Under the pieces are notes generated by a model. It had not been told where the DNA came from. It was given only the letters and a program-made list of their open reading frames with translations, and searched no databases. A stretch of DNA of 54,719 nucleotides, from positions 1 through 54,719 of the IMG/VR virus record IMGVR_UViG_3300046010_009690. The stretch is one strand, 5' to 3'. Position 1 is the first letter of the stretch, and each line of letters opens with the position of its first letter. Source of the DNA: a virus. Shown here piece after piece: positions 1 to 54,719 of this stretch. The position numbers and the translations under genes were made by a program.

Positions 1-2043
1 GAAGCAGAGTTCCCCAACATTGGCGGCACGGTCACGCTGACTGCCGATCCGTACTTCGACTACACCACGCTGCTTCTGCCGGGTAACGGGACAAACGGAG
101 CGCAGAACAACACGTTCCTTGATAGCAGCACCAACAACTTCACGATCACCCGCAACGGCAACACGACGCAGGGTACGTTCTCGCCCTTCTCGCAGACGGG
201 GTGGGGGAACTATTTTGATGGGAGCGGGGATTACTTGACTGCGCCGGATAATACGGCGTTTGATTTTGGTAGCGGCGACTTTACTATTGAAATGTGGGTG
301 TATCCAACAGCAGTTGGGCAATCAAGTCTGACGTTGTTATACGCTAAACCAAACGGTAGCGGTTATAGCGGAATTGCTATCGGCCAAAGTGTTGGCGGCT
401 ATGGAGTGTTAATTTATTGTTCTTCTGACGGAACGACATGGGGGTTAGTAACCGGCGCATCTGCTGGCACAATGACAGCTAATGCGTGGAATCATGTTGC
501 GGTAAGTCGCTCAGGCTCTAATCTTCGCGCATTTGTTAATGGTGTTCTCGGCAGCACAAGCAATGTATCGACAACTGCATTGGTAACAACTACTACCGCA
601 GTTTCACTTGGAAGCAGTGCTGGAACTGCCAACACATTTTTGACTGGATATATGTCCAATGTTCGCGTTGTCAAAGGCACCGCTGTCTATACGGCCAACT
701 TCACGCCTCCAACTGCTCCGCTCACAGCCATCACCAACACCTCGTTGCTGACCTGTCAGAGCAACCGCTTCATTGACAACAGCACCAACGCCTTTGCCAT
801 CACGCGCAACGGTGATGTGTCTGTCCAAGCCTTCAGCCCGTTCAACCCCACGGCAGCGTGGAGTGCGGCGACGTATGGCGGGAGTGGGTATTTTGATGGG
901 AGCGGGGATTATCTGACGCTTTCCGGCAACCCGACGCTGACCACAAACTTTACGATTGAGTTTTGGTTTTATATGCCCTCTTGGGGCGACCGCGTGTTCT
1001 TGTCGCAGGGCGGCGGCGCAGGAAGTTTCAGCACTTCTAACGGCGTTGCTTTCCAAATCTATTCCACTTCCACGGTGTTCTATGTTCAATGGGCAAACGG
1101 TGCTGGCAGTTTTGACACCCTTTCTACTGCAACATCTGGGATTGCAACAAATGCTTGGCATCACGTTGCGATAGGCAATAACGGAACTACAACTCGGTTA
1201 TGGATTGATGGTGTATCGGCAGATTCAGACACCGGCACGCCAACATGGGGCGTTCCAACAACTCGCTCCACTTACATTGGTTACATTAGTTACGCATCGT
1301 CTTACGCTGGTTTTGGATATATGGCTGGTGTTCGGATGGTTACGTCCGATGTGTATGGAGCGAACAACTCAACCATTACAGTCCCGACTGCACCTCCAAC
1401 TGCCATCACCAACACCCAACTGCTCGCCAACTTCACCAACGCAGGCATCTACGACGCTACGTCCAAGAACGACCTTGAGACGGTGGGCAACGCGCAGATC
1501 AGCACAGCGCAGAGCAAGTTCGGCGGGTCGTCGATGTATTTCGATGGGACGGGGGATTACCTTTTATCAAACCCCGCAACAAGTAATCTTTATGGATTTG
1601 GTACTGGCGACTTCACAATCGAATTCTGGATTTATTGCAATACAACTGGATCAACACAGATTGTTTACGATGGAAGACCAGCAGGAATAAATGGAGATTA
1701 TGCGACTATATACAGAGACTCCACAAATGTGTTTGTCTTTCTAAATAACAACATATATCGAATAACTGGAACAACTAGTATTGCGGCAAATACTTGGTAT
1801 CACGTTGCTGTTTCTCGTTATGCTGGAAATACAAGATTATTTGTAAATGGAGTTCAAGACGGGTCTACGTATTCTGATTCAACAAACTATTTGGCAGTTG
1901 CAAATAGACCTGTAATTGGCGTTGGCGGTGGATTGGCTGCATTTTTCTTCAACGGCTACATCGACGACCTCCGCATCACCAAAGGCATCGCCCGTTACAC
2001 CAGCAACTTCACCCCGCCGACTACGGCGTTCCTGACTCTGTAA
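1..2043 (+). CDS. Tail fibre-like protein with LamG-type modules (5' partial)
   Basis: The frame is open from base 1, so the N-terminus lies outside the window. Three successive modules begin with a YFDGSGDYL-like strand and continue with a DFTIEFW-like strand, the hallmark of concanavalin/LamG jelly-roll domains. Linkers repeat a TNTSLLTCQSN-type segment. LamG domains bind carbohydrate, so a receptor-binding or particle-decorating role is inferred. The module cores (about 290-700 and 1560-1960) are more AT-rich and use different codons than the linkers, which fits module exchange. It ends 8 bases before the next gene and lies upstream of the lysis genes. Confidence 0.75.
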   Translation, partial: EAEFPNIGGTVTLTADPYFDYTTLLLPGNGTNGAQNNTFLDSSTNNFTITRNGNTTQGTFSPFSQTGWGNYFDGSGDYLTAPDNTAFDFGSGDFTIEMWVYPTAVGQSSLTLLYAKPNGSGYSGIAIGQSVGGYGVLIYCSSDGTTWGLVTGASAGTMTANAWNHVAVSRSGSNLRAFVNGVLGSTSNVSTTALVTTTTAVSLGSSAGTANTFLTGYMSNVRVVKGTAVYTANFTPPTAPLTAITNTSLLTCQSNRFIDNSTNAFAITRNGDVSVQAFSPFNPTAAWSAATYGGSGYFDGSGDYLTLSGNPTLTTNFTIEFWFYMPSWGDRVFLSQGGGAGSFSTSNGVAFQIYSTSTVFYVQWANGAGSFDTLSTATSGIATNAWHHVAIGNNGTTTRLWIDGVSADSDTGTPTWGVPTTRSTYIGYISYASSYAGFGYMAGVRMVTSDVYGANNSTITVPTAPPTAITNTQLLANFTNAGIYDATSKNDLETVGNAQISTAQSKFGGSSMYFDGTGDYLLSNPATSNLYGFGTGDFTIEFWIYCNTTGSTQIVYDGRPAGINGDYATIYRDSTNVFVFLNNNIYRITGTTSIAANTWYHVAVSRYAGNTRLFVNGVQDGSTYSDSTNYLAVANRPVIGVGGGLAAFFFNGYIDDLRITKGIARYTSNFTPPTTAFLTL

Positions 2044-2051
2044 GGTGACTT

Positions 2052-2441
2052 ATGGCTCTGTATAGTTTCAAAGGCCACTACCCCGTCGAGCAGATCGACA
2101 ACAACAAGGGTTGGTACGAGGTTCCCGCCAAGCCGGAAGCACCAGAGGGTAAGCAGGTTGCGTGGGTAAACGCCGAGTGGGTCGTGCGTGACCCAAAGCC
2201 CGAGGATCGCCCCGGCTTTCAATGGAACTGGAACCACGGTGAAATGGCATGGGTGGAGTGCGAGTATCCGCAGACGGCGGAGGTCGTGACCCCTGACTTC
2301 TCGCTGGTCATTACCGACTCTGACTCCATCTCGACGGTGGTTGGATCGGAGCCGATTACTTTCGTAGCCTCCGGGTCTGATTCAATCAGCCTAGTAATTG
2401 ACTTTGTGACTTCGGATTCTGTGACTGGCGCTGCTGGGTGA
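2052..2441 (+). CDS. Hypothetical protein, possible fibre accessory
   Basis: This 129-aa protein starts with a Trp-rich half (GWYEVPAKPEAPEGKQVAWVN, then WNWNHGEMAWVE). It ends with an acidic Ser/Thr-rich half containing imperfect repeats of a DSDSIS motif. Its position directly after a fibre gene suggests a fibre accessory or assembly protein, but I recognise no family. The stop overlaps the next start (TGATG). Confidence 0.6.
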   Translation: MALYSFKGHYPVEQIDNNKGWYEVPAKPEAPEGKQVAWVNAEWVVRDPKPEDRPGFQWNWNHGEMAWVECEYPQTAEVVTPDFSLVITDSDSISTVVGSEPITFVASGSDSISLVIDFVTSDSVTGAAG

Positions 2442-2668
2442 TGACGATGGAAATGCAGGTTCTCTTCAATATTGTCGTAGGTATTGCCGGAGTATTCGGC
2501 GGCTGGATCTTGAACAACATTTCTCGTTCTATTGAAAAGCTGGATCAAGATGTCAGAAACATGCCGCTGACTTACGTGACGCAGAACCACTACCAGCGCG
2601 ATATTGACGAGATCAAATCCATGCTGCGACTTATCTTTGACCGACTTGAGAGCAAGCAAGACAAATGA
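2441..2668 (+). CDS. Small membrane protein with coiled-coil tail
   Basis: This 75-aa protein has one N-terminal hydrophobic segment (VLFNIVVGIAGVFGGWIL) followed by a charged helix likely to form a coiled coil. That layout resembles XhlA/hemolysin-type holin accessory proteins. It sits at the head of the lysis cassette, and its stop overlaps the next start by ATGA. ATG at 2441 is preferred over the GTG just upstream. A lysis-accessory role is inferred from layout and position. Confidence 0.55.
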   Translation: MTMEMQVLFNIVVGIAGVFGGWILNNISRSIEKLDQDVRNMPLTYVTQNHYQRDIDEIKSMLRLIFDRLESKQDK

Positions 2669-3078
2669 GCGAACCAGTAGACATTGAGCTGTTCAAGGCG
2701 CAGGTTCAGGCTGAGTTGAATCGGCTTGAGGCTAAAGCATCGGCTAAGACCGTAGCAGGCAAGGCTATCGGCAAGGACGGCCTCAAGTACATCACGGCTA
2801 TCGTGGTGATTGGTGTCGTCTCTAGTCTGTTCCTTGATAATGACAAAATCGCCGCTGTGATGGGGCTACTCGGCGCTTCGCTGACTGCGCTCATTTCCAT
2901 GCTCAACGGCATCGCCGGAACGGTTGAGAAGGAAGAGAAGCCTGAGTTTGCGGTTATCAAAGAGCTGATTGCGAAGCTCGACCGGCTTGACCGCAAGGAG
3001 CAGCCGATGCGCGTGGACGTAGAAGGCGACCACGTAACCGTGACCAAAGGCGATGACGTCGTGAGGGCTTCGAAATGA
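2665..3078 (+). CDS. Putative holin-like membrane protein
   Basis: This 137-aa protein has a charged N-terminal helix and two hydrophobic segments (LKYITAIVVIGVVSSLFL and a second around AVMGLLGASLTALISML). A long charged C-terminal region follows (KLDRLDRKE, then HVTVTKGDDVV). Two membrane segments next to an endolysin suggest a holin or lysis regulator. Both ends overlap neighbours through ATGA junctions, so the lysis genes are translationally coupled. Confidence 0.55.
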   Translation: MSEPVDIELFKAQVQAELNRLEAKASAKTVAGKAIGKDGLKYITAIVVIGVVSSLFLDNDKIAAVMGLLGASLTALISMLNGIAGTVEKEEKPEFAVIKELIAKLDRLDRKEQPMRVDVEGDHVTVTKGDDVVRASK

Positions 3079-3560
3079 TGACAATGGTTAGCACGTTTCT
3101 ATCGTTCTTGGCCGGTGGCCTGCCCAAGATTCTGCAAATCTTCCAAGATCGGCAGGACAAGAAACACGAACTAGCGTTGGTCGCCGCACAGAAGGAGCGG
3201 GAACTAGCCCTCGCTGAACGCGGCTTTATCGCACAAGCACGCGTAGAGGAAATCAAACTAGAGCAAATTCAGACGCAGACTGCTGCCGAGGAACGCCAAG
3301 CCCTTTACAGCCACGACGTAGAGATCGGCAAAGGCGCAAGCCAATGGATGATTAACCTGCGTGCCTCGGTGCGCCCGGTGGTGACGTACATTTTTGTGTT
3401 AGAGCTAGTCATTATCAACATCGCTGGTATGTGGTACGCGTGGAACCAAGGCGTACCGTTTGCGGTTGCGCTGGAAAACGTATTCTCTGAGGACGAGATG
3501 TTGATCCTGTCTTCAATCATAGCGTTTTGGTTCGGGACACAGGCTTTCGGCAAGAAGTGA
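3075..3560 (+). CDS. Holin, GTA_holin_3TM-like
   Basis: This 161-aa protein has an N-terminal segment (FLSFLAGGLPKILQIF), a long charged helix (KKHELALVAAQKERELALAE), then two hydrophobic segments (RPVVTYIFVLELVIINIAG and ILSSIIAFWFGTQAFGKK). That order matches phage and gene-transfer-agent 3TM holins. Its role would be membrane permeabilisation to release the muralytic enzyme encoded next, whose start overlaps this stop. Confidence 0.7.
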   Translation: MMTMVSTFLSFLAGGLPKILQIFQDRQDKKHELALVAAQKERELALAERGFIAQARVEEIKLEQIQTQTAAEERQALYSHDVEIGKGASQWMINLRASVRPVVTYIFVLELVIINIAGMWYAWNQGVPFAVALENVFSEDEMLILSSIIAFWFGTQAFGKK

Positions 3561-4045
3561 AAGTCAGCCCCGCCACTATCCAAATGATCAAGCACCATGA
3601 AGGGGTGAGGACTAAACCTTACCGCTGTCCGGCGCTTTTGTGGACGGTGGGCGTGGGCCATGTCATTGACCCGGCTCATATCGCGGTGAAGTATGAGGAG
3701 CGCAAGAATCTACCGATACCCGAAGGCTGGGATCGCGTCCTTACGATGGGAGAGGTGGATACTATTCTTGCTCAAGACCTTGGCCGGTTTGAGCGTGGTG
3801 TTCTTCGACTTTGCCCTGCTGTTTCTGGTCGCCAAGGACTCTTTGATTCTCTCGTATCTTTTGCCTTCAACGTGGGACTGGGGAATCTTCAGAGATCTTC
3901 TCTCCGGATGAAGACAAACCGGGGCGAACTGGAAGACGCAGCAGACGAGTTCCTCAAATGGACGAAGGCTGGGGGGCGTGTGTTGCCGGGTCTAGTTAAA
4001 CGCCGAAATGACGAACGCACACTGTATCTATTGGGGATCAAATAA
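3557..4045 (+). CDS. Endolysin, GH24 lysozyme
   Basis: The protein cleaves peptidoglycan glycan strands. The segment HEGVRTKPYRCPALLWTVGV carries the T4-lysozyme catalytic pattern as E, eight residues, C, five residues, T; Cys instead of Asp at the second position is known in many GH24 phage lysozymes. It is followed by GH and later by FDSLVSFAFNVG, the conserved helix near the active site. GTG at 3557 overlaps the holin stop and gives 162 aa, the usual length of these enzymes. No signal peptide is seen, so release depends on the holin. Confidence 0.85.
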   Translation: MKVSPATIQMIKHHEGVRTKPYRCPALLWTVGVGHVIDPAHIAVKYEERKNLPIPEGWDRVLTMGEVDTILAQDLGRFERGVLRLCPAVSGRQGLFDSLVSFAFNVGLGNLQRSSLRMKTNRGELEDAADEFLKWTKAGGRVLPGLVKRRNDERTLYLLGIK

Positions 4046-4692
4046 TGCCCGCAGCGATGACATTCACCAGTCTGCAGTCTGATATCCGTAACTACCTTGA
4101 AAGGGGTGGTATCACGGACCCTATTGTATACGAGCAGATCCCCCGACTTATTACGTTGGCCGAGCGCCGGATTTCTCGAGAGTTGAAAATCCAGGGGTTC
4201 CAGACTGTGGTGAACACAACGATGCAAGCCAACCTCGCGGTCTATGCGAAACCCGACCGCTGGCGCGACACAATCAGCATCAACATCGGCACCGGGAACA
4301 ATAATAATACTCATACTCCCGTTTTTTCTAGAGCTTACGAATACGTTCGAAGCTATTGGCCGAATGAAACCGAAACCGGCCAACCGGAGTTCTACGCTGA
4401 CTATGACTACAAACATTGGATATTCACTCCGACACCGGATGCTGCTTACCCGATGGAGATTCTTTATTACGAGCTGCCGCCGCTATTGGATGACACCAAC
4501 CAGACTAACTGGTTGTCGGAATTCGCCCCCAATGTCCTGCTTTATGGGTCGTTGGTAGAGGCGACCCCTTTTGTGAAGGACGATCAGAGGGTACAATTGT
4601 GGCAGTCCTACTACGACCGGGCGCTGTCGGCTCTTAATGGGGAAGACCTGCAGAAGATTCTCGATCGTGCCGCCACTCGCCAAGAGGCCTAA
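4045..4692 (+). CDS. Head-tail adaptor / tail tubular A-like protein
   Basis: This 215-aa protein opens with a helical region (FTSLQSDIRNYLERGGITDP, then IPRLITLAERRISREL) and later has ELPPLLDDTNQTNWLSEFAP and LYGSLVEATPF. This pattern is typical of podovirus adaptor or tail tubular A-type proteins, which form a ring beneath the portal. It lies two genes upstream of a nozzle-like gene, as in other short-tailed phages. Family assignment is from recalled motifs; the structural role is inferred. Confidence 0.65.
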   Translation: MPAAMTFTSLQSDIRNYLERGGITDPIVYEQIPRLITLAERRISRELKIQGFQTVVNTTMQANLAVYAKPDRWRDTISINIGTGNNNNTHTPVFSRAYEYVRSYWPNETETGQPEFYADYDYKHWIFTPTPDAAYPMEILYYELPPLLDDTNQTNWLSEFAPNVLLYGSLVEATPFVKDDQRVQLWQSYYDRALSALNGEDLQKILDRAATRQEA

Positions 4693-4695
4693 ACG

Positions 4696-5889
4696 ATGAC
4701 GACCTACACGAACACTTTCGGTGGCACCAATATTTACCCCAGTGACGTACAATACAGATACGTCTCACTGACTGTTGACCAAGCGCTGAGTTGGCCGCTC
4801 GAGACTGCGCCGACCACCGACGTTGTGGCGTCCATTATGGACGTTAATCCGACCACGACGAGTCTGGTCATCACAATGCCGGATGCCACCGAAGCGGGTA
4901 CCGGTCAGACGGTGCTTTTTAACAACGTTGGCTCTAACACGTTCACGGTCAAGACTAACACCGGGTCGCAAATTTGTGCTCCGCAGTCCGGTACGACTTT
5001 TCAGATTTATTTGACGAGCAACAGCACGGCTGCGGGTACGTGGCGTTCATTCCAATATGGCGCTTCCGCTTCGGCTACGAATGCATCTTCGCTGGCAGGA
5101 CTTGGCCTTAAAGCGATTGCCACGACACTGAACCAGTCGATCGAAGTAGCGTCTTTCAGCACGAATTACACGGCGGGCACCAGTGATCGCTCTAAGGCGT
5201 ACATTTGGACAGGTGGTGCAGGCACACTTTTCCTTTCGTCTGCGCCATCGCTGGGGAACGATTGGTTCTTGCAAGTGCGTAATGGCGGCACGGGCGATTT
5301 GACGATTGACCCGAACAGCTCTGAGAACATTAACGGCTCGAGCACGCTAACGCTTTCGCCGGGTGATTCGTGCATCATCGTTACAGATGGTGTCGAATTC
5401 TGGACGATTGGTTTTGGCCAGTCTGCGGTTTATGCCTTCAGCGTGTTGCAGATCGATATCGCGGGTAGCGGCGACTACACACTATCGACGGCCGAACTTA
5501 ACCGGACGGCTTACATTTTCACCGGCACGCTCACCGGCAACCGCGACGTTATTGTCCCGACGACAGCTCAGCAGTATTGGGTCAGCAACCAAACTAGCGG
5601 GTCGTACACGCTTGGGATTAAGACCGCTGCCCAGTCTCCCGCAGTTACGGTGGCTCAGGGTGCTCGCGCTATCCTGTATTGCGACGGCACCAATGTCGTG
5701 GATGCCGACACAGCAACGATTGCGATTCCGGTGACGGTGGCTCAAGGCGGTACGGGAGCAACGACAGCTTCAGGTGCAAGAACGAATTTAGGTGCTACAG
5801 CTATTGGTGATGCGGTCTTTACGGCAGCGAATACGACAGCGGCACAAATTGCGTTGGGTCTCGACCCGATTCAGGGTGGCACTTACTGA
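4696..5889 (+). CDS. Tail fibre/spike-like protein
   Basis: This 397-aa protein is rich in Thr, Ser, Gly and Asn with beta-strand-like repeats. Near the C-terminus it carries VAQGGTGATTASGARTNLGA, a linker motif seen in many phage fibre proteins. The N-terminal half has repeated GAGTLFLSSAPS / GGTGDLTIDPNSS-like segments. It lies between the adaptor-like and nozzle-like genes and overlaps the next start by TGATG. A role as receptor-binding or tail-decorating fibre is inferred. Confidence 0.65.
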   Translation: MTTYTNTFGGTNIYPSDVQYRYVSLTVDQALSWPLETAPTTDVVASIMDVNPTTTSLVITMPDATEAGTGQTVLFNNVGSNTFTVKTNTGSQICAPQSGTTFQIYLTSNSTAAGTWRSFQYGASASATNASSLAGLGLKAIATTLNQSIEVASFSTNYTAGTSDRSKAYIWTGGAGTLFLSSAPSLGNDWFLQVRNGGTGDLTIDPNSSENINGSSTLTLSPGDSCIIVTDGVEFWTIGFGQSAVYAFSVLQIDIAGSGDYTLSTAELNRTAYIFTGTLTGNRDVIVPTTAQQYWVSNQTSGSYTLGIKTAAQSPAVTVAQGARAILYCDGTNVVDADTATIAIPVTVAQGGTGATTASGARTNLGATAIGDAVFTAANTTAAQIALGLDPIQGGTY

Positions 5890-7499
5890 TGCCTTTGCAA
5901 CCGGTCGTTATTCGTTCGCAACCCGGAATCAAGCGGGACGGCACGAAGTTTGAAGGCAACTTTTACGTTGACGGCCAATGGTGTCGGTTTCAGCGCGGGT
6001 TGCCGAGAAAGATGGGCGGTTATCGTGCGCTGCAAGATCGGTTGGATGGTATTGCGCGTGGCATGCATATCCACAATCACAGTGGATTTGTGTACGTTCA
6101 TATTGGCACCAAAGATGGGGTGTTCCGATTTAGGTTAAACCAAAACGGTTTGAGCAGTATCGTCACAAATCGCACAGATCCGGCGTATGTGAGTAATGCT
6201 AATGCCAACTGGGTCTTTGATGTAGCTTTTAACACCACGACCAACCAAAATGAAATCTTGGCGCATGTAGCGTATGACATCGAAGACATATCGTCTGACG
6301 CTAATGGTGCGCTCTATCGCGGCTTTGACAATGGTACTGCGCCGCTTAGTCTGGAATCAGACGTTACGGTTTCTGGCGGCATTGTTGCGTTGGCTCCGTA
6401 TGTGTTTGCGTATGGCTCGGACGGTTTTGTGCAGTGGAGTCGTGCGGGATATACGGACGATTGGACAGGCGGCGATGCGGGTAACGCTCGGGTCACAAGC
6501 CAAAAGATCGTTAAGGGACTGCCGCTTCGTGCGGGTGCTGGTAATGCGCCGTCTGGACTCTTTTGGTCATTGGATTCGGTAGTACGCGCCAGTTATGTGG
6601 GCGGGGCAGCGGTATTTAATTTCGACACCATTACCTCGCAGTCAAGCATTCTCTCTGGGAAGAGTGTGATTGAGTACGATGGTTTGTACTTCTGGTGCGG
6701 TGTCGACCGCTTCTTGATGTTTAACGGTGTTGTGCGCGAAGTGCCGAATCAGCTCAACTTGAACTGGTTCTACGACAACCTGAACTACGCGCAACGTCAG
6801 AAAGTCTTTGCGTTCAAGGTGCCACGTTGGGGCGAAATCTGGTGGTGTTACCCGCGTGGAAGTGCGACTGAGTGCACGCATGCGGTGATTTACAACGTGC
6901 GTGAGGAGACTTGGTACGACACGGTGTTGCCCAACAGCGGGCGCTCTGCAGGTCAGTATGCACAGGTGTTTAATTCGCCGCTCGTGATTGGTGTTATTGA
7001 TACGGAGACCACGCAATTTCGTGGCGTTCAGAACACCGAACTTCGCATTACGGAGGACGGCAATCCGCGCATCATCAACGACCCCAAGGGTTATGTGGTG
7101 TGGCAACACGAATACGGCACAGATGAAATCAATGGCGATCAAATTCGCCCGGTGCAGTCATTTTTCGAAACGGCAGATATGTCATTGCTCTCCGGAGAGC
7201 AGCCGCAAAATATGGCACTGCGTGTAGAGTACATCGAACCCGACTTCGTGCAAGTGGGCAACATGACAGTACAAATCACCGGTCGCGCTAATGCTAAATC
7301 GGCAGAAGTGACAGGCGATCCGCAAATCATTTATGCTACACCAACCGAGCGCCAGCAACAGCTTGTATATTTCCGCGAAATTCGGCGCGAGATGCGCTTT
7401 CGGTTCGAAAGCAACACTCTCGGTGGCAGTTACCAGATGGGGCAAGTGATCGCGCATGTTGAACCGGCGACAGGAACAGTGCTCGGGGGCAACCCATGA
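5889..7499 (+). CDS. Tail nozzle / DNA-stabilisation protein (P22 gp10 or T7 gp12-like)
   Basis: This 536-aa beta-rich protein begins PGIKRDGTKFEGNFYVDGQW, then FQRGLPRKMGGYRAL. That opening is common to tail hub or nozzle proteins of short-tailed phages, which extend the portal channel and close it after packaging. WSLDSVVRASYVGG and LYFWCGVDRFLMFNGVV resemble blades of a propeller-like fold. It overlaps the next gene by ATGA. Assignment rests on the recalled family pattern plus position after the adaptor. Confidence 0.7.
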   Translation: MPLQPVVIRSQPGIKRDGTKFEGNFYVDGQWCRFQRGLPRKMGGYRALQDRLDGIARGMHIHNHSGFVYVHIGTKDGVFRFRLNQNGLSSIVTNRTDPAYVSNANANWVFDVAFNTTTNQNEILAHVAYDIEDISSDANGALYRGFDNGTAPLSLESDVTVSGGIVALAPYVFAYGSDGFVQWSRAGYTDDWTGGDAGNARVTSQKIVKGLPLRAGAGNAPSGLFWSLDSVVRASYVGGAAVFNFDTITSQSSILSGKSVIEYDGLYFWCGVDRFLMFNGVVREVPNQLNLNWFYDNLNYAQRQKVFAFKVPRWGEIWWCYPRGSATECTHAVIYNVREETWYDTVLPNSGRSAGQYAQVFNSPLVIGVIDTETTQFRGVQNTELRITEDGNPRIINDPKGYVVWQHEYGTDEINGDQIRPVQSFFETADMSLLSGEQPQNMALRVEYIEPDFVQVGNMTVQITGRANAKSAEVTGDPQIIYATPTERQQQLVYFREIRREMRFRFESNTLGGSYQMGQVIAHVEPATGTVLGGNP

Positions 7500-7729
7500 G
7501 CCTTTTGACGGACCCACGCTATCACAAGTTGAAAGATTGGGCAGATTTTACGGTATTTGATCTTGAGAAATATGGTCCGATTGCGCGTTTGGAGAAAGAA
7601 ACCGAATGGCAGAATTGGGCTGCGGGCATCATTGGGATCAATGGCATTTCTCAACAAAATCCGCCGTCGCCGTACCAGTATGACAATTGGCGTGATTGGG
7701 CTTCTCGTTTCTACCAAGTTTTGGATTAG
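7496..7729 (+). CDS. Small virion-region protein
   Basis: This 77-aa protein is rich in aromatic residues (YHKLKDWADFTVFDLEKYGP, later YQYDNWRDWASRFYQVLD). Its start overlaps the nozzle gene by ATGA. No family is recognised. Proximity suggests a small tail or assembly component. Confidence 0.55.
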   Translation: MSLLTDPRYHKLKDWADFTVFDLEKYGPIARLEKETEWQNWAAGIIGINGISQQNPPSPYQYDNWRDWASRFYQVLD

Positions 7730-7736
7730 GTGAGCC

Positions 7737-10412
7737 ATGAATTACTTCCTTGACAATCCGATTCCGACTGCTGCGCAAGCAATACGTGGTTTCGCGAACG
7801 GCGGCGAAGTAGAGTCGATCACTGGCGAAGACAACTTCCTGCGCACGTTACCCGCAGTTCAGATCGGCGAATTAGCCGACCGGTACGGTATCATGCCGAC
7901 GGGCGAAGAGGAGAAGCTGACGGAGCCTCAAGAGTCGTCGTCAATGGACTTCGAGGCCGGTCAGAAAATGATGGCATTGATGTCGTTGATAGACCCATCC
8001 GCACTTAGCGCGATGAACTTTCAAGTGGGTGATGCAGCGTTTGGCGGGGGCGCTCCGTCAACCTTTCGCGCAGATACTCGCGCAGGACTTGGTAGTGCGG
8101 GATCTTTCTACGAAGAAGGCGCTTTAGAGGCTTTTAAGAAAGCGGCCAAAGATCCGACTCAAGGGATTTTTAAGTCGGGTTTTGATGTGCTTGCCGGTGA
8201 ACCGGGGATAGCAGAAGCTATTGCCGCTAAGTCTGAACGTGATGTTGGTGCGCTTGCCAAGGTAGAATCTGAATATTCTGTGATGAAGCCTTTGAGCGAT
8301 ATGCTGAAGGCCAATCAATTCAAAGAAGCGTTCGACTTCGCTAAACAGAACAACGTCGTTGACAAGCTAATGGACACTAAGACTCTTCAAGAGCTGCGTC
8401 CGGCGTTTAACCAGCAAGAGATGCGCGACTTCTTCGCTGCTGTTCCGAAGGATTACGCGGGCGGCAAGTTCGATTTTAAACCGGATATTGGCGTACTTGA
8501 AAGTATGGACCCATACGGTCAAGGCACATTGATGGAGTCGGGCTACCCTGATCCGACTCGTGCATTTAAACGAAAAGATGATAAGACTGTAGAGAACCTC
8601 GCTAAGGTTGCTGCTGTGGCCATGTTTGCAGCGGGCCTTGCGCCCGTGTTCGCTGGTGCAGGAGCTGGTGCCGGTGCCGGTGCCGGTGCTGCGGGTAGTA
8701 CGGCAGCGGGCGCGGCAAGCACCGGCGGCGGTTTCTTGACCGGCTTGAAGACTGCGGCTACTAACGTACTTAGCATACCTCAGACCATCGGTAAAACGGT
8801 CGCCGCGCAGCTCGGTGTTGGTTCTGTAAGTCCGGTGACTGCGAAGATGATCGGTAACGCCATCATTTCGGGCGGCGTCACCGGCGCAAAGGGCGGTGAT
8901 TTGGGTGATATACTTAAATCCGCTGCAATGGCCGCGGGCCTCACATTTGTCAGCGACAAAGTCATTAGCTCGGTAGCGCAGAAGCTGCAAGATAGTCGCC
9001 TAATGGACGCCGTCAAGGATATCCCCGGCGGCGACGTGTCGGCGGTTAGCCCGACGGCAGCGGCCAATATCGCGAGCAGCGTATCCCAAGGTCTTGAGGA
9101 ATTCGCTGTTACGACATTTGCACCGAGTGCGGCCGCAGCTGGCTTGGCTAATGTTGGCGCTTTGGCCGGTGCTCAAGCGGCTGTGTCACCAGACCAACCG
9201 GCACCCGAACAGGTCGGACCGGAGGACGAGATCGCGGGTGAATTCACCGTTGAGACCACTGCACCCGATTTCGGTGCTGGTCTCGAGACTGGCGCATATA
9301 CCGGCTACAAACTCGCATCTGACCAAGGTGTTGAAGAACCGGCGGTCACCGAACAAACGGAAGTTGTTGAGGAACCCGTTGAAGAGATCAAAGTCTCCAC
9401 GGAAGCGGATCAATTGGACTTCTCCGACCCGTTCATCCAATCGTTGATTGATCAATACACACCGGAAGTTACTCAACCTGATCTTGAAGAGGTGAAAGTC
9501 TCGACATCGCCGGATGAGCTCGAGGTTTCAGACGCAAGTGATGCTGTCATTCAGACGGTTATGGATCAGTTCGAACCTGCTCCAATCGATCCGGAAACGG
9601 GGATGGCAGAAATCGAAGTTTCCACAGATAACCTTGACCTCACTGACCCTTTGACGCAGGTGCTGACCAATCGTTTCGATGTGGAGACTCCCGAACCTGT
9701 GACAGACGGTATCGAAGAGTTTAAGGTGGAGACGGAAAGAGAACTACCTGATGAAGATCTCAACATTCCGCCACCGACTCCGATCGTGGTCGATCCGGCT
9801 GATATCCTCAAAGATTACAAACCAGTCGGTGTTGAGGAAGACCCTTTCAAGGAGCTACTCAAAAAATATGGCACGCTCGAGAATTTAATCAAGGGTCTCG
9901 GGGTATTAGGCGGCACAAGCGAGACGCAAGCACCACCGGCTGTTGCTGCCCCATACGATCCCCGCGCTAGCGCCGGTGCTGGTCAATGGATCGACTGGGA
10001 AAAGGTGAAGGCCGAAGCTGACGCTGCCGGTATGAACTTGAACACCTACACCGCTCGCAACTGGAACAAGATCCAGAACCGTGCTCTTGAAGCGGGGGTG
10101 CCGCAACCGGTCGCCCCGGTGACTCCGCCAGAATACCAGCCGGACTTGCAGATGAATCGCGGTGGTCTCGGACGATACGTAGATGGTCCTGGATCCGGTC
10201 GTGATGATAAAATACCGGCATTGCTAAGCGACGGCGAATATGTCATCGACGCGGAGACTTTGGCACTGTTGGGCGACGGTTCGACCAAGGAAGGTGCACG
10301 TAAGATGGACGAGTTCCGATCAAGCATTCGTAAGCACAAGGGCTCGAAGTTGGCGAAAGGTGGTATCAGCCCCAACGCCAAGTCTCCGCTCCAGTATTTG
10401 AGAGGCGTATAA
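7737..10412 (+). CDS. Large internal/ejection-type virion protein
   Basis: This 891-aa protein has a FANGG motif near residue 20. Around residues 280-330 is an Ala/Gly segment (VAAVAMFAAGLAPVFAGAGA) that could be a membrane segment. The middle is acidic, with a repeated unit of the type EVSTDNLDLTDPLTQVLTNR (at least four copies around residues 530-690). The C-terminus reads GSGRDDKIPALLSDGEYVID, a motif shared by many phage virion proteins. Size and position after the nozzle suggest an internal protein ejected with DNA. That role is inferred. Confidence 0.6.
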   Translation: MNYFLDNPIPTAAQAIRGFANGGEVESITGEDNFLRTLPAVQIGELADRYGIMPTGEEEKLTEPQESSSMDFEAGQKMMALMSLIDPSALSAMNFQVGDAAFGGGAPSTFRADTRAGLGSAGSFYEEGALEAFKKAAKDPTQGIFKSGFDVLAGEPGIAEAIAAKSERDVGALAKVESEYSVMKPLSDMLKANQFKEAFDFAKQNNVVDKLMDTKTLQELRPAFNQQEMRDFFAAVPKDYAGGKFDFKPDIGVLESMDPYGQGTLMESGYPDPTRAFKRKDDKTVENLAKVAAVAMFAAGLAPVFAGAGAGAGAGAGAAGSTAAGAASTGGGFLTGLKTAATNVLSIPQTIGKTVAAQLGVGSVSPVTAKMIGNAIISGGVTGAKGGDLGDILKSAAMAAGLTFVSDKVISSVAQKLQDSRLMDAVKDIPGGDVSAVSPTAAANIASSVSQGLEEFAVTTFAPSAAAAGLANVGALAGAQAAVSPDQPAPEQVGPEDEIAGEFTVETTAPDFGAGLETGAYTGYKLASDQGVEEPAVTEQTEVVEEPVEEIKVSTEADQLDFSDPFIQSLIDQYTPEVTQPDLEEVKVSTSPDELEVSDASDAVIQTVMDQFEPAPIDPETGMAEIEVSTDNLDLTDPLTQVLTNRFDVETPEPVTDGIEEFKVETERELPDEDLNIPPPTPIVVDPADILKDYKPVGVEEDPFKELLKKYGTLENLIKGLGVLGGTSETQAPPAVAAPYDPRASAGAGQWIDWEKVKAEADAAGMNLNTYTARNWNKIQNRALEAGVPQPVAPVTPPEYQPDLQMNRGGLGRYVDGPGSGRDDKIPALLSDGEYVIDAETLALLGDGSTKEGARKMDEFRSSIRKHKGSKLAKGGISPNAKSPLQYLRGV

Positions 10413-10413
10413 C

Positions 10414-11826
10414 ATGGCAAGCCTTCTTTCCGGCACTCCCGGTTCCACCACGTCTACCGTCTCGACGCAGACGCCACCTTGGATGCAGGACGCTATTTAT
10501 AACACAGTGTCTTGGGCGCAGAATCTTGCTAACAAGCCATACGTCCCCTACGAAGGTCCACGGATCGCCGGGTTCACTCCAACCGAACAAGCGGGCATGC
10601 GGGCTGCGGTTGGTTCCGCGGGAGCGTTCGAACCGTATCTCGGTGCCGCAACCGGGGCACTCGGTGAAGCCGCGGGAATTAAAACCGCGGGGATGATTAC
10701 CGGTGGTCCTTCTGGGATGGCCGGTGCTCAGCCATATTTGTCGCAAGCCGCCGGGATGAGTGGTGCGGGAGCAGCTCAGCCTTACCTTCAGAAAGGTGCC
10801 GCGCCAATCGAGATGGCGGGTAAGGGTAGCGCACTCAGTATGGCCCAGCCGATGCTCGGACAAGCTGTCGGTGCCTCGCCGCTTTCGGCCGCTCAACCAT
10901 ATTTGAGTCAAGCCTCTCGAACCTTCCCCGGTGCGGTCGAACAGTATATGAACCCGTACACGAAGAACGTGGTCGGACAGATCGCGGATCTCGGGGTGCG
11001 CCAACTGCAGGAGAAATTCCTCCCCGCGATCGGCGAAGAATTCATCCGAGCGGGGCAATTTGGCGGTTCGCGGATGGGTGAATTCGGTGCACGCGCTCTG
11101 CGTGATGTGCAGGAAGGCGTGTTGGCCGAACAATCGAAGGCGCTGCAAGCGGGTTATGGTCAAGCAGCAGATATCTTCGGTCAAGAGCAAGCCCGCCAAG
11201 CGCAGCTCGCGGGTACCGTCGGCCAGCTCGGTGGCGCACAGCAACGTGCTCTCCTTGAAGCTGGTCAAACGATGGGCCAATTAAGCACGAGCGACTTGCA
11301 ACGATTGCTCCAAAGTGGTGTCAGTCTCGCTGAGATCGGTCAGACGCTTGGTGGTCTCACCGCGCAAGATGCAGCTCGACTGGCCGAAATTGGCGCGACC
11401 ACAGGCCAGCTCACTGGGCAAGACGCGCAGCGGGCGTTGCAGACTCAGATGGCACAGGCAGAAGCCGCGGCACAAGACGCCGCTAACATGCGGGCTATCG
11501 CGCAGCAATACGGTGGGCTTGGTGAAGCCGCTCAGACTCTTGGGTTGCGCGGTGCAGCAGCGATAACTGGAGTCGGTGGTGCCGAACGTGAACTCGGGCA
11601 GCGGGCGCTTGACCTTGCATACCAGCAGTACGAAGAAGAGCGCAAATACCCGTACGAACAGCTCGGATTCCAAGCCGGTATTATCGGCGGTTTCCCTGCA
11701 AGCAGCACCGGCACTACCAGCACTGCCAGTAGGATCGATCAGCCGGTCGAACCGTCTGATCTGTCGAAGATTCTCGGCGGGCTCGCGGGCGCGACCGCTT
11801 TGTATAAGACGTGGAAGGGTCCCTGA
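10414..11826 (+). CDS. Virion protein, probable internal/ejection protein
   Basis: This 470-aa protein begins with a Thr/Ser-rich leader and WMQDAIYNTVSWAQNLANKP, then YEGPRIAGFTPTEQAGM. Repeated AQPYLSQAAG-like units follow. The second half is a long Gln/Ala-rich helix with repeated TxGQLxxxDxQRL units. This combination recurs in podovirus internal proteins next to the tail genes. The stop overlaps the next start. Confidence 0.6.
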   Translation: MASLLSGTPGSTTSTVSTQTPPWMQDAIYNTVSWAQNLANKPYVPYEGPRIAGFTPTEQAGMRAAVGSAGAFEPYLGAATGALGEAAGIKTAGMITGGPSGMAGAQPYLSQAAGMSGAGAAQPYLQKGAAPIEMAGKGSALSMAQPMLGQAVGASPLSAAQPYLSQASRTFPGAVEQYMNPYTKNVVGQIADLGVRQLQEKFLPAIGEEFIRAGQFGGSRMGEFGARALRDVQEGVLAEQSKALQAGYGQAADIFGQEQARQAQLAGTVGQLGGAQQRALLEAGQTMGQLSTSDLQRLLQSGVSLAEIGQTLGGLTAQDAARLAEIGATTGQLTGQDAQRALQTQMAQAEAAAQDAANMRAIAQQYGGLGEAAQTLGLRGAAAITGVGGAERELGQRALDLAYQQYEEERKYPYEQLGFQAGIIGGFPASSTGTTSTASRIDQPVEPSDLSKILGGLAGATALYKTWKGP

Positions 11827-12953
11827 TGGCTAACAACATCTACTCTATGCTCGATATTGGTGCGGCCCCTCAAGCGGAGGAGCGTCCGGACCAGATCGAG
11901 TCGCTCTTCTCGAAGTACTTCGGTGCCGATGACTACATGTTGAAGGCAGAAGAAGCGCAGAAGAAGCGAAACGAACTCCTCGCAGCTTATAAAGGCACTT
12001 TGGCCGGAAGTGCACAGATCGCTGACGCCGAACCTTCTCAGTCTGAGCGTTACTTCCGGTTGGCGCAAGCTCTTCTGACTCCGGGCAAGACCGGTGATTT
12101 CTACGAGTCGCTTGGCAACGTAGCTGAAGTCTCGGGCGAAATGGAGAAAGAGAAACGTCTTGCTCGTCGCCAACAAGCTCTTGACGCTTTGAAGGCGGCG
12201 GGTGCCGGTCAGCAACTCGACATCGAAGCCGCGGGACAGGATATCGACCTCTACACGAAACTCGCTGAGAAAGCGGAATCGACGAGAGGCAATATCCTGC
12301 AGAAGCTGGCCGAGCAGTCGTTCAAGCCGAGAGAGGCGCAATCGCCCGCTGGTAAGCAAGCGATGGACGAGGGCCTCACACCGGGAACGGCCGACTTCCA
12401 CAAGCGTGTCGCGGCGATCGCCGAGAAGCAGGGTGACGCTGCAGAAGCTCGTCTCAACGTGGCTCTCGCTAACGCGGCGCTTGCTCAAGCTAAATACGAA
12501 CGTTCCGGCACCGAGATGGGTGCGGCCGAGACTCGACTCTTGTCCGAAACCGAGGACAGTCTGTTCGCGAAGAAAGAATCGAAGATGCTTCTCGGTGAGG
12601 CGTTGCGGCTTAATCCGTACACCTACGATTCGAGTATTGCTGACACTCTCGCTCGATTCTCGGCTGAAGGCTTCTCACCGGATAGCGAGAAGGTGATTAA
12701 CACTCGCGACCTTGAGAATATTCTTACTCAGCAATTGTTGTCGAGCCTCCGAGCGACGTTCGGTGCTGCACCGACCGAAGGTGAACGTAAGGTTCTTGAA
12801 GAGTTGCAAGGTATTGAGTCGAAGAGTAAAAAGGAGCGCGAGCGCATCCTCACTCGAGCCTTGTCGCTTGCCGACTCTCGAATTAAAAAGGACGAAGAGC
12901 GCATTAATGCGATCCGCGGCGGTGCTTACCGGTACCGCACCACGCAGGAGTAA
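11826..12953 (+). CDS. Virion-region helical protein
   Basis: This 375-aa protein is mostly helical and charged, with the opening NNIYSMLDIGAAPQAEERPD. It then has EKEKRLARRQQALDALKAAG and a long Ala/Glu/Arg-rich coiled-coil stretch. ATG at 11826 overlaps the upstream stop and is preferred over GTG at 11811. Helical proteins in this position of podoviruses are usually ejected with DNA. No specific family is recognised. Confidence 0.55.
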   Translation: MANNIYSMLDIGAAPQAEERPDQIESLFSKYFGADDYMLKAEEAQKKRNELLAAYKGTLAGSAQIADAEPSQSERYFRLAQALLTPGKTGDFYESLGNVAEVSGEMEKEKRLARRQQALDALKAAGAGQQLDIEAAGQDIDLYTKLAEKAESTRGNILQKLAEQSFKPREAQSPAGKQAMDEGLTPGTADFHKRVAAIAEKQGDAAEARLNVALANAALAQAKYERSGTEMGAAETRLLSETEDSLFAKKESKMLLGEALRLNPYTYDSSIADTLARFSAEGFSPDSEKVINTRDLENILTQQLLSSLRATFGAAPTEGERKVLEELQGIESKSKKERERILTRALSLADSRIKKDEERINAIRGGAYRYRTTQE

Positions 12954-12956
12954 GAC

Positions 12957-14897
12957 ATGGCCGACACAGCAACGAACCTCGTCCGGTCTATCCTTGGCCA
13001 GGGCTTGGCGATGGGTTGGGGCGACGAGGCTGAAGCGTGGCTTCGCTCTAAGCTCGGCGACGAGGAGTACGAGAAGGCACTCACCGAGATTCGGTCCGAG
13101 TACGGCACATTCTCGGAAGAAAGCCCTTGGGTGTCTGGTATTGGTGAAATCGCAGGTGGTGCAATCCCCGCGGTAGCGTCGTTCCTGACGCCGGGTGGTC
13201 AGCTTAGCGCCGCGACGACAACTGGCCGCATGCTCGGCCCTCTGTCGCGACTGATCGGTCTCGGCAAAACGGCCGGTCAGCGAACGACCGCGCAAAACGT
13301 CGGCCGAATCGCAACAACTGGTGGTGTTCAAGGCGCGATCACAGGCGCGGGTAGCACCGAGGGCGATCGAACGGCCGGAGCTGTTGGCGGTGGCCTCTTC
13401 GGTACAGCATTCGGTACTGCAACGCCGCTCGTGCTCAAAGGTACTGGTGAACTCGCTAGCCGCGTATTCGACATGGCGGGCGTGTCACCCAACAAGGCGA
13501 AACAGTGGGCTCTCGAGAAGCTGAATCTTGCACTCGATGATGAAAGCCCCCGTGCGATCGCGAGTCGGATCCGACAGGATATTCAACTCGGCGTACCTCC
13601 GGCGATCGCCAACGTTACGCCGGGTACGGTACAACTCGCAGAATCTGTGGTGCAGCGCGGCGGCAAGCCGTCCCGCGAACTCGAAGAGAAGATCGCGGCA
13701 CAAAAGGCCGGATCGCGTGATCGGGTTGCCAAACAAGTGCGCCGTGGCCTACAGGCCCGCGATTACTACAAGGAAGAGGGTCGCCTGATCGAGGACCTCC
13801 GATCGGATGCCGACACTCTGTATGATGCCGCGTATGCTGTGGGTGACATCAACGATCCTGTAATCAACCGCGTGTTGCTCGAGCCGGAATTCCAGCGGTT
13901 CTTTACCAAGGCACAAGGTATTCTGGACAAGAAGCGTCTCGCCGCGGAACTCGATCCGCAGGGCGATCCGTCGAAGTTCGTGCTGCGACCGATCTACGAT
14001 CCGCAGACCGGGCAAATGGTGGCGACGCCGGACGTCCGGACGCTCGACTACATCAAGCAGGGCATCGACGCTGAGATCGGCGAGCTGTACAAAGCCGGTA
14101 AATCGGCCGAGGGTAACGCACTCAAGGCGCTGCGTGAGCAGTACATCCGACGTCTCGACGATTTGGTGCCGGAGTACAAAGCAGCTCGAGCCGAGTACAA
14201 AGGCGACATCGAGACGCTCGAAGCGTTGCGGCTCGGCCGCGACGAATTCAGGAACCTCGACCCTGAGCAGGTGCAGAAATTCGTCAAAGATATGTCGAAG
14301 GGCGAGCTAAATGCTTTCCGCACCGGTGTAGCCCGGAATCTGTTCGACACGATCATGGATCCGGCTACCGACATCAACGCGGCCAAGAGGATCATCGGGT
14401 CACCATCGACCCGCAAGTCGCTGGAGGCGGTCTTCGAGACACCGGCCCAGCGCGACTTCTTCATGACGGCGCTCGAGCGTGAACTCGAACTGTTCAAATC
14501 CGCGGGTCAGATTCTGGCGGGTTCGCCGACCGCGAAGCGCACCGCGATGCGCGAGACGTTGGAAAACCGACCGGGCGTAATGGAAGCCGCTGCTGAGACG
14601 GCGAGCCGCGGTTTCATCGGGTCGATTGCACAGGGTGTACTATCGCTCCTTCGCAAGGGCGTTCCCGACGAATATTACCAAGAGCTGGCCAATTTACTCA
14701 AATCCGGGTCGCCGAAGGAAGTAGCCGCGGTGGTTAAAATGCTCGAGGAAGCTGCCCAGAAGCGAGGATTTCGCGAAGGTACGATCGGCGGCACCCAAGC
14801 CGGTATCGTCGGCGGCACGATTGGCCTCGCACCACCGGCTCCTGAGAGCGCGGAAGCCCGCCGTAGCCGCGAAGAGCGGCAGATGCTATATCGGTAG
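12957..14897 (+). CDS. Large virion-region protein, probable ejection protein
   Basis: This 646-aa protein has an N-terminal domain (GLAMGWGDEAEAWLRSKLGD), then a Gly/Ala-rich hydrophobic stretch (GEIAGGAIPAVASFLTPGG and GAVGGGLFGTAFGTATPL) that could insert into membrane. A long helical region follows, containing LDYIKQGIDAEIGELYKAGK and FRTGVARNLFDTIMDP. It is the last rightward gene before non-coding region A. A role in DNA ejection is inferred from hydrophobic segments and position. Confidence 0.6.
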   Translation: MADTATNLVRSILGQGLAMGWGDEAEAWLRSKLGDEEYEKALTEIRSEYGTFSEESPWVSGIGEIAGGAIPAVASFLTPGGQLSAATTTGRMLGPLSRLIGLGKTAGQRTTAQNVGRIATTGGVQGAITGAGSTEGDRTAGAVGGGLFGTAFGTATPLVLKGTGELASRVFDMAGVSPNKAKQWALEKLNLALDDESPRAIASRIRQDIQLGVPPAIANVTPGTVQLAESVVQRGGKPSRELEEKIAAQKAGSRDRVAKQVRRGLQARDYYKEEGRLIEDLRSDADTLYDAAYAVGDINDPVINRVLLEPEFQRFFTKAQGILDKKRLAAELDPQGDPSKFVLRPIYDPQTGQMVATPDVRTLDYIKQGIDAEIGELYKAGKSAEGNALKALREQYIRRLDDLVPEYKAARAEYKGDIETLEALRLGRDEFRNLDPEQVQKFVKDMSKGELNAFRTGVARNLFDTIMDPATDINAAKRIIGSPSTRKSLEAVFETPAQRDFFMTALERELELFKSAGQILAGSPTAKRTAMRETLENRPGVMEAAAETASRGFIGSIAQGVLSLLRKGVPDEYYQELANLLKSGSPKEVAAVVKMLEEAAQKRGFREGTIGGTQAGIVGGTIGLAPPAPESAEARRSREERQMLYR

Positions 14898-15050
14898 CGG
14901 GTCCTTCTTCCGAGCGGCGAGGAGAGCCTTCCCGATGGCTTCGACTCGCTTCTTACGAATCGGGTCACAGCGACCGAAATGTTCGATTTGACATTGGCGG
15001 CACCAGAATCGGACTTGCCGAGGGTGCCGTCGGTACGATTTCCACCCCAT
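14886..15050 (-). CDS. Possible small zinc-finger-like protein
   Basis: A 54-aa minus-strand frame begins MGWKSYRRHP and contains WCRQCQIEHFGRCDP, a CxxC/HxxxC arrangement that could bind zinc. It ends in a basic helix (IRKKRVEAIGKALLAARKKD). It overlaps the 3' end of the upstream rightward gene by 12 bases in convergent orientation. No strong ribosome binding site is seen. The Cys/His arrangement and basic tail, rather than length, support it. Confidence 0.35.
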   Translation of the reverse strand: MGWKSYRRHPRQVRFWCRQCQIEHFGRCDPIRKKRVEAIGKALLAARKKDPLPI

Positions 15051-15196
15051 GGGGGATCTTATCACGGGCCTCGAACTGTGTTAAGATGGTCGTGACGGCA
15101 TAAGAAGAACAATTCGCCGTTTCACCCCCGAAACAATGTAGCGGTTGTAGCATTTTTGTAGCGGTATATATGCTACACACTAATATGTGCTCTCGC

Positions 15197-15219
15197 ACGG
15201 GCGGGAACGGCATCAGAAA
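15197..15219 (+). repeat. Direct repeat copy 1 (CGGGCGGGAACGG core)
   Basis: This 23-bp sequence is repeated exactly at 15368-15390, 171 bases downstream. The core CGGGCGGGAACGG has weaker relatives in region B near 34355 (CGGTGGGAACCG) and 34557 (CGGTCGGGAACG). It may be a protein-binding site. Confidence 0.8.
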
Positions 15220-15224
15220 ATATA

Positions 15225-15350
15225 TATACCCCCCTCTGTGGCGCTGTAGCGTAAAAAAAGGGGATATACTATAGGGGTAATTTACGAATATTAATATATA
15301 GGGGTAACACAAGAATATGTAATCCCCCCGCTACAATGCTACACTATATT
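15225..15350 (+). repeat. Inverted repeat arm in region A, paired with region B
   Basis: This stretch matches the reverse complement of about 34376-34500 over more than 100 bases with small gaps. It includes an exact 24-bp block at 15255-15278 (core GGGGATATACTATAGGGG), a TAACACAAGA block and a CCCCCCGCTACAATG block. The two arms lie 19 kb apart and bracket the replication and small-gene half of the window. Confidence 0.8.
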
Positions 15351-15367
15351 ATTGTCTCTTTTTTTGT

Positions 15368-15390
15368 ACGGGCGGGAACGGCATCAGAAA
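15368..15390 (+). repeat. Direct repeat copy 2 (CGGGCGGGAACGG core)
   Basis: Exact second copy of the 23-bp element at 15197-15219. It lies about 55 bases before the -35 of the primase promoter, which would suit an activator or initiator site. Confidence 0.8.
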
Positions 15391-15444
15391 TATAATTTGT
15401 GTGTAGCACCTATATATGCTACAAAACCGCTACAAACGCTACAA

Positions 15445-15473
15445 TTGACCGCGGGACGGTTTCGTGGTACCCT
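15445..15473 (+). promoter_or_regulatory. Promoter for the primase gene, conserved leader type
   Basis: TTGACC (15445-15450), a 17-bp spacer ending CGTGG, and TACCCT (15468-15473). It is followed by CGTTTATAGCGAGG, the same leader found at the 33.3-kb divergent promoters at matching distance. The -10 is poor by sigma70 standards, so an activator may be needed. The leader ends in the GCGAGG ribosome binding site. Confidence 0.6.
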
Positions 15474-15501
15474 TCCCATATCGTTTATAGCGAGGTTTGA
15501 C

Positions 15502-17034
15502 ATGGTCACTGATATTCAGGTGGAGCGTTTCGCTGCCCTCTACAAGGGTCTGGACCGAGTTCGAGGGGTCTGGAAGAAAACCGGCTACATGGAAACGGTC
15601 AAGGAGAAACCGACCCTTGATAATTTCCGGGACCACCTAGACGGGGATATCGGTATTGGTGTGGTGCCAATCGACGACGATAGCATGGTGCAGTGGGGTG
15701 CCATCGACATCGATGCTCACGAGGATGGGCAATTTATCCCCCTCCAGCCGTTGATACTTAAGATCGAGGAATACGGGTACCCGCTCATTGTGTGTCAGAG
15801 CAAGTCGCAGGGTGCACACCTCTACCTCTTCCTATCAGAGAGGCTTCCCGCGGCCCTCGTGCAGGGCGTTCTTAAGCAATGGGCTACTAATATAGGATAT
15901 CCTGGGGTCGAGGTCTTCCCGAAGCAGAAGAAGCTCTCGAAGGGGCAAGTCGGTAATTGGATTAACTTGCCATATTTTAATGCTGGGGATACGGTAAGGT
16001 TCGCTTGGTCCTCCGGGCAAAAGTTAACCCTCGATGAATTCCTCGACCGAGCCGAGGCATCGTTGTGCGACAAGAATCGGATGATGAGTTTGACCTTCGG
16101 GACCGACCATCAGGATGCGCCACCTTGCATCCAGCACATCCTGACCAAGGGTGGTGTGACTTCGGGCTCGCGCAACAATGCACTATTTAATATTGCCATT
16201 TATCTTAAGAAGGTCGACCCGAACAATATTGAAGAACCGTTGATGCAGATCAACTATGACAAGTCGATCGTCTACAAACCACTCCCGCGACGGGAGATTT
16301 CGACCATCGTATCGTCGGTCGGCAAGGGTGACTACGGCTACCGGTGCAACGAGGAGCCGATTTGTTCGCTTTGCGACAAAGAGCTTTGCAAAACCCGCAA
16401 GTTCGGGATCGGGCAGGGCAACAAGACGATGTTCCACGACTTCATGTTCGGTGGACTCAAGAAGATCATGACTGATCCGCCGAAGTATCTTGTCGAGGTG
16501 AATGGTCGCGAGATGGTGCTTGATCATGCGGTGCTGTTTAACTTCATCTCTTTCCAGCTCGCCTGTTTCGCGTATGCCGATCTCGTGATCCCGGATATGA
16601 AGAAGATTGACTGGCAAGCGACGCTTAAGCAGAAAATGGACACGATGGAGTGCATCGACGCACCTGAGGATGTCGGGCCGAAGGCAGTGGTGGGCGGCAT
16701 GCTCGAGGAATTTACTCGAGTCTGCGAGCGTTTGAGTGATGACAATAAGCCGAAATTTGGTAATATTGAGGATGTTCTCCGTGGCATTCCGGTGCTTATC
16801 GAGAACGAAGAGAAGCAGCCGACGGTGGTGTTCAGGTCCACTGATTTCATCTCCTTCTTGAAGAGGAAGCGGTCGGAAGAGGCGAAAGGTGCGGATCTCT
16901 GGGTCATCCTTCGTGGGCTCGGATGCGGTTATTCGAAATCGCGTGTTGGTAAAAAGGTGATCCGCCTTTGGCACAAACCCGCCAATCTCGCACCGACTGA
17001 TTTCCAACCGCTCAAGATCGAGGAACGTTTCTAA
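15502..17034 (+). CDS. Primase-polymerase (AEP superfamily, PrimPol)
   Basis: This 510-aa protein has the archaeo-eukaryotic primase signature. Motif I is WGAIDID (D69, D71), motif II SKSQGAHLYLF (S102, H106), motif III GVEVFPKQ (E137). A later Cys cluster (CNEEPICSLCDKELCKTRKF, about residues 284-303) fits a zinc-binding domain. AEP PrimPols make primers and can extend DNA. ATG at 15502 follows GCGAGG and gives a clean N-terminus; an upstream in-frame extension runs through the promoter and is rejected. The stop overlaps the next start (TAATG), coupling it to a SNF2 helicase. PrimPols are known in phages with PurZ such as phiVC8. Confidence 0.85.
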   Translation: MVTDIQVERFAALYKGLDRVRGVWKKTGYMETVKEKPTLDNFRDHLDGDIGIGVVPIDDDSMVQWGAIDIDAHEDGQFIPLQPLILKIEEYGYPLIVCQSKSQGAHLYLFLSERLPAALVQGVLKQWATNIGYPGVEVFPKQKKLSKGQVGNWINLPYFNAGDTVRFAWSSGQKLTLDEFLDRAEASLCDKNRMMSLTFGTDHQDAPPCIQHILTKGGVTSGSRNNALFNIAIYLKKVDPNNIEEPLMQINYDKSIVYKPLPRREISTIVSSVGKGDYGYRCNEEPICSLCDKELCKTRKFGIGQGNKTMFHDFMFGGLKKIMTDPPKYLVEVNGREMVLDHAVLFNFISFQLACFAYADLVIPDMKKIDWQATLKQKMDTMECIDAPEDVGPKAVVGGMLEEFTRVCERLSDDNKPKFGNIEDVLRGIPVLIENEEKQPTVVFRSTDFISFLKRKRSEEAKGADLWVILRGLGCGYSKSRVGKKVIRLWHKPANLAPTDFQPLKIEERF

Positions 17035-18698
17035 TGGTATTCGTGGATTTCAATGGTAAAGCGTTCATGGTGTCAGGAACTCCGACGATGCTTGGCGTAC
17101 TTAGGTCGATTCCTTCTCGTAGATTCGATAAGGAGAGCAAGCTCTGGATTTGCCCGCCTACCAAGACCAATATCGAATTTTTCAAGCGGTTCGGCGCAAT
17201 ATTCACCACGAAAGCGTCGAATTTCATCGAGACTCGGTCTGATATTCAGCGTGGTAAATTACCGTTGACTTTTAACTTCAAAACCGCACCGCTTAATCAT
17301 CAGATGGAAGCACTCCTGCGTTGCATCCCGCAGGACAATTATGCGCTCCTTATGGACCCCGGCACCGGTAAATCGAAGGTGATGATTGACGACGCAGCGT
17401 GCTATTTTCTTGACGGCCAATGCAACGCGGCGATGGTTATTTGCCCGAATTCGATTAAATCGAACTGGCGAGAGGAGATCGAGAAGCACTCGTCTATCGG
17501 GTATGATGTGCATGTTTATGATTCTGGCCAAAAGAAGGCGTTCGATAAGTGGATGACTGAGCCCTTCGCTGACGGAGTCAAGTGGGCGATCATGCCGGTA
17601 GAGTCATTCTCGCAGGGCGATGCGTACAAATACGCCGAGAAATTCGCACTTATCACGCGACCCGTATTGTATGTTGATGAATCGAGCCGCATTAAATCGC
17701 ATGATGCTAACCGCACCAAGGCGATAACCAAGCTTGGTCGTGCCTTCAAACGCAGGAGAATCGCAACCGGCACCGCGATAACCAAGGGGCCACAGGATCT
17801 GTACTCACAATACACTTTCATGGATCCGGACATTATTGGAGGCTCGAGTTTCTATGCGTTTCGCAATCGATACTGTGTGATGGGTGGTTATAAGCAAAAG
17901 CAAATTATCGGAGCGCAGAATGAGGAAGAGCTTTTGCAGCTTATCAGTCCGTACACCTTCCGCGCATCAAAGGCTGAGTGTCTTGATTTGCCGCCGAAAG
18001 TATATCAAGTGCGCCGCGTAGAGCCGAACCCTGCACAAAAGACCGCGTACACCGAACTCAAGAAAGAGGGCTACACCGAGTACGATGGCTCGATCGCATC
18101 GTTCACCAACGTGCTCGTGCGTGATTTACGGTTACAGCAGATTTCATCGGGTTTCTTTCCCGGTGCGAAAGTCGTCGATGGTATGATTCTCGAGAATCAA
18201 GTGAATCCCGAGCCTTTCCCTGGCAAAAACCCGAAGATTGAAGAGCTCCTTCAAGTCGTTGATGAGATCGACGGTAAAGTGATTGTGTGGTGTCGGTTCC
18301 AACGCGAAGTTACGCTCGCAGCGGAAGCTTTGTCGAAGGTTGCGCCCACTGTGACGTTTTACGGCTTAAACACTACCGAGGAGAATACACTTTCAAGGCA
18401 GCGGTTCATGAACGACCCTGATGTGCGATTCTTTGTCGGAACACAGAGTGCTGGCGGTATTGGCATCACATTGGTGTCCGCATCAACCGTTGTATATTTG
18501 AGTAACACATTCATGCTCGATGATCGAATCCAGAGCGAGGACCGCGCACATCGCATCGGGCAGACGAGCGAATCGGTATTGTATATTGATATCTTGATCG
18601 ACGGGGGTTGGGTAGATTCGCGGGTGCTTGATGCACTCAAGAACAACCGTAACTATGCCGATTGGCTGATGGAAGAAATACGGAAGCTTGCGTCCTGA
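17034..18698 (+). CDS. SNF2-family (SF2) helicase/ATPase
   Basis: This 554-aa protein has a short N-terminal region resembling a HARP-like domain (about residues 20-55, RSIPSRRFDKESKLWICPP). Walker A is DPGTGKS (108-114), motif II VDESS (near 220), and motif III-like RRIATGTAITKGPQDLYSQY. The C-terminal RecA lobe has GGIGITLVSAS and motif VI QSEDRAHRIGQ, which is diagnostic of SNF2 enzymes. It is an ATP-driven DNA translocase, probably working with the overlapping PrimPol gene in replication or fork remodelling. Confidence 0.9.
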   Translation: MVFVDFNGKAFMVSGTPTMLGVLRSIPSRRFDKESKLWICPPTKTNIEFFKRFGAIFTTKASNFIETRSDIQRGKLPLTFNFKTAPLNHQMEALLRCIPQDNYALLMDPGTGKSKVMIDDAACYFLDGQCNAAMVICPNSIKSNWREEIEKHSSIGYDVHVYDSGQKKAFDKWMTEPFADGVKWAIMPVESFSQGDAYKYAEKFALITRPVLYVDESSRIKSHDANRTKAITKLGRAFKRRRIATGTAITKGPQDLYSQYTFMDPDIIGGSSFYAFRNRYCVMGGYKQKQIIGAQNEEELLQLISPYTFRASKAECLDLPPKVYQVRRVEPNPAQKTAYTELKKEGYTEYDGSIASFTNVLVRDLRLQQISSGFFPGAKVVDGMILENQVNPEPFPGKNPKIEELLQVVDEIDGKVIVWCRFQREVTLAAEALSKVAPTVTFYGLNTTEENTLSRQRFMNDPDVRFFVGTQSAGGIGITLVSASTVVYLSNTFMLDDRIQSEDRAHRIGQTSESVLYIDILIDGGWVDSRVLDALKNNRNYADWLMEEIRKLAS

Positions 18699-18716
18699 CG
18701 CGCCCGGTGTTATAAT
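18688..18716 (+). promoter_or_regulatory. Sigma70-type promoter
   Basis: TTGCGT (18688-18693), a 17-bp spacer and a perfect TATAAT (18711-18716) preceded by TGT, giving an extended -10. It lies across the end of the helicase gene and just before the GTG-started gene at 18743, which has a strong AGGAGG site. Confidence 0.75.
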
Positions 18717-18742
18717 CCAAAGATAGAGTTATAGGAGGATAT

Positions 18743-19042
18743 GTGGCAAAGGTCTTCGTGGTGCAGCGCACAGAGCATAACTTTGTGCCAGCAACCGACT
18801 TCGGCGATATCGAATTTGTGGCGTTGGTGAACTACCCGAAATTCGAGAACCCGCAGAAGCATATTGATTTCATGAAGTCCAAGCTCGAGAGCTTTGGCCC
18901 TGCAGATTATTTGTTGATCGTCGGCGACCCGCTGAATATAGGAGTGGCGATGGCGATCTTGGCGAAGCGCGGTGCGTTTACCGTGCTGAAATGGGATAAT
19001 ATGGCAAACAAATACGTCCCGGTTAACATCAGAGGAATATAG
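18743..19042 (+). CDS. Hypothetical replication-region protein
   Basis: This 99-aa protein starts with GTG placed seven bases after an AGGAGG ribosome binding site. It contains a plausible alpha/beta core (ADYLLIVGDPLNIGVAMAIL). No family function is known to me. It is the first gene after a strong promoter and precedes the probable SSB, so it is likely highly expressed early. Confidence 0.7.
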   Translation: MAKVFVVQRTEHNFVPATDFGDIEFVALVNYPKFENPQKHIDFMKSKLESFGPADYLLIVGDPLNIGVAMAILAKRGAFTVLKWDNMANKYVPVNIRGI

Positions 19043-19045
19043 CTA

Positions 19046-19468
19046 ATGGACATTAAATACCCTGAATATGAGAATCTTGCCCTTGAAGATGCCGTTGAGG
19101 TCTTCGCCAAGCTGAACAAAGAGCTTGATGAGATCACTGAGAAGAAGGCCGATTTGCAGAACCGCTATGATGTGTTGCGTCGTGCGGTTATCCCGAAGTT
19201 GATGGAAGACAAAGACATCACCTCGGCAAAGTTCAGCAATATTGGTCGCGGTATCCGCATTCAGGATGAGTTCTTCGTTTCGTCGCGTGAGGAACAACGG
19301 GAGGCACTGCACCAGTGGCTCGTGGATCATGGCGAATCGGCACTCATCAAGGAATCCGTCGCATCGTCGACACTGAAGGCGTTCGTGTCGCGAGCGATGA
19401 AAGAGGGCAACGAGTACCCGGTCGATTGTGTCAATGTCACGATCGTGCCGACCGCTCGATTTTACTGA
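19046..19468 (+). CDS. Hypothetical coiled-coil protein next to SSB-like gene
   Basis: This 140-aa protein has an N-terminal coiled coil (DAVEVFAKLNKELDEITEKK). A compact C-terminal part follows with HQWLVDHGESALIKESVASS and VDCVNVTIVPTARFY. Proteins with this layout occur beside phage ssDNA-binding or recombination genes, somewhat like Gp157 proteins, but the match is only by shape. It is probably cotranscribed with the genes on both sides. Confidence 0.65.
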   Translation: MDIKYPEYENLALEDAVEVFAKLNKELDEITEKKADLQNRYDVLRRAVIPKLMEDKDITSAKFSNIGRGIRIQDEFFVSSREEQREALHQWLVDHGESALIKESVASSTLKAFVSRAMKEGNEYPVDCVNVTIVPTARFY

Positions 19469-19523
19469 CGTTAGAGGGTGGCAGCTCTAGCGTTTCACAC
19501 ATAGGCCAAAAGGAGTTATATCA

Positions 19524-20264
19524 ATGGCGAAGAAAGAAGTAGCAGTTCAGCGGCAGACTGAACTTGCCGTAGCCGGACAGGTTCCGGATTTTCTGCAGCA
19601 GTACGGCTCGGTTGGCAACGAGTCGGTTGGTGTTGAGGACATCGTTATCCCGCGGCTTGGGCTCGTTCAACAGCTCTCGCCTGAGGTTGATGATTCTGAC
19701 CCGAAGTACATCGAGGGCATCAAGCCCGGTGACTTTTTCAATTCGCTCACTCGCGAACTCTACGCGTCACCCGTTCCCGTTGTGTTCGTTGATCGCAAGA
19801 AGGAATACGTTGTATTCAAGAAGCGGTCGGCGGGCGGCGGCTACCGCGGCAGTTATGGCACCGAGCTCGAGGCCAAGCAAGCCATCGCGACGGGCGAAGA
19901 CCCTGCTGACCAGATGGAAATTGTCGAGACCGCGACCAATTTCGGTCTTATTCTCGATGAGGCGGGCAACGTTCGCTCTGAGATCGTGATTCCGATGACC
20001 AGCACCAAGCTGAAGGTTGATCGACAGATCAATTCGATGATTCGTCTGCGCGGTGCCGCCCGATTCTCATCGATCTTTTACTTGGATTCGACCAAGGAGA
20101 AGAACGACAAAGGCACATTTTACAACATTCGTGCTACAATCGGGCCTTGGGTGTCGCAAGGAATTGCGTCCGCGGCCAAGCGGATGTATGATGCTATTCA
20201 CTCTGGTGACCGGAAAGTTGATACCGGTTACGAGAACGATCAGCCAGCTGAAGAACGCTTCTAG
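19524..20264 (+). CDS. Putative ssDNA-binding protein
   Basis: This 246-aa protein follows an AAAAGGAG site and contains VIPRLGLVQQLSPEVDDSDP, YIEGIKPGDFFNSLTRELYA and VVFVDRKKEYVVFKKRS. The last 10 residues are acidic and end in Phe, reminiscent of the acidic aromatic-ended tails of phage SSBs such as T7 gp2.5. It lies between helicases and is followed by a terminator, fitting an abundant single-strand binding protein. No sequence motif proves this. Confidence 0.5.
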   Translation: MAKKEVAVQRQTELAVAGQVPDFLQQYGSVGNESVGVEDIVIPRLGLVQQLSPEVDDSDPKYIEGIKPGDFFNSLTRELYASPVPVVFVDRKKEYVVFKKRSAGGGYRGSYGTELEAKQAIATGEDPADQMEIVETATNFGLILDEAGNVRSEIVIPMTSTKLKVDRQINSMIRLRGAARFSSIFYLDSTKEKNDKGTFYNIRATIGPWVSQGIASAAKRMYDAIHSGDRKVDTGYENDQPAEERF

Positions 20265-20278
20265 AGAGACCTCTGCTT

Positions 20279-20303
20279 GGGGGGCTCCGGCCCCCCTTTT
20301 TTT
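20279..20303 (+). terminator. Rho-independent terminator
   Basis: A run of six G (20279-20284), a short CTCCGG loop, six C (20291-20296), then seven T (20297-20303). It directly follows the SSB-like gene and would limit read-through into the helicase gene at 20311. Confidence 0.85.
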
Positions 20304-20310
20304 ATAGCTT

Positions 20311-21651
20311 ATGGACGTTAGATTAATTTTTGGCCCTCCGGGGACCGGTAAAACGCGCTTGATGGTGGAACTTGCCGGTCAAGCAAAGAAGCCCATGTTC
20401 CTCGCGTTCACCCGGTCGGCTGCGCAGGAAATTCGAAACCGCTGCGGCTCCGCTTCATCGACGATCCACGCGTTCGCATTTGCTGAACTCGGCCTTACTC
20501 GAGTCGAAGTCGTTGATCATGCGAAGCTTCGACAGTTCGGTGAGTATATTGGTTACGAATTCTCGTCAGGCGATGAAGAGATGGCAGCACCAACGGTGGG
20601 TGACGTGTTGTTGCAGATGAATCAATACATGACCGCCACGTGCACGGATGCTAACCACACATATGAGGTCTTTCATCCGGACGAAGCGTCATACGACATG
20701 TTCGTGCATTTTAACGATGGTTACGAGACATGGAAGAAGTCGTTCGGTGTCGTTGACTTCAATGATATGCTTACCCGTTATCTCGCAACCAACATGGGTT
20801 TCCCGTATGAAGAGTTGTTTGTAGACGAGGCGCAGGATCTGTCGCCCTTGCAATGGCGAATCATCGAGAAGTTAACTGCTCTTGTGCAGCGTGTGTATGT
20901 TGCCGGTGATGATGATCAAGCAGTACACTCTTGGGCGGGCGCTGATCCGCACGGCATGGCTAAATTTGTGAAGGCACACAATGCGAAATCGAAAGTCCTT
21001 GATCAGTCGCACCGAGTCCCATCGACCGTTCACGAATTGGCACAGTCTGTCATTTCACGCGTCGGCGACCGAGTACCAAAGACCTATCGGCCGCGGGCTG
21101 ATAAAGGTGTTCTTCTCAAGTACGGCCGCATGGATATTGCGATTGAGGAATCGGGGCTTGGGTCGATGATTCTGTGTCGCGACAAATCAACGAAGAGCGA
21201 AGCTGAAAAGTGGTTGATTGAGCAGAATTTGCCTTACATCGCGAACAACGGCTCGAGTCTCTTCCAGTCTCGTTACGCGACCGCCATTCGCGAGCTCCGT
21301 AAACTGCAGCGCGGCGAATTCAACAAGTTTAACAACAAACACCTTCGGCGCGATGTGTCGCCGATACAAGCGTTATCGATGGACGCGATCGAAGCGGTAA
21401 GCATACCACCTTATTTTTATGATTACTTTCGTAACGTCGATCTCGACTGCTCGAAGCCGTATATTTTGTCCACTATCCATGCGTCGAAAGGACTCGAGGC
21501 GGATAACGTTGTCCTGCTCAACGGGATGTCCGACCGGGTCTACGGGAAGCTAGATGACAATGAATACCGGGTATGGTACGTTGGTGTCACCCGAGCCCGG
21601 AGAGAGCTTCGCGTGGTACATATGGACAATCCGCTACAAGTACTGGTATAA
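20311..21651 (+). CDS. UvrD/Rep-type SF1 helicase
   Basis: This 446-aa protein has Walker A GPPGTGKT (8-15), motif Ia AFTRSAAQEI, motif II FVDEAQDLSPLQ, motif III VAGDDDQAVHSWAGA, motif IV-like DQSHRVPSTV, motif V STIHASKGLEADNVVLLNG and motif VI WYVGVTRARREL. All SF1A helicase motifs are present in a short protein without accessory domains. It would unwind DNA 3' to 5' during replication or recombination. It sits between a terminator and the promoter of the polymerase unit. Confidence 0.9.
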   Translation: MDVRLIFGPPGTGKTRLMVELAGQAKKPMFLAFTRSAAQEIRNRCGSASSTIHAFAFAELGLTRVEVVDHAKLRQFGEYIGYEFSSGDEEMAAPTVGDVLLQMNQYMTATCTDANHTYEVFHPDEASYDMFVHFNDGYETWKKSFGVVDFNDMLTRYLATNMGFPYEELFVDEAQDLSPLQWRIIEKLTALVQRVYVAGDDDQAVHSWAGADPHGMAKFVKAHNAKSKVLDQSHRVPSTVHELAQSVISRVGDRVPKTYRPRADKGVLLKYGRMDIAIEESGLGSMILCRDKSTKSEAEKWLIEQNLPYIANNGSSLFQSRYATAIRELRKLQRGEFNKFNNKHLRRDVSPIQALSMDAIEAVSIPPYFYDYFRNVDLDCSKPYILSTIHASKGLEADNVVLLNGMSDRVYGKLDDNEYRVWYVGVTRARRELRVVHMDNPLQVLV

Positions 21652-21652
21652 T
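21623..21652 (+). promoter_or_regulatory. Promoter of the polymerase-purZ transcription unit
   Basis: TGGACA (21623-21628), an 18-bp spacer and TATAAT (21647-21652) with the extended -10 TGG in front. It lies at the end of the helicase gene, 12 bases before the polymerase start. No terminator is seen before 30.4 kb, so this promoter probably drives the whole Z-DNA unit. Confidence 0.65.
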
Positions 21653-21663
21653 CGAGCAATAGT

Positions 21664-23484
21664 ATGATAGAGTTATCTAAATATGATGTGGTCGCGCTCG
21701 ATACCGAGACGACCGGACTTCAATTCTGGAAGGATCGTGCTTATGCGCTCGTGTATGCAACGCCGGATGGCAAGTCGGACTGTCTCGACCTTCGGAAGCC
21801 CGAGGTGTTGTCATGGGCGCGTCGCGAGATCCCCAAGATTCGATGCGTGGCCGGTCATAATCTTAAATTTGATGCCCATTTCCTGCGCGAACTTGGTATT
21901 TCGATCATGGGCTCCGCCATGCGGGATACCATGGTTGCCGCGGCGCTGATCGACGAGCACCTCCCCTCTTACAGCCTCGATTTCGTCGGCAAAAAATACG
22001 TCGGTCTTGGTAAAGCGACCGAGACTTATAGCAAGCTTTCTGCCATGTTTGGCGGCAAAGCGACTCGCGAAGCTCAGATGATGAATCTTGTGAAGGCTCC
22101 GTGGGGAGTGATTCGTGATTACGCGATCCCTGATGCCGTCGCTACTTTGAAGCTTTGGCAGTGGCAAGAACAAGAAATCCGCAATCAAGAGCTCGAGGCC
22201 GTTTGGGACGTCGAGATGAAGCTACTTAACGTGCTTATCGACGTTGAGCGCCAAGGTGTCCGAGTGAACGTCGAGGCCGCGAACCGGGCTGTCCAAGACA
22301 TTTCGGAGATCGTCCGTCGCGAGCAGAATGAGCTGAACGAACTCGCTGGCTTTGAAGTTAACCCGAATCCGAGCAAGACGATCGCGCAGTTGTTTAAACC
22401 CGAGAAGGACGAGTCTGGTCGGTGGAAGCTGATTGATGGTACGTATGCCGAGACCACCGAGGGTGGTGCACCGTCGATCAACGCTGATGTGCTACGCCGC
22501 ATGCGGCATCCCGCTGCGGGCAAAATTTTAAAGTTGCGCCAGCTCATCAAGACCCGCGATACTTTTCTGCTTGGTCACATCCTCGGGCATCACCACGACG
22601 GTGTGATTCACGCGAACTTCAACCAGACGAAGTCGGATAATGATCTCGGTACTGGTACCGGCCGTTTGTCGTGCAACGCTCCCGCTTTGCAGCAGATTCA
22701 CAAGCGCAATAAAGAAGTCGCGCAGATCGTTCGCGCAGTGTTTGTGCCAGACGAGGGCCAAGAGTGGCACTGTCACGATTGGGCGCAAATGGACTTCCGT
22801 GTGTTCGCGCACTACGTGCAGAACCCACGTGTGTTTAAAATGTACCGTGAGAATCCGGACGCAGACTTCCACCAGATGGTATCTGATATGACAGGCCTTC
22901 CGCGATCACCGACCGTTGGTATCAAAGGAAACGCGAAGCAGATCAATCTCGGCCTCGTTTTCGGTATGGGTGAGGGTAAACTCGCGCAGGAGATGGGACT
23001 TCCGTACACCACCGAGACTGACAAGAGCGGTCGCGAGTGGACACGTGCGGGCGACGAGGCGAAGGAAGTCTTTCGTAAGTACCACGAGGCGGTTCCCGGA
23101 GTAAAGGATCTGTTGTCGTTGGCGTCGACTCGAGCCAAATCCCGCGGCCATGTGCGCACGATCCTCGGTCGCCGGATCCGGTTCCCCGGTGGGCAATACA
23201 CTCACAAGGCGGGCGGGTTGATATTCCAGGGTTCCGCAGCCGATGCCCTTAAGGTGAAGCTCGTCGAGGTCCACGAGGCCCTCCGCGGTACGGAGGCTAG
23301 GTTAATACTGAATGTGCACGACGAATTCGACGTGAGCGCTCCCGTTGGCTCCCGTGATACGATCGGCACTCAGGTACAGCGTGTCATTCGCCATTTCGAC
23401 GGCGAAGGCACACCAATAAAATTCGACGTCCCCATTATGTCCGATCTCGGCATAGGGCCGAATTGGTGGGAAGCGTCAAAGTAG
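21664..23484 (+). CDS. dpoZ: Family A DNA polymerase, DpoZ type
   Basis: This 606-aa replicative polymerase has a complete 3'-5' exonuclease: ALDTETTGL (D13, E15), GHNLKFDAHFL (N66, D70) and DYAIPDAVA (Y153, D157). Polymerase motifs are TGRLS (332-336), A = HDWAQMDFR (D372), B = KGNAKQINLGLVFGMG (K421-G436) and C = NVHDEF (D553, E554). No 5' nuclease domain is present. The usual steric-gate Glu of motif A is Asp (D377), and in the O helix the usual Phe and Tyr are Leu429 and Phe433. Its position directly before purZ matches DpoZ of known Z-genome phages. Confidence 0.85.
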   Translation: MIELSKYDVVALDTETTGLQFWKDRAYALVYATPDGKSDCLDLRKPEVLSWARREIPKIRCVAGHNLKFDAHFLRELGISIMGSAMRDTMVAAALIDEHLPSYSLDFVGKKYVGLGKATETYSKLSAMFGGKATREAQMMNLVKAPWGVIRDYAIPDAVATLKLWQWQEQEIRNQELEAVWDVEMKLLNVLIDVERQGVRVNVEAANRAVQDISEIVRREQNELNELAGFEVNPNPSKTIAQLFKPEKDESGRWKLIDGTYAETTEGGAPSINADVLRRMRHPAAGKILKLRQLIKTRDTFLLGHILGHHHDGVIHANFNQTKSDNDLGTGTGRLSCNAPALQQIHKRNKEVAQIVRAVFVPDEGQEWHCHDWAQMDFRVFAHYVQNPRVFKMYRENPDADFHQMVSDMTGLPRSPTVGIKGNAKQINLGLVFGMGEGKLAQEMGLPYTTETDKSGREWTRAGDEAKEVFRKYHEAVPGVKDLLSLASTRAKSRGHVRTILGRRIRFPGGQYTHKAGGLIFQGSAADALKVKLVEVHEALRGTEARLILNVHDEFDVSAPVGSRDTIGTQVQRVIRHFDGEGTPIKFDVPIMSDLGIGPNWWEASK

Positions 23485-23492
23485 GAGCTAAT

Positions 23493-24512
23493 ATGCGTTG
23501 TTACGATCTAATTATCGATTGTCAGTTCGGTTCCACCGGCAAGGGGCTGATCGCGGGTTACCTTGCTAAGAAAAATCGACCCGATACCATCATCACGGCG
23601 TGGGCTCCGAATGCGGGCCACACGTTCATTGACGAGAACGGTCGCAAATTCGTGCACACGATGCTCGGCAACGGTATCGTGTCGCCGGGCCTCAAGCGCG
23701 TTATGATCGGGCCGGGGTCGGTGATCGACGTTCATGCGCTGCTGGCCGAGCTGAATGCGTGTAGCGATTTGGTCAGCGTTGATCAGGTCATCATTCACCC
23801 GCAAGCCGCGGTTGTGTCACAGCGTCACCGCGACGAGGAAGCGGGGCCGATGACCAAAATCGGCTCGACCAAGAAAGGCACCGGTGCCGCGATGATTCAG
23901 CGCATTCGGCGCAATCCCGAGGATCTCAACAATGCCGCGACCGAAATCGCACTGACGCCGCTGTCGAAATGCTTGGTGACGGTGAAAGAGTGGCACGAGA
24001 TCATGCACGACGAGGTCGAATACGCTCAGGTCGAGAGTGCGCAAGGCTACTCGCTGTCGATGTACAACGGATTCTACCCGTACACCACGTCGCGTGATGT
24101 GTCGACTGCGCAGACGATCGCCGATTGTGGCCTTCCGTATGGCGTCGCTGGTCAGATCATCGGTACTTGCCGCACGTTCCCGATCCGCGTCGCTAATCGA
24201 TTCGACACTGACGGCAAGCAGGTCGGCTGGAGCGGGCCGCATTATGACGATCAGGAGGAGACCTCTTTTGAGGCCATCGGCCAGAAAACCGAGCTCACGA
24301 CGGTGACGAAGCTTCCGCGTCGGATCTTTACTTACAGCAAGGAGCAGATTCGTCAGGCGGTGCGGGTGAATGGCGTTACGAAGATGTTCCTGAACTTCGC
24401 GAATTACGCGACGCAGGAGCAACTCGACGAAATTGCCAATCACATTGAGTCGCTCACCGATTTGAACTGGCTGGGTTGGGGTCCGACCGAGGAGGACGTG
24501 CGCCGTGTCTGA
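23493..24512 (+). CDS. purZ: PurZ, aminodeoxyadenylosuccinate synthetase
   Basis: PurZ joins dGMP and aspartate to make the precursor of 2-amino-dAMP (dZMP). This 339-aa protein is a PurA homologue with QFGSTGKGLIAGYLAKK at the P-loop; the Asp that is catalytic in PurA (D13 of E. coli in GDEGKGK) is Ser14 here, the recognised mark of PurZ. Other conserved sites are APNAGHTF (H43), GSTKKGTGAA (124-133) and AQGYSLSMYNGFYPYTTS. It is shorter than bacterial PurA (about 430 aa). ATG at 23493 follows TAGGAG. Host adenylosuccinate lyase would complete the step. Its neighbours confirm the pathway. Confidence 0.93.
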   Translation: MRCYDLIIDCQFGSTGKGLIAGYLAKKNRPDTIITAWAPNAGHTFIDENGRKFVHTMLGNGIVSPGLKRVMIGPGSVIDVHALLAELNACSDLVSVDQVIIHPQAAVVSQRHRDEEAGPMTKIGSTKKGTGAAMIQRIRRNPEDLNNAATEIALTPLSKCLVTVKEWHEIMHDEVEYAQVESAQGYSLSMYNGFYPYTTSRDVSTAQTIADCGLPYGVAGQIIGTCRTFPIRVANRFDTDGKQVGWSGPHYDDQEETSFEAIGQKTELTTVTKLPRRIFTYSKEQIRQAVRVNGVTKMFLNFANYATQEQLDEIANHIESLTDLNWLGWGPTEEDVRRV

Positions 24513-24927
24513 GATCCGAGAACTTCAGCATTTGATCGGCAGCTGGGCCGATGAAGTGTTTCCTGATCGCACCATGCAATCCGCTGCTTTGAAGCTCTAC
24601 GAGGAAATCGGCGAAATGCTGCGCAATCCGTCGAGCGAGGACGAACACGCGGATATTTACATCATGATGTTCGATCTATCGCGCATGTACGGGATTGACG
24701 TCGCGGCGGCGGTTCGTCGGAAGATGGCTCGCAACCGTCTCCGTTCGTGGCGAAAGACCGAGACCGGGACGCTTCAGCACACGGGCGAGTCCGAGGATGA
24801 GTGGAGCATGTACGAGTGTGGCCGTCGGGACGCGATCGACGGCCGATTCCCGTTCTTCGCTGACGAGATGTACATGAAAGGCTATCATGATGCCGGAGCT
24901 GAGAATGAAGGATCAAATCCCGATTGA
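24505..24927 (+). CDS. mazZ: MazZ-like MazG-type (d)NTP pyrophosphohydrolase
   Basis: This 140-aa protein starts with GTG after GAGGAGG and overlaps purZ. The all-alpha NTP pyrophosphatase signature is present: ExxE (E34, E37) and ExxD (E47, D50), followed by a basic helix VRRKMARNRLRSW. In Z-genome phages MazZ converts dGTP to dGMP, supplying PurZ, and may act on dATP. Residues about 103-131 (YECGRRDAIDGR, then YMKGYHDAG) look like a ribosome-modulation-factor-like segment fused at the C-terminus. The substrate is inferred from context. Confidence 0.8.
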   Translation: MSEIRELQHLIGSWADEVFPDRTMQSAALKLYEEIGEMLRNPSSEDEHADIYIMMFDLSRMYGIDVAAAVRRKMARNRLRSWRKTETGTLQHTGESEDEWSMYECGRRDAIDGRFPFFADEMYMKGYHDAGAENEGSNPD

Positions 24928-25225
24928 GCGCACCGGTGTTAAGGACGACCGGGAGAAGCCGATGATGGGCATAGTCTTCCGTGACTTTGCGCGGGCTCTC
25001 GAGGCGGTTGGTGACGTAGGTACCTATGGTGTCAGGAAGTACGCCGCGCACGGCTGGGAGACCGTCCCGGAAGCCGACAGGCGGTATATGGATGCGATGA
25101 TTCGACACATGCTGAGTCACCTACAGGGGGAGGACAAGGATCCAGAGTCCGACCTCAATCACCTTGCACACATGGCATGGAATGCATTGTGTGTGCTCGA
25201 ACTTCAGCTGAGGGCAAAGAAATGA
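24887..25225 (+). CDS. dATP/dGTP diphosphohydrolase N-terminal-like protein (DUF5664-like)
   Basis: This 112-aa protein contains GVRKYAAHGWETVPEADRRY, MDAMIRHMLSHLQGEDKDPE and LNHLAHMAWNALCVLELQ. This is the pattern of the phage family formerly DUF5664, found beside or fused to DUF550 nucleotide pyrophosphohydrolases. It overlaps mazZ by 41 bases in another frame, so the two are tightly coupled. It may act with MazZ on purine dNTPs. Catalysis by this protein alone is not shown by the sequence. Confidence 0.7.
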   Translation: MMPELRMKDQIPIERTGVKDDREKPMMGIVFRDFARALEAVGDVGTYGVRKYAAHGWETVPEADRRYMDAMIRHMLSHLQGEDKDPESDLNHLAHMAWNALCVLELQLRAKK

Positions 25226-25374
25226 GCAAAGCAGGACTTTACGCTAACATCAACGCGAAACGTCGCCGGATCGAAGAGGGCTCGGGCGAGAAGATGCGTC
25301 AGCCGGGTACCAAGGGTGCACCAACTGCGAAGGCGTTCCGCGAGTCCGTAAAAACGGTCAAGAAGCGCAAATGA
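25222..25374 (+). CDS. Small basic phage protein
   Basis: This 50-aa protein has the composition LYANINAKRRRIEEGSGEKM, then RQPGTKGAPTAKAF and a Lys-rich end. The same short basic protein is widespread in tailed phages with unknown function. It overlaps both neighbours by ATGA junctions. The basic tail suggests nucleic-acid or virion binding. Confidence 0.7.
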   Translation: MSKAGLYANINAKRRRIEEGSGEKMRQPGTKGAPTAKAFRESVKTVKKRK

Positions 25375-25922
25375 CCTTCTTAGTCGACACTCCGTATACG
25401 ACCGCCTATGTGCGGGACGAATTCTTGTTCGACGAGCAGGAAGGTCATGGTAACTTCACCCTGTGCACGGTGTTCGGATTCCGAGCTGAACCGGGTCGGG
25501 TGCCGATGTTCCAAGTGATGCTCGAGAACGGAGCGCAGTGGGCGCGTGTCCCTGTGCACATGATCTGCAGCCGACCGTGTGATCCGTTGCCGCTCGAACT
25601 TTCGTGTTGGTGGGACAGCTTCTCGCGCCATTGTACTGTGCACGAGTTCAGCTTTCTGCGTAATCACGCGGTGAAAGGTCTCGGTCGCGACGGCACTCTT
25701 CGCAAGGGTAACTATCTGTTCACGATCGACTGGTCGCATGGCGGCTGGAGCGAGATCCCCGATCAGCACAAGAACCACCACATTATCGCTCTTCAAACGG
25801 GGCAGTGGGTCGCGTACCCCAATAATAAACTCTTGTGGGAGGATCCGAGCTGGACGGACGGTGGCAAACCGCTGCCGAAGTGGAAATCACCATCACGCTT
25901 TTATACTGCGGAGTTCAAATGA
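25371..25922 (+). CDS. Conserved phage hypothetical protein
   Basis: This 183-aa Trp/His-rich protein has segments such as WWDSFSRHCTVHEFSFLRN, FTIDWSHGGWSEIPDQHKNH and HHIIALQTGQWVAYPNNKLL. I recall similar proteins in other tailed phages without a function. It is ATGA-coupled to the small basic gene before it and TGATG-like coupled to the glycosyltransferase-like gene after it. Confidence 0.6.
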   Translation: MTFLVDTPYTTAYVRDEFLFDEQEGHGNFTLCTVFGFRAEPGRVPMFQVMLENGAQWARVPVHMICSRPCDPLPLELSCWWDSFSRHCTVHEFSFLRNHAVKGLGRDGTLRKGNYLFTIDWSHGGWSEIPDQHKNHHIIALQTGQWVAYPNNKLLWEDPSWTDGGKPLPKWKSPSRFYTAEFK

Positions 25923-26881
25923 GCGAGAAAGAATACCTAAAGCGCGACGTCATTAAACAAGCCGAACAGACTTGGTGTAAAATATCGACCGAAGGGAAGC
26001 TCGAGTACCTCGATTGGTCGTTTGTCGAGCAGCAAGCTGCAGCATTCGATGTTGCGGGCGAAGGTGGCGTTCGCGATCAGTCAATGACGATGTGCAAATT
26101 AATTGTTCTCGTGAGACAGCAAACGATCGAGAAAGTCGCACATCTTGTCACCAGATTCGGTGATTTCAATAATGATGCCGCAGCGGTGATCATTTACGAC
26201 CCCACTCGGGTCTCGAAGCCCGATCCCGCCACGTTCGTATTTTTTCATGTTGGTGATGATGTCAGCCAACCCGCGAGGCTTGTGGATTCGATCAAGAAGA
26301 GCAACCCCGGTGCGCGGATTATTATGTGCACCGACATTGACACACCCGAGATTGAGGGTGTTGAGCGGCACGACTTCAAGGTCGATCGGGAGCGGTTGAT
26401 GGTCGAGCGCTGGCGAACGTGGAGCGAGCTCGAGATCAATGGTCCCGCGGTGTATCTCGATACTGACATGGTAGTGCGTGGTGCTGTTGACCCGACTGCG
26501 ATTCTTGGTAGCAAGAAGTATGCATTCTGTAATAGAACGTTTGATCGTATGGTGCCGTTCAACGGACAACAGCGTGGGCTTGACTTTAGTGAGCACCACG
26601 ACCGACCGCTCGGTGTTGTTTATCCGATTCTCGCCTGTTTCACCGTGACGCGCAGTACCAAAGAGTGGCAAACGTTGTACAACTTCGTTAAAGAACAACC
26701 CGACAAATACCAGAGTTGGTACGGCGACCAAGAAGTACTGCGCAACATACTGAGCGATTTGAAGGTATCTGATTATAACCTCGTTGAAGAGTCGCAATAT
26801 GCCTGTCTGCCAGAACATGCCGATAAGCATTCGCCCTTGATCGTACATTACAAGGGAAATCGCAAAAATGCAACCACTTAA
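25919..26881 (+). CDS. GT-A glycosyltransferase-like protein (GT8-like)
   Basis: This 320-aa protein has an Rossmann-like core (VFFHVGDDVSQPARLVDSIK and ARIIMCTDIDTPEI) and the GT-A metal-binding DXD in AVYLDTDMVVRG (D181, D183). YGDQEVLRNIL and PLIVHYKGNRK follow, as in GT8-type enzymes. It would transfer a sugar from a nucleotide donor. ATG at 25919 overlaps the upstream stop; a longer in-frame start would intrude far into that gene. The acceptor is unknown. Its end overlaps the next gene by 14 bases. Confidence 0.7.
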   Translation: MSEKEYLKRDVIKQAEQTWCKISTEGKLEYLDWSFVEQQAAAFDVAGEGGVRDQSMTMCKLIVLVRQQTIEKVAHLVTRFGDFNNDAAAVIIYDPTRVSKPDPATFVFFHVGDDVSQPARLVDSIKKSNPGARIIMCTDIDTPEIEGVERHDFKVDRERLMVERWRTWSELEINGPAVYLDTDMVVRGAVDPTAILGSKKYAFCNRTFDRMVPFNGQQRGLDFSEHHDRPLGVVYPILACFTVTRSTKEWQTLYNFVKEQPDKYQSWYGDQEVLRNILSDLKVSDYNLVEESQYACLPEHADKHSPLIVHYKGNRKNATT

Positions 26882-27560
26882 CATTTACGTTGGTTACGAT
26901 TCTCGAGAGGACATTGCGTCTCGAGTTGCGTATGCGTCGATGTTTTACAATACCAAACACCCGATCAATATTTTCCCGCTTGATCTTAAGTGGCTGCGTG
27001 AGCACAATCTTTACTGGCGCGAAGTTGATCCGATGGCGTCGACCGAGTTCGCATTTTCGCGGTTCCTCGTCCCGCATTTGAACGATTACCGTGGTTGGGC
27101 GCTCTTTTGCGATTGCGATTTTATGTTCAGGCGCGACATATCGAAAGTCCTGGACTACAGAGACGACAACAAGGCGCTATATGTGGTTAAGCATGATTAC
27201 AAGCCGACTGAATCATTGAAAATGGACGGCAAGACGCAAACCCAGTACCCGCGCAAGAACTGGTCGTCATTCATGTGGATTAACTGTGGTCACGAGCAGG
27301 TAAAGCGCTTAACACTCGACGTCGTTAATCGATCATCGGGTCTATATCTACATCAATTCAAGTGGCTCACCGATGATGTGATCGGCGAATTGCCGCTTGA
27401 GTACAATTATCTCGAAGGGTGGAACACCCGTGAGCAGTGTGCGGATCCAACAGCCGTACACTTCACCCGTGGTGGTCCTTGGTTTAACGAATTCAAAGAC
27501 GTGGAGTACGCGAGCGAATGGAACAAGTACGCATCAACCGCACCGCACTCAGCCGGTTAA
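26868..27560 (+). CDS. GT-A glycosyltransferase-like protein
   Basis: This 230-aa protein opens IYVGYDSREDIASRVAYASM, a pattern of small GT8-related transferases, and carries the DXD in ALFCDCDFMFRRD (D82, D84). YNYLEGWNTREQCADPTAVH and FTRGGPWF near the end resemble the C-terminal acceptor/donor loops of the family. It is the second GT-A gene in tandem with the previous one but clearly not a recent duplicate. Role inferred; acceptor unknown. Confidence 0.7.
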   Translation: MQPLNIYVGYDSREDIASRVAYASMFYNTKHPINIFPLDLKWLREHNLYWREVDPMASTEFAFSRFLVPHLNDYRGWALFCDCDFMFRRDISKVLDYRDDNKALYVVKHDYKPTESLKMDGKTQTQYPRKNWSSFMWINCGHEQVKRLTLDVVNRSSGLYLHQFKWLTDDVIGELPLEYNYLEGWNTREQCADPTAVHFTRGGPWFNEFKDVEYASEWNKYASTAPHSAG

Positions 27561-28210
27561 TTTGGGCTGACGTTTTGGCTTCTACCGCCTCGGTCGATCG
27601 CGAGGTGATATCCGAGCCGTTTGAATATCTCGAGATTAACCGTAAACGAGCGAATTACAACACAGGCTCGATCAACTTCACCAATGCTTGGTGCTTGTAT
27701 TCGCTTACGCGTTACTTTAGGCCAAAAGTCGTGGCCGAGGTTGGTACGTTCATCGGTAAATCTACGATGGCGATGGCTGAGGCTATGCAAGCTTCGTTCA
27801 TTGAGGGCGCTGTGATCCACACTTGTGATGTATCAAATGACATCTCGCTTGATGACCGGATTGATATTGACCTCGTGCAGTATCCGAGGAAGACGTCGAC
27901 TGAGATGTTTTTATCGATGAAGGAAGCCGGTATCAAAGCCGACCTCATGTTCGTCGACGGGCGACTGGCGGTCGACGATATTGACCTTCTCGGCGATGTG
28001 ACGCACCAAGCCACGGTTTTCGTGTTTGATGACTTTGAAGGAATCGAGAAGGGTGTGGTGAACGTCATGAATCTATCGACCCTACTCAGTAACGGTTACA
28101 CTCTTGTTTACCCGCCTGATACCGCACTTTTGCTTGACGCTTATCTCATGCAACCCGGCAATTTGGCGATGATTCTCCCATACTCGACTGTCAGATTCGT
28201 TAACCAATGA
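27518..28210 (+). CDS. Class I SAM-dependent methyltransferase-like protein
   Basis: This 230-aa protein has motif I VVAEVGTFIGKSTMAMAEAM (E-x-G-x-F-x-G-x-S, as in O-methyltransferases and macrocin-type enzymes). Later come DLMFVDGRLAVDDIDLLGDV and TVFVFDDFEGIEKGV. These fit the Methyltransf_24-type fold. It overlaps the upstream gene by 43 bases and the downstream gene by 4. Position between glycosyltransferases suggests sugar or glycan methylation, which is inference. Confidence 0.65.
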   Translation: MEQVRINRTALSRLIWADVLASTASVDREVISEPFEYLEINRKRANYNTGSINFTNAWCLYSLTRYFRPKVVAEVGTFIGKSTMAMAEAMQASFIEGAVIHTCDVSNDISLDDRIDIDLVQYPRKTSTEMFLSMKEAGIKADLMFVDGRLAVDDIDLLGDVTHQATVFVFDDFEGIEKGVVNVMNLSTLLSNGYTLVYPPDTALLLDAYLMQPGNLAMILPYSTVRFVNQ

Positions 28211-29535
28211 ACCCGCTGCATAAAGAAGTCGACGCTCGGTTCTCGGCCGGTGATTTCGTCGGTGCGTTGCGGGTCACCGAATTCGGACTTGCCAAAAACC
28301 CATTCGATCTTAACTTATACCGTGCAACCGCGAAGCTCCACCAAGTAATGCGCAATCCGTATGCCGCAGAGCGTTGGTACACGGCACTCATCGATCACAG
28401 TCCACCAAGATATGCGGATTTTTACGACCGGTCGTCTGCTCGCAACGAACAATGCAACTATCCGGGCGTCATCGAAGATCTTAACCGAGCGGAACTCATA
28501 CGGAACGATGATGTGCAATTATATCTCCGCCGTGGTGGTGCATATTGGGAGATGAATGATTGGGCAAAAGCCGATGCCGACTTCAAGCGGGTGTTGCAGC
28601 TTGACCCCAACCACCCGGAAGGCGTGTGGGTCCGAGGGCTTCTCGACCTACAGCAAAGTAAATTCGGAACGGGTTGGCCTCGGTACGAGGCTCGGTGGCG
28701 ATCGCAGCGGTTCAAGTCTAACCGACTCGTGACGCAGAAGCCGCAGTGGTCACCGAATAGCAAACTTCGGCGGGTACTCGTGTGGGGCGAGCAAGGGATT
28801 GGCGACCAGATCCTCTACGCCAGCATGCTGCCAGTGCTTCGTTCGATGGTCGACAAGGTGACGATGCTCATCGACCCGCGGTTGATTGATCTTTTTCGCC
28901 GCTCGATGCCGGATGTCGACTTTTTACCGAACACGAGCGAAGTGTCGGTAGACGAGCACGATTCGCATTTGCCGATCGCCAGTATCGGTGCTCAATTCGT
29001 ACATTCGATTGACGACATTGAGAAGAACGTTGCGAGAAGTTATCTACGTGTGGATCCGAACAAAATCCCCACCGGGATACCTCGGGATAAGCCGATCATC
29101 GGTATTAGCTGGACCAGCAACGCAGTTAAGATCGGTCCACATAAAAGCATTCCGATCGACCAGATCGAACCGTTGTTATCTGACAAGTTCACATTCGTTA
29201 ATTTACAGTATGTTAAAAACTCTACCGACAAGCGACACCCCATGATTCTGCCGTCGCCGGTTGATTGCTTGATGGACTTGGATGGTCTCGCTTCGCTGGT
29301 GTCGATTTGTGATTGTGTGGTGTCGGTGAGCAGCTCAACCGTGCATATGGCTGCGGCCGTTGGTCGACCGGTACTTCTCATGGATGCCAATAAGCTCTGG
29401 TATTGGGGTAACCGCGACGAGAATAATGTTAGTTATTGGTATCCGAGTGTTAAAATCTTCCCTCGCGATCACGTCATGGCTCCTTGGGGGCCAGTTGTAC
29501 GAGCGGTACGCGACGAGCTTAATAGGAGATTTTAA
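28207..29535 (+). CDS. TPR-containing glycosyltransferase-like protein (GT9-like C-terminal domain)
   Basis: This 442-aa protein has about four TPR-like helix pairs in residues 1-150 (for example LRRGGAYWEMNDWAKADADF). A GT-B-like domain follows, with VLVWGEQGIGDQILYASMLP, PIIGISWTSNAVKIG and CVVSVSSSTVHMAAAVGRPV. These match bacterial TPR proteins with heptosyltransferase-like domains. It closes the glycosyltransferase cassette. TPRs usually dock protein or peptide substrates, so a protein acceptor is possible. Confidence 0.75.
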   Translation: MNPLHKEVDARFSAGDFVGALRVTEFGLAKNPFDLNLYRATAKLHQVMRNPYAAERWYTALIDHSPPRYADFYDRSSARNEQCNYPGVIEDLNRAELIRNDDVQLYLRRGGAYWEMNDWAKADADFKRVLQLDPNHPEGVWVRGLLDLQQSKFGTGWPRYEARWRSQRFKSNRLVTQKPQWSPNSKLRRVLVWGEQGIGDQILYASMLPVLRSMVDKVTMLIDPRLIDLFRRSMPDVDFLPNTSEVSVDEHDSHLPIASIGAQFVHSIDDIEKNVARSYLRVDPNKIPTGIPRDKPIIGISWTSNAVKIGPHKSIPIDQIEPLLSDKFTFVNLQYVKNSTDKRHPMILPSPVDCLMDLDGLASLVSICDCVVSVSSSTVHMAAAVGRPVLLMDANKLWYWGNRDENNVSYWYPSVKIFPRDHVMAPWGPVVRAVRDELNRRF

Positions 29536-29744
29536 TGTCGGTGGATAACGAGTCGCCGCCCGGAGCGTGGCGGGATGAAATGGCGCGTATGCCTTGGCGT
29601 TACTCGCAGCAAGCCAAAGTCGATGAAGCGCTTGCTGAAATACGCCGAGCGGGTCTTGCGCTTGAAGCTAACGTTCTGGCGCAAGAGATTAATGTACTTA
29701 AGGCCGAAGTAGAGTCACTGCGTAACAAAGGTAACAATAGATGA
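29535..29744 (+). CDS. Small coiled-coil protein
   Basis: This 69-aa protein has a Trp-containing N-terminus (SPPGAWRDEMARMPWRYSQQ) and a long predicted helix rich in Ala, Glu and Leu with heptad character. It overlaps both neighbours (TAATG before, ATGA into datZ). No family is recognised; it may partner the next gene product. Confidence 0.6.
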   Translation: MSVDNESPPGAWRDEMARMPWRYSQQAKVDEALAEIRRAGLALEANVLAQEINVLKAEVESLRNKGNNR

Positions 29745-30268
29745 TAGAGAATTTATCGAATAACGACATCCTGCTCGCACAGCACGTTAAGCGCTGGCAC
29801 ATGATCAGGATGCAAAGTCAGCAGAGCGTCGCTGAACACTCATATAATGTTGCTATGCTCACGATCCGGATGCTGCGTCACCTCGACAAGGAAGGTGTGT
29901 ATGGTATCACTCCCGAGGAGCAGCTTGCGGTGATGGAGTGGGCGCTGTGCCACGACATCCACGAGATCGAACACGGCGACGTCCCTTCGCCCTCGGCGGT
30001 CAACCGAGACGATGTGGAGGACATTTTCTGGAACAAGCGTGGCCGCGAAGTCGGTCCTTCCTTTGAAGCTTGCAATTTCGTGTGCTTGATGGACAAGGTG
30101 GAGGCGTATCTGTATTTCATTCACCATGGCTGCGACGGGATGCGCGACGGCAAAGCGATCAGTCAGTACTTGTATGACCGAGTGACGTACTCGCTCGATC
30201 AGTTCAGCCAGCCAATCCGCAATTACGTTAACGATTTGATCCGCACCGCGGCGAGGTTATATCTTTGA
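29741..30268 (+). CDS. datZ: DatZ-like HD-domain dATP triphosphohydrolase
   Basis: DatZ removes dATP so that the polymerase incorporates dZTP. This 175-aa protein has the YfbR-type HD signature: RWH (18-20), QSVAEHSYNVAML (H33), ALCHDIHEIEHGDVPSP (H71, D72) and LMDKVEAYLYF (D118), giving the full H-HD-D metal site. Length and motifs agree with DatZ of Z-genome phages. It is encoded 5 kb after purZ in the same transcription unit, separated by the glycosyltransferase cassette. A general 5'-nucleotidase of the YfbR family is the alternative; the purZ context favours DatZ. Confidence 0.85.
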   Translation: MIENLSNNDILLAQHVKRWHMIRMQSQQSVAEHSYNVAMLTIRMLRHLDKEGVYGITPEEQLAVMEWALCHDIHEIEHGDVPSPSAVNRDDVEDIFWNKRGREVGPSFEACNFVCLMDKVEAYLYFIHHGCDGMRDGKAISQYLYDRVTYSLDQFSQPIRNYVNDLIRTAARLYL

Positions 30269-30666
30269 TTGTACGTACGCACGATAGTGAACTCGCTTTC
30301 CAGCGCAAAGTTATCCGGGCGTGTGCGGCGGTCGGGGTGCCGGTGCAGAAGTTCAACGACAACTTCTCTCACGGCATCCCGGACCTGTTCATAGGTGAGT
30401 ACGGATGGGTAGAGCTGAAAGTCCCCGGAGGCTCTCTCCGGGGGCCGCAGGTACTATGGGCTAAGAAATTCTCGGGTCGCCCGCTGCCGGTGATCCTGCT
30501 GTTCTCGGATGGGCGGGTGTTCGACCTCGCCCGGTGCACTCCGGGCAAGACCACTAAGCTTTGGTTCGAGAGGAACGCCGGGGCCGCACTCGACCCCGGC
30601 TCCTCGCCTATCTGCGGCTATTCAATGGGATCCGCGGTCGAATCCACCCCTTCGGCGTCATCGTAA
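30265..30666 (+). CDS. VRR-NUC-type nuclease
   Basis: This 133-aa protein starts with TTG overlapping the datZ stop, preceded by GCGAGG. The PD-(D/E)XK-like core is visible as SHGIPDLFIGEYGWVELKVP (D, then E-x-K), followed by a Gln helix GPQVLWAKKF, the VRR-NUC pattern. Such stand-alone nucleases may resolve branched DNA. The last 59 bases overlap the convergent minus-strand gene, and two GC-rich hairpins lie inside the coding sequence (30423-30443 and 30570-30605). Confidence 0.75.
   Translation: MIVRTHDSELAFQRKVIRACAAVGVPVQKFNDNFSHGIPDLFIGEYGWVELKVPGGSLRGPQVLWAKKFSGRPLPVILLFSDGRVFDLARCTPGKTTKLWFERNAGAALDPGSSPICGYSMGSAVESTPSASS
30570..30605. terminator. Possible bidirectional terminator hairpin
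   Basis: GAGGA plus CCGGGG pairs with CCCCGG plus TCCTC around a 10-base loop, inside the 3' end of the VRR-NUC gene. It lies where the rightward unit and the leftward operon converge. There is no T tract, so termination is uncertain. Confidence 0.4.
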
Positions 30667-30778
30667 ATCCGACCGCGAGTAGCGCTTCGTCGGTCCGGCA
30701 CGCGCCATCGACACGTTTGTGAGCCCTGATCGAGTCCGGGTTAGCGAATTGCTTTTTGCACTCTTTGCATATTCTCAC
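30608..30778 (-). CDS. Small zinc-finger protein
   Basis: This 56-aa protein begins RICKECKKQFANPDSIRAHK and continues to GACRTDEALLAVGF, a C2H2-like finger (C, C, H, C). GTG at 30778 overlaps the stop of the preceding leftward gene and sits after GGAGGG, so it is preferred over GTG at 30793. It is the last gene of the leftward operon and overlaps the convergent nuclease gene. Confidence 0.6.
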   Translation of the reverse strand: MRICKECKKQFANPDSIRAHKRVDGACRTDEALLAVGFTMTPKGWIRPRIPLNSRR

Positions 30779-30891
30779 CAGTAGTCCCTCCACCCTCGCT
30801 TTGCCGCCCAGTCAGGCGGTGGCACGTGCGCCCACTCATTCAGTCTGCGCCATTTCCAGTCCCGGTACATCCTCTTGATCCAGTCGATCAC
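30775..30891 (-). CDS. Tiny Trp-rich protein, coupled by GTGA overlaps
   Basis: This 38-aa frame reads VIDWIKRMYRDWKWRRLNEW, then PPPDWAAKRGWRDYW. Its GTG overlaps the stop of the upstream gene, and its TGA overlaps the GTG of the downstream gene, so both junctions are GTGA. This perfect packing, repeated across the operon, supports a real gene despite its size. Basic and Trp-rich composition suggests a binding peptide. Confidence 0.55.
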   Translation of the reverse strand: MIDWIKRMYRDWKWRRLNEWAHVPPPDWAAKRGWRDYW

Positions 30892-31487
30892 GGTTCGATC
30901 TCCTTTGCAATCCGGGCGAGGTACCGGGCAATCTCTTTATGTCGACGGATGATTCGTTCGATCTTCGCGAGCGCTTCCAGAGCTTCGTCCAGCTCTTGCT
31001 CATCGGTATCCCTACTTATGGTGGGGGTGGCGATGGGCTTGGCCTCCGGAGCCTTCTCCGTAACCGGCGTGGCGGTAAACACGATCTTTCGGTAGATCAT
31101 CCCGATCGGAGTGTTGGTCACCCCTTCGGTGGTCTCCACAACCCGGAGGTTCTTGAGAATGGTAACTTCCGATATCCCAGGGAGTACCGACCGCAGGTAG
31201 GCCTTGAGGTCATCCTTCGTGACCTCCTGCCCCTCGTGCCGGTGTAGATAAGCGAGAATCTCCTTCTTCGCCGCGCCGTATTTGATCCGCTTGCTGTCCA
31301 CCATATATCCAGCCCTCTTCATTCTCGCTAAGAAGTTATTGAATGCCCGGTGATCGCTCGGTGTCCCACTGTGGGTGATGATGTCGCGACCGTTGGGCGA
31401 ATAGAATTGGTGATGACCGCGGGTAGTGCGGTCATGTTGCCAGCCCTGTGCCAACGCTTCTCGTATCACGTGATCCATGTCGCTCAT
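30888..31487 (-). CDS. HicA-like N-terminal domain protein
   Basis: This 199-aa protein starts at ATG after GAGGAGC. Residues about 1-60 (GWQHDRTTRGHHQFYSPNGR, then SDHRAFNNFLARMKRAGY) resemble the dsRBD-like HicA fold with its central His. Residues about 70-115 (KEILAYLHRHEGQEVTKDDL) look winged-helix-like, and the C-terminus is a coiled coil. No HicB partner is adjacent. An RNA- or DNA-binding regulator is inferred; toxin activity is not shown. Confidence 0.55.
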   Translation of the reverse strand: MSDMDHVIREALAQGWQHDRTTRGHHQFYSPNGRDIITHSGTPSDHRAFNNFLARMKRAGYMVDSKRIKYGAAKKEILAYLHRHEGQEVTKDDLKAYLRSVLPGISEVTILKNLRVVETTEGVTNTPIGMIYRKIVFTATPVTEKAPEAKPIATPTISRDTDEQELDEALEALAKIERIIRRHKEIARYLARIAKEIEP

Positions 31488-31665
31488 TATAATGCTCCTC
31501 AGCTATGATGATATCGTATCTCTTGATCCCGCGGTGCAAGGCCGTTCTGACCGTGGACGAGGGTACGCCCCACTCGGCCGCGATGTCCTTGTACTGGCGG
31601 GTCTTGTTCAGCTGTTGATCAAGTAGGTACCTGTACTGCTCGAGTGTTAATTGTACTGGTTTCAT
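31432..31665 (-). CDS. Small HTH protein
   Basis: This 77-aa protein contains QYRYLLDQQLNKTRQYKDIA, then AEWGVPSSTVRTALHRGI, a helix-turn-helix similar to sigma-region-4 or small phage regulators. It overlaps the downstream HicA-like gene by 56 bases and is ATGA-coupled to the upstream gene. A transcription regulator of early genes is inferred. Confidence 0.6.
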   Translation of the reverse strand: MKPVQLTLEQYRYLLDQQLNKTRQYKDIAAEWGVPSSTVRTALHRGIKRYDIIIAEEHYNERHGSRDTRSVGTGLAT

Positions 31666-31940
31666 GTCTCACCCCTCGCCCGAATCGCGGCGGCGCAGAA
31701 CTTTGCTACCGCGTGTGGCATTGGCTGACTATCTTCGTGGCTATTGCTGTAAATGTTATCTGCCATTTTCTCACACGCCTTCGCACACGCCTCCCGCTCG
31801 GCGGCGGCAACAAGGGCGGCGAAGCGTTCAAGTTCCTCTAGGTAAAACAAAGCCACTTCTTCACCAAAATCATAATTAATAAAACTTGTAACTCTGCCAT
31901 TCGCTTCTAGCGTCATGCGGGTAATGTCGTCGCGGTTCAT
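31662..31940 (-). CDS. Conserved phage hypothetical protein
   Basis: This 92-aa protein has the opening NRDDITRMTLEANGRV, a Glu-rich helix (YLEELERFAALVAAAEREAC) and KACEKMADNIYS. This Cys/Ala-rich helical pattern is common in phage accessory regions with no known function. It overlaps both neighbours. Confidence 0.6.
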   Translation of the reverse strand: MNRDDITRMTLEANGRVTSFINYDFGEEVALFYLEELERFAALVAAAEREACAKACEKMADNIYSNSHEDSQPMPHAVAKFCAAAIRARGET

Positions 31941-32350
31941 TTCGCCCCCCTCATGCGGTTCCCGAGGTTCATCCGCTGCATACCGATATTGAGGTGGCCA
32001 TACTTGGCGCGGAGCGTCCGGACGGGCTCCCCGAGCGCCTTCGCTGCAATCTGGTACATTTCCTTGACGTCAGTGCCACGAAGCTGCTGCGCGACCTTAT
32101 CATTGATGTCGATCGTGCGGTTGCCGTGAACGGTTAGACCGAGCCCGCGGACGTACTTGCTCATGTTGGGCTCGAGGATGCCGTGCTTCTGCTCGGATTT
32201 CAGCTTACGGCCGGTCATCACCGAGTAGGTGGTCTCGCAATTACCACAGTGCATCGACTCACCACGAACGAGCGGCCCGACGCGATTCGACCCGCAGTGC
32301 GGGCATTCCTTCTTGTAGTCAATCTTCTTGGTTACATTCAGCTTTGCCAT
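31937..32350 (-). CDS. Zinc-ribbon protein
   Basis: This 137-aa protein has CPHCGSNRVGPLVRGESMHC, then GNCETTYSV, two CxxC knuckles of a zinc ribbon. A helical basic C-terminal half follows (KALGEPVRTLRAKYGHLN). It may bind nucleic acid or modulate host transcription early in infection, by analogy with small phage zinc-ribbon proteins. It lies in the leftward operon. Confidence 0.65.
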   Translation of the reverse strand: MAKLNVTKKIDYKKECPHCGSNRVGPLVRGESMHCGNCETTYSVMTGRKLKSEQKHGILEPNMSKYVRGLGLTVHGNRTIDINDKVAQQLRGTDVKEMYQIAAKALGEPVRTLRAKYGHLNIGMQRMNLGNRMRGAK

Positions 32351-32516
32351 AATCTATCTCCTTCAGAAATGTAGCTACCCATCTATCAAATTCCCCGAGA
32401 TCCGTGAATCGCCTGATGTAGCGCAGATTCATCGAATCTCGGACTACGATCACCTTGGCTCCACCGCGAAGCGTTACCAAGGTGATCTTGTAGCCATCAA
32501 TATACCAATCGGTCAC
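32319..32516 (-). CDS. Small hypothetical protein
   Basis: This 65-aa protein, WYIDGYKITLVTLRGGAKVI followed by NLRYIRRFTDLGEFDRWVAT, has an alternating beta then helix pattern. It overlaps the zinc-ribbon gene by 32 bases and the upstream gene by ATGA. Function unknown. Confidence 0.55.
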   Translation of the reverse strand: MTDWYIDGYKITLVTLRGGAKVIVVRDSMNLRYIRRFTDLGEFDRWVATFLKEIDYGKAECNQED

Positions 32517-32695
32517 TTGAACGCGGCCATCAACGCATCGCTGAGGGCTTTCATACCATCCGTAGACTCCGAGTAATTGCGCTCAGCGTAAGCTTCGGCA
32601 ACAGACTTAGAAAAGAAGCCACCTTCCACGACTTTACCATCGACCACGATGTCATAGCCGCGAGATTGTTTGTTCTTCACGATTTTGTACGTCAT
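32513..32695 (-). CDS. Small hypothetical protein
   Basis: This 60-aa protein begins YKIVKNKQSRGYDIVVDGKV, then FFSKSVAEAYAERNYS, a beta-hairpin plus helix layout frequent in small phage early proteins. The stop overlaps the next start. Function unknown. Confidence 0.6.
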   Translation of the reverse strand: MTYKIVKNKQSRGYDIVVDGKVVEGGFFSKSVAEAYAERNYSESTDGMKALSDALMAAFK

Positions 32696-32697
32696 GA

Positions 32698-32931
32698 TTA
32701 GATCTCCTCTGCGCGGGCTCCTTCGCGCAAAGCGTCAATGCGCGGCATCATGTCAAACGCTTCAGCAACGGCGGTAGCGAGCTCGCGAGCTGCGAGAGAT
32801 TCGCCACAATCCATGACAAATTGCAGCCTCATCGCCGCATCATTCAGCGCGTTGCCGTTGTTGCTCGAGGCCTTCGCTCTGCCGATGAGATTGATGGCTT
32901 CGGTGACGGCTTTCGTTTCGTAATAATTCAT
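32698..32931 (-). CDS. Small helical protein
   Basis: This 77-aa Ala-rich protein (TEAINLIGRAKASSNNGNAL, then RLQFVMDCGESLAARELATA) looks fully helical. It is the first gene after its own conserved promoter at 32967-32995. Function unknown. Confidence 0.6.
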   Translation of the reverse strand: MNYYETKAVTEAINLIGRAKASSNNGNALNDAAMRLQFVMDCGESLAARELATAVAEAFDMMPRIDALREGARAEEI

Positions 32932-32966
32932 GTTAAATCCTCTATAAGCTATAAATCGACGGAGAA

Positions 32967-32995
32967 ATTACATCACACCTTGAAGGCTTACACAA
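32967..32995 (-). promoter_or_regulatory. Leftward promoter, conserved leader type
   Basis: On the minus strand: TTGTGT (32995-32990), a 17-bp spacer (ends CAAGGTGTGA) and TGTAAT (32972-32967). It is followed by TTTATAGCTTATAGAGG, a variant of the shared leader. The whole block aligns with the promoters at 33.3 kb. Confidence 0.7.
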
Positions 32996-33238
32996 TTATA
33001 TGCCACGTCGCACGATCGCGAAAAGATCGGTCTTGTAAGCAGCAGCCGGGAGACTGCAACCCTCGAGACGCTCCCACTTGTTCCAACGACCCTCACGCTC
33101 GGTAAGGAACCGAATCACCGGATTCACCCACTGACGACGCCACAACGTGCCGACGTCATTGATCGCATACTGAATCTTGAGCGGACGGCCAGTGATCGTG
33201 CAGATGCGCTCGTAGACGGGAACTTTGATGCCTTTCAT
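32996..33238 (-). CDS. Small hypothetical protein
   Basis: This 80-aa protein begins MKGIKVPVYERICTITGRPL and includes WRRQWVNPVIRFLTEREGRW. ATG at 33238 follows GCGAGG of the conserved leader; a longer frame would read through that leader and is rejected. It is the first leftward gene from the divergent hub. Function unknown. Confidence 0.65.
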   Translation of the reverse strand: MKGIKVPVYERICTITGRPLKIQYAINDVGTLWRRQWVNPVIRFLTEREGRWNKWERLEGCSLPAAAYKTDLFAIVRRGI

Positions 33239-33268
33239 TTCATGTACCTCGCTATAAACTATGAAGAA

Positions 33269-33297
33269 ATTGTACCACACCTTGAGACGCCGCGCAA
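33269..33297 (-). promoter_or_regulatory. Leftward promoter of the divergent hub
   Basis: On the minus strand: TTGCGC (33297-33292), a 17-bp spacer ending AGGTGTGG, TACAAT (33274-33269), then TAGTTTATAGCGAGG. This is nearly the same block as the rightward promoter 50 bases away. Confidence 0.8.
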
Positions 33298-33345
33298 TTA
33301 TCCCCTCCCTTGAATATGGCTTGAAGGCTCCTTGAAGGGAGATAA
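33298..33345. promoter_or_regulatory. Operator-like repeats between divergent promoters
   Basis: An imperfect inverted repeat, ATTATCCCCTCCCTTGAA against TTGAAGGGAGATAATT, lies exactly between the two -35 boxes. Three TTGAA copies sit in the centre. Placement suits a regulator that controls both promoters. Confidence 0.6.
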
Positions 33346-33374
33346 TTGTGCGGCTCCTCGAGCTGTGGTTTAAT
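33346..33374 (+). promoter_or_regulatory. Rightward promoter of the divergent hub
   Basis: TTGTGC (33346-33351), a 17-bp spacer ending AGCTGTGG, TTTAAT (33369-33374), then TAGTTTATAGCGAGG containing the ribosome binding site for the gene at 33402. Confidence 0.8.
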
Positions 33375-33401
33375 TCGTCTATAGTTTATAGCGAGGTAGT
33401 T

Positions 33402-33575
33402 ATGAAGACATCATACCGAACGATCAAGAGCGCGAACCGAGCCGGGTTCTACCGTATTTGTCGCATCGTCGAGCCCGGTACGGGCCGATACACCACGGCC
33501 ACGTACGAGACCGTCGTCGATCGCGCCACCGCCGAACGCTTCGCGAAGAAGCACGGCTTGTCGATGCCGCAGTAA
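33402..33575 (+). CDS. Small basic protein
   Basis: This 57-aa protein (SYRTIKSANRAGFYRICRIV, then TATYETVVDRATAERFAKKH) is basic with a beta-beta-helix look. It is the first rightward gene of the hub with a GCGAGG site. Function unknown; early expression is likely. Confidence 0.65.
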   Translation: MKTSYRTIKSANRAGFYRICRIVEPGTGRYTTATYETVVDRATAERFAKKHGLSMPQ

Positions 33576-33581
33576 TTTCGC

Positions 33582-33597
33582 CATAGTTTATAGCGAG
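33582..33597 (+). promoter_or_regulatory. Leader element copy without clear -35
   Basis: ATAGTTTATAGCGAGG precedes the ATG at 33604 and matches the leader of the hub promoters. A weak AGTAAT lies upstream but no -35 at 17 bp is seen. It may act only in the RNA, as ribosome binding site or stability element. Confidence 0.6.
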
Positions 33598-33603
33598 GTA
33601 ATT

Positions 33604-33822
33604 ATGGAACGTGGTACCCGATTCGAAGTCCATCTTGTTTATTCTGATGGCGCGTTTTTGACCAGCAACACCACGACGCCATTTAAGCTCGTGCGATCGT
33701 GCGCGGAGGATTGCTGGAGTGTTCGTGACCTCGAGGACAACACCCGCTGGGTGTTTGGCACACTCGAGGAGGCGATCGAATGGATCACGTGGAACAGTGA
33801 TGATGTGAACGATACCGTTTAA
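33604..33822 (+). CDS. Small hypothetical protein
   Basis: This 72-aa protein has RGTRFEVHLVYSDGAFLTSN and EDNTRWVFGTLEEAIEWITW. The layout is beta-rich then one helix, as in many small phage accessory proteins. It follows the leader element. Function unknown. Confidence 0.65.
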   Translation: MERGTRFEVHLVYSDGAFLTSNTTTPFKLVRSCAEDCWSVRDLEDNTRWVFGTLEEAIEWITWNSDDVNDTV

Positions 33823-33847
33823 TTGATAGCCAATAGGAGTATTGATC

Positions 33848-34072
33848 ATGGGTAATTTCGTGTCGATCGACGAAGCGGTGACGTTTTTCTTTGCCCGTGG
33901 GTTTGCGTGCATCCATTACATGGGCGAAGGACGCATCATGCATAAGTATGATCGGTTCTTGGACGAGAACGAGTTCATCCACGTGCGGCCGATGTACGAG
34001 GAGGGGGTGGTCGCTTACGAGATCACCGGCGACCAACTGCAGGATATGCTCGAGCGGAGGATGGCGGCATGA
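33848..34072 (+). CDS. Small hypothetical protein
   Basis: This 74-aa protein, GNFVSIDEAVTFFFARGFAC followed by HKYDRFLDENEFIHVRPMYE, starts at ATG 33848, eight bases after AGGAG. Its stop overlaps the start of the tiny membrane protein. Function unknown. Confidence 0.6.
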   Translation: MGNFVSIDEAVTFFFARGFACIHYMGEGRIMHKYDRFLDENEFIHVRPMYEEGVVAYEITGDQLQDMLERRMAA

Positions 34073-34158
34073 CCGAACTGTGGACGCTCTTTTGGCTCTG
34101 GACGGGTATCGGAGCTATGGCCGCGATATGTGCGATATTTTATCCGGAGGAGTGGTGA
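34069..34158 (+). CDS. Tiny single-pass membrane protein
   Basis: This 29-aa frame reads TELWTLFWLWTGIGAMAAIC, then AIFYPEEW. Its core is one uninterrupted hydrophobic segment. The ATG overlaps the upstream stop (ATGA) and CGGAGG lies in front. A small membrane protein made early could alter the host envelope or block superinfection; that is inference. Confidence 0.55.
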   Translation: MTELWTLFWLWTGIGAMAAICAIFYPEEW

Positions 34159-34620
34159 TGTAGCATCTACAGAAAATTAGATGCTACACGGGAGCGTAGC
34201 GTAAACGCAACAATGTAGCGCGGATGCAACACAAAATGTTTGGTGTGGGTAAATCACCGACGACCATCCTGCGGTCATTGTAGCGGCTAATATGGGTTTT
34301 GTAGTCATTGTGTAGCATAGGGGGGTGCTACACACGAACTATATTTCTCATATCGGTGGGAACCGTACAAAAAAAGGGCGATATACTATAGTGTGGCATT
34401 GTAGCGGGGGGGATATAGTATCTTGTGTTATCCCTAGGTATATATTTATATGCTTCTACCCCTATAGTATATCCCCTTTTTATTTGTGGAGGGGGTATGG
34501 ATGTGCGAACAGGGTATAGTATCCCCCCGCTACATGCTACAAATGTGTTCTCTACACGGTCGGGAACGTTTCGAGTGCGTGTAGCGGTTGTGATATCATG
34601 CCCGCTACAAATGCTACACC
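34159..34620. promoter_or_regulatory. Non-coding region B: TGTAGC hexamer cluster
   Basis: No convincing gene is seen in 34159-34706. Twelve TGTAGC sites in either orientation start at 34159, 34183, 34214, 34279, 34311, 34327, 34400, 34529, 34536, 34580, 34604 and 34613. AT-rich blocks and the paired arm of the long inverted repeat lie inside. Related GGGAACG motifs occur near 34355 and 34557. A hairpin GCCTGT/ACAGGC follows near 34635. An origin, partition or transcription control role is inferred from likeness to region A. Confidence 0.55.
34376..34500 (-). repeat. Inverted repeat arm in region B, paired with region A
   Basis: The reverse complement matches 15225-15350 with small gaps, including the exact 24-bp block at 34458-34481. 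A partial second copy of the GATATACTATAG core lies in direct orientation at 34379-34390, so region B holds both orientations. Confidence 0.8.
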
Positions 34621-34706
34621 GGACTGAAGCCGGGTGCCTGTAATTGCTTCACAGGCCAGCCAATGTTATCATCACTGCATCCGGGCAGTCAAGTACTTTA
34701 AGCGAT

Positions 34707-35465
34707 ATGCCGTCGAATGAATCAAAGCGTACCATCCTGAAGAAGAAGGCTGGTGGACAAAAGAACGTCATTGACGGCAAAATGCCTCCTCCACGTCAAC
34801 GCGGAATCCTAGACGTGGACCCCCGCCCCCTGCACGGCATGGGTGATGTAGCAATGGCTGCACTCGAGCAAGTGCTCGGTTTTACATTCGATGAGATGCG
34901 GGCCAAGTACGTAGAGTCCATCGGCGGTGAACATACGATTCGCAGCTTCACGACCGATAAGGTTCGTGGTGACACTCCCGAGGAGAAGGTCGCGAGAGTC
35001 GTCGCTGATATGATGCGATTTCTCGCTGAATTCAAGCAAACGAAGGACGTGATTAAAGCTTACAATATCGACGGGCTTTCCCGTGCACGTGCTATGGAAT
35101 GGAAGTCGCGTCATCGGTGGTTTAGTGATTTATGGGACCAAATCAATGAAGAGCGTTTTGACGCCGCGGAGCGTGCGCTGTTCGATCGCTCTGTGCACGG
35201 CGTTGAAGAGCCGATCGTTGCGAATGGCCAGATTGTAGGTGCGAAGACCAAGTATTCAGACGATCTTTTGAAGTTCCTGCTCGCTGGTAACCGGGCTACG
35301 ATCTATCGCAAGGCTGAGGAGAAAATCCGGCAGCAGATCGACGTCGAGATGAAGGTGAAGGGCGGGCTCGGGATCGAAGGCCTGGACCTCAAGAAGCTCT
35401 CGACAGCGGAGCTCGATCAATTGCAAGCGCTCCTCGACAAGGCGCAGGAGAAGGTAGATGGCTAG
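34707..35465 (+). CDS. Terminase small subunit-like protein
   Basis: This 252-aa protein has a basic disordered N-terminus (SKRTILKKKAGGQKNVIDGK). A helical core follows (TKDVIKAYNIDGLSRARAME, FSDLWDQINEERFDAAERAL), and it ends in a coiled coil (LDLKKLSTAELDQLQALLDK). Helical DNA-binding and oligomerising organisation plus its position before the large terminase support the call. ATG at 34707 is chosen because the upstream frame lies in region B. Its end overlaps the next gene. Confidence 0.6.
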   Translation: MPSNESKRTILKKKAGGQKNVIDGKMPPPRQRGILDVDPRPLHGMGDVAMAALEQVLGFTFDEMRAKYVESIGGEHTIRSFTTDKVRGDTPEEKVARVVADMMRFLAEFKQTKDVIKAYNIDGLSRARAMEWKSRHRWFSDLWDQINEERFDAAERALFDRSVHGVEEPIVANGQIVGAKTKYSDDLLKFLLAGNRATIYRKAEEKIRQQIDVEMKVKGGLGIEGLDLKKLSTAELDQLQALLDKAQEKVDG

Positions 35466-36468
35466 GGGTGGGATTAAGCCGCCGAAACCGCGGCCGGTAA
35501 AGGAAGCAACGCTGACCGATGTGAGCGATTTGTTTAAGCCCGAGGTGTACGATCGTCTCGGGCCGATCGGCACGATGAACATGCTCCAGACTTTGACCAC
35601 TGCGGCCAAGATCCCCGAGGTCACGAACGTTCCGGCGTTGATTGATGAGCCTGTGCTTCCTGCTCTTGCCGGTGAGCCAGCTGCGCAAAAGAAGGTTCAA
35701 CGTCGTGTGTCTGAGGCTAAGACCGGGCTCGAGTCACCGAAGCGCCGCGAAATCTTGAAGGCGGCGCGTGATGTGGCCGGTGCCACGCTTGTACCGATCC
35801 CGACGTCTGCGAAGGACGTTCTAATCAACGAAGTGGTGAAGCCCGCGGCAAAGGCAGCGATTCCTGATGCTTCCATTCAGGCCGCGATCGCATCGTTCCT
35901 TAAGCCAAAATTAAAGCCTGTACAGCTCGAGCGTATTGGCCGCAAGAATTTCGAGCGGACCATGGAAACCGGTGAGGATGAATTCGATCCGATTTCACCG
36001 GCTGATATATCGCGTCACTCCGGGATCCCTATCGAGGACGTCAACGATTTCCTCGGTCGCAATAAGCTCGACCCTGGGCTCGTGCTTTCTGACGTCGCTC
36101 GAGATTTGTATAATTATAAAGGCTATGAAGACGAGATTTTTGACACACTCGATCTTGATGATGTAGTCAACCGGGGTGGGCCTAACCCGTTCGAGCAAGC
36201 GATTGAGGAATACCTCAAGCAGAACCCTAAGGCTGATTTGTCTAATTATAGTGACGACGACATTCAAGGGATCGCCGCGCTAGCTAATGACTACATTTTC
36301 GAGAATACGCACGGTCCTCAATTAAAAGAATTATCCATGTTGGTCGGCGATAAAGAGGCCAAGACCGTCAGAGACGCAGTTCGCCGTCGTTACGACGATT
36401 ATGCGGGCAGTCTTTACGAAGGATTCGGTGAGCGAGTGGTCGATTATATCGAAGAGTATATTAGATAA
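35458..36468 (+). CDS. Hypothetical protein in the packaging region
   Basis: This 336-aa protein has a Pro/Lys-rich N-terminus (RGGIKPPKPRPVKEATLTDV). A region with ISPADISRHSGIPIEDVNDF that resembles a DNA-binding helix pair comes next, then an acidic C-terminal half. It lies between the two terminase genes and overlaps both. A packaging or head-assembly role is likely, but no family is recognised. Confidence 0.6.
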   Translation: MARGGIKPPKPRPVKEATLTDVSDLFKPEVYDRLGPIGTMNMLQTLTTAAKIPEVTNVPALIDEPVLPALAGEPAAQKKVQRRVSEAKTGLESPKRREILKAARDVAGATLVPIPTSAKDVLINEVVKPAAKAAIPDASIQAAIASFLKPKLKPVQLERIGRKNFERTMETGEDEFDPISPADISRHSGIPIEDVNDFLGRNKLDPGLVLSDVARDLYNYKGYEDEIFDTLDLDDVVNRGGPNPFEQAIEEYLKQNPKADLSNYSDDDIQGIAALANDYIFENTHGPQLKELSMLVGDKEAKTVRDAVRRRYDDYAGSLYEGFGERVVDYIEEYIR

Positions 36469-38024
36469 TGATCGATCGCGAAGTCCTGCGCAACGCGCTG
36501 AAGTTAGAGCGCGAAAGGCGGGCAGCAACAGAATCACTCTACGAGTTCACGAAACAGGCTTGGCACGTAGTCGAGCCGGGTGTGCAGTTCGTTGATGGCT
36601 GGCACATTCGCGTCATATGCGAGCATCTTGAGGCGGTGACGCGTGGCGAGATCCGCAAGCTCCTGATCAACATACCGCCGCGGCATGCTAAGTCGACCAT
36701 CGTCTCGGTCATGTGGCCGTGTTGGGAATGGGTGACCCGGCCGCATGAGAAGTACCTGTGTGCATCGTACTCGGGCATTTTGTCGACCCGCGATAACGTG
36801 AAGGCGCGTCGCCTGATCCAGTCACCTTGGTATCAGGAGCGCTGGGGCGATGTGTACGAGCTGGCGGGCGATCAGAACCAGAAGACGCGGTTCGAGAACG
36901 ACAAGACCGGCTACCGCATCGCGTCCTCGGTCGGTGGTACGGCAACCGGTGAAGGTGGCTCGAGGCTCATCCTCGACGATCCGCATGGTGCGCAGGACGC
37001 ACAATCGGATGTGCTGCGTGAGTCGGCCCTTGAATGGTTCGACATGGTGTGGTCGACCCGTCTCAACGACCCGCGGCGCGATGCGATGGTGACGATTATG
37101 CAGCGTCTGCACGAGAAGGACGTCTCCGGGCGCGTTCTCGAGTTAGGTGGCTGGGATCACCTGTGCTTGCCCGCCGAGTACGACGGAGAGCTTCGGAAGA
37201 CGTCGCTCGGGGTGTACGACCCGCGTACTAAGACGGGTGAACTGCTTTGGCCCGACCGTTTCGGTGAAAAAGAGCTGCGGACGCTCAAGACGCAGCTCGG
37301 TGAGTACGGTGTCTCGGGTCAGCTGCAACAGTCGCCGACCCCAGCGGGCGGTGGCATTCTCAAGATCGACTGGTTCGAGCTTTGGCCCGCGGACAAGCCG
37401 TTGCCGCCGATGGAGTACATTGTGCAGTCGTACGATACCGCGTTCACCGAGCGTACGACCGGTGACCCCACTGCGTGCACGGTGTGGGGTGTGTTTCGCT
37501 TGAATTCGGCTTATCGTGTGATGCTCCTTGACGCGTGGTCCGAACATCTCGAGTATCCGGATCTTCGGGCGCGTGTCATACGCGATTGGGCATCGAAGTA
37601 TGCGGGTGACGAGAAGGATGTGGCGAATAAGGCAAGGTCGCCTGACACCGTGCTCATTGAGCAGAAAGGTTCGGGCCAGAGTCTTTTGCAAGATCTCGGT
37701 CGCGCACGGGTGCCGATCGTACCGTACAATCCAGGCCATATCGACAAGGTAGCGCGAGCCCACACGGTGTCACCGCTGATCGAGGCAGGGCTAGTGTACG
37801 TACCCGAGAGCAAGAAGACTCCGGAGCGCTGGGCTTCGTGGGCGGACGGATTCATGAAGCAAGCGTCGCGGTTCCCGAACGACGAGCACGACGATTTTGT
37901 GGACACGATGACGCAAGCGTTGCGGTATTTGCATGACAAGCGGTTCCTCACTTTGAGTGCGTCGAACAGGTTCGAAGATACCCCGCCACCCAAGCTTAAG
38001 AAGCAGAATCCTTATGCAGCGTGA
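36468..38024 (+). CDS. terL: Terminase large subunit
   Basis: This 518-aa packaging motor has an ATPase Walker A INIPPRHAKSTIVS (70-77 core) and Walker B RLILDDPHG (166-174). LEWFDMVWSTRLND and MVTIMQRLHEKDVSG follow, as typical of this terminase group. The nuclease domain shows IVQSYDTAFTERT with a catalytic Asp, and later VLIEQKGSGQSL and DEHDDFVDTMTQAL. Length is normal. It overlaps the upstream gene by TAATG. Confidence 0.92.
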   Translation: MIDREVLRNALKLERERRAATESLYEFTKQAWHVVEPGVQFVDGWHIRVICEHLEAVTRGEIRKLLINIPPRHAKSTIVSVMWPCWEWVTRPHEKYLCASYSGILSTRDNVKARRLIQSPWYQERWGDVYELAGDQNQKTRFENDKTGYRIASSVGGTATGEGGSRLILDDPHGAQDAQSDVLRESALEWFDMVWSTRLNDPRRDAMVTIMQRLHEKDVSGRVLELGGWDHLCLPAEYDGELRKTSLGVYDPRTKTGELLWPDRFGEKELRTLKTQLGEYGVSGQLQQSPTPAGGGILKIDWFELWPADKPLPPMEYIVQSYDTAFTERTTGDPTACTVWGVFRLNSAYRVMLLDAWSEHLEYPDLRARVIRDWASKYAGDEKDVANKARSPDTVLIEQKGSGQSLLQDLGRARVPIVPYNPGHIDKVARAHTVSPLIEAGLVYVPESKKTPERWASWADGFMKQASRFPNDEHDDFVDTMTQALRYLHDKRFLTLSASNRFEDTPPPKLKKQNPYAA

Positions 38025-38040
38025 AGCTCGGGTGTATAAT
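38012..38040 (+). promoter_or_regulatory. Promoter before the PcfJ-like gene
   Basis: TTATGC (38012-38017), a 17-bp spacer and TATAAT (38035-38040), within the end of terL. The next ATG at 38060 has GGGAGG in front. The -35 is weak. Confidence 0.5.
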
Positions 38041-38059
38041 CGCGCACGGGAGGTTCCCC

Positions 38060-40933
38060 ATGGCTGACCAACAACGGGTTTATGAAGGACGCCCCGGTCT
38101 CGCCGCGTGGGGTGAAGATTTAGGCGAGGTCGACCCTCGCGTCTTTCGGGCCGTTCGTGCCGGTGTGAAGGCTAATGTTATGCCCGCAACCCCCAAGGGC
38201 ATGCCATTCGCGGGCCTTCTAGAATCCACCAAATCCCTCCCCGCGTTACCACACTTCCTTGGTGATTTAGTTACAGGTGGTCGCTACGGTTTGTCAGAGA
38301 AAGCCCCGGAGTTCGCTCTCGAGGCATCTGGCAAGTATGACGAGCTGATTAACAAGTATCTGGCCGAGGAAGGGCTGTCGGAATCCGCCCGATTACCGAT
38401 TGCAGCTAAGTATGGGCTGGCTGCGGGTGAAATGCTTGGCCAGTTGCCGGTACCGGGCAAAATGCTCGAGCGCATGACCAAGAAGCTCCCAAAAGCGTTC
38501 AAGCCCGCGGGTTGGTTAGCCGAGTACTTCGGGCCGACGGTCGACCCCAAGGCGGTCAATTATGCCGTCGGCACGGGTGTCGGCGGCACACTTCGCACGG
38601 CGACGGGTGAAGAGGAACCGGAGAAGTTCGCTAAGGGCGGTCTCGGCCGCAAGCCGACCGTGCGCAGGACCGAAGAGGGCGTAACCGAAGTCGTACCGCC
38701 GAAGCTCGAAGGCACGACGATTATGAAAGCGCCGGGTGGCAACTGGCTACCGGGCAGCGTTGAGAAATTCGTTGATGCGGTGCGTCGGGAATTTGTTACC
38801 GCTAATGCTCGACCAGCTGAGCGTATGCGTCAGCTTGAAGACGCGATGGCGAAAGACCCGCAGAATATTAACCTCAACGTTCCGGGAGTCGCTCGCGAAA
38901 AGGCTCGGCTTGATGCTGAAATTCCGGTTGACCAGTGGCTTGAGAAGAAGCTGACGAACTACGTTAAAAACGATATGGCGACTGCTCGCGACCCCGTTCG
39001 GCTCGGGATTGAGCAGCGCGTAGCGAAGGTCGAAGCTGACAGGGCGAAGGCCGAGCAGCGGATCGCGAAGCAACAGGAGAAGATCGCCGAGGCCAAGGCT
39101 GCGGGTCGCGATACGACGGCCATCGAAAATCGGCTGGCGCTCGAAATTGCCGATCTGCAGCAGAAGTATGCGATCGACAGTTACGCGGCCGGTATTCCGA
39201 CTCTTGATCGCGATATGCGGAATATCGCGGCGCAGAATCGTGCGAATGCACCTCTTAACAGAGACCCGGATGCTAACATTCTTGCTTCGACTCCGCAGTC
39301 GGCTAACTGGGAGGATATGACCGATTACCTTGTCGATGCTGCAAAAGCTGGCGACATTTTGGGTGGTCGTTTCCCAAGGCTGGCGTCGGCGGTTGATGAA
39401 GCCCCGTGGCTCGCAAAGGTGCCGCCCGAAACGCCTGTCTATTCGGTTTACCGGGGCAATCCCGAGTACTTCAACCACGTTCGTGACGAGTTGTACAACT
39501 CGGTGAGAGAGGGTAGCGATTTACCGCCCGAGTTGAAGCTTGACCCCGAAGATCTCGACAAAATGAACATGGATGCGGCTGTCGCGCACGTCAGCAAGGT
39601 CGATGCTTGGCGCGAGCGGAATCGGATCTCGGCCAATCTCGCCAAATCGAATAACCCGGCGGTTTTTACCGTAAAGCAGTATCCCGGAACCGGGCTCGAG
39701 TGGAAGCAGCTTAAGATGCCGGAAAAAGCTCTTTCGGACGAATCCAAGATGCTTCTTGAGTATAACAGGTCTCAGGGCGTAGAAGATTCGCCGGAGACGC
39801 TGGAGGCAGCCTACGACGAAGGTGCTAATCGCGCATTACAAGAGGCCCTCGAGTACGAAGGCAGTGTGATGGGCCATTGTGTAGGTGACCGCTATTGCGA
39901 GCCTGTAAAATCCGGTAAAACGCAGATCTTCTCGCTTCGTGATGCGAAAGGCGAGCCGCACGTGACGATCGAAGTGCGACCGAAAGATGTGGCTCGTTCG
40001 ATCGGTGCTCTCCCGGCCGAAGAGCGAGGCATCTTGGCCCAAGAGATCAAGGACAAGTATTTTGGCGGCGTCATGCCGGGTCGATCCGACGAGGATAAGT
40101 TCTTTCAGCTTCTCGATCAGGCTTATGTCGAGAAGTATGGCCAGCCCCCTCCCGACATCGTTCAGATCAAGGGCAAAGGCAACAAAAAGCCCGCGGACAA
40201 GTACATTCCGTTTGTGCAGGACTTCGTGAGATCGGGCAATTTTGGTCAGATCGGTGATTTTTATAACACGAATTTGGTTAAGGTAACACCGGGTCAGCGT
40301 CTGCCTGGACTCACGAAGGAGATTCCTCCGGGGTTGTACACGAATGCTGAATTGAAGCAAATGGCTATCGATAGCGGGATGCCGAAAGAGATTCTCGACA
40401 ATTGGATGCAGAAGCTTGATGAAGAATCGATCTTCAAATATGCTGACGGTGGTCGCGTCGAAGAGGAGGAGTACGATGAAGCAGAAATTGAGCGAATTGT
40501 GGCACCGCTTCGTGCAAAGCTTGAAGGATACTTGGGCGAAGCTAAAAAGCTCCCTCGAAAAGCCAAGCAAGCCGTCGCCGACGTCACCGAAATCGGAGAC
40601 ATCATCAAAAGGTCGAAGGAAATCCCGCTTACGTATTACGACCCGAAAGGGGAAGTAGCGGGCGAGGCCGACGCGATGCGGCATTTGCTCTTTCAAGCGC
40701 AGTTGCAGCAGAAGTACGGCGAACTCCCGGCAAAGGCGATCAGCTATCTTCACGAGTATTCTTCGTTCGGTCAGCCATCGGCCGAGCGTGAGATGGACTT
40801 CCTCAATGACGAACTCGGACGCGAGATTGGTCGATCGGCCAAGAGTGATCGCGAGTTGGTCGAGATGGCGCGTAGATACATCGAATCTGGTCGAGCGAAG
40901 ACGCTCCCCAAAGAACAGCGTGGCGGGTACTAA
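38060..40933 (+). CDS. Large head-region protein with PcfJ-like domain
   Basis: This 957-aa protein lies between terL and portal. It has an N-terminal region with Gly-rich motifs (KFAKGGLGRK), a Lys/Glu-rich coiled coil (about 310-370), and a segment GSVMGHCVGDRYCEPVKSGK followed by IFSLRDAKGEPHVTIEV. That segment matches the PcfJ-like core. The C-terminal part (YADGGRVEEEE; EVAGEADAMRHLLFQAQLQQ) is a separate helical domain. Function is unknown; its place suggests a virion protein or assembly factor. ATG 38060 follows GGGAGG. Confidence 0.65.
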   Translation: MADQQRVYEGRPGLAAWGEDLGEVDPRVFRAVRAGVKANVMPATPKGMPFAGLLESTKSLPALPHFLGDLVTGGRYGLSEKAPEFALEASGKYDELINKYLAEEGLSESARLPIAAKYGLAAGEMLGQLPVPGKMLERMTKKLPKAFKPAGWLAEYFGPTVDPKAVNYAVGTGVGGTLRTATGEEEPEKFAKGGLGRKPTVRRTEEGVTEVVPPKLEGTTIMKAPGGNWLPGSVEKFVDAVRREFVTANARPAERMRQLEDAMAKDPQNINLNVPGVAREKARLDAEIPVDQWLEKKLTNYVKNDMATARDPVRLGIEQRVAKVEADRAKAEQRIAKQQEKIAEAKAAGRDTTAIENRLALEIADLQQKYAIDSYAAGIPTLDRDMRNIAAQNRANAPLNRDPDANILASTPQSANWEDMTDYLVDAAKAGDILGGRFPRLASAVDEAPWLAKVPPETPVYSVYRGNPEYFNHVRDELYNSVREGSDLPPELKLDPEDLDKMNMDAAVAHVSKVDAWRERNRISANLAKSNNPAVFTVKQYPGTGLEWKQLKMPEKALSDESKMLLEYNRSQGVEDSPETLEAAYDEGANRALQEALEYEGSVMGHCVGDRYCEPVKSGKTQIFSLRDAKGEPHVTIEVRPKDVARSIGALPAEERGILAQEIKDKYFGGVMPGRSDEDKFFQLLDQAYVEKYGQPPPDIVQIKGKGNKKPADKYIPFVQDFVRSGNFGQIGDFYNTNLVKVTPGQRLPGLTKEIPPGLYTNAELKQMAIDSGMPKEILDNWMQKLDEESIFKYADGGRVEEEEYDEAEIERIVAPLRAKLEGYLGEAKKLPRKAKQAVADVTEIGDIIKRSKEIPLTYYDPKGEVAGEADAMRHLLFQAQLQQKYGELPAKAISYLHEYSSFGQPSAEREMDFLNDELGREIGRSAKSDRELVEMARRYIESGRAKTLPKEQRGGY

Positions 40934-40936
40934 TCC

Positions 40937-43477
40937 ATGGCAGAAATGAACGAAGAGCAACCGGCGATCATCCAAGAAGAGATGGTCGAGATCGAGATTG
41001 AACCCGCCGAGGTGGTCGACACCGACGATGGCGGTGCGATTGTTCGTCTCGAGGAGGAAATGGACGCGGTTGTGCAGACCGAGCACTTCTCAAACATCAT
41101 CGAGACGGTTGACCAGCGCGAGCTTGGCGTTGCCATTGAAGATTTGCTCGATAAGATCAGCCGCGACAAGGATGCCCGCAAGAAGCGGGATGAGGTGTAT
41201 GAAGAGGGCTTGCGTCGCACCGGTCTCGGTGATGATGCGCCGGGTGGTGCGTCGTTCACCGGCTCGAGCAAGGTAGTTCATCCGCTCTTGGTTGAGGCAT
41301 GCGTAGACTTCTCTGCTCGCATGATGAAGGAGATGCTGCCGCCCAACGGTCCGGTGAAGACTAAAATCGTCGGCCCGGTGGACGAGGAGAAGCAATCGAA
41401 GGCTCGGCGTAAAGCTGATTACATGAATTGGCAGCTGACCGAGCAGATCCCAGAATTCCGCGGCGAACTTGAGCAGCTCAGCACGCAGTTGCCGCTTGGT
41501 GGCTCGCAGTATCTGAAGTGGGTGTGGGACAAACGCCGTCAACGCCCCGTGCCGGAGTTCATTCCGGTCGATGACGTGTATCTGCCGTTCGCCGCGACGA
41601 ATTTTTACTCGGCTGAGCGCAAGACGCACGTTCAGTACATTACCAAGTTCGAGTACAACCGCCGCGTCGAGGCGGGTATGTACCGCGACGTCGACCTCGG
41701 TGCACCCGGCGAGAATGATTTTTCGAAGGCGTCGGTGGCTAACGACAAGATCGAAGGCCGCAGCGAGATGAATTACAACGAAGATGGGTTGCGCACCATC
41801 TTTGAAGTGTACACGTATCTCGACATGGGCGAGGGGATGGCACCATACATCCTCACGATCGACAAGACGACTGGCAAAGGGCTCGCGCTCTATCGGAACT
41901 GGGAAGCGGACGACGCCAATAAAAACGAGCTTGAATTGATCGTAGAGTTCCCGTTCATTCCGTGGCGTGGCGCGTATGCGATCGGTCTCACGCACATGAT
42001 CGGTGGACTCTCGGGCGCAGCCACTGGCGCACTGCGAGCGTTGCTTGATTCTGCGCACATTCAAAATATTCCGACGATGCTCAAGTTGAAGGGTGGCCCA
42101 AACGGTCAGACCCTGAACTTGATGCCGACCGAGGTGGTCGAGATCGAAGGTGGCGTAAACGTCGATGACGTGCGCAAGATTGCGATGCCGATCCCGTTCA
42201 ATCAGCCCTCGCCTGTTCTCTTCCAGCTCCTCGGATTCCTCGTCGAGGCTGGTCGAGGTGTGGTGCAGACGACTTTCGAGAAGCTCTCGGATCAAAATCC
42301 GAATCAGCCAGTCGGTACGACGGTCGCGCTCATCGAGCAAGGCCTCGTCGTGTTTTCCTCGATCCATGCGCGACTGCATAATTCGATGTCACGTACGCTC
42401 AAGATTCTGCATCGCTTGAATTCGGCATATCTCACCGAGGACTTGATTGCACAGTCGGGCGACATGGAAGTGATGCCGTCGGATTTCGATGGCCCGATGG
42501 ATGTCGTGCCGGTCTCGGATCCGAACATTTTCAGCGAGACGCAACGTTTTGCGCAGGTACAGGCACTCATGGCGCGTTCAGCGCAGATGCCGCAAATGTA
42601 CAACATGCGCAAGATCGAGGAGATGTTTCTCCAGGCGTTGAAGATTCCGGACGATGTACTTCTGCCGAAGCCCGGTGAAGATGATCGTGATCCGGCGTCT
42701 GAGAACGTTGCGGCATCGATGAATCAGCCGATTTATGTGCTGCCGAAGCAAGATCACCTTGCGCATTTGCGAGTGCATCTCGCATTCTTGCAAAGCCCTC
42801 TTTTTGGCATGAACCCCGCGGTCGCGCCTTTTTTCACGCCCGCGATCGTTGGTCATTTACGCGACCACTTGCTCAATTATTATCTTGTCCAGTCACATAG
42901 TGCAATTCGCACGATGACGGAAGAAGGTACGTTGATGCCTGAAGCCGAGCAAGAGGCCGGTGTGATTGCGCAAGCACAGAAGCTCATTGAGCAGCAGCTT
43001 GGGTTCATGCCGCAGATCATGGCACAGACGAAGCAAATGGCCGAACAGTTCATGCAGCCGCAGATGCCGCCTGACAATTCGATGGCGATCGCGCAGCTCC
43101 GTGCACAGGTTGATCAGATGGCGCTTCAAATGCGGGCGCAGACTGATCAGGCGAGGCTCCAACTCGAGCAGCAGAAAGTACAGGCGCAAGCGCAGACCGA
43201 CCAGAACCGTCTGCAGTTGGAAGTGGCGAAGATGCAGACTGATCAAGCCGCAGTATCGCAGAAGGCGGCAGTCGACGCGGCCAAGATGCAGCAGGATATG
43301 GACATCGTTCAGATCCGTGAGTCGAATGCGAATGCTCGCAACACCGAGAGCGTCGAGTCTCGCGTATTCATGAACACGTCTGATAACGAGACCGCGAAGC
43401 AGCTCGCGGCAGCTGAGATAGCGTCCGGCGAGAAGGTAAGTGTCTCGACCGGTACTGGAATCAACCCGCAACCGTAA
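40937..43477 (+). CDS. Portal protein
   Basis: This 846-aa protein forms the dodecameric DNA gate at one capsid vertex. Seen are FTGSSKVVHPLLVEACVDFS, LSTQLPLGGSQYLKWVWDKR, FIPVDDVYLPFAATNFYSAE and FIPWRGAYAIGLTHMIGGLS, all typical of large podovirus portals. The C-terminal quarter (about 700-810) is a Gln/Ala coiled coil with repeated AQTDQxRLQLE units, probably the barrel. It follows the terminase region as expected. Confidence 0.88.
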   Translation: MAEMNEEQPAIIQEEMVEIEIEPAEVVDTDDGGAIVRLEEEMDAVVQTEHFSNIIETVDQRELGVAIEDLLDKISRDKDARKKRDEVYEEGLRRTGLGDDAPGGASFTGSSKVVHPLLVEACVDFSARMMKEMLPPNGPVKTKIVGPVDEEKQSKARRKADYMNWQLTEQIPEFRGELEQLSTQLPLGGSQYLKWVWDKRRQRPVPEFIPVDDVYLPFAATNFYSAERKTHVQYITKFEYNRRVEAGMYRDVDLGAPGENDFSKASVANDKIEGRSEMNYNEDGLRTIFEVYTYLDMGEGMAPYILTIDKTTGKGLALYRNWEADDANKNELELIVEFPFIPWRGAYAIGLTHMIGGLSGAATGALRALLDSAHIQNIPTMLKLKGGPNGQTLNLMPTEVVEIEGGVNVDDVRKIAMPIPFNQPSPVLFQLLGFLVEAGRGVVQTTFEKLSDQNPNQPVGTTVALIEQGLVVFSSIHARLHNSMSRTLKILHRLNSAYLTEDLIAQSGDMEVMPSDFDGPMDVVPVSDPNIFSETQRFAQVQALMARSAQMPQMYNMRKIEEMFLQALKIPDDVLLPKPGEDDRDPASENVAASMNQPIYVLPKQDHLAHLRVHLAFLQSPLFGMNPAVAPFFTPAIVGHLRDHLLNYYLVQSHSAIRTMTEEGTLMPEAEQEAGVIAQAQKLIEQQLGFMPQIMAQTKQMAEQFMQPQMPPDNSMAIAQLRAQVDQMALQMRAQTDQARLQLEQQKVQAQAQTDQNRLQLEVAKMQTDQAAVSQKAAVDAAKMQQDMDIVQIRESNANARNTESVESRVFMNTSDNETAKQLAAAEIASGEKVSVSTGTGINPQP

Positions 43478-43487
43478 GGAGCAAACT

Positions 43488-43622
43488 ATGGCTAGTGAAA
43501 AGGAAATGGTGCCGATGCACAAGCGGATCGCAATGGGCGAAAAGCTTGATGGTCAGTCGCTCGCACCGAAAGGTGGTAACGCCCCCGCGCCGAAGAAAGA
43601 GCCGCCCAAAAAGCGCTCATGA
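43488..43622 (+). CDS. Small basic protein after portal
   Basis: This 44-aa protein begins ASEKEMVPMHKRIAMGEKLD and has a Pro/Lys-rich end. ATG follows AAGGAG. The stop overlaps the next start by ATGA. A role in head assembly is likely from position only. Confidence 0.6.
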   Translation: MASEKEMVPMHKRIAMGEKLDGQSLAPKGGNAPAPKKEPPKKRS

Positions 43623-43813
43623 TCGAGCAAAAGTTGCTCGTGCGTCTGAAAGAGGCGCAGCGCGAATACGCATTTGGAGCCCTGCAGCGACCCAGCCAGA
43701 AAGACTCGTTTGAATACGGTCACGCGGTTGGTGTAATCGCAGGGTATGAGATGTCGATTAACATTTTGCTTGAACTCATAAACGAGGAAAAATATGGTAA
43801 TAAAGATCTCTGA
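43619..43813 (+). CDS. Small helical protein
   Basis: This 64-aa protein (VRLKEAQREYAFGALQRPSQ, then GHAVGVIAGYEMSINILLEL) has two helices. It overlaps the upstream gene by ATGA and the GroES-like gene by 20 bases. Function unknown. Confidence 0.6.
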   Translation: MIEQKLLVRLKEAQREYAFGALQRPSQKDSFEYGHAVGVIAGYEMSINILLELINEEKYGNKDL

Positions 43814-44204
43814 GGACGCAATCGAAGCCGCTTTCCCGGCCGCAGATCCGGGTATACAGCCGTTTGGTAGCCGCGTTCTGGTGCAAATCCGCAATCCGAA
43901 GCAGAAGACCTCAGGTGGCATTCTGATTGATCTCGGCTCGCAGGAAACCGAGAAGTGGAACACACAAGTGGCTCGCGTAATCGCGGTGGGGCCGTTAGCC
44001 TTCAAGAACCGCGATACTATGGCCCCTTGGCCTGAGGGTGATTGGTGCAAGGCCGGTGATTTCGTTCGCGTCCCTAAGTATGGTGGCGACCGTTGGGAGG
44101 TGGACTTGAACGACAAAGGCGTTGCGTTGTTCGTAATTTTCAATGATCTGGACATCGTGGGTCGTGTTACAACCGACCCGACGAAGATCCGGGCGTTCAT
44201 CTGA
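43794..44204 (+). CDS. GroES-like co-chaperonin
   Basis: This 136-aa protein shows the Cpn10 pattern: GIQPFGSRVLVQIRNPKQKT, then SGGILIDLG (mobile-loop position), VARVIAVGPLAF and AGDFVRVPKYGGDRWEV. Phage GroES analogues such as T4 gp31 help host GroEL fold capsid protein. Its place between portal and scaffold fits that role. It is longer than bacterial GroES (about 97 aa) by an N-terminal extension and an inserted segment. Confidence 0.75.
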   Translation: MVIKISEDAIEAAFPAADPGIQPFGSRVLVQIRNPKQKTSGGILIDLGSQETEKWNTQVARVIAVGPLAFKNRDTMAPWPEGDWCKAGDFVRVPKYGGDRWEVDLNDKGVALFVIFNDLDIVGRVTTDPTKIRAFI

Positions 44205-44216
44205 TAGGAGATGGCA

Positions 44217-45185
44217 ATGGCTGAGAAAGATGTGATGACCGAAGACGACGAGGTTGTTGTAGGTGAGGAACAACCCGAAAAGGTCGAAATCGAGATGTCT
44301 GAGGAGGAGGCGAAGCAATTTGCTGAGGAACCTCAGGCAGAGGACAAGGTAACCAAGCAGGAAGACGACGACGAAGCTGATCGAGAGTCGATCCGCGAGC
44401 GTCGCCGACTCGAGAAGAAAGAGCGGAAGCAGCGCCGTGATCAGGCGATTAACCGCGACAAGATCGAGCTCGAATTCTTGCGCAAACGCAACGATGATCT
44501 TGAGCGCCGAATTTCAGGTATTGAGCAGAAGACGCAGCGCAGCGACATTTCGCTCCTCGATCAGAAGCTCAAGGAAGCCACCAACGAGGTGCAACTTGCT
44601 GAAAAGGTGATCGCTAAGGCGGTTGCCGCTCAAAACGGTGAGGACGTTGCACAGGCTCTTCGGTACCGTGATCAGGCGATGCAGAAGGCGCGTCAGCTCG
44701 AGGCCGCGAAGAAGCAAGCCGAACAAACCGCCGCGGCACCTAAACAGAAGCCGGTGGATGATGTTTCGCTGCAATATGCGAAAGAATTCATCGACGAGAA
44801 TCCGTGGTACAAGCCCAACGGTGATGACGAGAGCTCGGCGATCGTTCTGGCGATTGATAATGCTCTCGTAAAGGAGGGTTTCAACCCCCGCACCGAGGAT
44901 TACTGGGACGAGTTGCGTGACCGGGTTCGTCGACGGCTTCCGGAAAAGTTCGAGTCGGAGGATCGGTCTGCACGTCAGGCGGCACCTCAAAAGGCAGAGA
45001 GGGCGGCACGGGGCGGTCCACAGGTCGGATCTGGCCGTGAACACGCACCGACATCGACTCGACGGGAAGTTTACGTCAGCCCCGAGCGCAAAGCCGCGCT
45101 CATTGAAGCCGGGGTTTGGGACGACCCGGTACTTCGTCAGAAATATATCAAAAAGTACATGGAATACGACCGGACTAGGACGTAA
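44217..45185 (+). CDS. Scaffold protein-like
   Basis: This 322-aa protein is highly acidic at the N-terminus (MTEDDEVVVGEEQPEKVEIE), then a charged coiled coil (RERRRLEKKERKQRRDQAIN) and a basic C-terminus ending YIKKYMEYDRTRT. This composition and its position before the coat genes fit a capsid scaffold. ATG 44217 is eight bases after TAGGAG and is preferred over 44211. Confidence 0.7.
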   Translation: MAEKDVMTEDDEVVVGEEQPEKVEIEMSEEEAKQFAEEPQAEDKVTKQEDDDEADRESIRERRRLEKKERKQRRDQAINRDKIELEFLRKRNDDLERRISGIEQKTQRSDISLLDQKLKEATNEVQLAEKVIAKAVAAQNGEDVAQALRYRDQAMQKARQLEAAKKQAEQTAAAPKQKPVDDVSLQYAKEFIDENPWYKPNGDDESSAIVLAIDNALVKEGFNPRTEDYWDELRDRVRRRLPEKFESEDRSARQAAPQKAERAARGGPQVGSGREHAPTSTRREVYVSPERKAALIEAGVWDDPVLRQKYIKKYMEYDRTRT

Positions 45186-45186
45186 C

Positions 45187-45215
45187 TTGTGCTCGATTTC
45201 AAACAGAGTTATACT
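45187..45215 (+). promoter_or_regulatory. Promoter before the head genes
   Basis: TTGTGC (45187-45192), a 17-bp spacer and TATACT (45210-45215), in the short gap between the scaffold-like gene and the gene at 45241. It probably boosts late expression of the coat block. Confidence 0.65.
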
Positions 45216-45240
45216 TAACCAATCGCTGTAGGAGCGAAAC

Positions 45241-45768
45241 ATGTCAGATGAACGTTTAAAGAAATCCGCTGAGAGCCGGACCAGCCGTGCGATGAAAGAT
45301 CGCGCTTTTACTGAGAATCGCCAAATCTCGGACGATGAGCGGGTTGAGATGTTCAGGCAGCAACTTTTTAATTCTGCATTGCCTGATTTACCGACTATCC
45401 CCGGTTACCACGTTTGCTGGTTAACCACGACAAACCCCCGTGATTCGATCCAGTCTCGCATTCGACTTGGTTACGAGCCCATTAAGCCGGAAGACGTTCC
45501 CGGCTGCGAGTACGTAACTCTCAAGTCGGGCGAATGGGCCGGTCTCATTGGGATCAATGAGATGTTGGCGTTTAAGCTTCCTATGAGTTTGTATGAGAAG
45601 TTCATGACGGAAGCACACCATGACGCTCCTCTCCGTGAGGAAGAGAAGTTGACCGACACTGCGGAGTTCTTGCAACAGCAAGCTCGAGCGTCGGGGTCTC
45701 AGTTGTTGATGGGTGACGGTATTTCAAGCCTTGCGGAAGAAAGATCAGCTCGTTTTGAGCTAACTTAA
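45241..45768 (+). CDS. Head-region hypothetical protein
   Basis: This 175-aa protein contains SALPDLPTIPGYHVCWLTTT and RDSIQSRIRLGYEPIKPEDV, a pattern I recall in head-assembly genes of related environmental podoviruses. It is the first gene after a promoter and precedes the decoration and coat genes. Function unproven. Confidence 0.65.
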   Translation: MSDERLKKSAESRTSRAMKDRAFTENRQISDDERVEMFRQQLFNSALPDLPTIPGYHVCWLTTTNPRDSIQSRIRLGYEPIKPEDVPGCEYVTLKSGEWAGLIGINEMLAFKLPMSLYEKFMTEAHHDAPLREEEKLTDTAEFLQQQARASGSQLLMGDGISSLAEERSARFELT

Positions 45769-45797
45769 CCCTTCCGATTAACCAAGGAGTATACCGC

Positions 45798-46391
45798 ATG
45801 TCAGCGACAAGCGCAGCCTTCGGTTTTCGTCCGTCCTTCCACAATAGTGGCCAGATGCGGCCGAAAGCCTACACCATCGCTTCGACGTATGGTGTGAATA
45901 TCTTCTCCGGCGACCCGGTGAAGTTGACCGACAACGGTGTTGTGCAGCTCGGCACTTCTGATGGTACCCGTTCGGGTACGGTCGGTGGTGTCCTTCTGCT
46001 CGGCATTTTCGCCGGTGTTCAGTATCGTGACAGCAACGCTCGCCCGGTAGTCTCGAACTACTGGCCCGCGTCGACCACCGGCACTGAGATTCAGTGCTAC
46101 GTGTACGACGATCCGGAAACGTTGTTCGACGTTCAGTACGACAATCCTTCGGCCGGTACCACGGTTCAGACCGCGGTCGGCGAGGAGTGTGACTGGGTTG
46201 TGGCCTCGCCGGGTGGTTCCACCTCGACGGGTCTGTCCAGCGCGTATCTGGGTGTCATCGAATCCACGTCTGGTCAGTTCCAGATTACTGGTTTCGGTTA
46301 CGGTCCCGACAACCTTCTCACCGACGCTTACGTAGTTGCAACTGTTCGTATCAACGAGCATCACTACAAGGCCTCGGTCAACTCAGTCTGA
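45798..46391 (+). CDS. Capsid decoration-like protein
   Basis: This 197-aa beta-rich protein (AFGFRPSFHNSGQMRPKAYT, SGDPVKLTDNGVVQLGTSDG, LGIFAGVQYRDSNARPVVSN) resembles small capsid-associated proteins that sit just before the coat gene. It has an AAGGAG-type site. A decoration or minor head protein role is inferred. Confidence 0.65.
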   Translation: MSATSAAFGFRPSFHNSGQMRPKAYTIASTYGVNIFSGDPVKLTDNGVVQLGTSDGTRSGTVGGVLLLGIFAGVQYRDSNARPVVSNYWPASTTGTEIQCYVYDDPETLFDVQYDNPSAGTTVQTAVGEECDWVVASPGGSTSTGLSSAYLGVIESTSGQFQITGFGYGPDNLLTDAYVVATVRINEHHYKASVNSV

Positions 46392-46406
46392 TAGGAGTAC
46401 AGGCAG

Positions 46407-47321
46407 ATGGCAACCCCAATGCGCAGTACAGACTTTCGTAGTATCGTTGAGCCGATCCTCAACGAGACCTTCGACGGTGTGTACGATCAGCGAGCAGATG
46501 AATATAAGCAGGTTTTCGAGGAGCGCAAAGGCATTCCTCGTAACTACCACGAAGAGCCGGTCCTGTACGGGTTCGGTGCTGCTCCGGAGCTTCCGGACGG
46601 CATGGCTGTCACCTATCAGTCGGGTGGCGTCCTCTTCTTGCAGCGTTACCTCTACAAGGTCTACGGTCTCGCCTTCGCGTTGACCAAGGTCCTCGTGGAA
46701 GACGGCGACCACATTCGTATCGGTCAGACCTACGCCAAGCATTTGGCGCAGTCGCTCATCGAGACGAAGGAGACGCTCGGTGCGAACATCCTCAACCGTG
46801 CGTTCAATGCCGCGTTCCCCGGTGGTGACGGCAAGTCGCTCGTGGCGACGGATCATCCGATCGTTAACGGTACGTTCAGCAACCAGCTGTCGACTGCTGC
46901 GAACCTCTCGCAGACGTCGCTCGAGCAGTTGCTCATTCAGATCCGCAATGCTGTTGACAACAACGGCAAGCGCATCCGTCTGACGCCGAAAGCGATTGTT
47001 GCTGGTCCGAGCAATGTGTTCCAAGCGGAAGTGCTCCTCAAGAGCGTTCTCCGTACTGGCGCGGCCAACAACGACATCAACCCGGTCAAGTCGATGGGCT
47101 TGCTGAGTGATGGTCAGGCTAACCTCTCGCGTATCACGTCGACCACCGCTTGGTGGATTAAGACGGACGCGCCGGAAGGCCTCAAGCTCATGATGCGTCG
47201 CGGTCTTGAGAAGAGCATGGAAGGTGACTTCGAAACCGACTCCATGCGCTACAAGGCCACCGAGCGTTATGCCTTCGGTTGGACCGATCCCCGTACCATC
47301 TACGGCACGGCGGGAGTCTGA
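46407..47321 (+). CDS. Major capsid protein (Mu gpT-like)
   Basis: This 304-aa protein has FRSIVEPILNETFDGVYDQR, KVLVEDGDHIRIGQTYAKHL, LVATDHPIVNGTFSNQLSTA and RGLEKSMEGDFETDSMRYKA, then ERYAFGWTDPRTIYG at the end. The S-L-V-A-T-x-H-P segment and the final D-P-R motif are typical of gpT-type HK97-fold coats. It has a good ribosome binding site and is followed by a terminator-like hairpin, fitting high expression. Confidence 0.85.
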   Translation: MATPMRSTDFRSIVEPILNETFDGVYDQRADEYKQVFEERKGIPRNYHEEPVLYGFGAAPELPDGMAVTYQSGGVLFLQRYLYKVYGLAFALTKVLVEDGDHIRIGQTYAKHLAQSLIETKETLGANILNRAFNAAFPGGDGKSLVATDHPIVNGTFSNQLSTAANLSQTSLEQLLIQIRNAVDNNGKRIRLTPKAIVAGPSNVFQAEVLLKSVLRTGAANNDINPVKSMGLLSDGQANLSRITSTTAWWIKTDAPEGLKLMMRRGLEKSMEGDFETDSMRYKATERYAFGWTDPRTIYGTAGV

Positions 47322-47334
47322 TATCGATTAGAAG

Positions 47335-47356
47335 GCGGGGCTGGCAACGGCCCCGC
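47335..47356 (+). terminator. Hairpin after the capsid gene, possible partial terminator
   Basis: GCGGGGC (47335-47341) pairs with GCCCCGC (47350-47356) around TGGCAACG. The following bases (TCTCTATTGTT) are only weakly T-rich, so partial termination is likely. Confidence 0.55.
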
Positions 47357-47388
47357 TCTCTATTGTTATCACTTCCAAGGAGACTACC

Positions 47389-48090
47389 ATGGCAAATTTG
47401 CTTGTGACTCGTTTTCCCAACGGCGTGACGAACGTTGCTGAGAACGATCTTTTTTGTGATCTCGCGATGCCGGATCCGACCCAGTTTCATACGTACTTCA
47501 ATGACTTTGATACGTATGCTGCCGGTGATTGGACTGTCACTGAGACTTCATCGACCGCTACTCAGGCTCTGACTGATGGCGATGGTGGTCTCCTTCTGGT
47601 GACGAACTCGGATCAAGATGACAGCCTCTGCGCTCTCCAGAAGGTGGGTGAATCCTTCCTGATGGAGTCGGGCAAGAAGGCCTTCTTCAAGACCCGGTTC
47701 AAAGTCAGTGACGCCACCGATTCGGATGTCGTGATTGGTCTGCAGGTGACGGACGCTACGCCGCTTGATGTGACGGACGGTATCTACTTCATCAAGGCCG
47801 ATGGCAGCACCTCAGCGAATCTCGTTTGCCGCAAGAATGCGACGACGGGTTCGAATGTGGCTTCCGCTGTTGCTACGATGGCTGATGATACGTTCGTGAC
47901 GCTGGGCTGGTACTATGACGGTCAGGGTACGCTCGCGTACTCCGTGAACGGCACGGTTACCGGTTCGATGAGTGCGTCGTCCTCGTATCTGCCGGACACC
48001 GATCTTACGGTTTCCTTCGCCATCCAGAATGGCGCAGCTGCCGCTAAGACGATCACGGTAGACTACATTTACGCCGCTAAGCAGCGTTAA
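47389..48090 (+). CDS. Beta-rich capsid-associated protein
   Basis: This 233-aa protein has a jelly-roll-like pattern (WTVTETSSTATQALTDGDGG, FKTRFKVSDATDSDVVIGLQ, LGWYYDGQGTLAYSVNGTVT) similar to concanavalin-type decoration proteins. It is flanked by two terminator-like hairpins, so it may be expressed at its own level. Carbohydrate binding is possible. Confidence 0.6.
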   Translation: MANLLVTRFPNGVTNVAENDLFCDLAMPDPTQFHTYFNDFDTYAAGDWTVTETSSTATQALTDGDGGLLLVTNSDQDDSLCALQKVGESFLMESGKKAFFKTRFKVSDATDSDVVIGLQVTDATPLDVTDGIYFIKADGSTSANLVCRKNATTGSNVASAVATMADDTFVTLGWYYDGQGTLAYSVNGTVTGSMSASSSYLPDTDLTVSFAIQNGAAAAKTITVDYIYAAKQR

Positions 48091-48091
48091 T

Positions 48092-48120
48092 GGGCGGGGG
48101 CTTCGGCCCCCTGCCTTTTT
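48092..48120 (+). terminator. Rho-independent terminator
   Basis: GGGCGGGGGC, a TTCG tetraloop-like centre, GCCCCCTGCC, then five T. It directly follows the beta-rich capsid-associated gene. Confidence 0.85.
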
Positions 48121-48131
48121 AGGAGACCCGC

Positions 48132-48767
48132 ATGCGTCCGATTTCGTTTACTTATTCTCAAGCAGCTGCAGATGCAGATAGCGTTGCGGCCGCTCAGCTT
48201 TTAAATGCTTCAGGTGCGATCACCCTCAATGGCTCGGCCGTTGTGAGTGGTGTCGCTAATTTCACCTCAAGCCCTGCGTACATCACGATCACCAACGAGA
48301 AGTCGGCGACGGTGAGCTTCATCGTGACCGGCACTAAGGCCGGTGGTACGACGACGCAGACCGAGACGATCGCTTTCACGGCGTCGGGTACGGTGACGGG
48401 TTCCATCGCGTTTGCGACGGTGACTGGTGTGACGGCTTCTGCGCCGACCAGCGCCACAATTTCGATCGGTAATGCGGCTATCGGCTACACCGACTGGATT
48501 CCGCTTGATATTTACGTTCCGAACCAAGTCACGACGATCTCGGCGAAGGCGAGCGGCACGGTTAATTATTCGGTCGAGTACACGAACGAAGATCCGTTCG
48601 ATCGTTCGATCACGCAGTTGGCGGTTCCGCATCCCGCGGCTAGCCTCACGGCGGCGACCGGCAACGAGACGCAGTTCACCACGACCCTTATGCGAGCGGT
48701 TCGCTTGAAAGTGAACTCGGGTGACGGTTCGGTCCGTCTCACCGTTGTGCAGCAGTCGACGCAGTAA
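48132..48767 (+). CDS. Beta-sandwich virion decoration-like protein
   Basis: This 211-aa Thr/Ala/Ser-rich protein has regular beta strands (AYITITNEKSATVSFIVTGT, ETIAFTASGTVTGSIAFATV) and ends with TTLMRAVRLKVNSGDGSVRL. It looks Ig-like or similar. It lies in the capsid decoration block and has AGGAG in front. Role inferred. Confidence 0.6.
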   Translation: MRPISFTYSQAAADADSVAAAQLLNASGAITLNGSAVVSGVANFTSSPAYITITNEKSATVSFIVTGTKAGGTTTQTETIAFTASGTVTGSIAFATVTGVTASAPTSATISIGNAAIGYTDWIPLDIYVPNQVTTISAKASGTVNYSVEYTNEDPFDRSITQLAVPHPAASLTAATGNETQFTTTLMRAVRLKVNSGDGSVRLTVVQQSTQ

Positions 48768-48770
48768 GAT

Positions 48771-49475
48771 ATGGCCAACGTCAAAATCACCGATCTCTCG
48801 GCCGGTACTGCGCTTGGTGGTACCGAGTTATTCGAATCGGTGCAGTCATCGGCATCGGTGAAGCTAACTGCTGATCAGATCAAGACGTTTATCGGTAACT
48901 CGCTCAACATCACCGGCGGTGTGCTAGGGTCGGTCACGATCAGCAATGCGGTCGGTGAATTCGATTCCATCACGATTACGGCCGGTGCGGTACCGTTCAA
49001 CACGATTACTGGTCGATCGTACGCGCAGGTCATATCGACAAGAGATCAGACCGCGGTTTCCGCGAACGTTGCGTATGCGGTCTCCTTTGACACCGCGTCA
49101 TCCTGGAACACCGGAATCACGGTCGCATCAAGCACCAATATCACCATGGCGGCGGCTGGTGTATATTCGTGTGCGATGAATTTCCAGCTAAAGAATACCG
49201 ACACTTCTAACCATACGGTTACGGTTTGGTATCAAAAGAACGGCACGAACGTCGCCAATACTGCGTCGACGATAAGTGTTCCTAAGGCGGCTGATGGTGG
49301 CGTTACGGTCTTCGAACTTACGTTCCAAGAAGAAGTCACAGCGGGTCAGTATTTGACTCTTTATTGGGCTACCGATAATACTACTACGTCGATCGATTAT
49401 ACCGCCGCGTCTGCCGGTCCTCCTAATGTTCCGGCGATCCCGTCTGTCATCTTCACTGCAGATAGGATCGCGTGA
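48771..49475 (+). CDS. Fibre-like protein with TADQI N-terminal module and jelly-roll tail
   Basis: This 234-aa protein begins KITDLSAGTALGGTELFESV, then SVKLTADQIKTFIG, an N-terminal module that anchors fibres in related phages and recurs in the fibre gene at 52568. Residues about 90-234 (VSFDTASSWNTGITVASSTN, YSCAMNFQLKNTD) resemble a C1q/TNF-like jelly roll. It may be a short head or tail fibre. Confidence 0.65.
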   Translation: MANVKITDLSAGTALGGTELFESVQSSASVKLTADQIKTFIGNSLNITGGVLGSVTISNAVGEFDSITITAGAVPFNTITGRSYAQVISTRDQTAVSANVAYAVSFDTASSWNTGITVASSTNITMAAAGVYSCAMNFQLKNTDTSNHTVTVWYQKNGTNVANTASTISVPKAADGGVTVFELTFQEEVTAGQYLTLYWATDNTTTSIDYTAASAGPPNVPAIPSVIFTADRIA

Positions 49476-49777
49476 TGAAGGACGATTGGTCGGGCTGGTA
49501 CAAGTTCAACGAGGGCGGCGGGGCCTGGACTCGTAAAGAGGGCCAGAATCCCGAAGGCGGCTTGAATGAGCGTGGTCGCGCATCGCTCCGTGCACAGGGC
49601 CAGGACATTAAGCGTCCGGTATCGGCGAAAGAGGCTGCTCGCAGCCCGAAGGCCGCGGGTCGCCGCAAGTCGTTCTGTGCTCGCATGAAGGGCCAGAAGG
49701 CCAAAATGACGAGTGCTGCGACGGCAAAAGATCCGAACAGCCGCATCAACAAATCACTTCGCAAGTGGGATTGCTGA
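49475..49777 (+). CDS. Conserved small basic virion-region protein
   Basis: This 100-aa protein (GWYKFNEGGGAWTRKEGQNP, then RRKSFCARMKGQKAKMTSAA and NSRINKSLRKWDC) belongs to a short protein family very common in environmental phages, always near head genes. ATG 49475 overlaps the upstream stop. Function unknown. Confidence 0.7.
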   Translation: MKDDWSGWYKFNEGGGAWTRKEGQNPEGGLNERGRASLRAQGQDIKRPVSAKEAARSPKAAGRRKSFCARMKGQKAKMTSAATAKDPNSRINKSLRKWDC

Positions 49778-50151
49778 TGGCTAAGCACGACACAGCCGGT
49801 GAGTTCATGGGACTTCTTTTCATGTCCCGCGATGTTGCTCACCGTGAGCATTTAAAGACCCGTAGCTATGCCGCGCACAAAGCGTTGGGCAAATTCTACG
49901 AGTCGATCGTTGAGCATGCCGATAGTTTTGCAGAAGCGTATCAAGGTAAATACAACGCTCTCCTCGAGATTCCGTTGCTTGATAACACTTCAAAAGGCGA
50001 AATCGCCGACGTGCTAGAAAGTCATGTGAACTGGATTACGGAGCACAGGACTGATATCTGTCCGAGGACGGAGACCGCAATTCACAATGTTATTGATGAA
50101 ATCGTCGGTCTGTACTATTCTACATTGTACAAACTACGTTTTCTCTCTTGA
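49777..50151 (+). CDS. Ferritin/Dps-like helical protein (DUF5856-like)
   Basis: This 124-aa protein has FMGLLFMSRDVAHREHLKTR, SYAAHKALGKFYESIVEHAD and AEAYQGKYNALLEI. The helical His/Glu pattern recalls small four-helix phage proteins distantly like Dps. ATG 49777 overlaps the upstream stop; a GTG 12 bases earlier is less likely. Metal binding is possible but unproven. Confidence 0.65.
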   Translation: MAKHDTAGEFMGLLFMSRDVAHREHLKTRSYAAHKALGKFYESIVEHADSFAEAYQGKYNALLEIPLLDNTSKGEIADVLESHVNWITEHRTDICPRTETAIHNVIDEIVGLYYSTLYKLRFLS

Positions 50152-50160
50152 GGTAAGAAC

Positions 50161-51204
50161 ATGGCCGTCAAATACGTAAAAGACTTTGGATTCGACTCCG
50201 GCTTCGGATTCAGCGGCTCTTCTGGTAAAACACCCGTTCGCGCCTACATGCGCGGTGGTGCCGTGAAGAAAAGCAATCCGACCAAAGCGCCGTCGATCGC
50301 GCCTGCGATGGTCGAGAAACGTAGCCAAGGGCTCGGCGGTCTCGCGCCCGAGACCAAGAAACTCGCGGCCTACGACAAGCCGCATATGGAAGGCAAAAAA
50401 GGCGCAAAGGTGCCGCAGTATGCTAAGGGCGGCGCGGTCAAGAAAAAGATGCCGTCTTTCTTGAAAGCGAAGATGATGAAGAAAGCGGACGGTGGCGCTA
50501 TCCGCGAGCGTGAGTCGATTATGCCGACTGGCGATCTGACACCGCTGCCGGAAGAGCCTAATTATGTCGGCCCAGCGCCAAGAGCTTTGGACATGATCGA
50601 AGTTGACGACATGGTCATGACTAGAGAAGATTTCGAAAGGATGAAGCGACCGATGCCTCCTACCCTAGGGAGCATAGGGGGTACAAAACGAGATCCGATG
50701 ATAATGAAACCGCAGAGTTACGATCCGGGCTTGGCTAATTTAAAGCGCCGGGTTGCTGCTGACAGCGGAATGCCGCCTTCTCCGCTCGCCGCAGCCGCTC
50801 GTATGGCTCCTCAGGATCGCCGCTCAATGCGAGCTGATCGTCGTGAGATGGCTCGCGACATCATGGACCGCTACATCGCTGGTCCGCGTCGCGCTATGCC
50901 CGCGCCGCGTCGTGCGATGCCGGTAGCGCCGAGAGCTCCGATGGTTGAACCCGCTATGATTCGCAATCCGCGTATGCCCGTTGGTGGTGTCGCGACTTTC
51001 GCCAAGGGTGGTAAGGTCAGCAAAGGCCAAGCCAAAGTCGGCAAGGTAATGGGTGAGTTCAAGCGCGGCGAGCTACACTCGGGCAGCAAGCAGGGACCAC
51101 TCGTCACGAACCCGAAGCAAGCTAAGGTTATTGCGCTCTCTGAGGCTCGCAAAGCCGGTGCTAAAATTCCCAAGAAAGCGATGGGTGGGAGAGCTTGCGG
51201 TTGA
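50161..51204 (+). CDS. Basic virion-region protein with repeated KGG motifs
   Basis: This 347-aa protein is basic and Pro/Met/Arg-rich. It carries repeated Gly-Gly boxes: YMRGGAVKK, YAKGGAVKKK, KADGGAIRE and FAKGGKVSK. A later PRRAMPAPRRAMPVAPRAP stretch looks disordered, and the C-terminus ends GGRACG. It may bind DNA inside the head or act as a linker. It precedes a promoter. Confidence 0.6.
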   Translation: MAVKYVKDFGFDSGFGFSGSSGKTPVRAYMRGGAVKKSNPTKAPSIAPAMVEKRSQGLGGLAPETKKLAAYDKPHMEGKKGAKVPQYAKGGAVKKKMPSFLKAKMMKKADGGAIRERESIMPTGDLTPLPEEPNYVGPAPRALDMIEVDDMVMTREDFERMKRPMPPTLGSIGGTKRDPMIMKPQSYDPGLANLKRRVAADSGMPPSPLAAAARMAPQDRRSMRADRREMARDIMDRYIAGPRRAMPAPRRAMPVAPRAPMVEPAMIRNPRMPVGGVATFAKGGKVSKGQAKVGKVMGEFKRGELHSGSKQGPLVTNPKQAKVIALSEARKAGAKIPKKAMGGRACG

Positions 51205-51223
51205 GTCCATAACCGGGTATAAT
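51195..51223 (+). promoter_or_regulatory. Sigma70-type promoter before the second adaptor gene
   Basis: TTGCGG (51195-51200), a 17-bp spacer and TATAAT (51218-51223), across the end of the basic virion gene. The downstream gene starts at 51270 with a GGAACGAG-like site. Confidence 0.75.
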
Positions 51224-51269
51224 TGGCTAGGGTTCGCTGAAACAGCGGCCATACGTCACAGGAACGAGT

Positions 51270-52256
51270 ATGGCCGTATCGGACACAATTAGTACGACGA
51301 CGTTTAATACGCAGCGAGTAATCGATACTGCGGTTAGGCGTTGTCGTTTGCCTGTTCAGGCAATTACGTCCGAGATGCAGCAATATGCGAAGGACGCGCT
51401 GTACCTGATACTTTCTGACCTCGGTAACTACAAGACCCCGTCTTGGTGCATCGAGAAGCAGCTATATCCGTTTTATCTTAATCAGCCAATTGTGACGCTC
51501 GACGTCGGTACGGTTGAAGTACTCAACGCGAACTACCGCACCACACTGCAAGTTAGCGGCGCGGTAACGTCGTCTGCCAATGAATACAAGATGCAATTCA
51601 GCAGCGAAACGCAAGTTGCTACGATTGGCATCAAATGGTCGGCGACAGTGACCGCGATCCCGCTTGTGTTCCAAGTGTCGAACGATAATGTGACCTGGAC
51701 TACGGTTGGTACTGAAACAGTCACCGCGACCGCCGGAACCAAGAATTGGTTCGATATCGCGCAGCCGCTCGCTTACTTTTTCTTCCGAATTACGTCGACC
51801 TCGACGATCGCGTACGACGACATTTACCTCGCCAACACGCCGACCGAGATTCCGTTTGGTGTGCTCAATCGCGACACCTATGTAAACCAGAGTAATAAAA
51901 TATTCGCTGGTCGACCGACGACGTATTGGTTGAAGCGCGATCGAGTGCGCCCGGAGATGTACCTGTGGCCCGCGCCAAATGAGACCGCGGAGACTGCGCA
52001 GCTCGTCGTGTGGCGTCACCGTCACATCATGGATGTAGGTAAGCTCACACAAGAGATCGAAGTGCCGCAGCGCTGGCTTGAAGCAATAACGGCCCGTCTA
52101 GCGGCGAAGATGGCGATGGAAACTCCGGCAGTGGACGCAGGACTAATGCCGATGCTCCAGCAGATGGCGCAAATTGCTCAACAGGCAGCTTGGGACGGCG
52201 ACAACGACGGTTCGTCGACGTATATTCAACCTTATATTGCCCCGTATACTAAGTAA
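51270..52256 (+). CDS. Adaptor or tail-completion-like virion protein
   Basis: This 328-aa protein starts with a helical domain (RVIDTAVRRCRLPVQAITSE, YAKDALYLILSDLGNYKTPS) and later has a beta domain (ATIGIKWSATVTAIPLVFQV). It ends with helices (RWLEAITARLAAKMAMETPA, MLQQMAQIAQQAAWDGDNDG). This order is seen in phage proteins that sit beneath the portal or stabilise packaged DNA. It is distinct from the adaptor-like gene at 4045. Confidence 0.6.
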   Translation: MAVSDTISTTTFNTQRVIDTAVRRCRLPVQAITSEMQQYAKDALYLILSDLGNYKTPSWCIEKQLYPFYLNQPIVTLDVGTVEVLNANYRTTLQVSGAVTSSANEYKMQFSSETQVATIGIKWSATVTAIPLVFQVSNDNVTWTTVGTETVTATAGTKNWFDIAQPLAYFFFRITSTSTIAYDDIYLANTPTEIPFGVLNRDTYVNQSNKIFAGRPTTYWLKRDRVRPEMYLWPAPNETAETAQLVVWRHRHIMDVGKLTQEIEVPQRWLEAITARLAAKMAMETPAVDAGLMPMLQQMAQIAQQAAWDGDNDGSSTYIQPYIAPYTK

Positions 52257-52561
52257 TGCCACTCTATCTCGACACACGTGGGCAGAGTACACTTGGCATC
52301 GCAATATGCGCGAGGTGTTCGCGTAAGTTCCCGCTCGGCGAGTTACAGCAAGATCCGAATTATCCGAATTTGATGGTGTGCGAGGCTGACACCGACCAAT
52401 ACGACCCGTACCGGCTCGCACCCCGCCCGCCTGATCAAATTGTCCTGCCGTTCGTCCGACCGGATTTACCGGTCAACACTAATCCTGCGGGTGTGATTAC
52501 TCAAAATAATGATCAGTTCATCACCACAGAAGACGGCGAAGGCTACATCGTAATCGGGTGA
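52256..52561 (+). CDS. Small Cys-containing virion-region protein
   Basis: This 101-aa protein has GIAICARCSRKFPLGELQQD, then NYPNLMVCEADTDQYDPYRL, three Cys in a zinc-ribbon-like layout. The Pro/Arg-rich middle reads APRPPDQIVLPFVRPDLPVN. Similar small proteins are common next to adaptor genes in environmental podoviruses. It overlaps the upstream stop. Confidence 0.6.
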   Translation: MPLYLDTRGQSTLGIAICARCSRKFPLGELQQDPNYPNLMVCEADTDQYDPYRLAPRPPDQIVLPFVRPDLPVNTNPAGVITQNNDQFITTEDGEGYIVIG

Positions 52562-52567
52562 CAACAG

Positions 52568-54719
52568 ATGACTGTACCTTCTAACCTAATACCCTTCCGC
52601 ATCACCCAACTGCCGGTTGACCCGTCGCCCTCGGTCACGGGTATTTTGATGTATGTGCGGGACGGTGTGTCGTACCAAGTCACAGCTGATCAGATTGTCA
52701 GCGTAACCGGCGTGCCGTTGACCCGGCAGGTTAACGCGGGTACAGGATTGACCGGCGGCGGTGCGCTCTCGAGCAATGTGACGATCTCGGTGGCGGCGGG
52801 CGGTATCGGGACCACCCAGCTCGCCGCAACGGGAGTCACTCCGGGCGTCTATGGTGGTGCTACCGATATACCGGTATTGACTGTCGACGCCACGGGCCGC
52901 GTGACTGCCGCGACGACCTCCCCGTTCAGTATCACGGGGTTTGTGCCGACCACACGGCAAGTGATCGCTGGTGTCGGTCTCAACGGTGGCGGTCAGCTCA
53001 CCGGCAACGTAACACTCAACGCTAATCTGTCGAACGCTACTCCGGAATCAGTCGACACCACCGGCTCTTCCGGTGTAAGTAACGACATTTCGCGGGCAGA
53101 CCACAAACACCCGGCGATTGATCTCGCGGACGACGATCAAGTCGATGGGCTTCTTGGTCTTAGTAGCGGCGGCACGGCCAGGAGTATCGTCCCCGATGAG
53201 GGCGCGGTCGTTTGGAGTGGCGCGGACGGTCTTTATCTGACGGGAGTAGGTACTCCGGGGCAGGTGCTTTCGTCGAATGGCACCGGAGCCCCGACGTGGC
53301 TCACGATCACTGGTGCCGGTACGGTCACGAGTGTTGGTGGCTCGGGGGGCACGACGGGGTTAACGGTGTCTGGTGGCCCGATTACGGCTGCGGGCACGTT
53401 AACGCTTGGCGGTACGCTGGCGATCAGCGCGGGCGGTACGGGGCTGGGTGGGACGCCTACCAATGGTCAACTGCTGATTGGTAATGGTACCGATTATACG
53501 AAATCGGTTCTGACTGCGGGATCGAACGTAACGATCACCAACAGCACCGGGTCGATCACCATCGCAGCCACCGGCGACGTTGTGGGTCCAGCCGGAGCGA
53601 CGAGCGGCACTATCTCGCTGTTTGACGGCGGTACCGGCAAGCTGCTGAAGAACTCGGTCATAACAGTCAATGCATCCGGCGTTATTGGTAATGTTGATAC
53701 GCCAAATACCGGCACCGATGCTGCGAACAAGCAATACGTCGATAACATCGCTAGCACGGGTCTTCACTACCACGAAGCGGTGGTCCTGTCCACTTCACCG
53801 GGATCGTCGCGTACCGATACGTACAATCAGCCGGGTGGCGCAGGAGTCGGCGTTAGCGCCACGCTGACCGCGATCGCGAACGGTACGCTGGTCATCGACG
53901 GCACAGTAGCCTCGGCCACGATCCGCGTGCTGATTCAGGACTGCTCTAACCCGGTTGGCAATGGCGTGTATGTCGTCACCAATGCGGGTAGTGCGGGCGC
54001 TCAATACGTAATGACCCGCTCCTCAGACGCGGACACTTACATCGAGCAATCCGCGTTCGGGCTAGACTCAGGCAGTTACTTTTTCACGACCAGCGGTACC
54101 ACTAACAAGGGTGTTGCTTGGGTCAATAATAACAGCGGTGTAATTGACTTTGGGTCGACTGCGATCACATTCGCCGAGTTTAGCAGTTCCCAAGTTTACA
54201 CAGCTGGCAATGGCCTGAGTCTGACGGCGACGACGTTCTCGCTGGATACGCCAGTTAGCGTGCTCAATGGCGGTACCGGAAACTCGGCAGCACCCACGAA
54301 CGGCCAGCTTTTGATTGGCAACGGGTCTGGGTTTGCTCTTTCGGCGCTGACGGCGGGGACTGGGATTTCGATCACTGATGCCACTGGGTCGATCAGCATC
54401 GCTAACAGTGCTCCGGACCAAACAGTTATTATCTCGGGCAGTGGTATTGTTAGTGTCACTGGCACCTACCCGAGTTTCACGGTCGGTGCTGTTGAGAGCT
54501 TTAGCGGCACGGTCACCAGTGTTGATGCCTCGACTACGATTTCTGGCTTCGCTATAACTGGCGGTCCGATCACCGGATCGGGTATACTTACGCTTGCCGG
54601 AACTTTGGCTATCTCTAACGGCGGTACTGGCGCATCGACACAAGCGGATGCCAGAACAGCTTTGGGTTTGGGTACAATGGCGACCCAAGATGCGAACAGT
54701 GTTTCAATAACTGGCGGGT
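52568..54719 (+). CDS. Long tail fibre protein (3' partial)
   Basis: The frame is open from ATG 52568 to the window end (717 codons). The N-terminus FRITQLPVDPSPSVTGILMY, then YQVTADQIVSV, is the fibre-anchoring module also seen at 48771. Repeated GGTG and TNGQLLIGNGT motifs, ANKQYVDN and STQADARTALGLGTMATQDA follow, all typical of phage fibres. It faces the truncated LamG fibre at the other window end. A direct join of the two ends would give an immediate stop in this frame. Confidence 0.8.
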   Translation, partial: MTVPSNLIPFRITQLPVDPSPSVTGILMYVRDGVSYQVTADQIVSVTGVPLTRQVNAGTGLTGGGALSSNVTISVAAGGIGTTQLAATGVTPGVYGGATDIPVLTVDATGRVTAATTSPFSITGFVPTTRQVIAGVGLNGGGQLTGNVTLNANLSNATPESVDTTGSSGVSNDISRADHKHPAIDLADDDQVDGLLGLSSGGTARSIVPDEGAVVWSGADGLYLTGVGTPGQVLSSNGTGAPTWLTITGAGTVTSVGGSGGTTGLTVSGGPITAAGTLTLGGTLAISAGGTGLGGTPTNGQLLIGNGTDYTKSVLTAGSNVTITNSTGSITIAATGDVVGPAGATSGTISLFDGGTGKLLKNSVITVNASGVIGNVDTPNTGTDAANKQYVDNIASTGLHYHEAVVLSTSPGSSRTDTYNQPGGAGVGVSATLTAIANGTLVIDGTVASATIRVLIQDCSNPVGNGVYVVTNAGSAGAQYVMTRSSDADTYIEQSAFGLDSGSYFFTTSGTTNKGVAWVNNNSGVIDFGSTAITFAEFSSSQVYTAGNGLSLTATTFSLDTPVSVLNGGTGNSAAPTNGQLLIGNGSGFALSALTAGTGISITDATGSISIANSAPDQTVIISGSGIVSVTGTYPSFTVGAVESFSGTVTSVDASTTISGFAITGGPITGSGILTLAGTLAISNGGTGASTQADARTALGLGTMATQDANSVSITGG

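Follow-up and report, generated by a model that had tools for sequence, protein, structure and literature searches.

Cluster K mycobacteriophages carry start-associated sequences (SAS), 13-bp repeats that contain a Shine-Dalgarno (SD) sequence and typically lie 3-7 bp before the starts of non-structural genes; their function was left unexplained (PMC3203893). In Adephagia, an upstream extension of the repeat (ESAS) has been proposed to hold -35/-10 promoters (PMC11373665). Here we describe a comparable arrangement in a 54,719-base IMG/VR virus record, analysed at its full length (the window). Like SAS, the window motif TTTATAGCGAGG is a short, non-palindromic, SD-containing repeat near the starts of unrelated non-structural genes (PMC3203893; PMC11373665; PMC12699233), and, as with ESAS, only some copies carry an upstream extension with a putative -35/-10 promoter. 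The letters differ, however: the window has TATAGTTTATAGCGAGG where cluster K SAS have GGGATAGGAGCCC, and the motif does not match that consensus within two deviations. The window holds four exact copies and two variants, compared with 11-19 copies in cluster K phages, and its copies stand on both strands, unlike cluster K SAS; the phages are unrelated. The 17-bp imperfect inverted repeats of ESAS were found within no single unit in a repeat search of 30500-34800. By analogy, the module appears to work like ESAS plus SAS; it is not a member of that family, because its sequence differs and the 17-bp inverted repeats are absent.

The window derives from a freshwater-type phage that, judging from its genes, probably uses a modified adenine in its DNA. 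The Z-genome (2-aminoadenine) gene set is present (phrog_1211, 3.5e-82; PF04447, 4.5e-7; phrog_7076, 5e-19; DNA_pol_A, 1.9e-55), with these genes:

21664-23484, plus strand: DNA polymerase A
23493-24512, plus strand: PurZ-like
24505-24927, plus strand: dATP/dGTP pyrophosphohydrolase (MazZ-like)
29741-30268, plus strand: dATP triphosphohydrolase family (DatZ-like)

A 187-bp inverted repeat (15255-15436 / 34298-34481, 77% identical) flanks the replication/small-gene block. Both copies sit in GCTACAA-rich stretches (15 GCTACAA in the window, 3.9 expected), and these flanks look like iteron arrays, perhaps marking paired replication origins. A tRNA search found none.

Recurrence and geometry of the module

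The units and the genes behind them are as follows.

15445..15473, plus strand: promoter A (PrimPol operon), -35 TTGACC 15445-15450, 17-bp spacer ending GTGG, -10 TACCCT 15468-15473
15480..15495, plus strand: leader A ATCGTTTATAGCGAGG, beginning at the predicted +1 and followed by ATG 15502; exact motif
15502..17034, plus strand: PrimPol (AEP primase + PriCT-1; Pfam AEP-TOTE 1.5e-12, PriCT_1 1.7e-8; phrog_21866 6.4e-102)
18688..18738, plus strand: fifth unit, -35 TTGCGT, 17 bp, -10 TATAAT 18711-18716, leader ATAGAGTTATAGGAGG 18723-18738
32939..32995, minus strand: unit B, -35 TTGTGT 32995-32990, -10 TGTAAT 32972-32967, before ATG 32931
32960-32939, minus strand: unit B variant leader GTCGATTTATAGCTTATAGAGG, RBS 6 nt farther than in the others
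33247..33297, minus strand: unit C, -35 TTGCGC 33297-33292, -10 TACAAT 33274-33269
33262-33247, minus strand: unit C leader ATAGTTTATAGCGAGG, before ATG 33238
32996..33238, minus strand: 80-aa gene behind unit C, no family
33346..33396, plus strand: unit D, -35 TTGTGC 33346-33351, -10 TTTAAT 33369-33374
33381-33396, plus strand: unit D leader ATAGTTTATAGCGAGG, before ATG 33402
33402..33575, plus strand: 57-aa gene behind unit D, homologue in relative L102
33583..33598, plus strand: unit E, leader only ATAGTTTATAGCGAGG, directly after the stop of gene 33402-33575 and before ATG 33604
33604..33822, plus strand: 72-aa ORF behind unit E
33245-33305 / 33338-33398: arms of a 61-nt inverted repeat, units C and D, 80% identical
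33310..33338: operator-like CTTGAAGG repeats between the divergent promoters C and D, CCTTGAATA at 33310, GCTTGAAGG at 33319 and CCTTGAAGG at 33330

The motif occurs exactly at 15484+, 33258-33247(-), 33385+ and 33587+, where 0.01 copies are expected, and 0 of 100 shuffles reach four; this count is motif-first, with the motif picked after inspection. All four copies stand shortly upstream of an ORF start codon and outside structural genes. A genome-wide test of start-side 11-mers, based on a custom gene caller, gave no significant result for the window (30/200), since the genes at 33402 and 33604 had escaped the caller. Significance was reached in Barton, VLCpiS6a, SH-Ab and PSA28, and likewise in POR1, phiVC8 and DSL-LC04; the recurrence in these last three implies that start-side reuse in itself is not rare, and the motif-first count supersedes this test. 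At the level of sequence, the evidence is the combination of promoter and leader and its conservation, not the promoter part alone.

An earlier note on this DNA had described four promoter blocks with the leader at fixed distance and identical spacing including the ribosome binding site (RBS), plus a leader before the gene at 33604. Its -35 positions (15445, 32995, 33297 and 33346) are correct, each with a 17-bp spacer ending in GTGn, and a module common to the PrimPol operon and the divergent small genes is well supported. The list missed the unit at 18688+ (TTGCGT-17-TATAAT), which precedes a Pam3 gp32-like gene (18743), and the copy at 33587+, though an exact leader, has no -35 at the right place. 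The fixed distance holds at 15445+, 33297- and 33346+: all three match exactly the 51-base composite TTG-N16-GTG-N-T-N4-T-N12-TATAGCGAGG, for which 0.06 matches are expected even with three mismatches allowed, and TTTATAGCGAGG lies exactly 10 nt 3' of an extended -10 promoter with a 17-bp spacer. At 32995-, by contrast, the leader reads TTTATAGCTTATAGAGG. Similarly, GAGG stands 18 nt after the -10 in units A, C and D, and also in 18688, but 24 nt after it in unit B, and the spacing from GAGG to the start codon varies (A 6, B 7, C 8, D 5 and E 5 nt) where the note had it identical. From this geometry, transcripts would start 7 nt after the -10, which in C and D is the first base of ATAGTTTATAGCGAGG.

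The leader reaches beyond a plain RBS (UAUAGC), an extension for which anti-SD pairing alone does not account. On folding, the leader RNAs proved no less structured than usual (z -0.7 to +1.7), and an Rfam search of 30000-35500 gave no match.

Could this recurrence reflect recent duplication only, with the C/D inverted repeat and unit E as rearrangement by-products, and ordinary promoters and RBSs under no shared regulation? The 80% identical arms of C and D would fit, as would unit E, a direct repeat of the downstream half of D (34 nt beginning at the -10, 85% identical), and the co-orientation of the two small genes in L102. Unit A, however, lies 18 kb away and has just 16-18 of 37 promoter-region positions in common with C and D, but nevertheless matches their 12-nt leader base for base, with no change in distance, and the module is conserved in a relative (L008) at 79% overall identity. 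We regard duplication alone as unlikely.

Two further features lie in the leftward direction. A two-codon ORF (ATG AAA TGA, 33230-33246, minus strand) overlaps the start of the 80-aa gene (ATGAAATGAAAGG), a possible case of termination-reinitiation, and a 199-aa protein (30888-31487, minus strand) has an N-terminal HicA-toxin-like domain (2.8e-6).

Promoter quality and candidate readers

All five promoter units have the 17-bp spacer and GTGn of extended -10 promoters, with moderate hexamers. In layout (TTG..., 17 bp, TGn, T....T) they resemble host sigma70 extended -10 (TGn) promoters; unlike ordinary ones, they are followed directly by a conserved leader, and their -35 is variable in its second half. 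Some elements are poor sigma70 matches (the -10 TACCCT of unit A and the -35s TTGTGC/TTGCGC), and promoter scores are only moderate. In a generic sigma70 scoring, the three small-gene promoters rank only 23rd-33rd in the window, and a strict consensus scan misses them. No match to sigma region 2 was found in the phage, with controls working; the phage RNA polymerase family PF00940 was unmatched in the window, but control genomes were equally silent. The earlier note had proposed coordinated expression by one factor. The shared module supports coordination, but on the best reading of these promoters the factor would need to be nothing beyond host sigma70 RNA polymerase acting at an extended -10 (TGn).

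Alternatively, a trans-acting factor encoded by the phage, DNA- or RNA-binding, could read the -35 (TTGYGC/T) together with the CTTGAAGG repeats, or could read the leader. One candidate regulator is encoded downstream in the leftward gene row:

31432..31665, minus strand: 77-aa protein with a sigma-region-4-like HTH (Pfam Sigma70_r4_2, 1.3e-5, 25.2 bits, just below the cut-off of 25.7)

Co-evolution with such a factor would be expected to produce lineage-specific letters with identity within a genome, and both are found. TTGTGC-like -35s recur in another relative (L093), and the exact 9-mer CCTTGAAGG is found only at 33330 and at 32978-32986, inside promoter B; the clustering of CTTGAAGG repeats between C and D is suggestive of a possible operator. 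On the other hand, a structure search with the predicted model of the HTH protein gave no support (E >= 2), no relative of the protein was found in phage records, and the -35 of unit A (TTGACC) is a better host -35. Moreover, the leader variants of the Klebsiella-type phages described below, which are kept by their genes while their middle bases vary, fit plain selection equally well. We consider a phage-encoded reader quite unlikely, and very unlikely the more specific proposal that, in phages with this replication module, lineage-private leaders are read by such a factor, either an RNA-binding protein or the sigma-region-4-like HTH at TTGYGC -35s. If true, control of the replication operon and small genes would be phage-specific at both levels, transcription and translation, with incoming DNA that possibly contains 2-aminoadenine as the source.

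Conservation in close relatives

L008 is the only divergent relative that spans the PrimPol unit, and no relative spans the small-gene units with the module. It is 79% identical over about 10 kb and keeps both replication-operon units. Its PrimPol unit retains TTGACC-17-TATCCT, GTGG and ATCGTcTATAGCGAGG, with the leader ATCGTCTATAGCGAGG, while much of the spacer has changed; its counterpart of 18688 retains TTGCGT, the 17-bp spacer, GTG, TATAAT and ATAGAGTATAGGAGG.

In L102, a homologue of the 80-aa protein (91%) is followed by a co-oriented gene whose product is homologous to the 57-aa protein, with an alignment score of 113 against a maximum of 41 in 1000 shuffles. Thus the same two small genes are divergent in the window, each behind its own copy of the module, and co-oriented without the module in L102, which indicates that the module goes with the phage lineage and not with the genes. 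Within a lineage, one version of the leader precedes genes of different origin. The exact leader and composite patterns were found nowhere in IMG/VR outside this lineage, and window positions 30000-35000 have no nucleotide match among phage records.

L093 has the second replication gene of the window and the 137-aa protein. ATAGAGG occurs in it ten times; several of these sites follow TTGTGY-17-(GTGn)-TnnAAT promoters, whereas others have no such promoter. ATAGAGGATTTAA is common to L093 and unit B. Common descent of the promoter letters of the window and L093 is not claimed, the pattern being found in only six contigs, which we estimate to be about chance.

Homologous leaders might also serve as sites of sequence exchange that allow small genes to be shuffled, a role similar to one proposed for the promoter early stem-loops of T4-like phages. 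The divergent and co-oriented arrangements of the two genes, and a leader that precedes unrelated small genes, would be expected of such a site. Yet in L008 the copy at PrimPol has not moved, and other relatives likewise retain theirs in place with gene-specific variants; this role appears highly improbable.

Reused leaders of other sequence were also seen elsewhere. In the terminase relatives L065 (403, 931) and L069 (338, 7425, 7954), TTGACCTAATATnATTAGGGTGGTATAA promoters coincide in part with the palindrome CCTAAT..ATTAGG and stand before a leader, TATAACTTAATAACGGAG, that is reused; they likely form a promoter/operator family. In L025, L039, L040 and L078, a reused leader, ATAACTCAATAACTGGAGAACT, precedes adjacent small genes in 2-3 copies per contig.

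Parallel units in phages with a related PrimPol

Through PrimPol and a 137-aa protein (31937-32350), the window is related to ten phages, which infect Acinetobacter (Barton, JeffCo, DMU1, pB23, SH-Ab 15497), Providencia (Kokobel2), Klebsiella (VLCpiS6a, K21lambda1), Salmonella (PMBT28) and Pseudomonas (PSA28). An adenylosuccinate synthetase (PurZ-type) is annotated in six of these records; the corresponding genes are labelled hypothetical in the others.

Five of the phages, from Acinetobacter, Klebsiella, Pseudomonas and Providencia, reuse other start-associated sequences, of the GAGAT-nn-GAGAT type (exact copies: three each in Barton, Kokobel2, VLCpiS6a and PSA28, four in SH-Ab 15497; 0.0005-0.005 expected in each, for motifs picked after inspection). 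All 16 copies stand before ORF starts, and four of the five phages have an exact copy between a promoter and PrimPol; the Kokobel2 copy has diverged (GAGATTTGAGAG). Upstream of PrimPol, Barton has TTGACC-17-TTTAAT followed by GAGATTAGAGAT, SH-Ab has TTGACG-17-TTTAAT followed by GAGATAAGAGAT, and PSA28 and VLCpiS6a have CGTGATATACT followed by GAGATATAGAGAT and GAGATACAGAGAT, respectively. Other short repeats, GGTAAC, GCAACC and TGGAACGG, also occur upstream of PrimPol in relatives.

As in the window, the start-side repeats of SH-Ab 15497, PSA28, VLCpiS6a, PMBT28, K21lambda1, Barton and Kokobel2 include a PrimPol copy behind a promoter and further copies at other gene starts. Their letters differ from those of the window, being of the GGAGAT-nn-GAGATG type and mostly overlapping the ATG. 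Each genome of the Klebsiella-type group has 7-8 variants, alike in GAGAT...GAGAT but different in the middle bases, and a given gene mostly retains its variant across phages. Concerted evolution of the leaders is unsupported, because these variants follow the gene.

Discussion

The explanation that we favor as probable joins host sigma70 promoters to a recurring leader for translation initiation; through these units the replication operon and the small genes would be co-expressed, with early timing predicted. Each unit would be an extended -10 host-sigma70 promoter, TTG...-17-(GTGn)-T....T, and its transcript is predicted to open with a start-associated leader, rich in A/U (consensus AUAG-UU-UAUAGCGAGGU), in which the SD sequence lies. 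Host RNA polymerase would fire all units together without any phage product, and would thereby express the PrimPol replication operon as well as both divergent small-gene rows. The leader itself may be a reusable element for translation initiation, which would explain why it occurs alone within a gene row (33587). Since it stands without a promoter both there and in L093, it probably acts in part on translation, and it likely adds a second level of control. Because parallel modules precede PrimPol in related phages, co-expression with replication genes is suggested and expression is probably early, as the PrimPol operon and a module that would need no phage product also lead us to expect.

Since 2011, start-associated sequences have lacked an explanation, and in the literature searched they are known from cluster K mycobacteriophages only; no paper joining them with Acinetobacter phages was found, most subscription journals lying outside the coverage of the search. 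The same architecture, in different letters, in an unrelated group that includes cultured phages makes SAS function testable, and opens the question of whether the leader enhances translation, binds a factor, or does both. The module also gives compact transcription-unit predictions for phages with a PurZ-type replication module.
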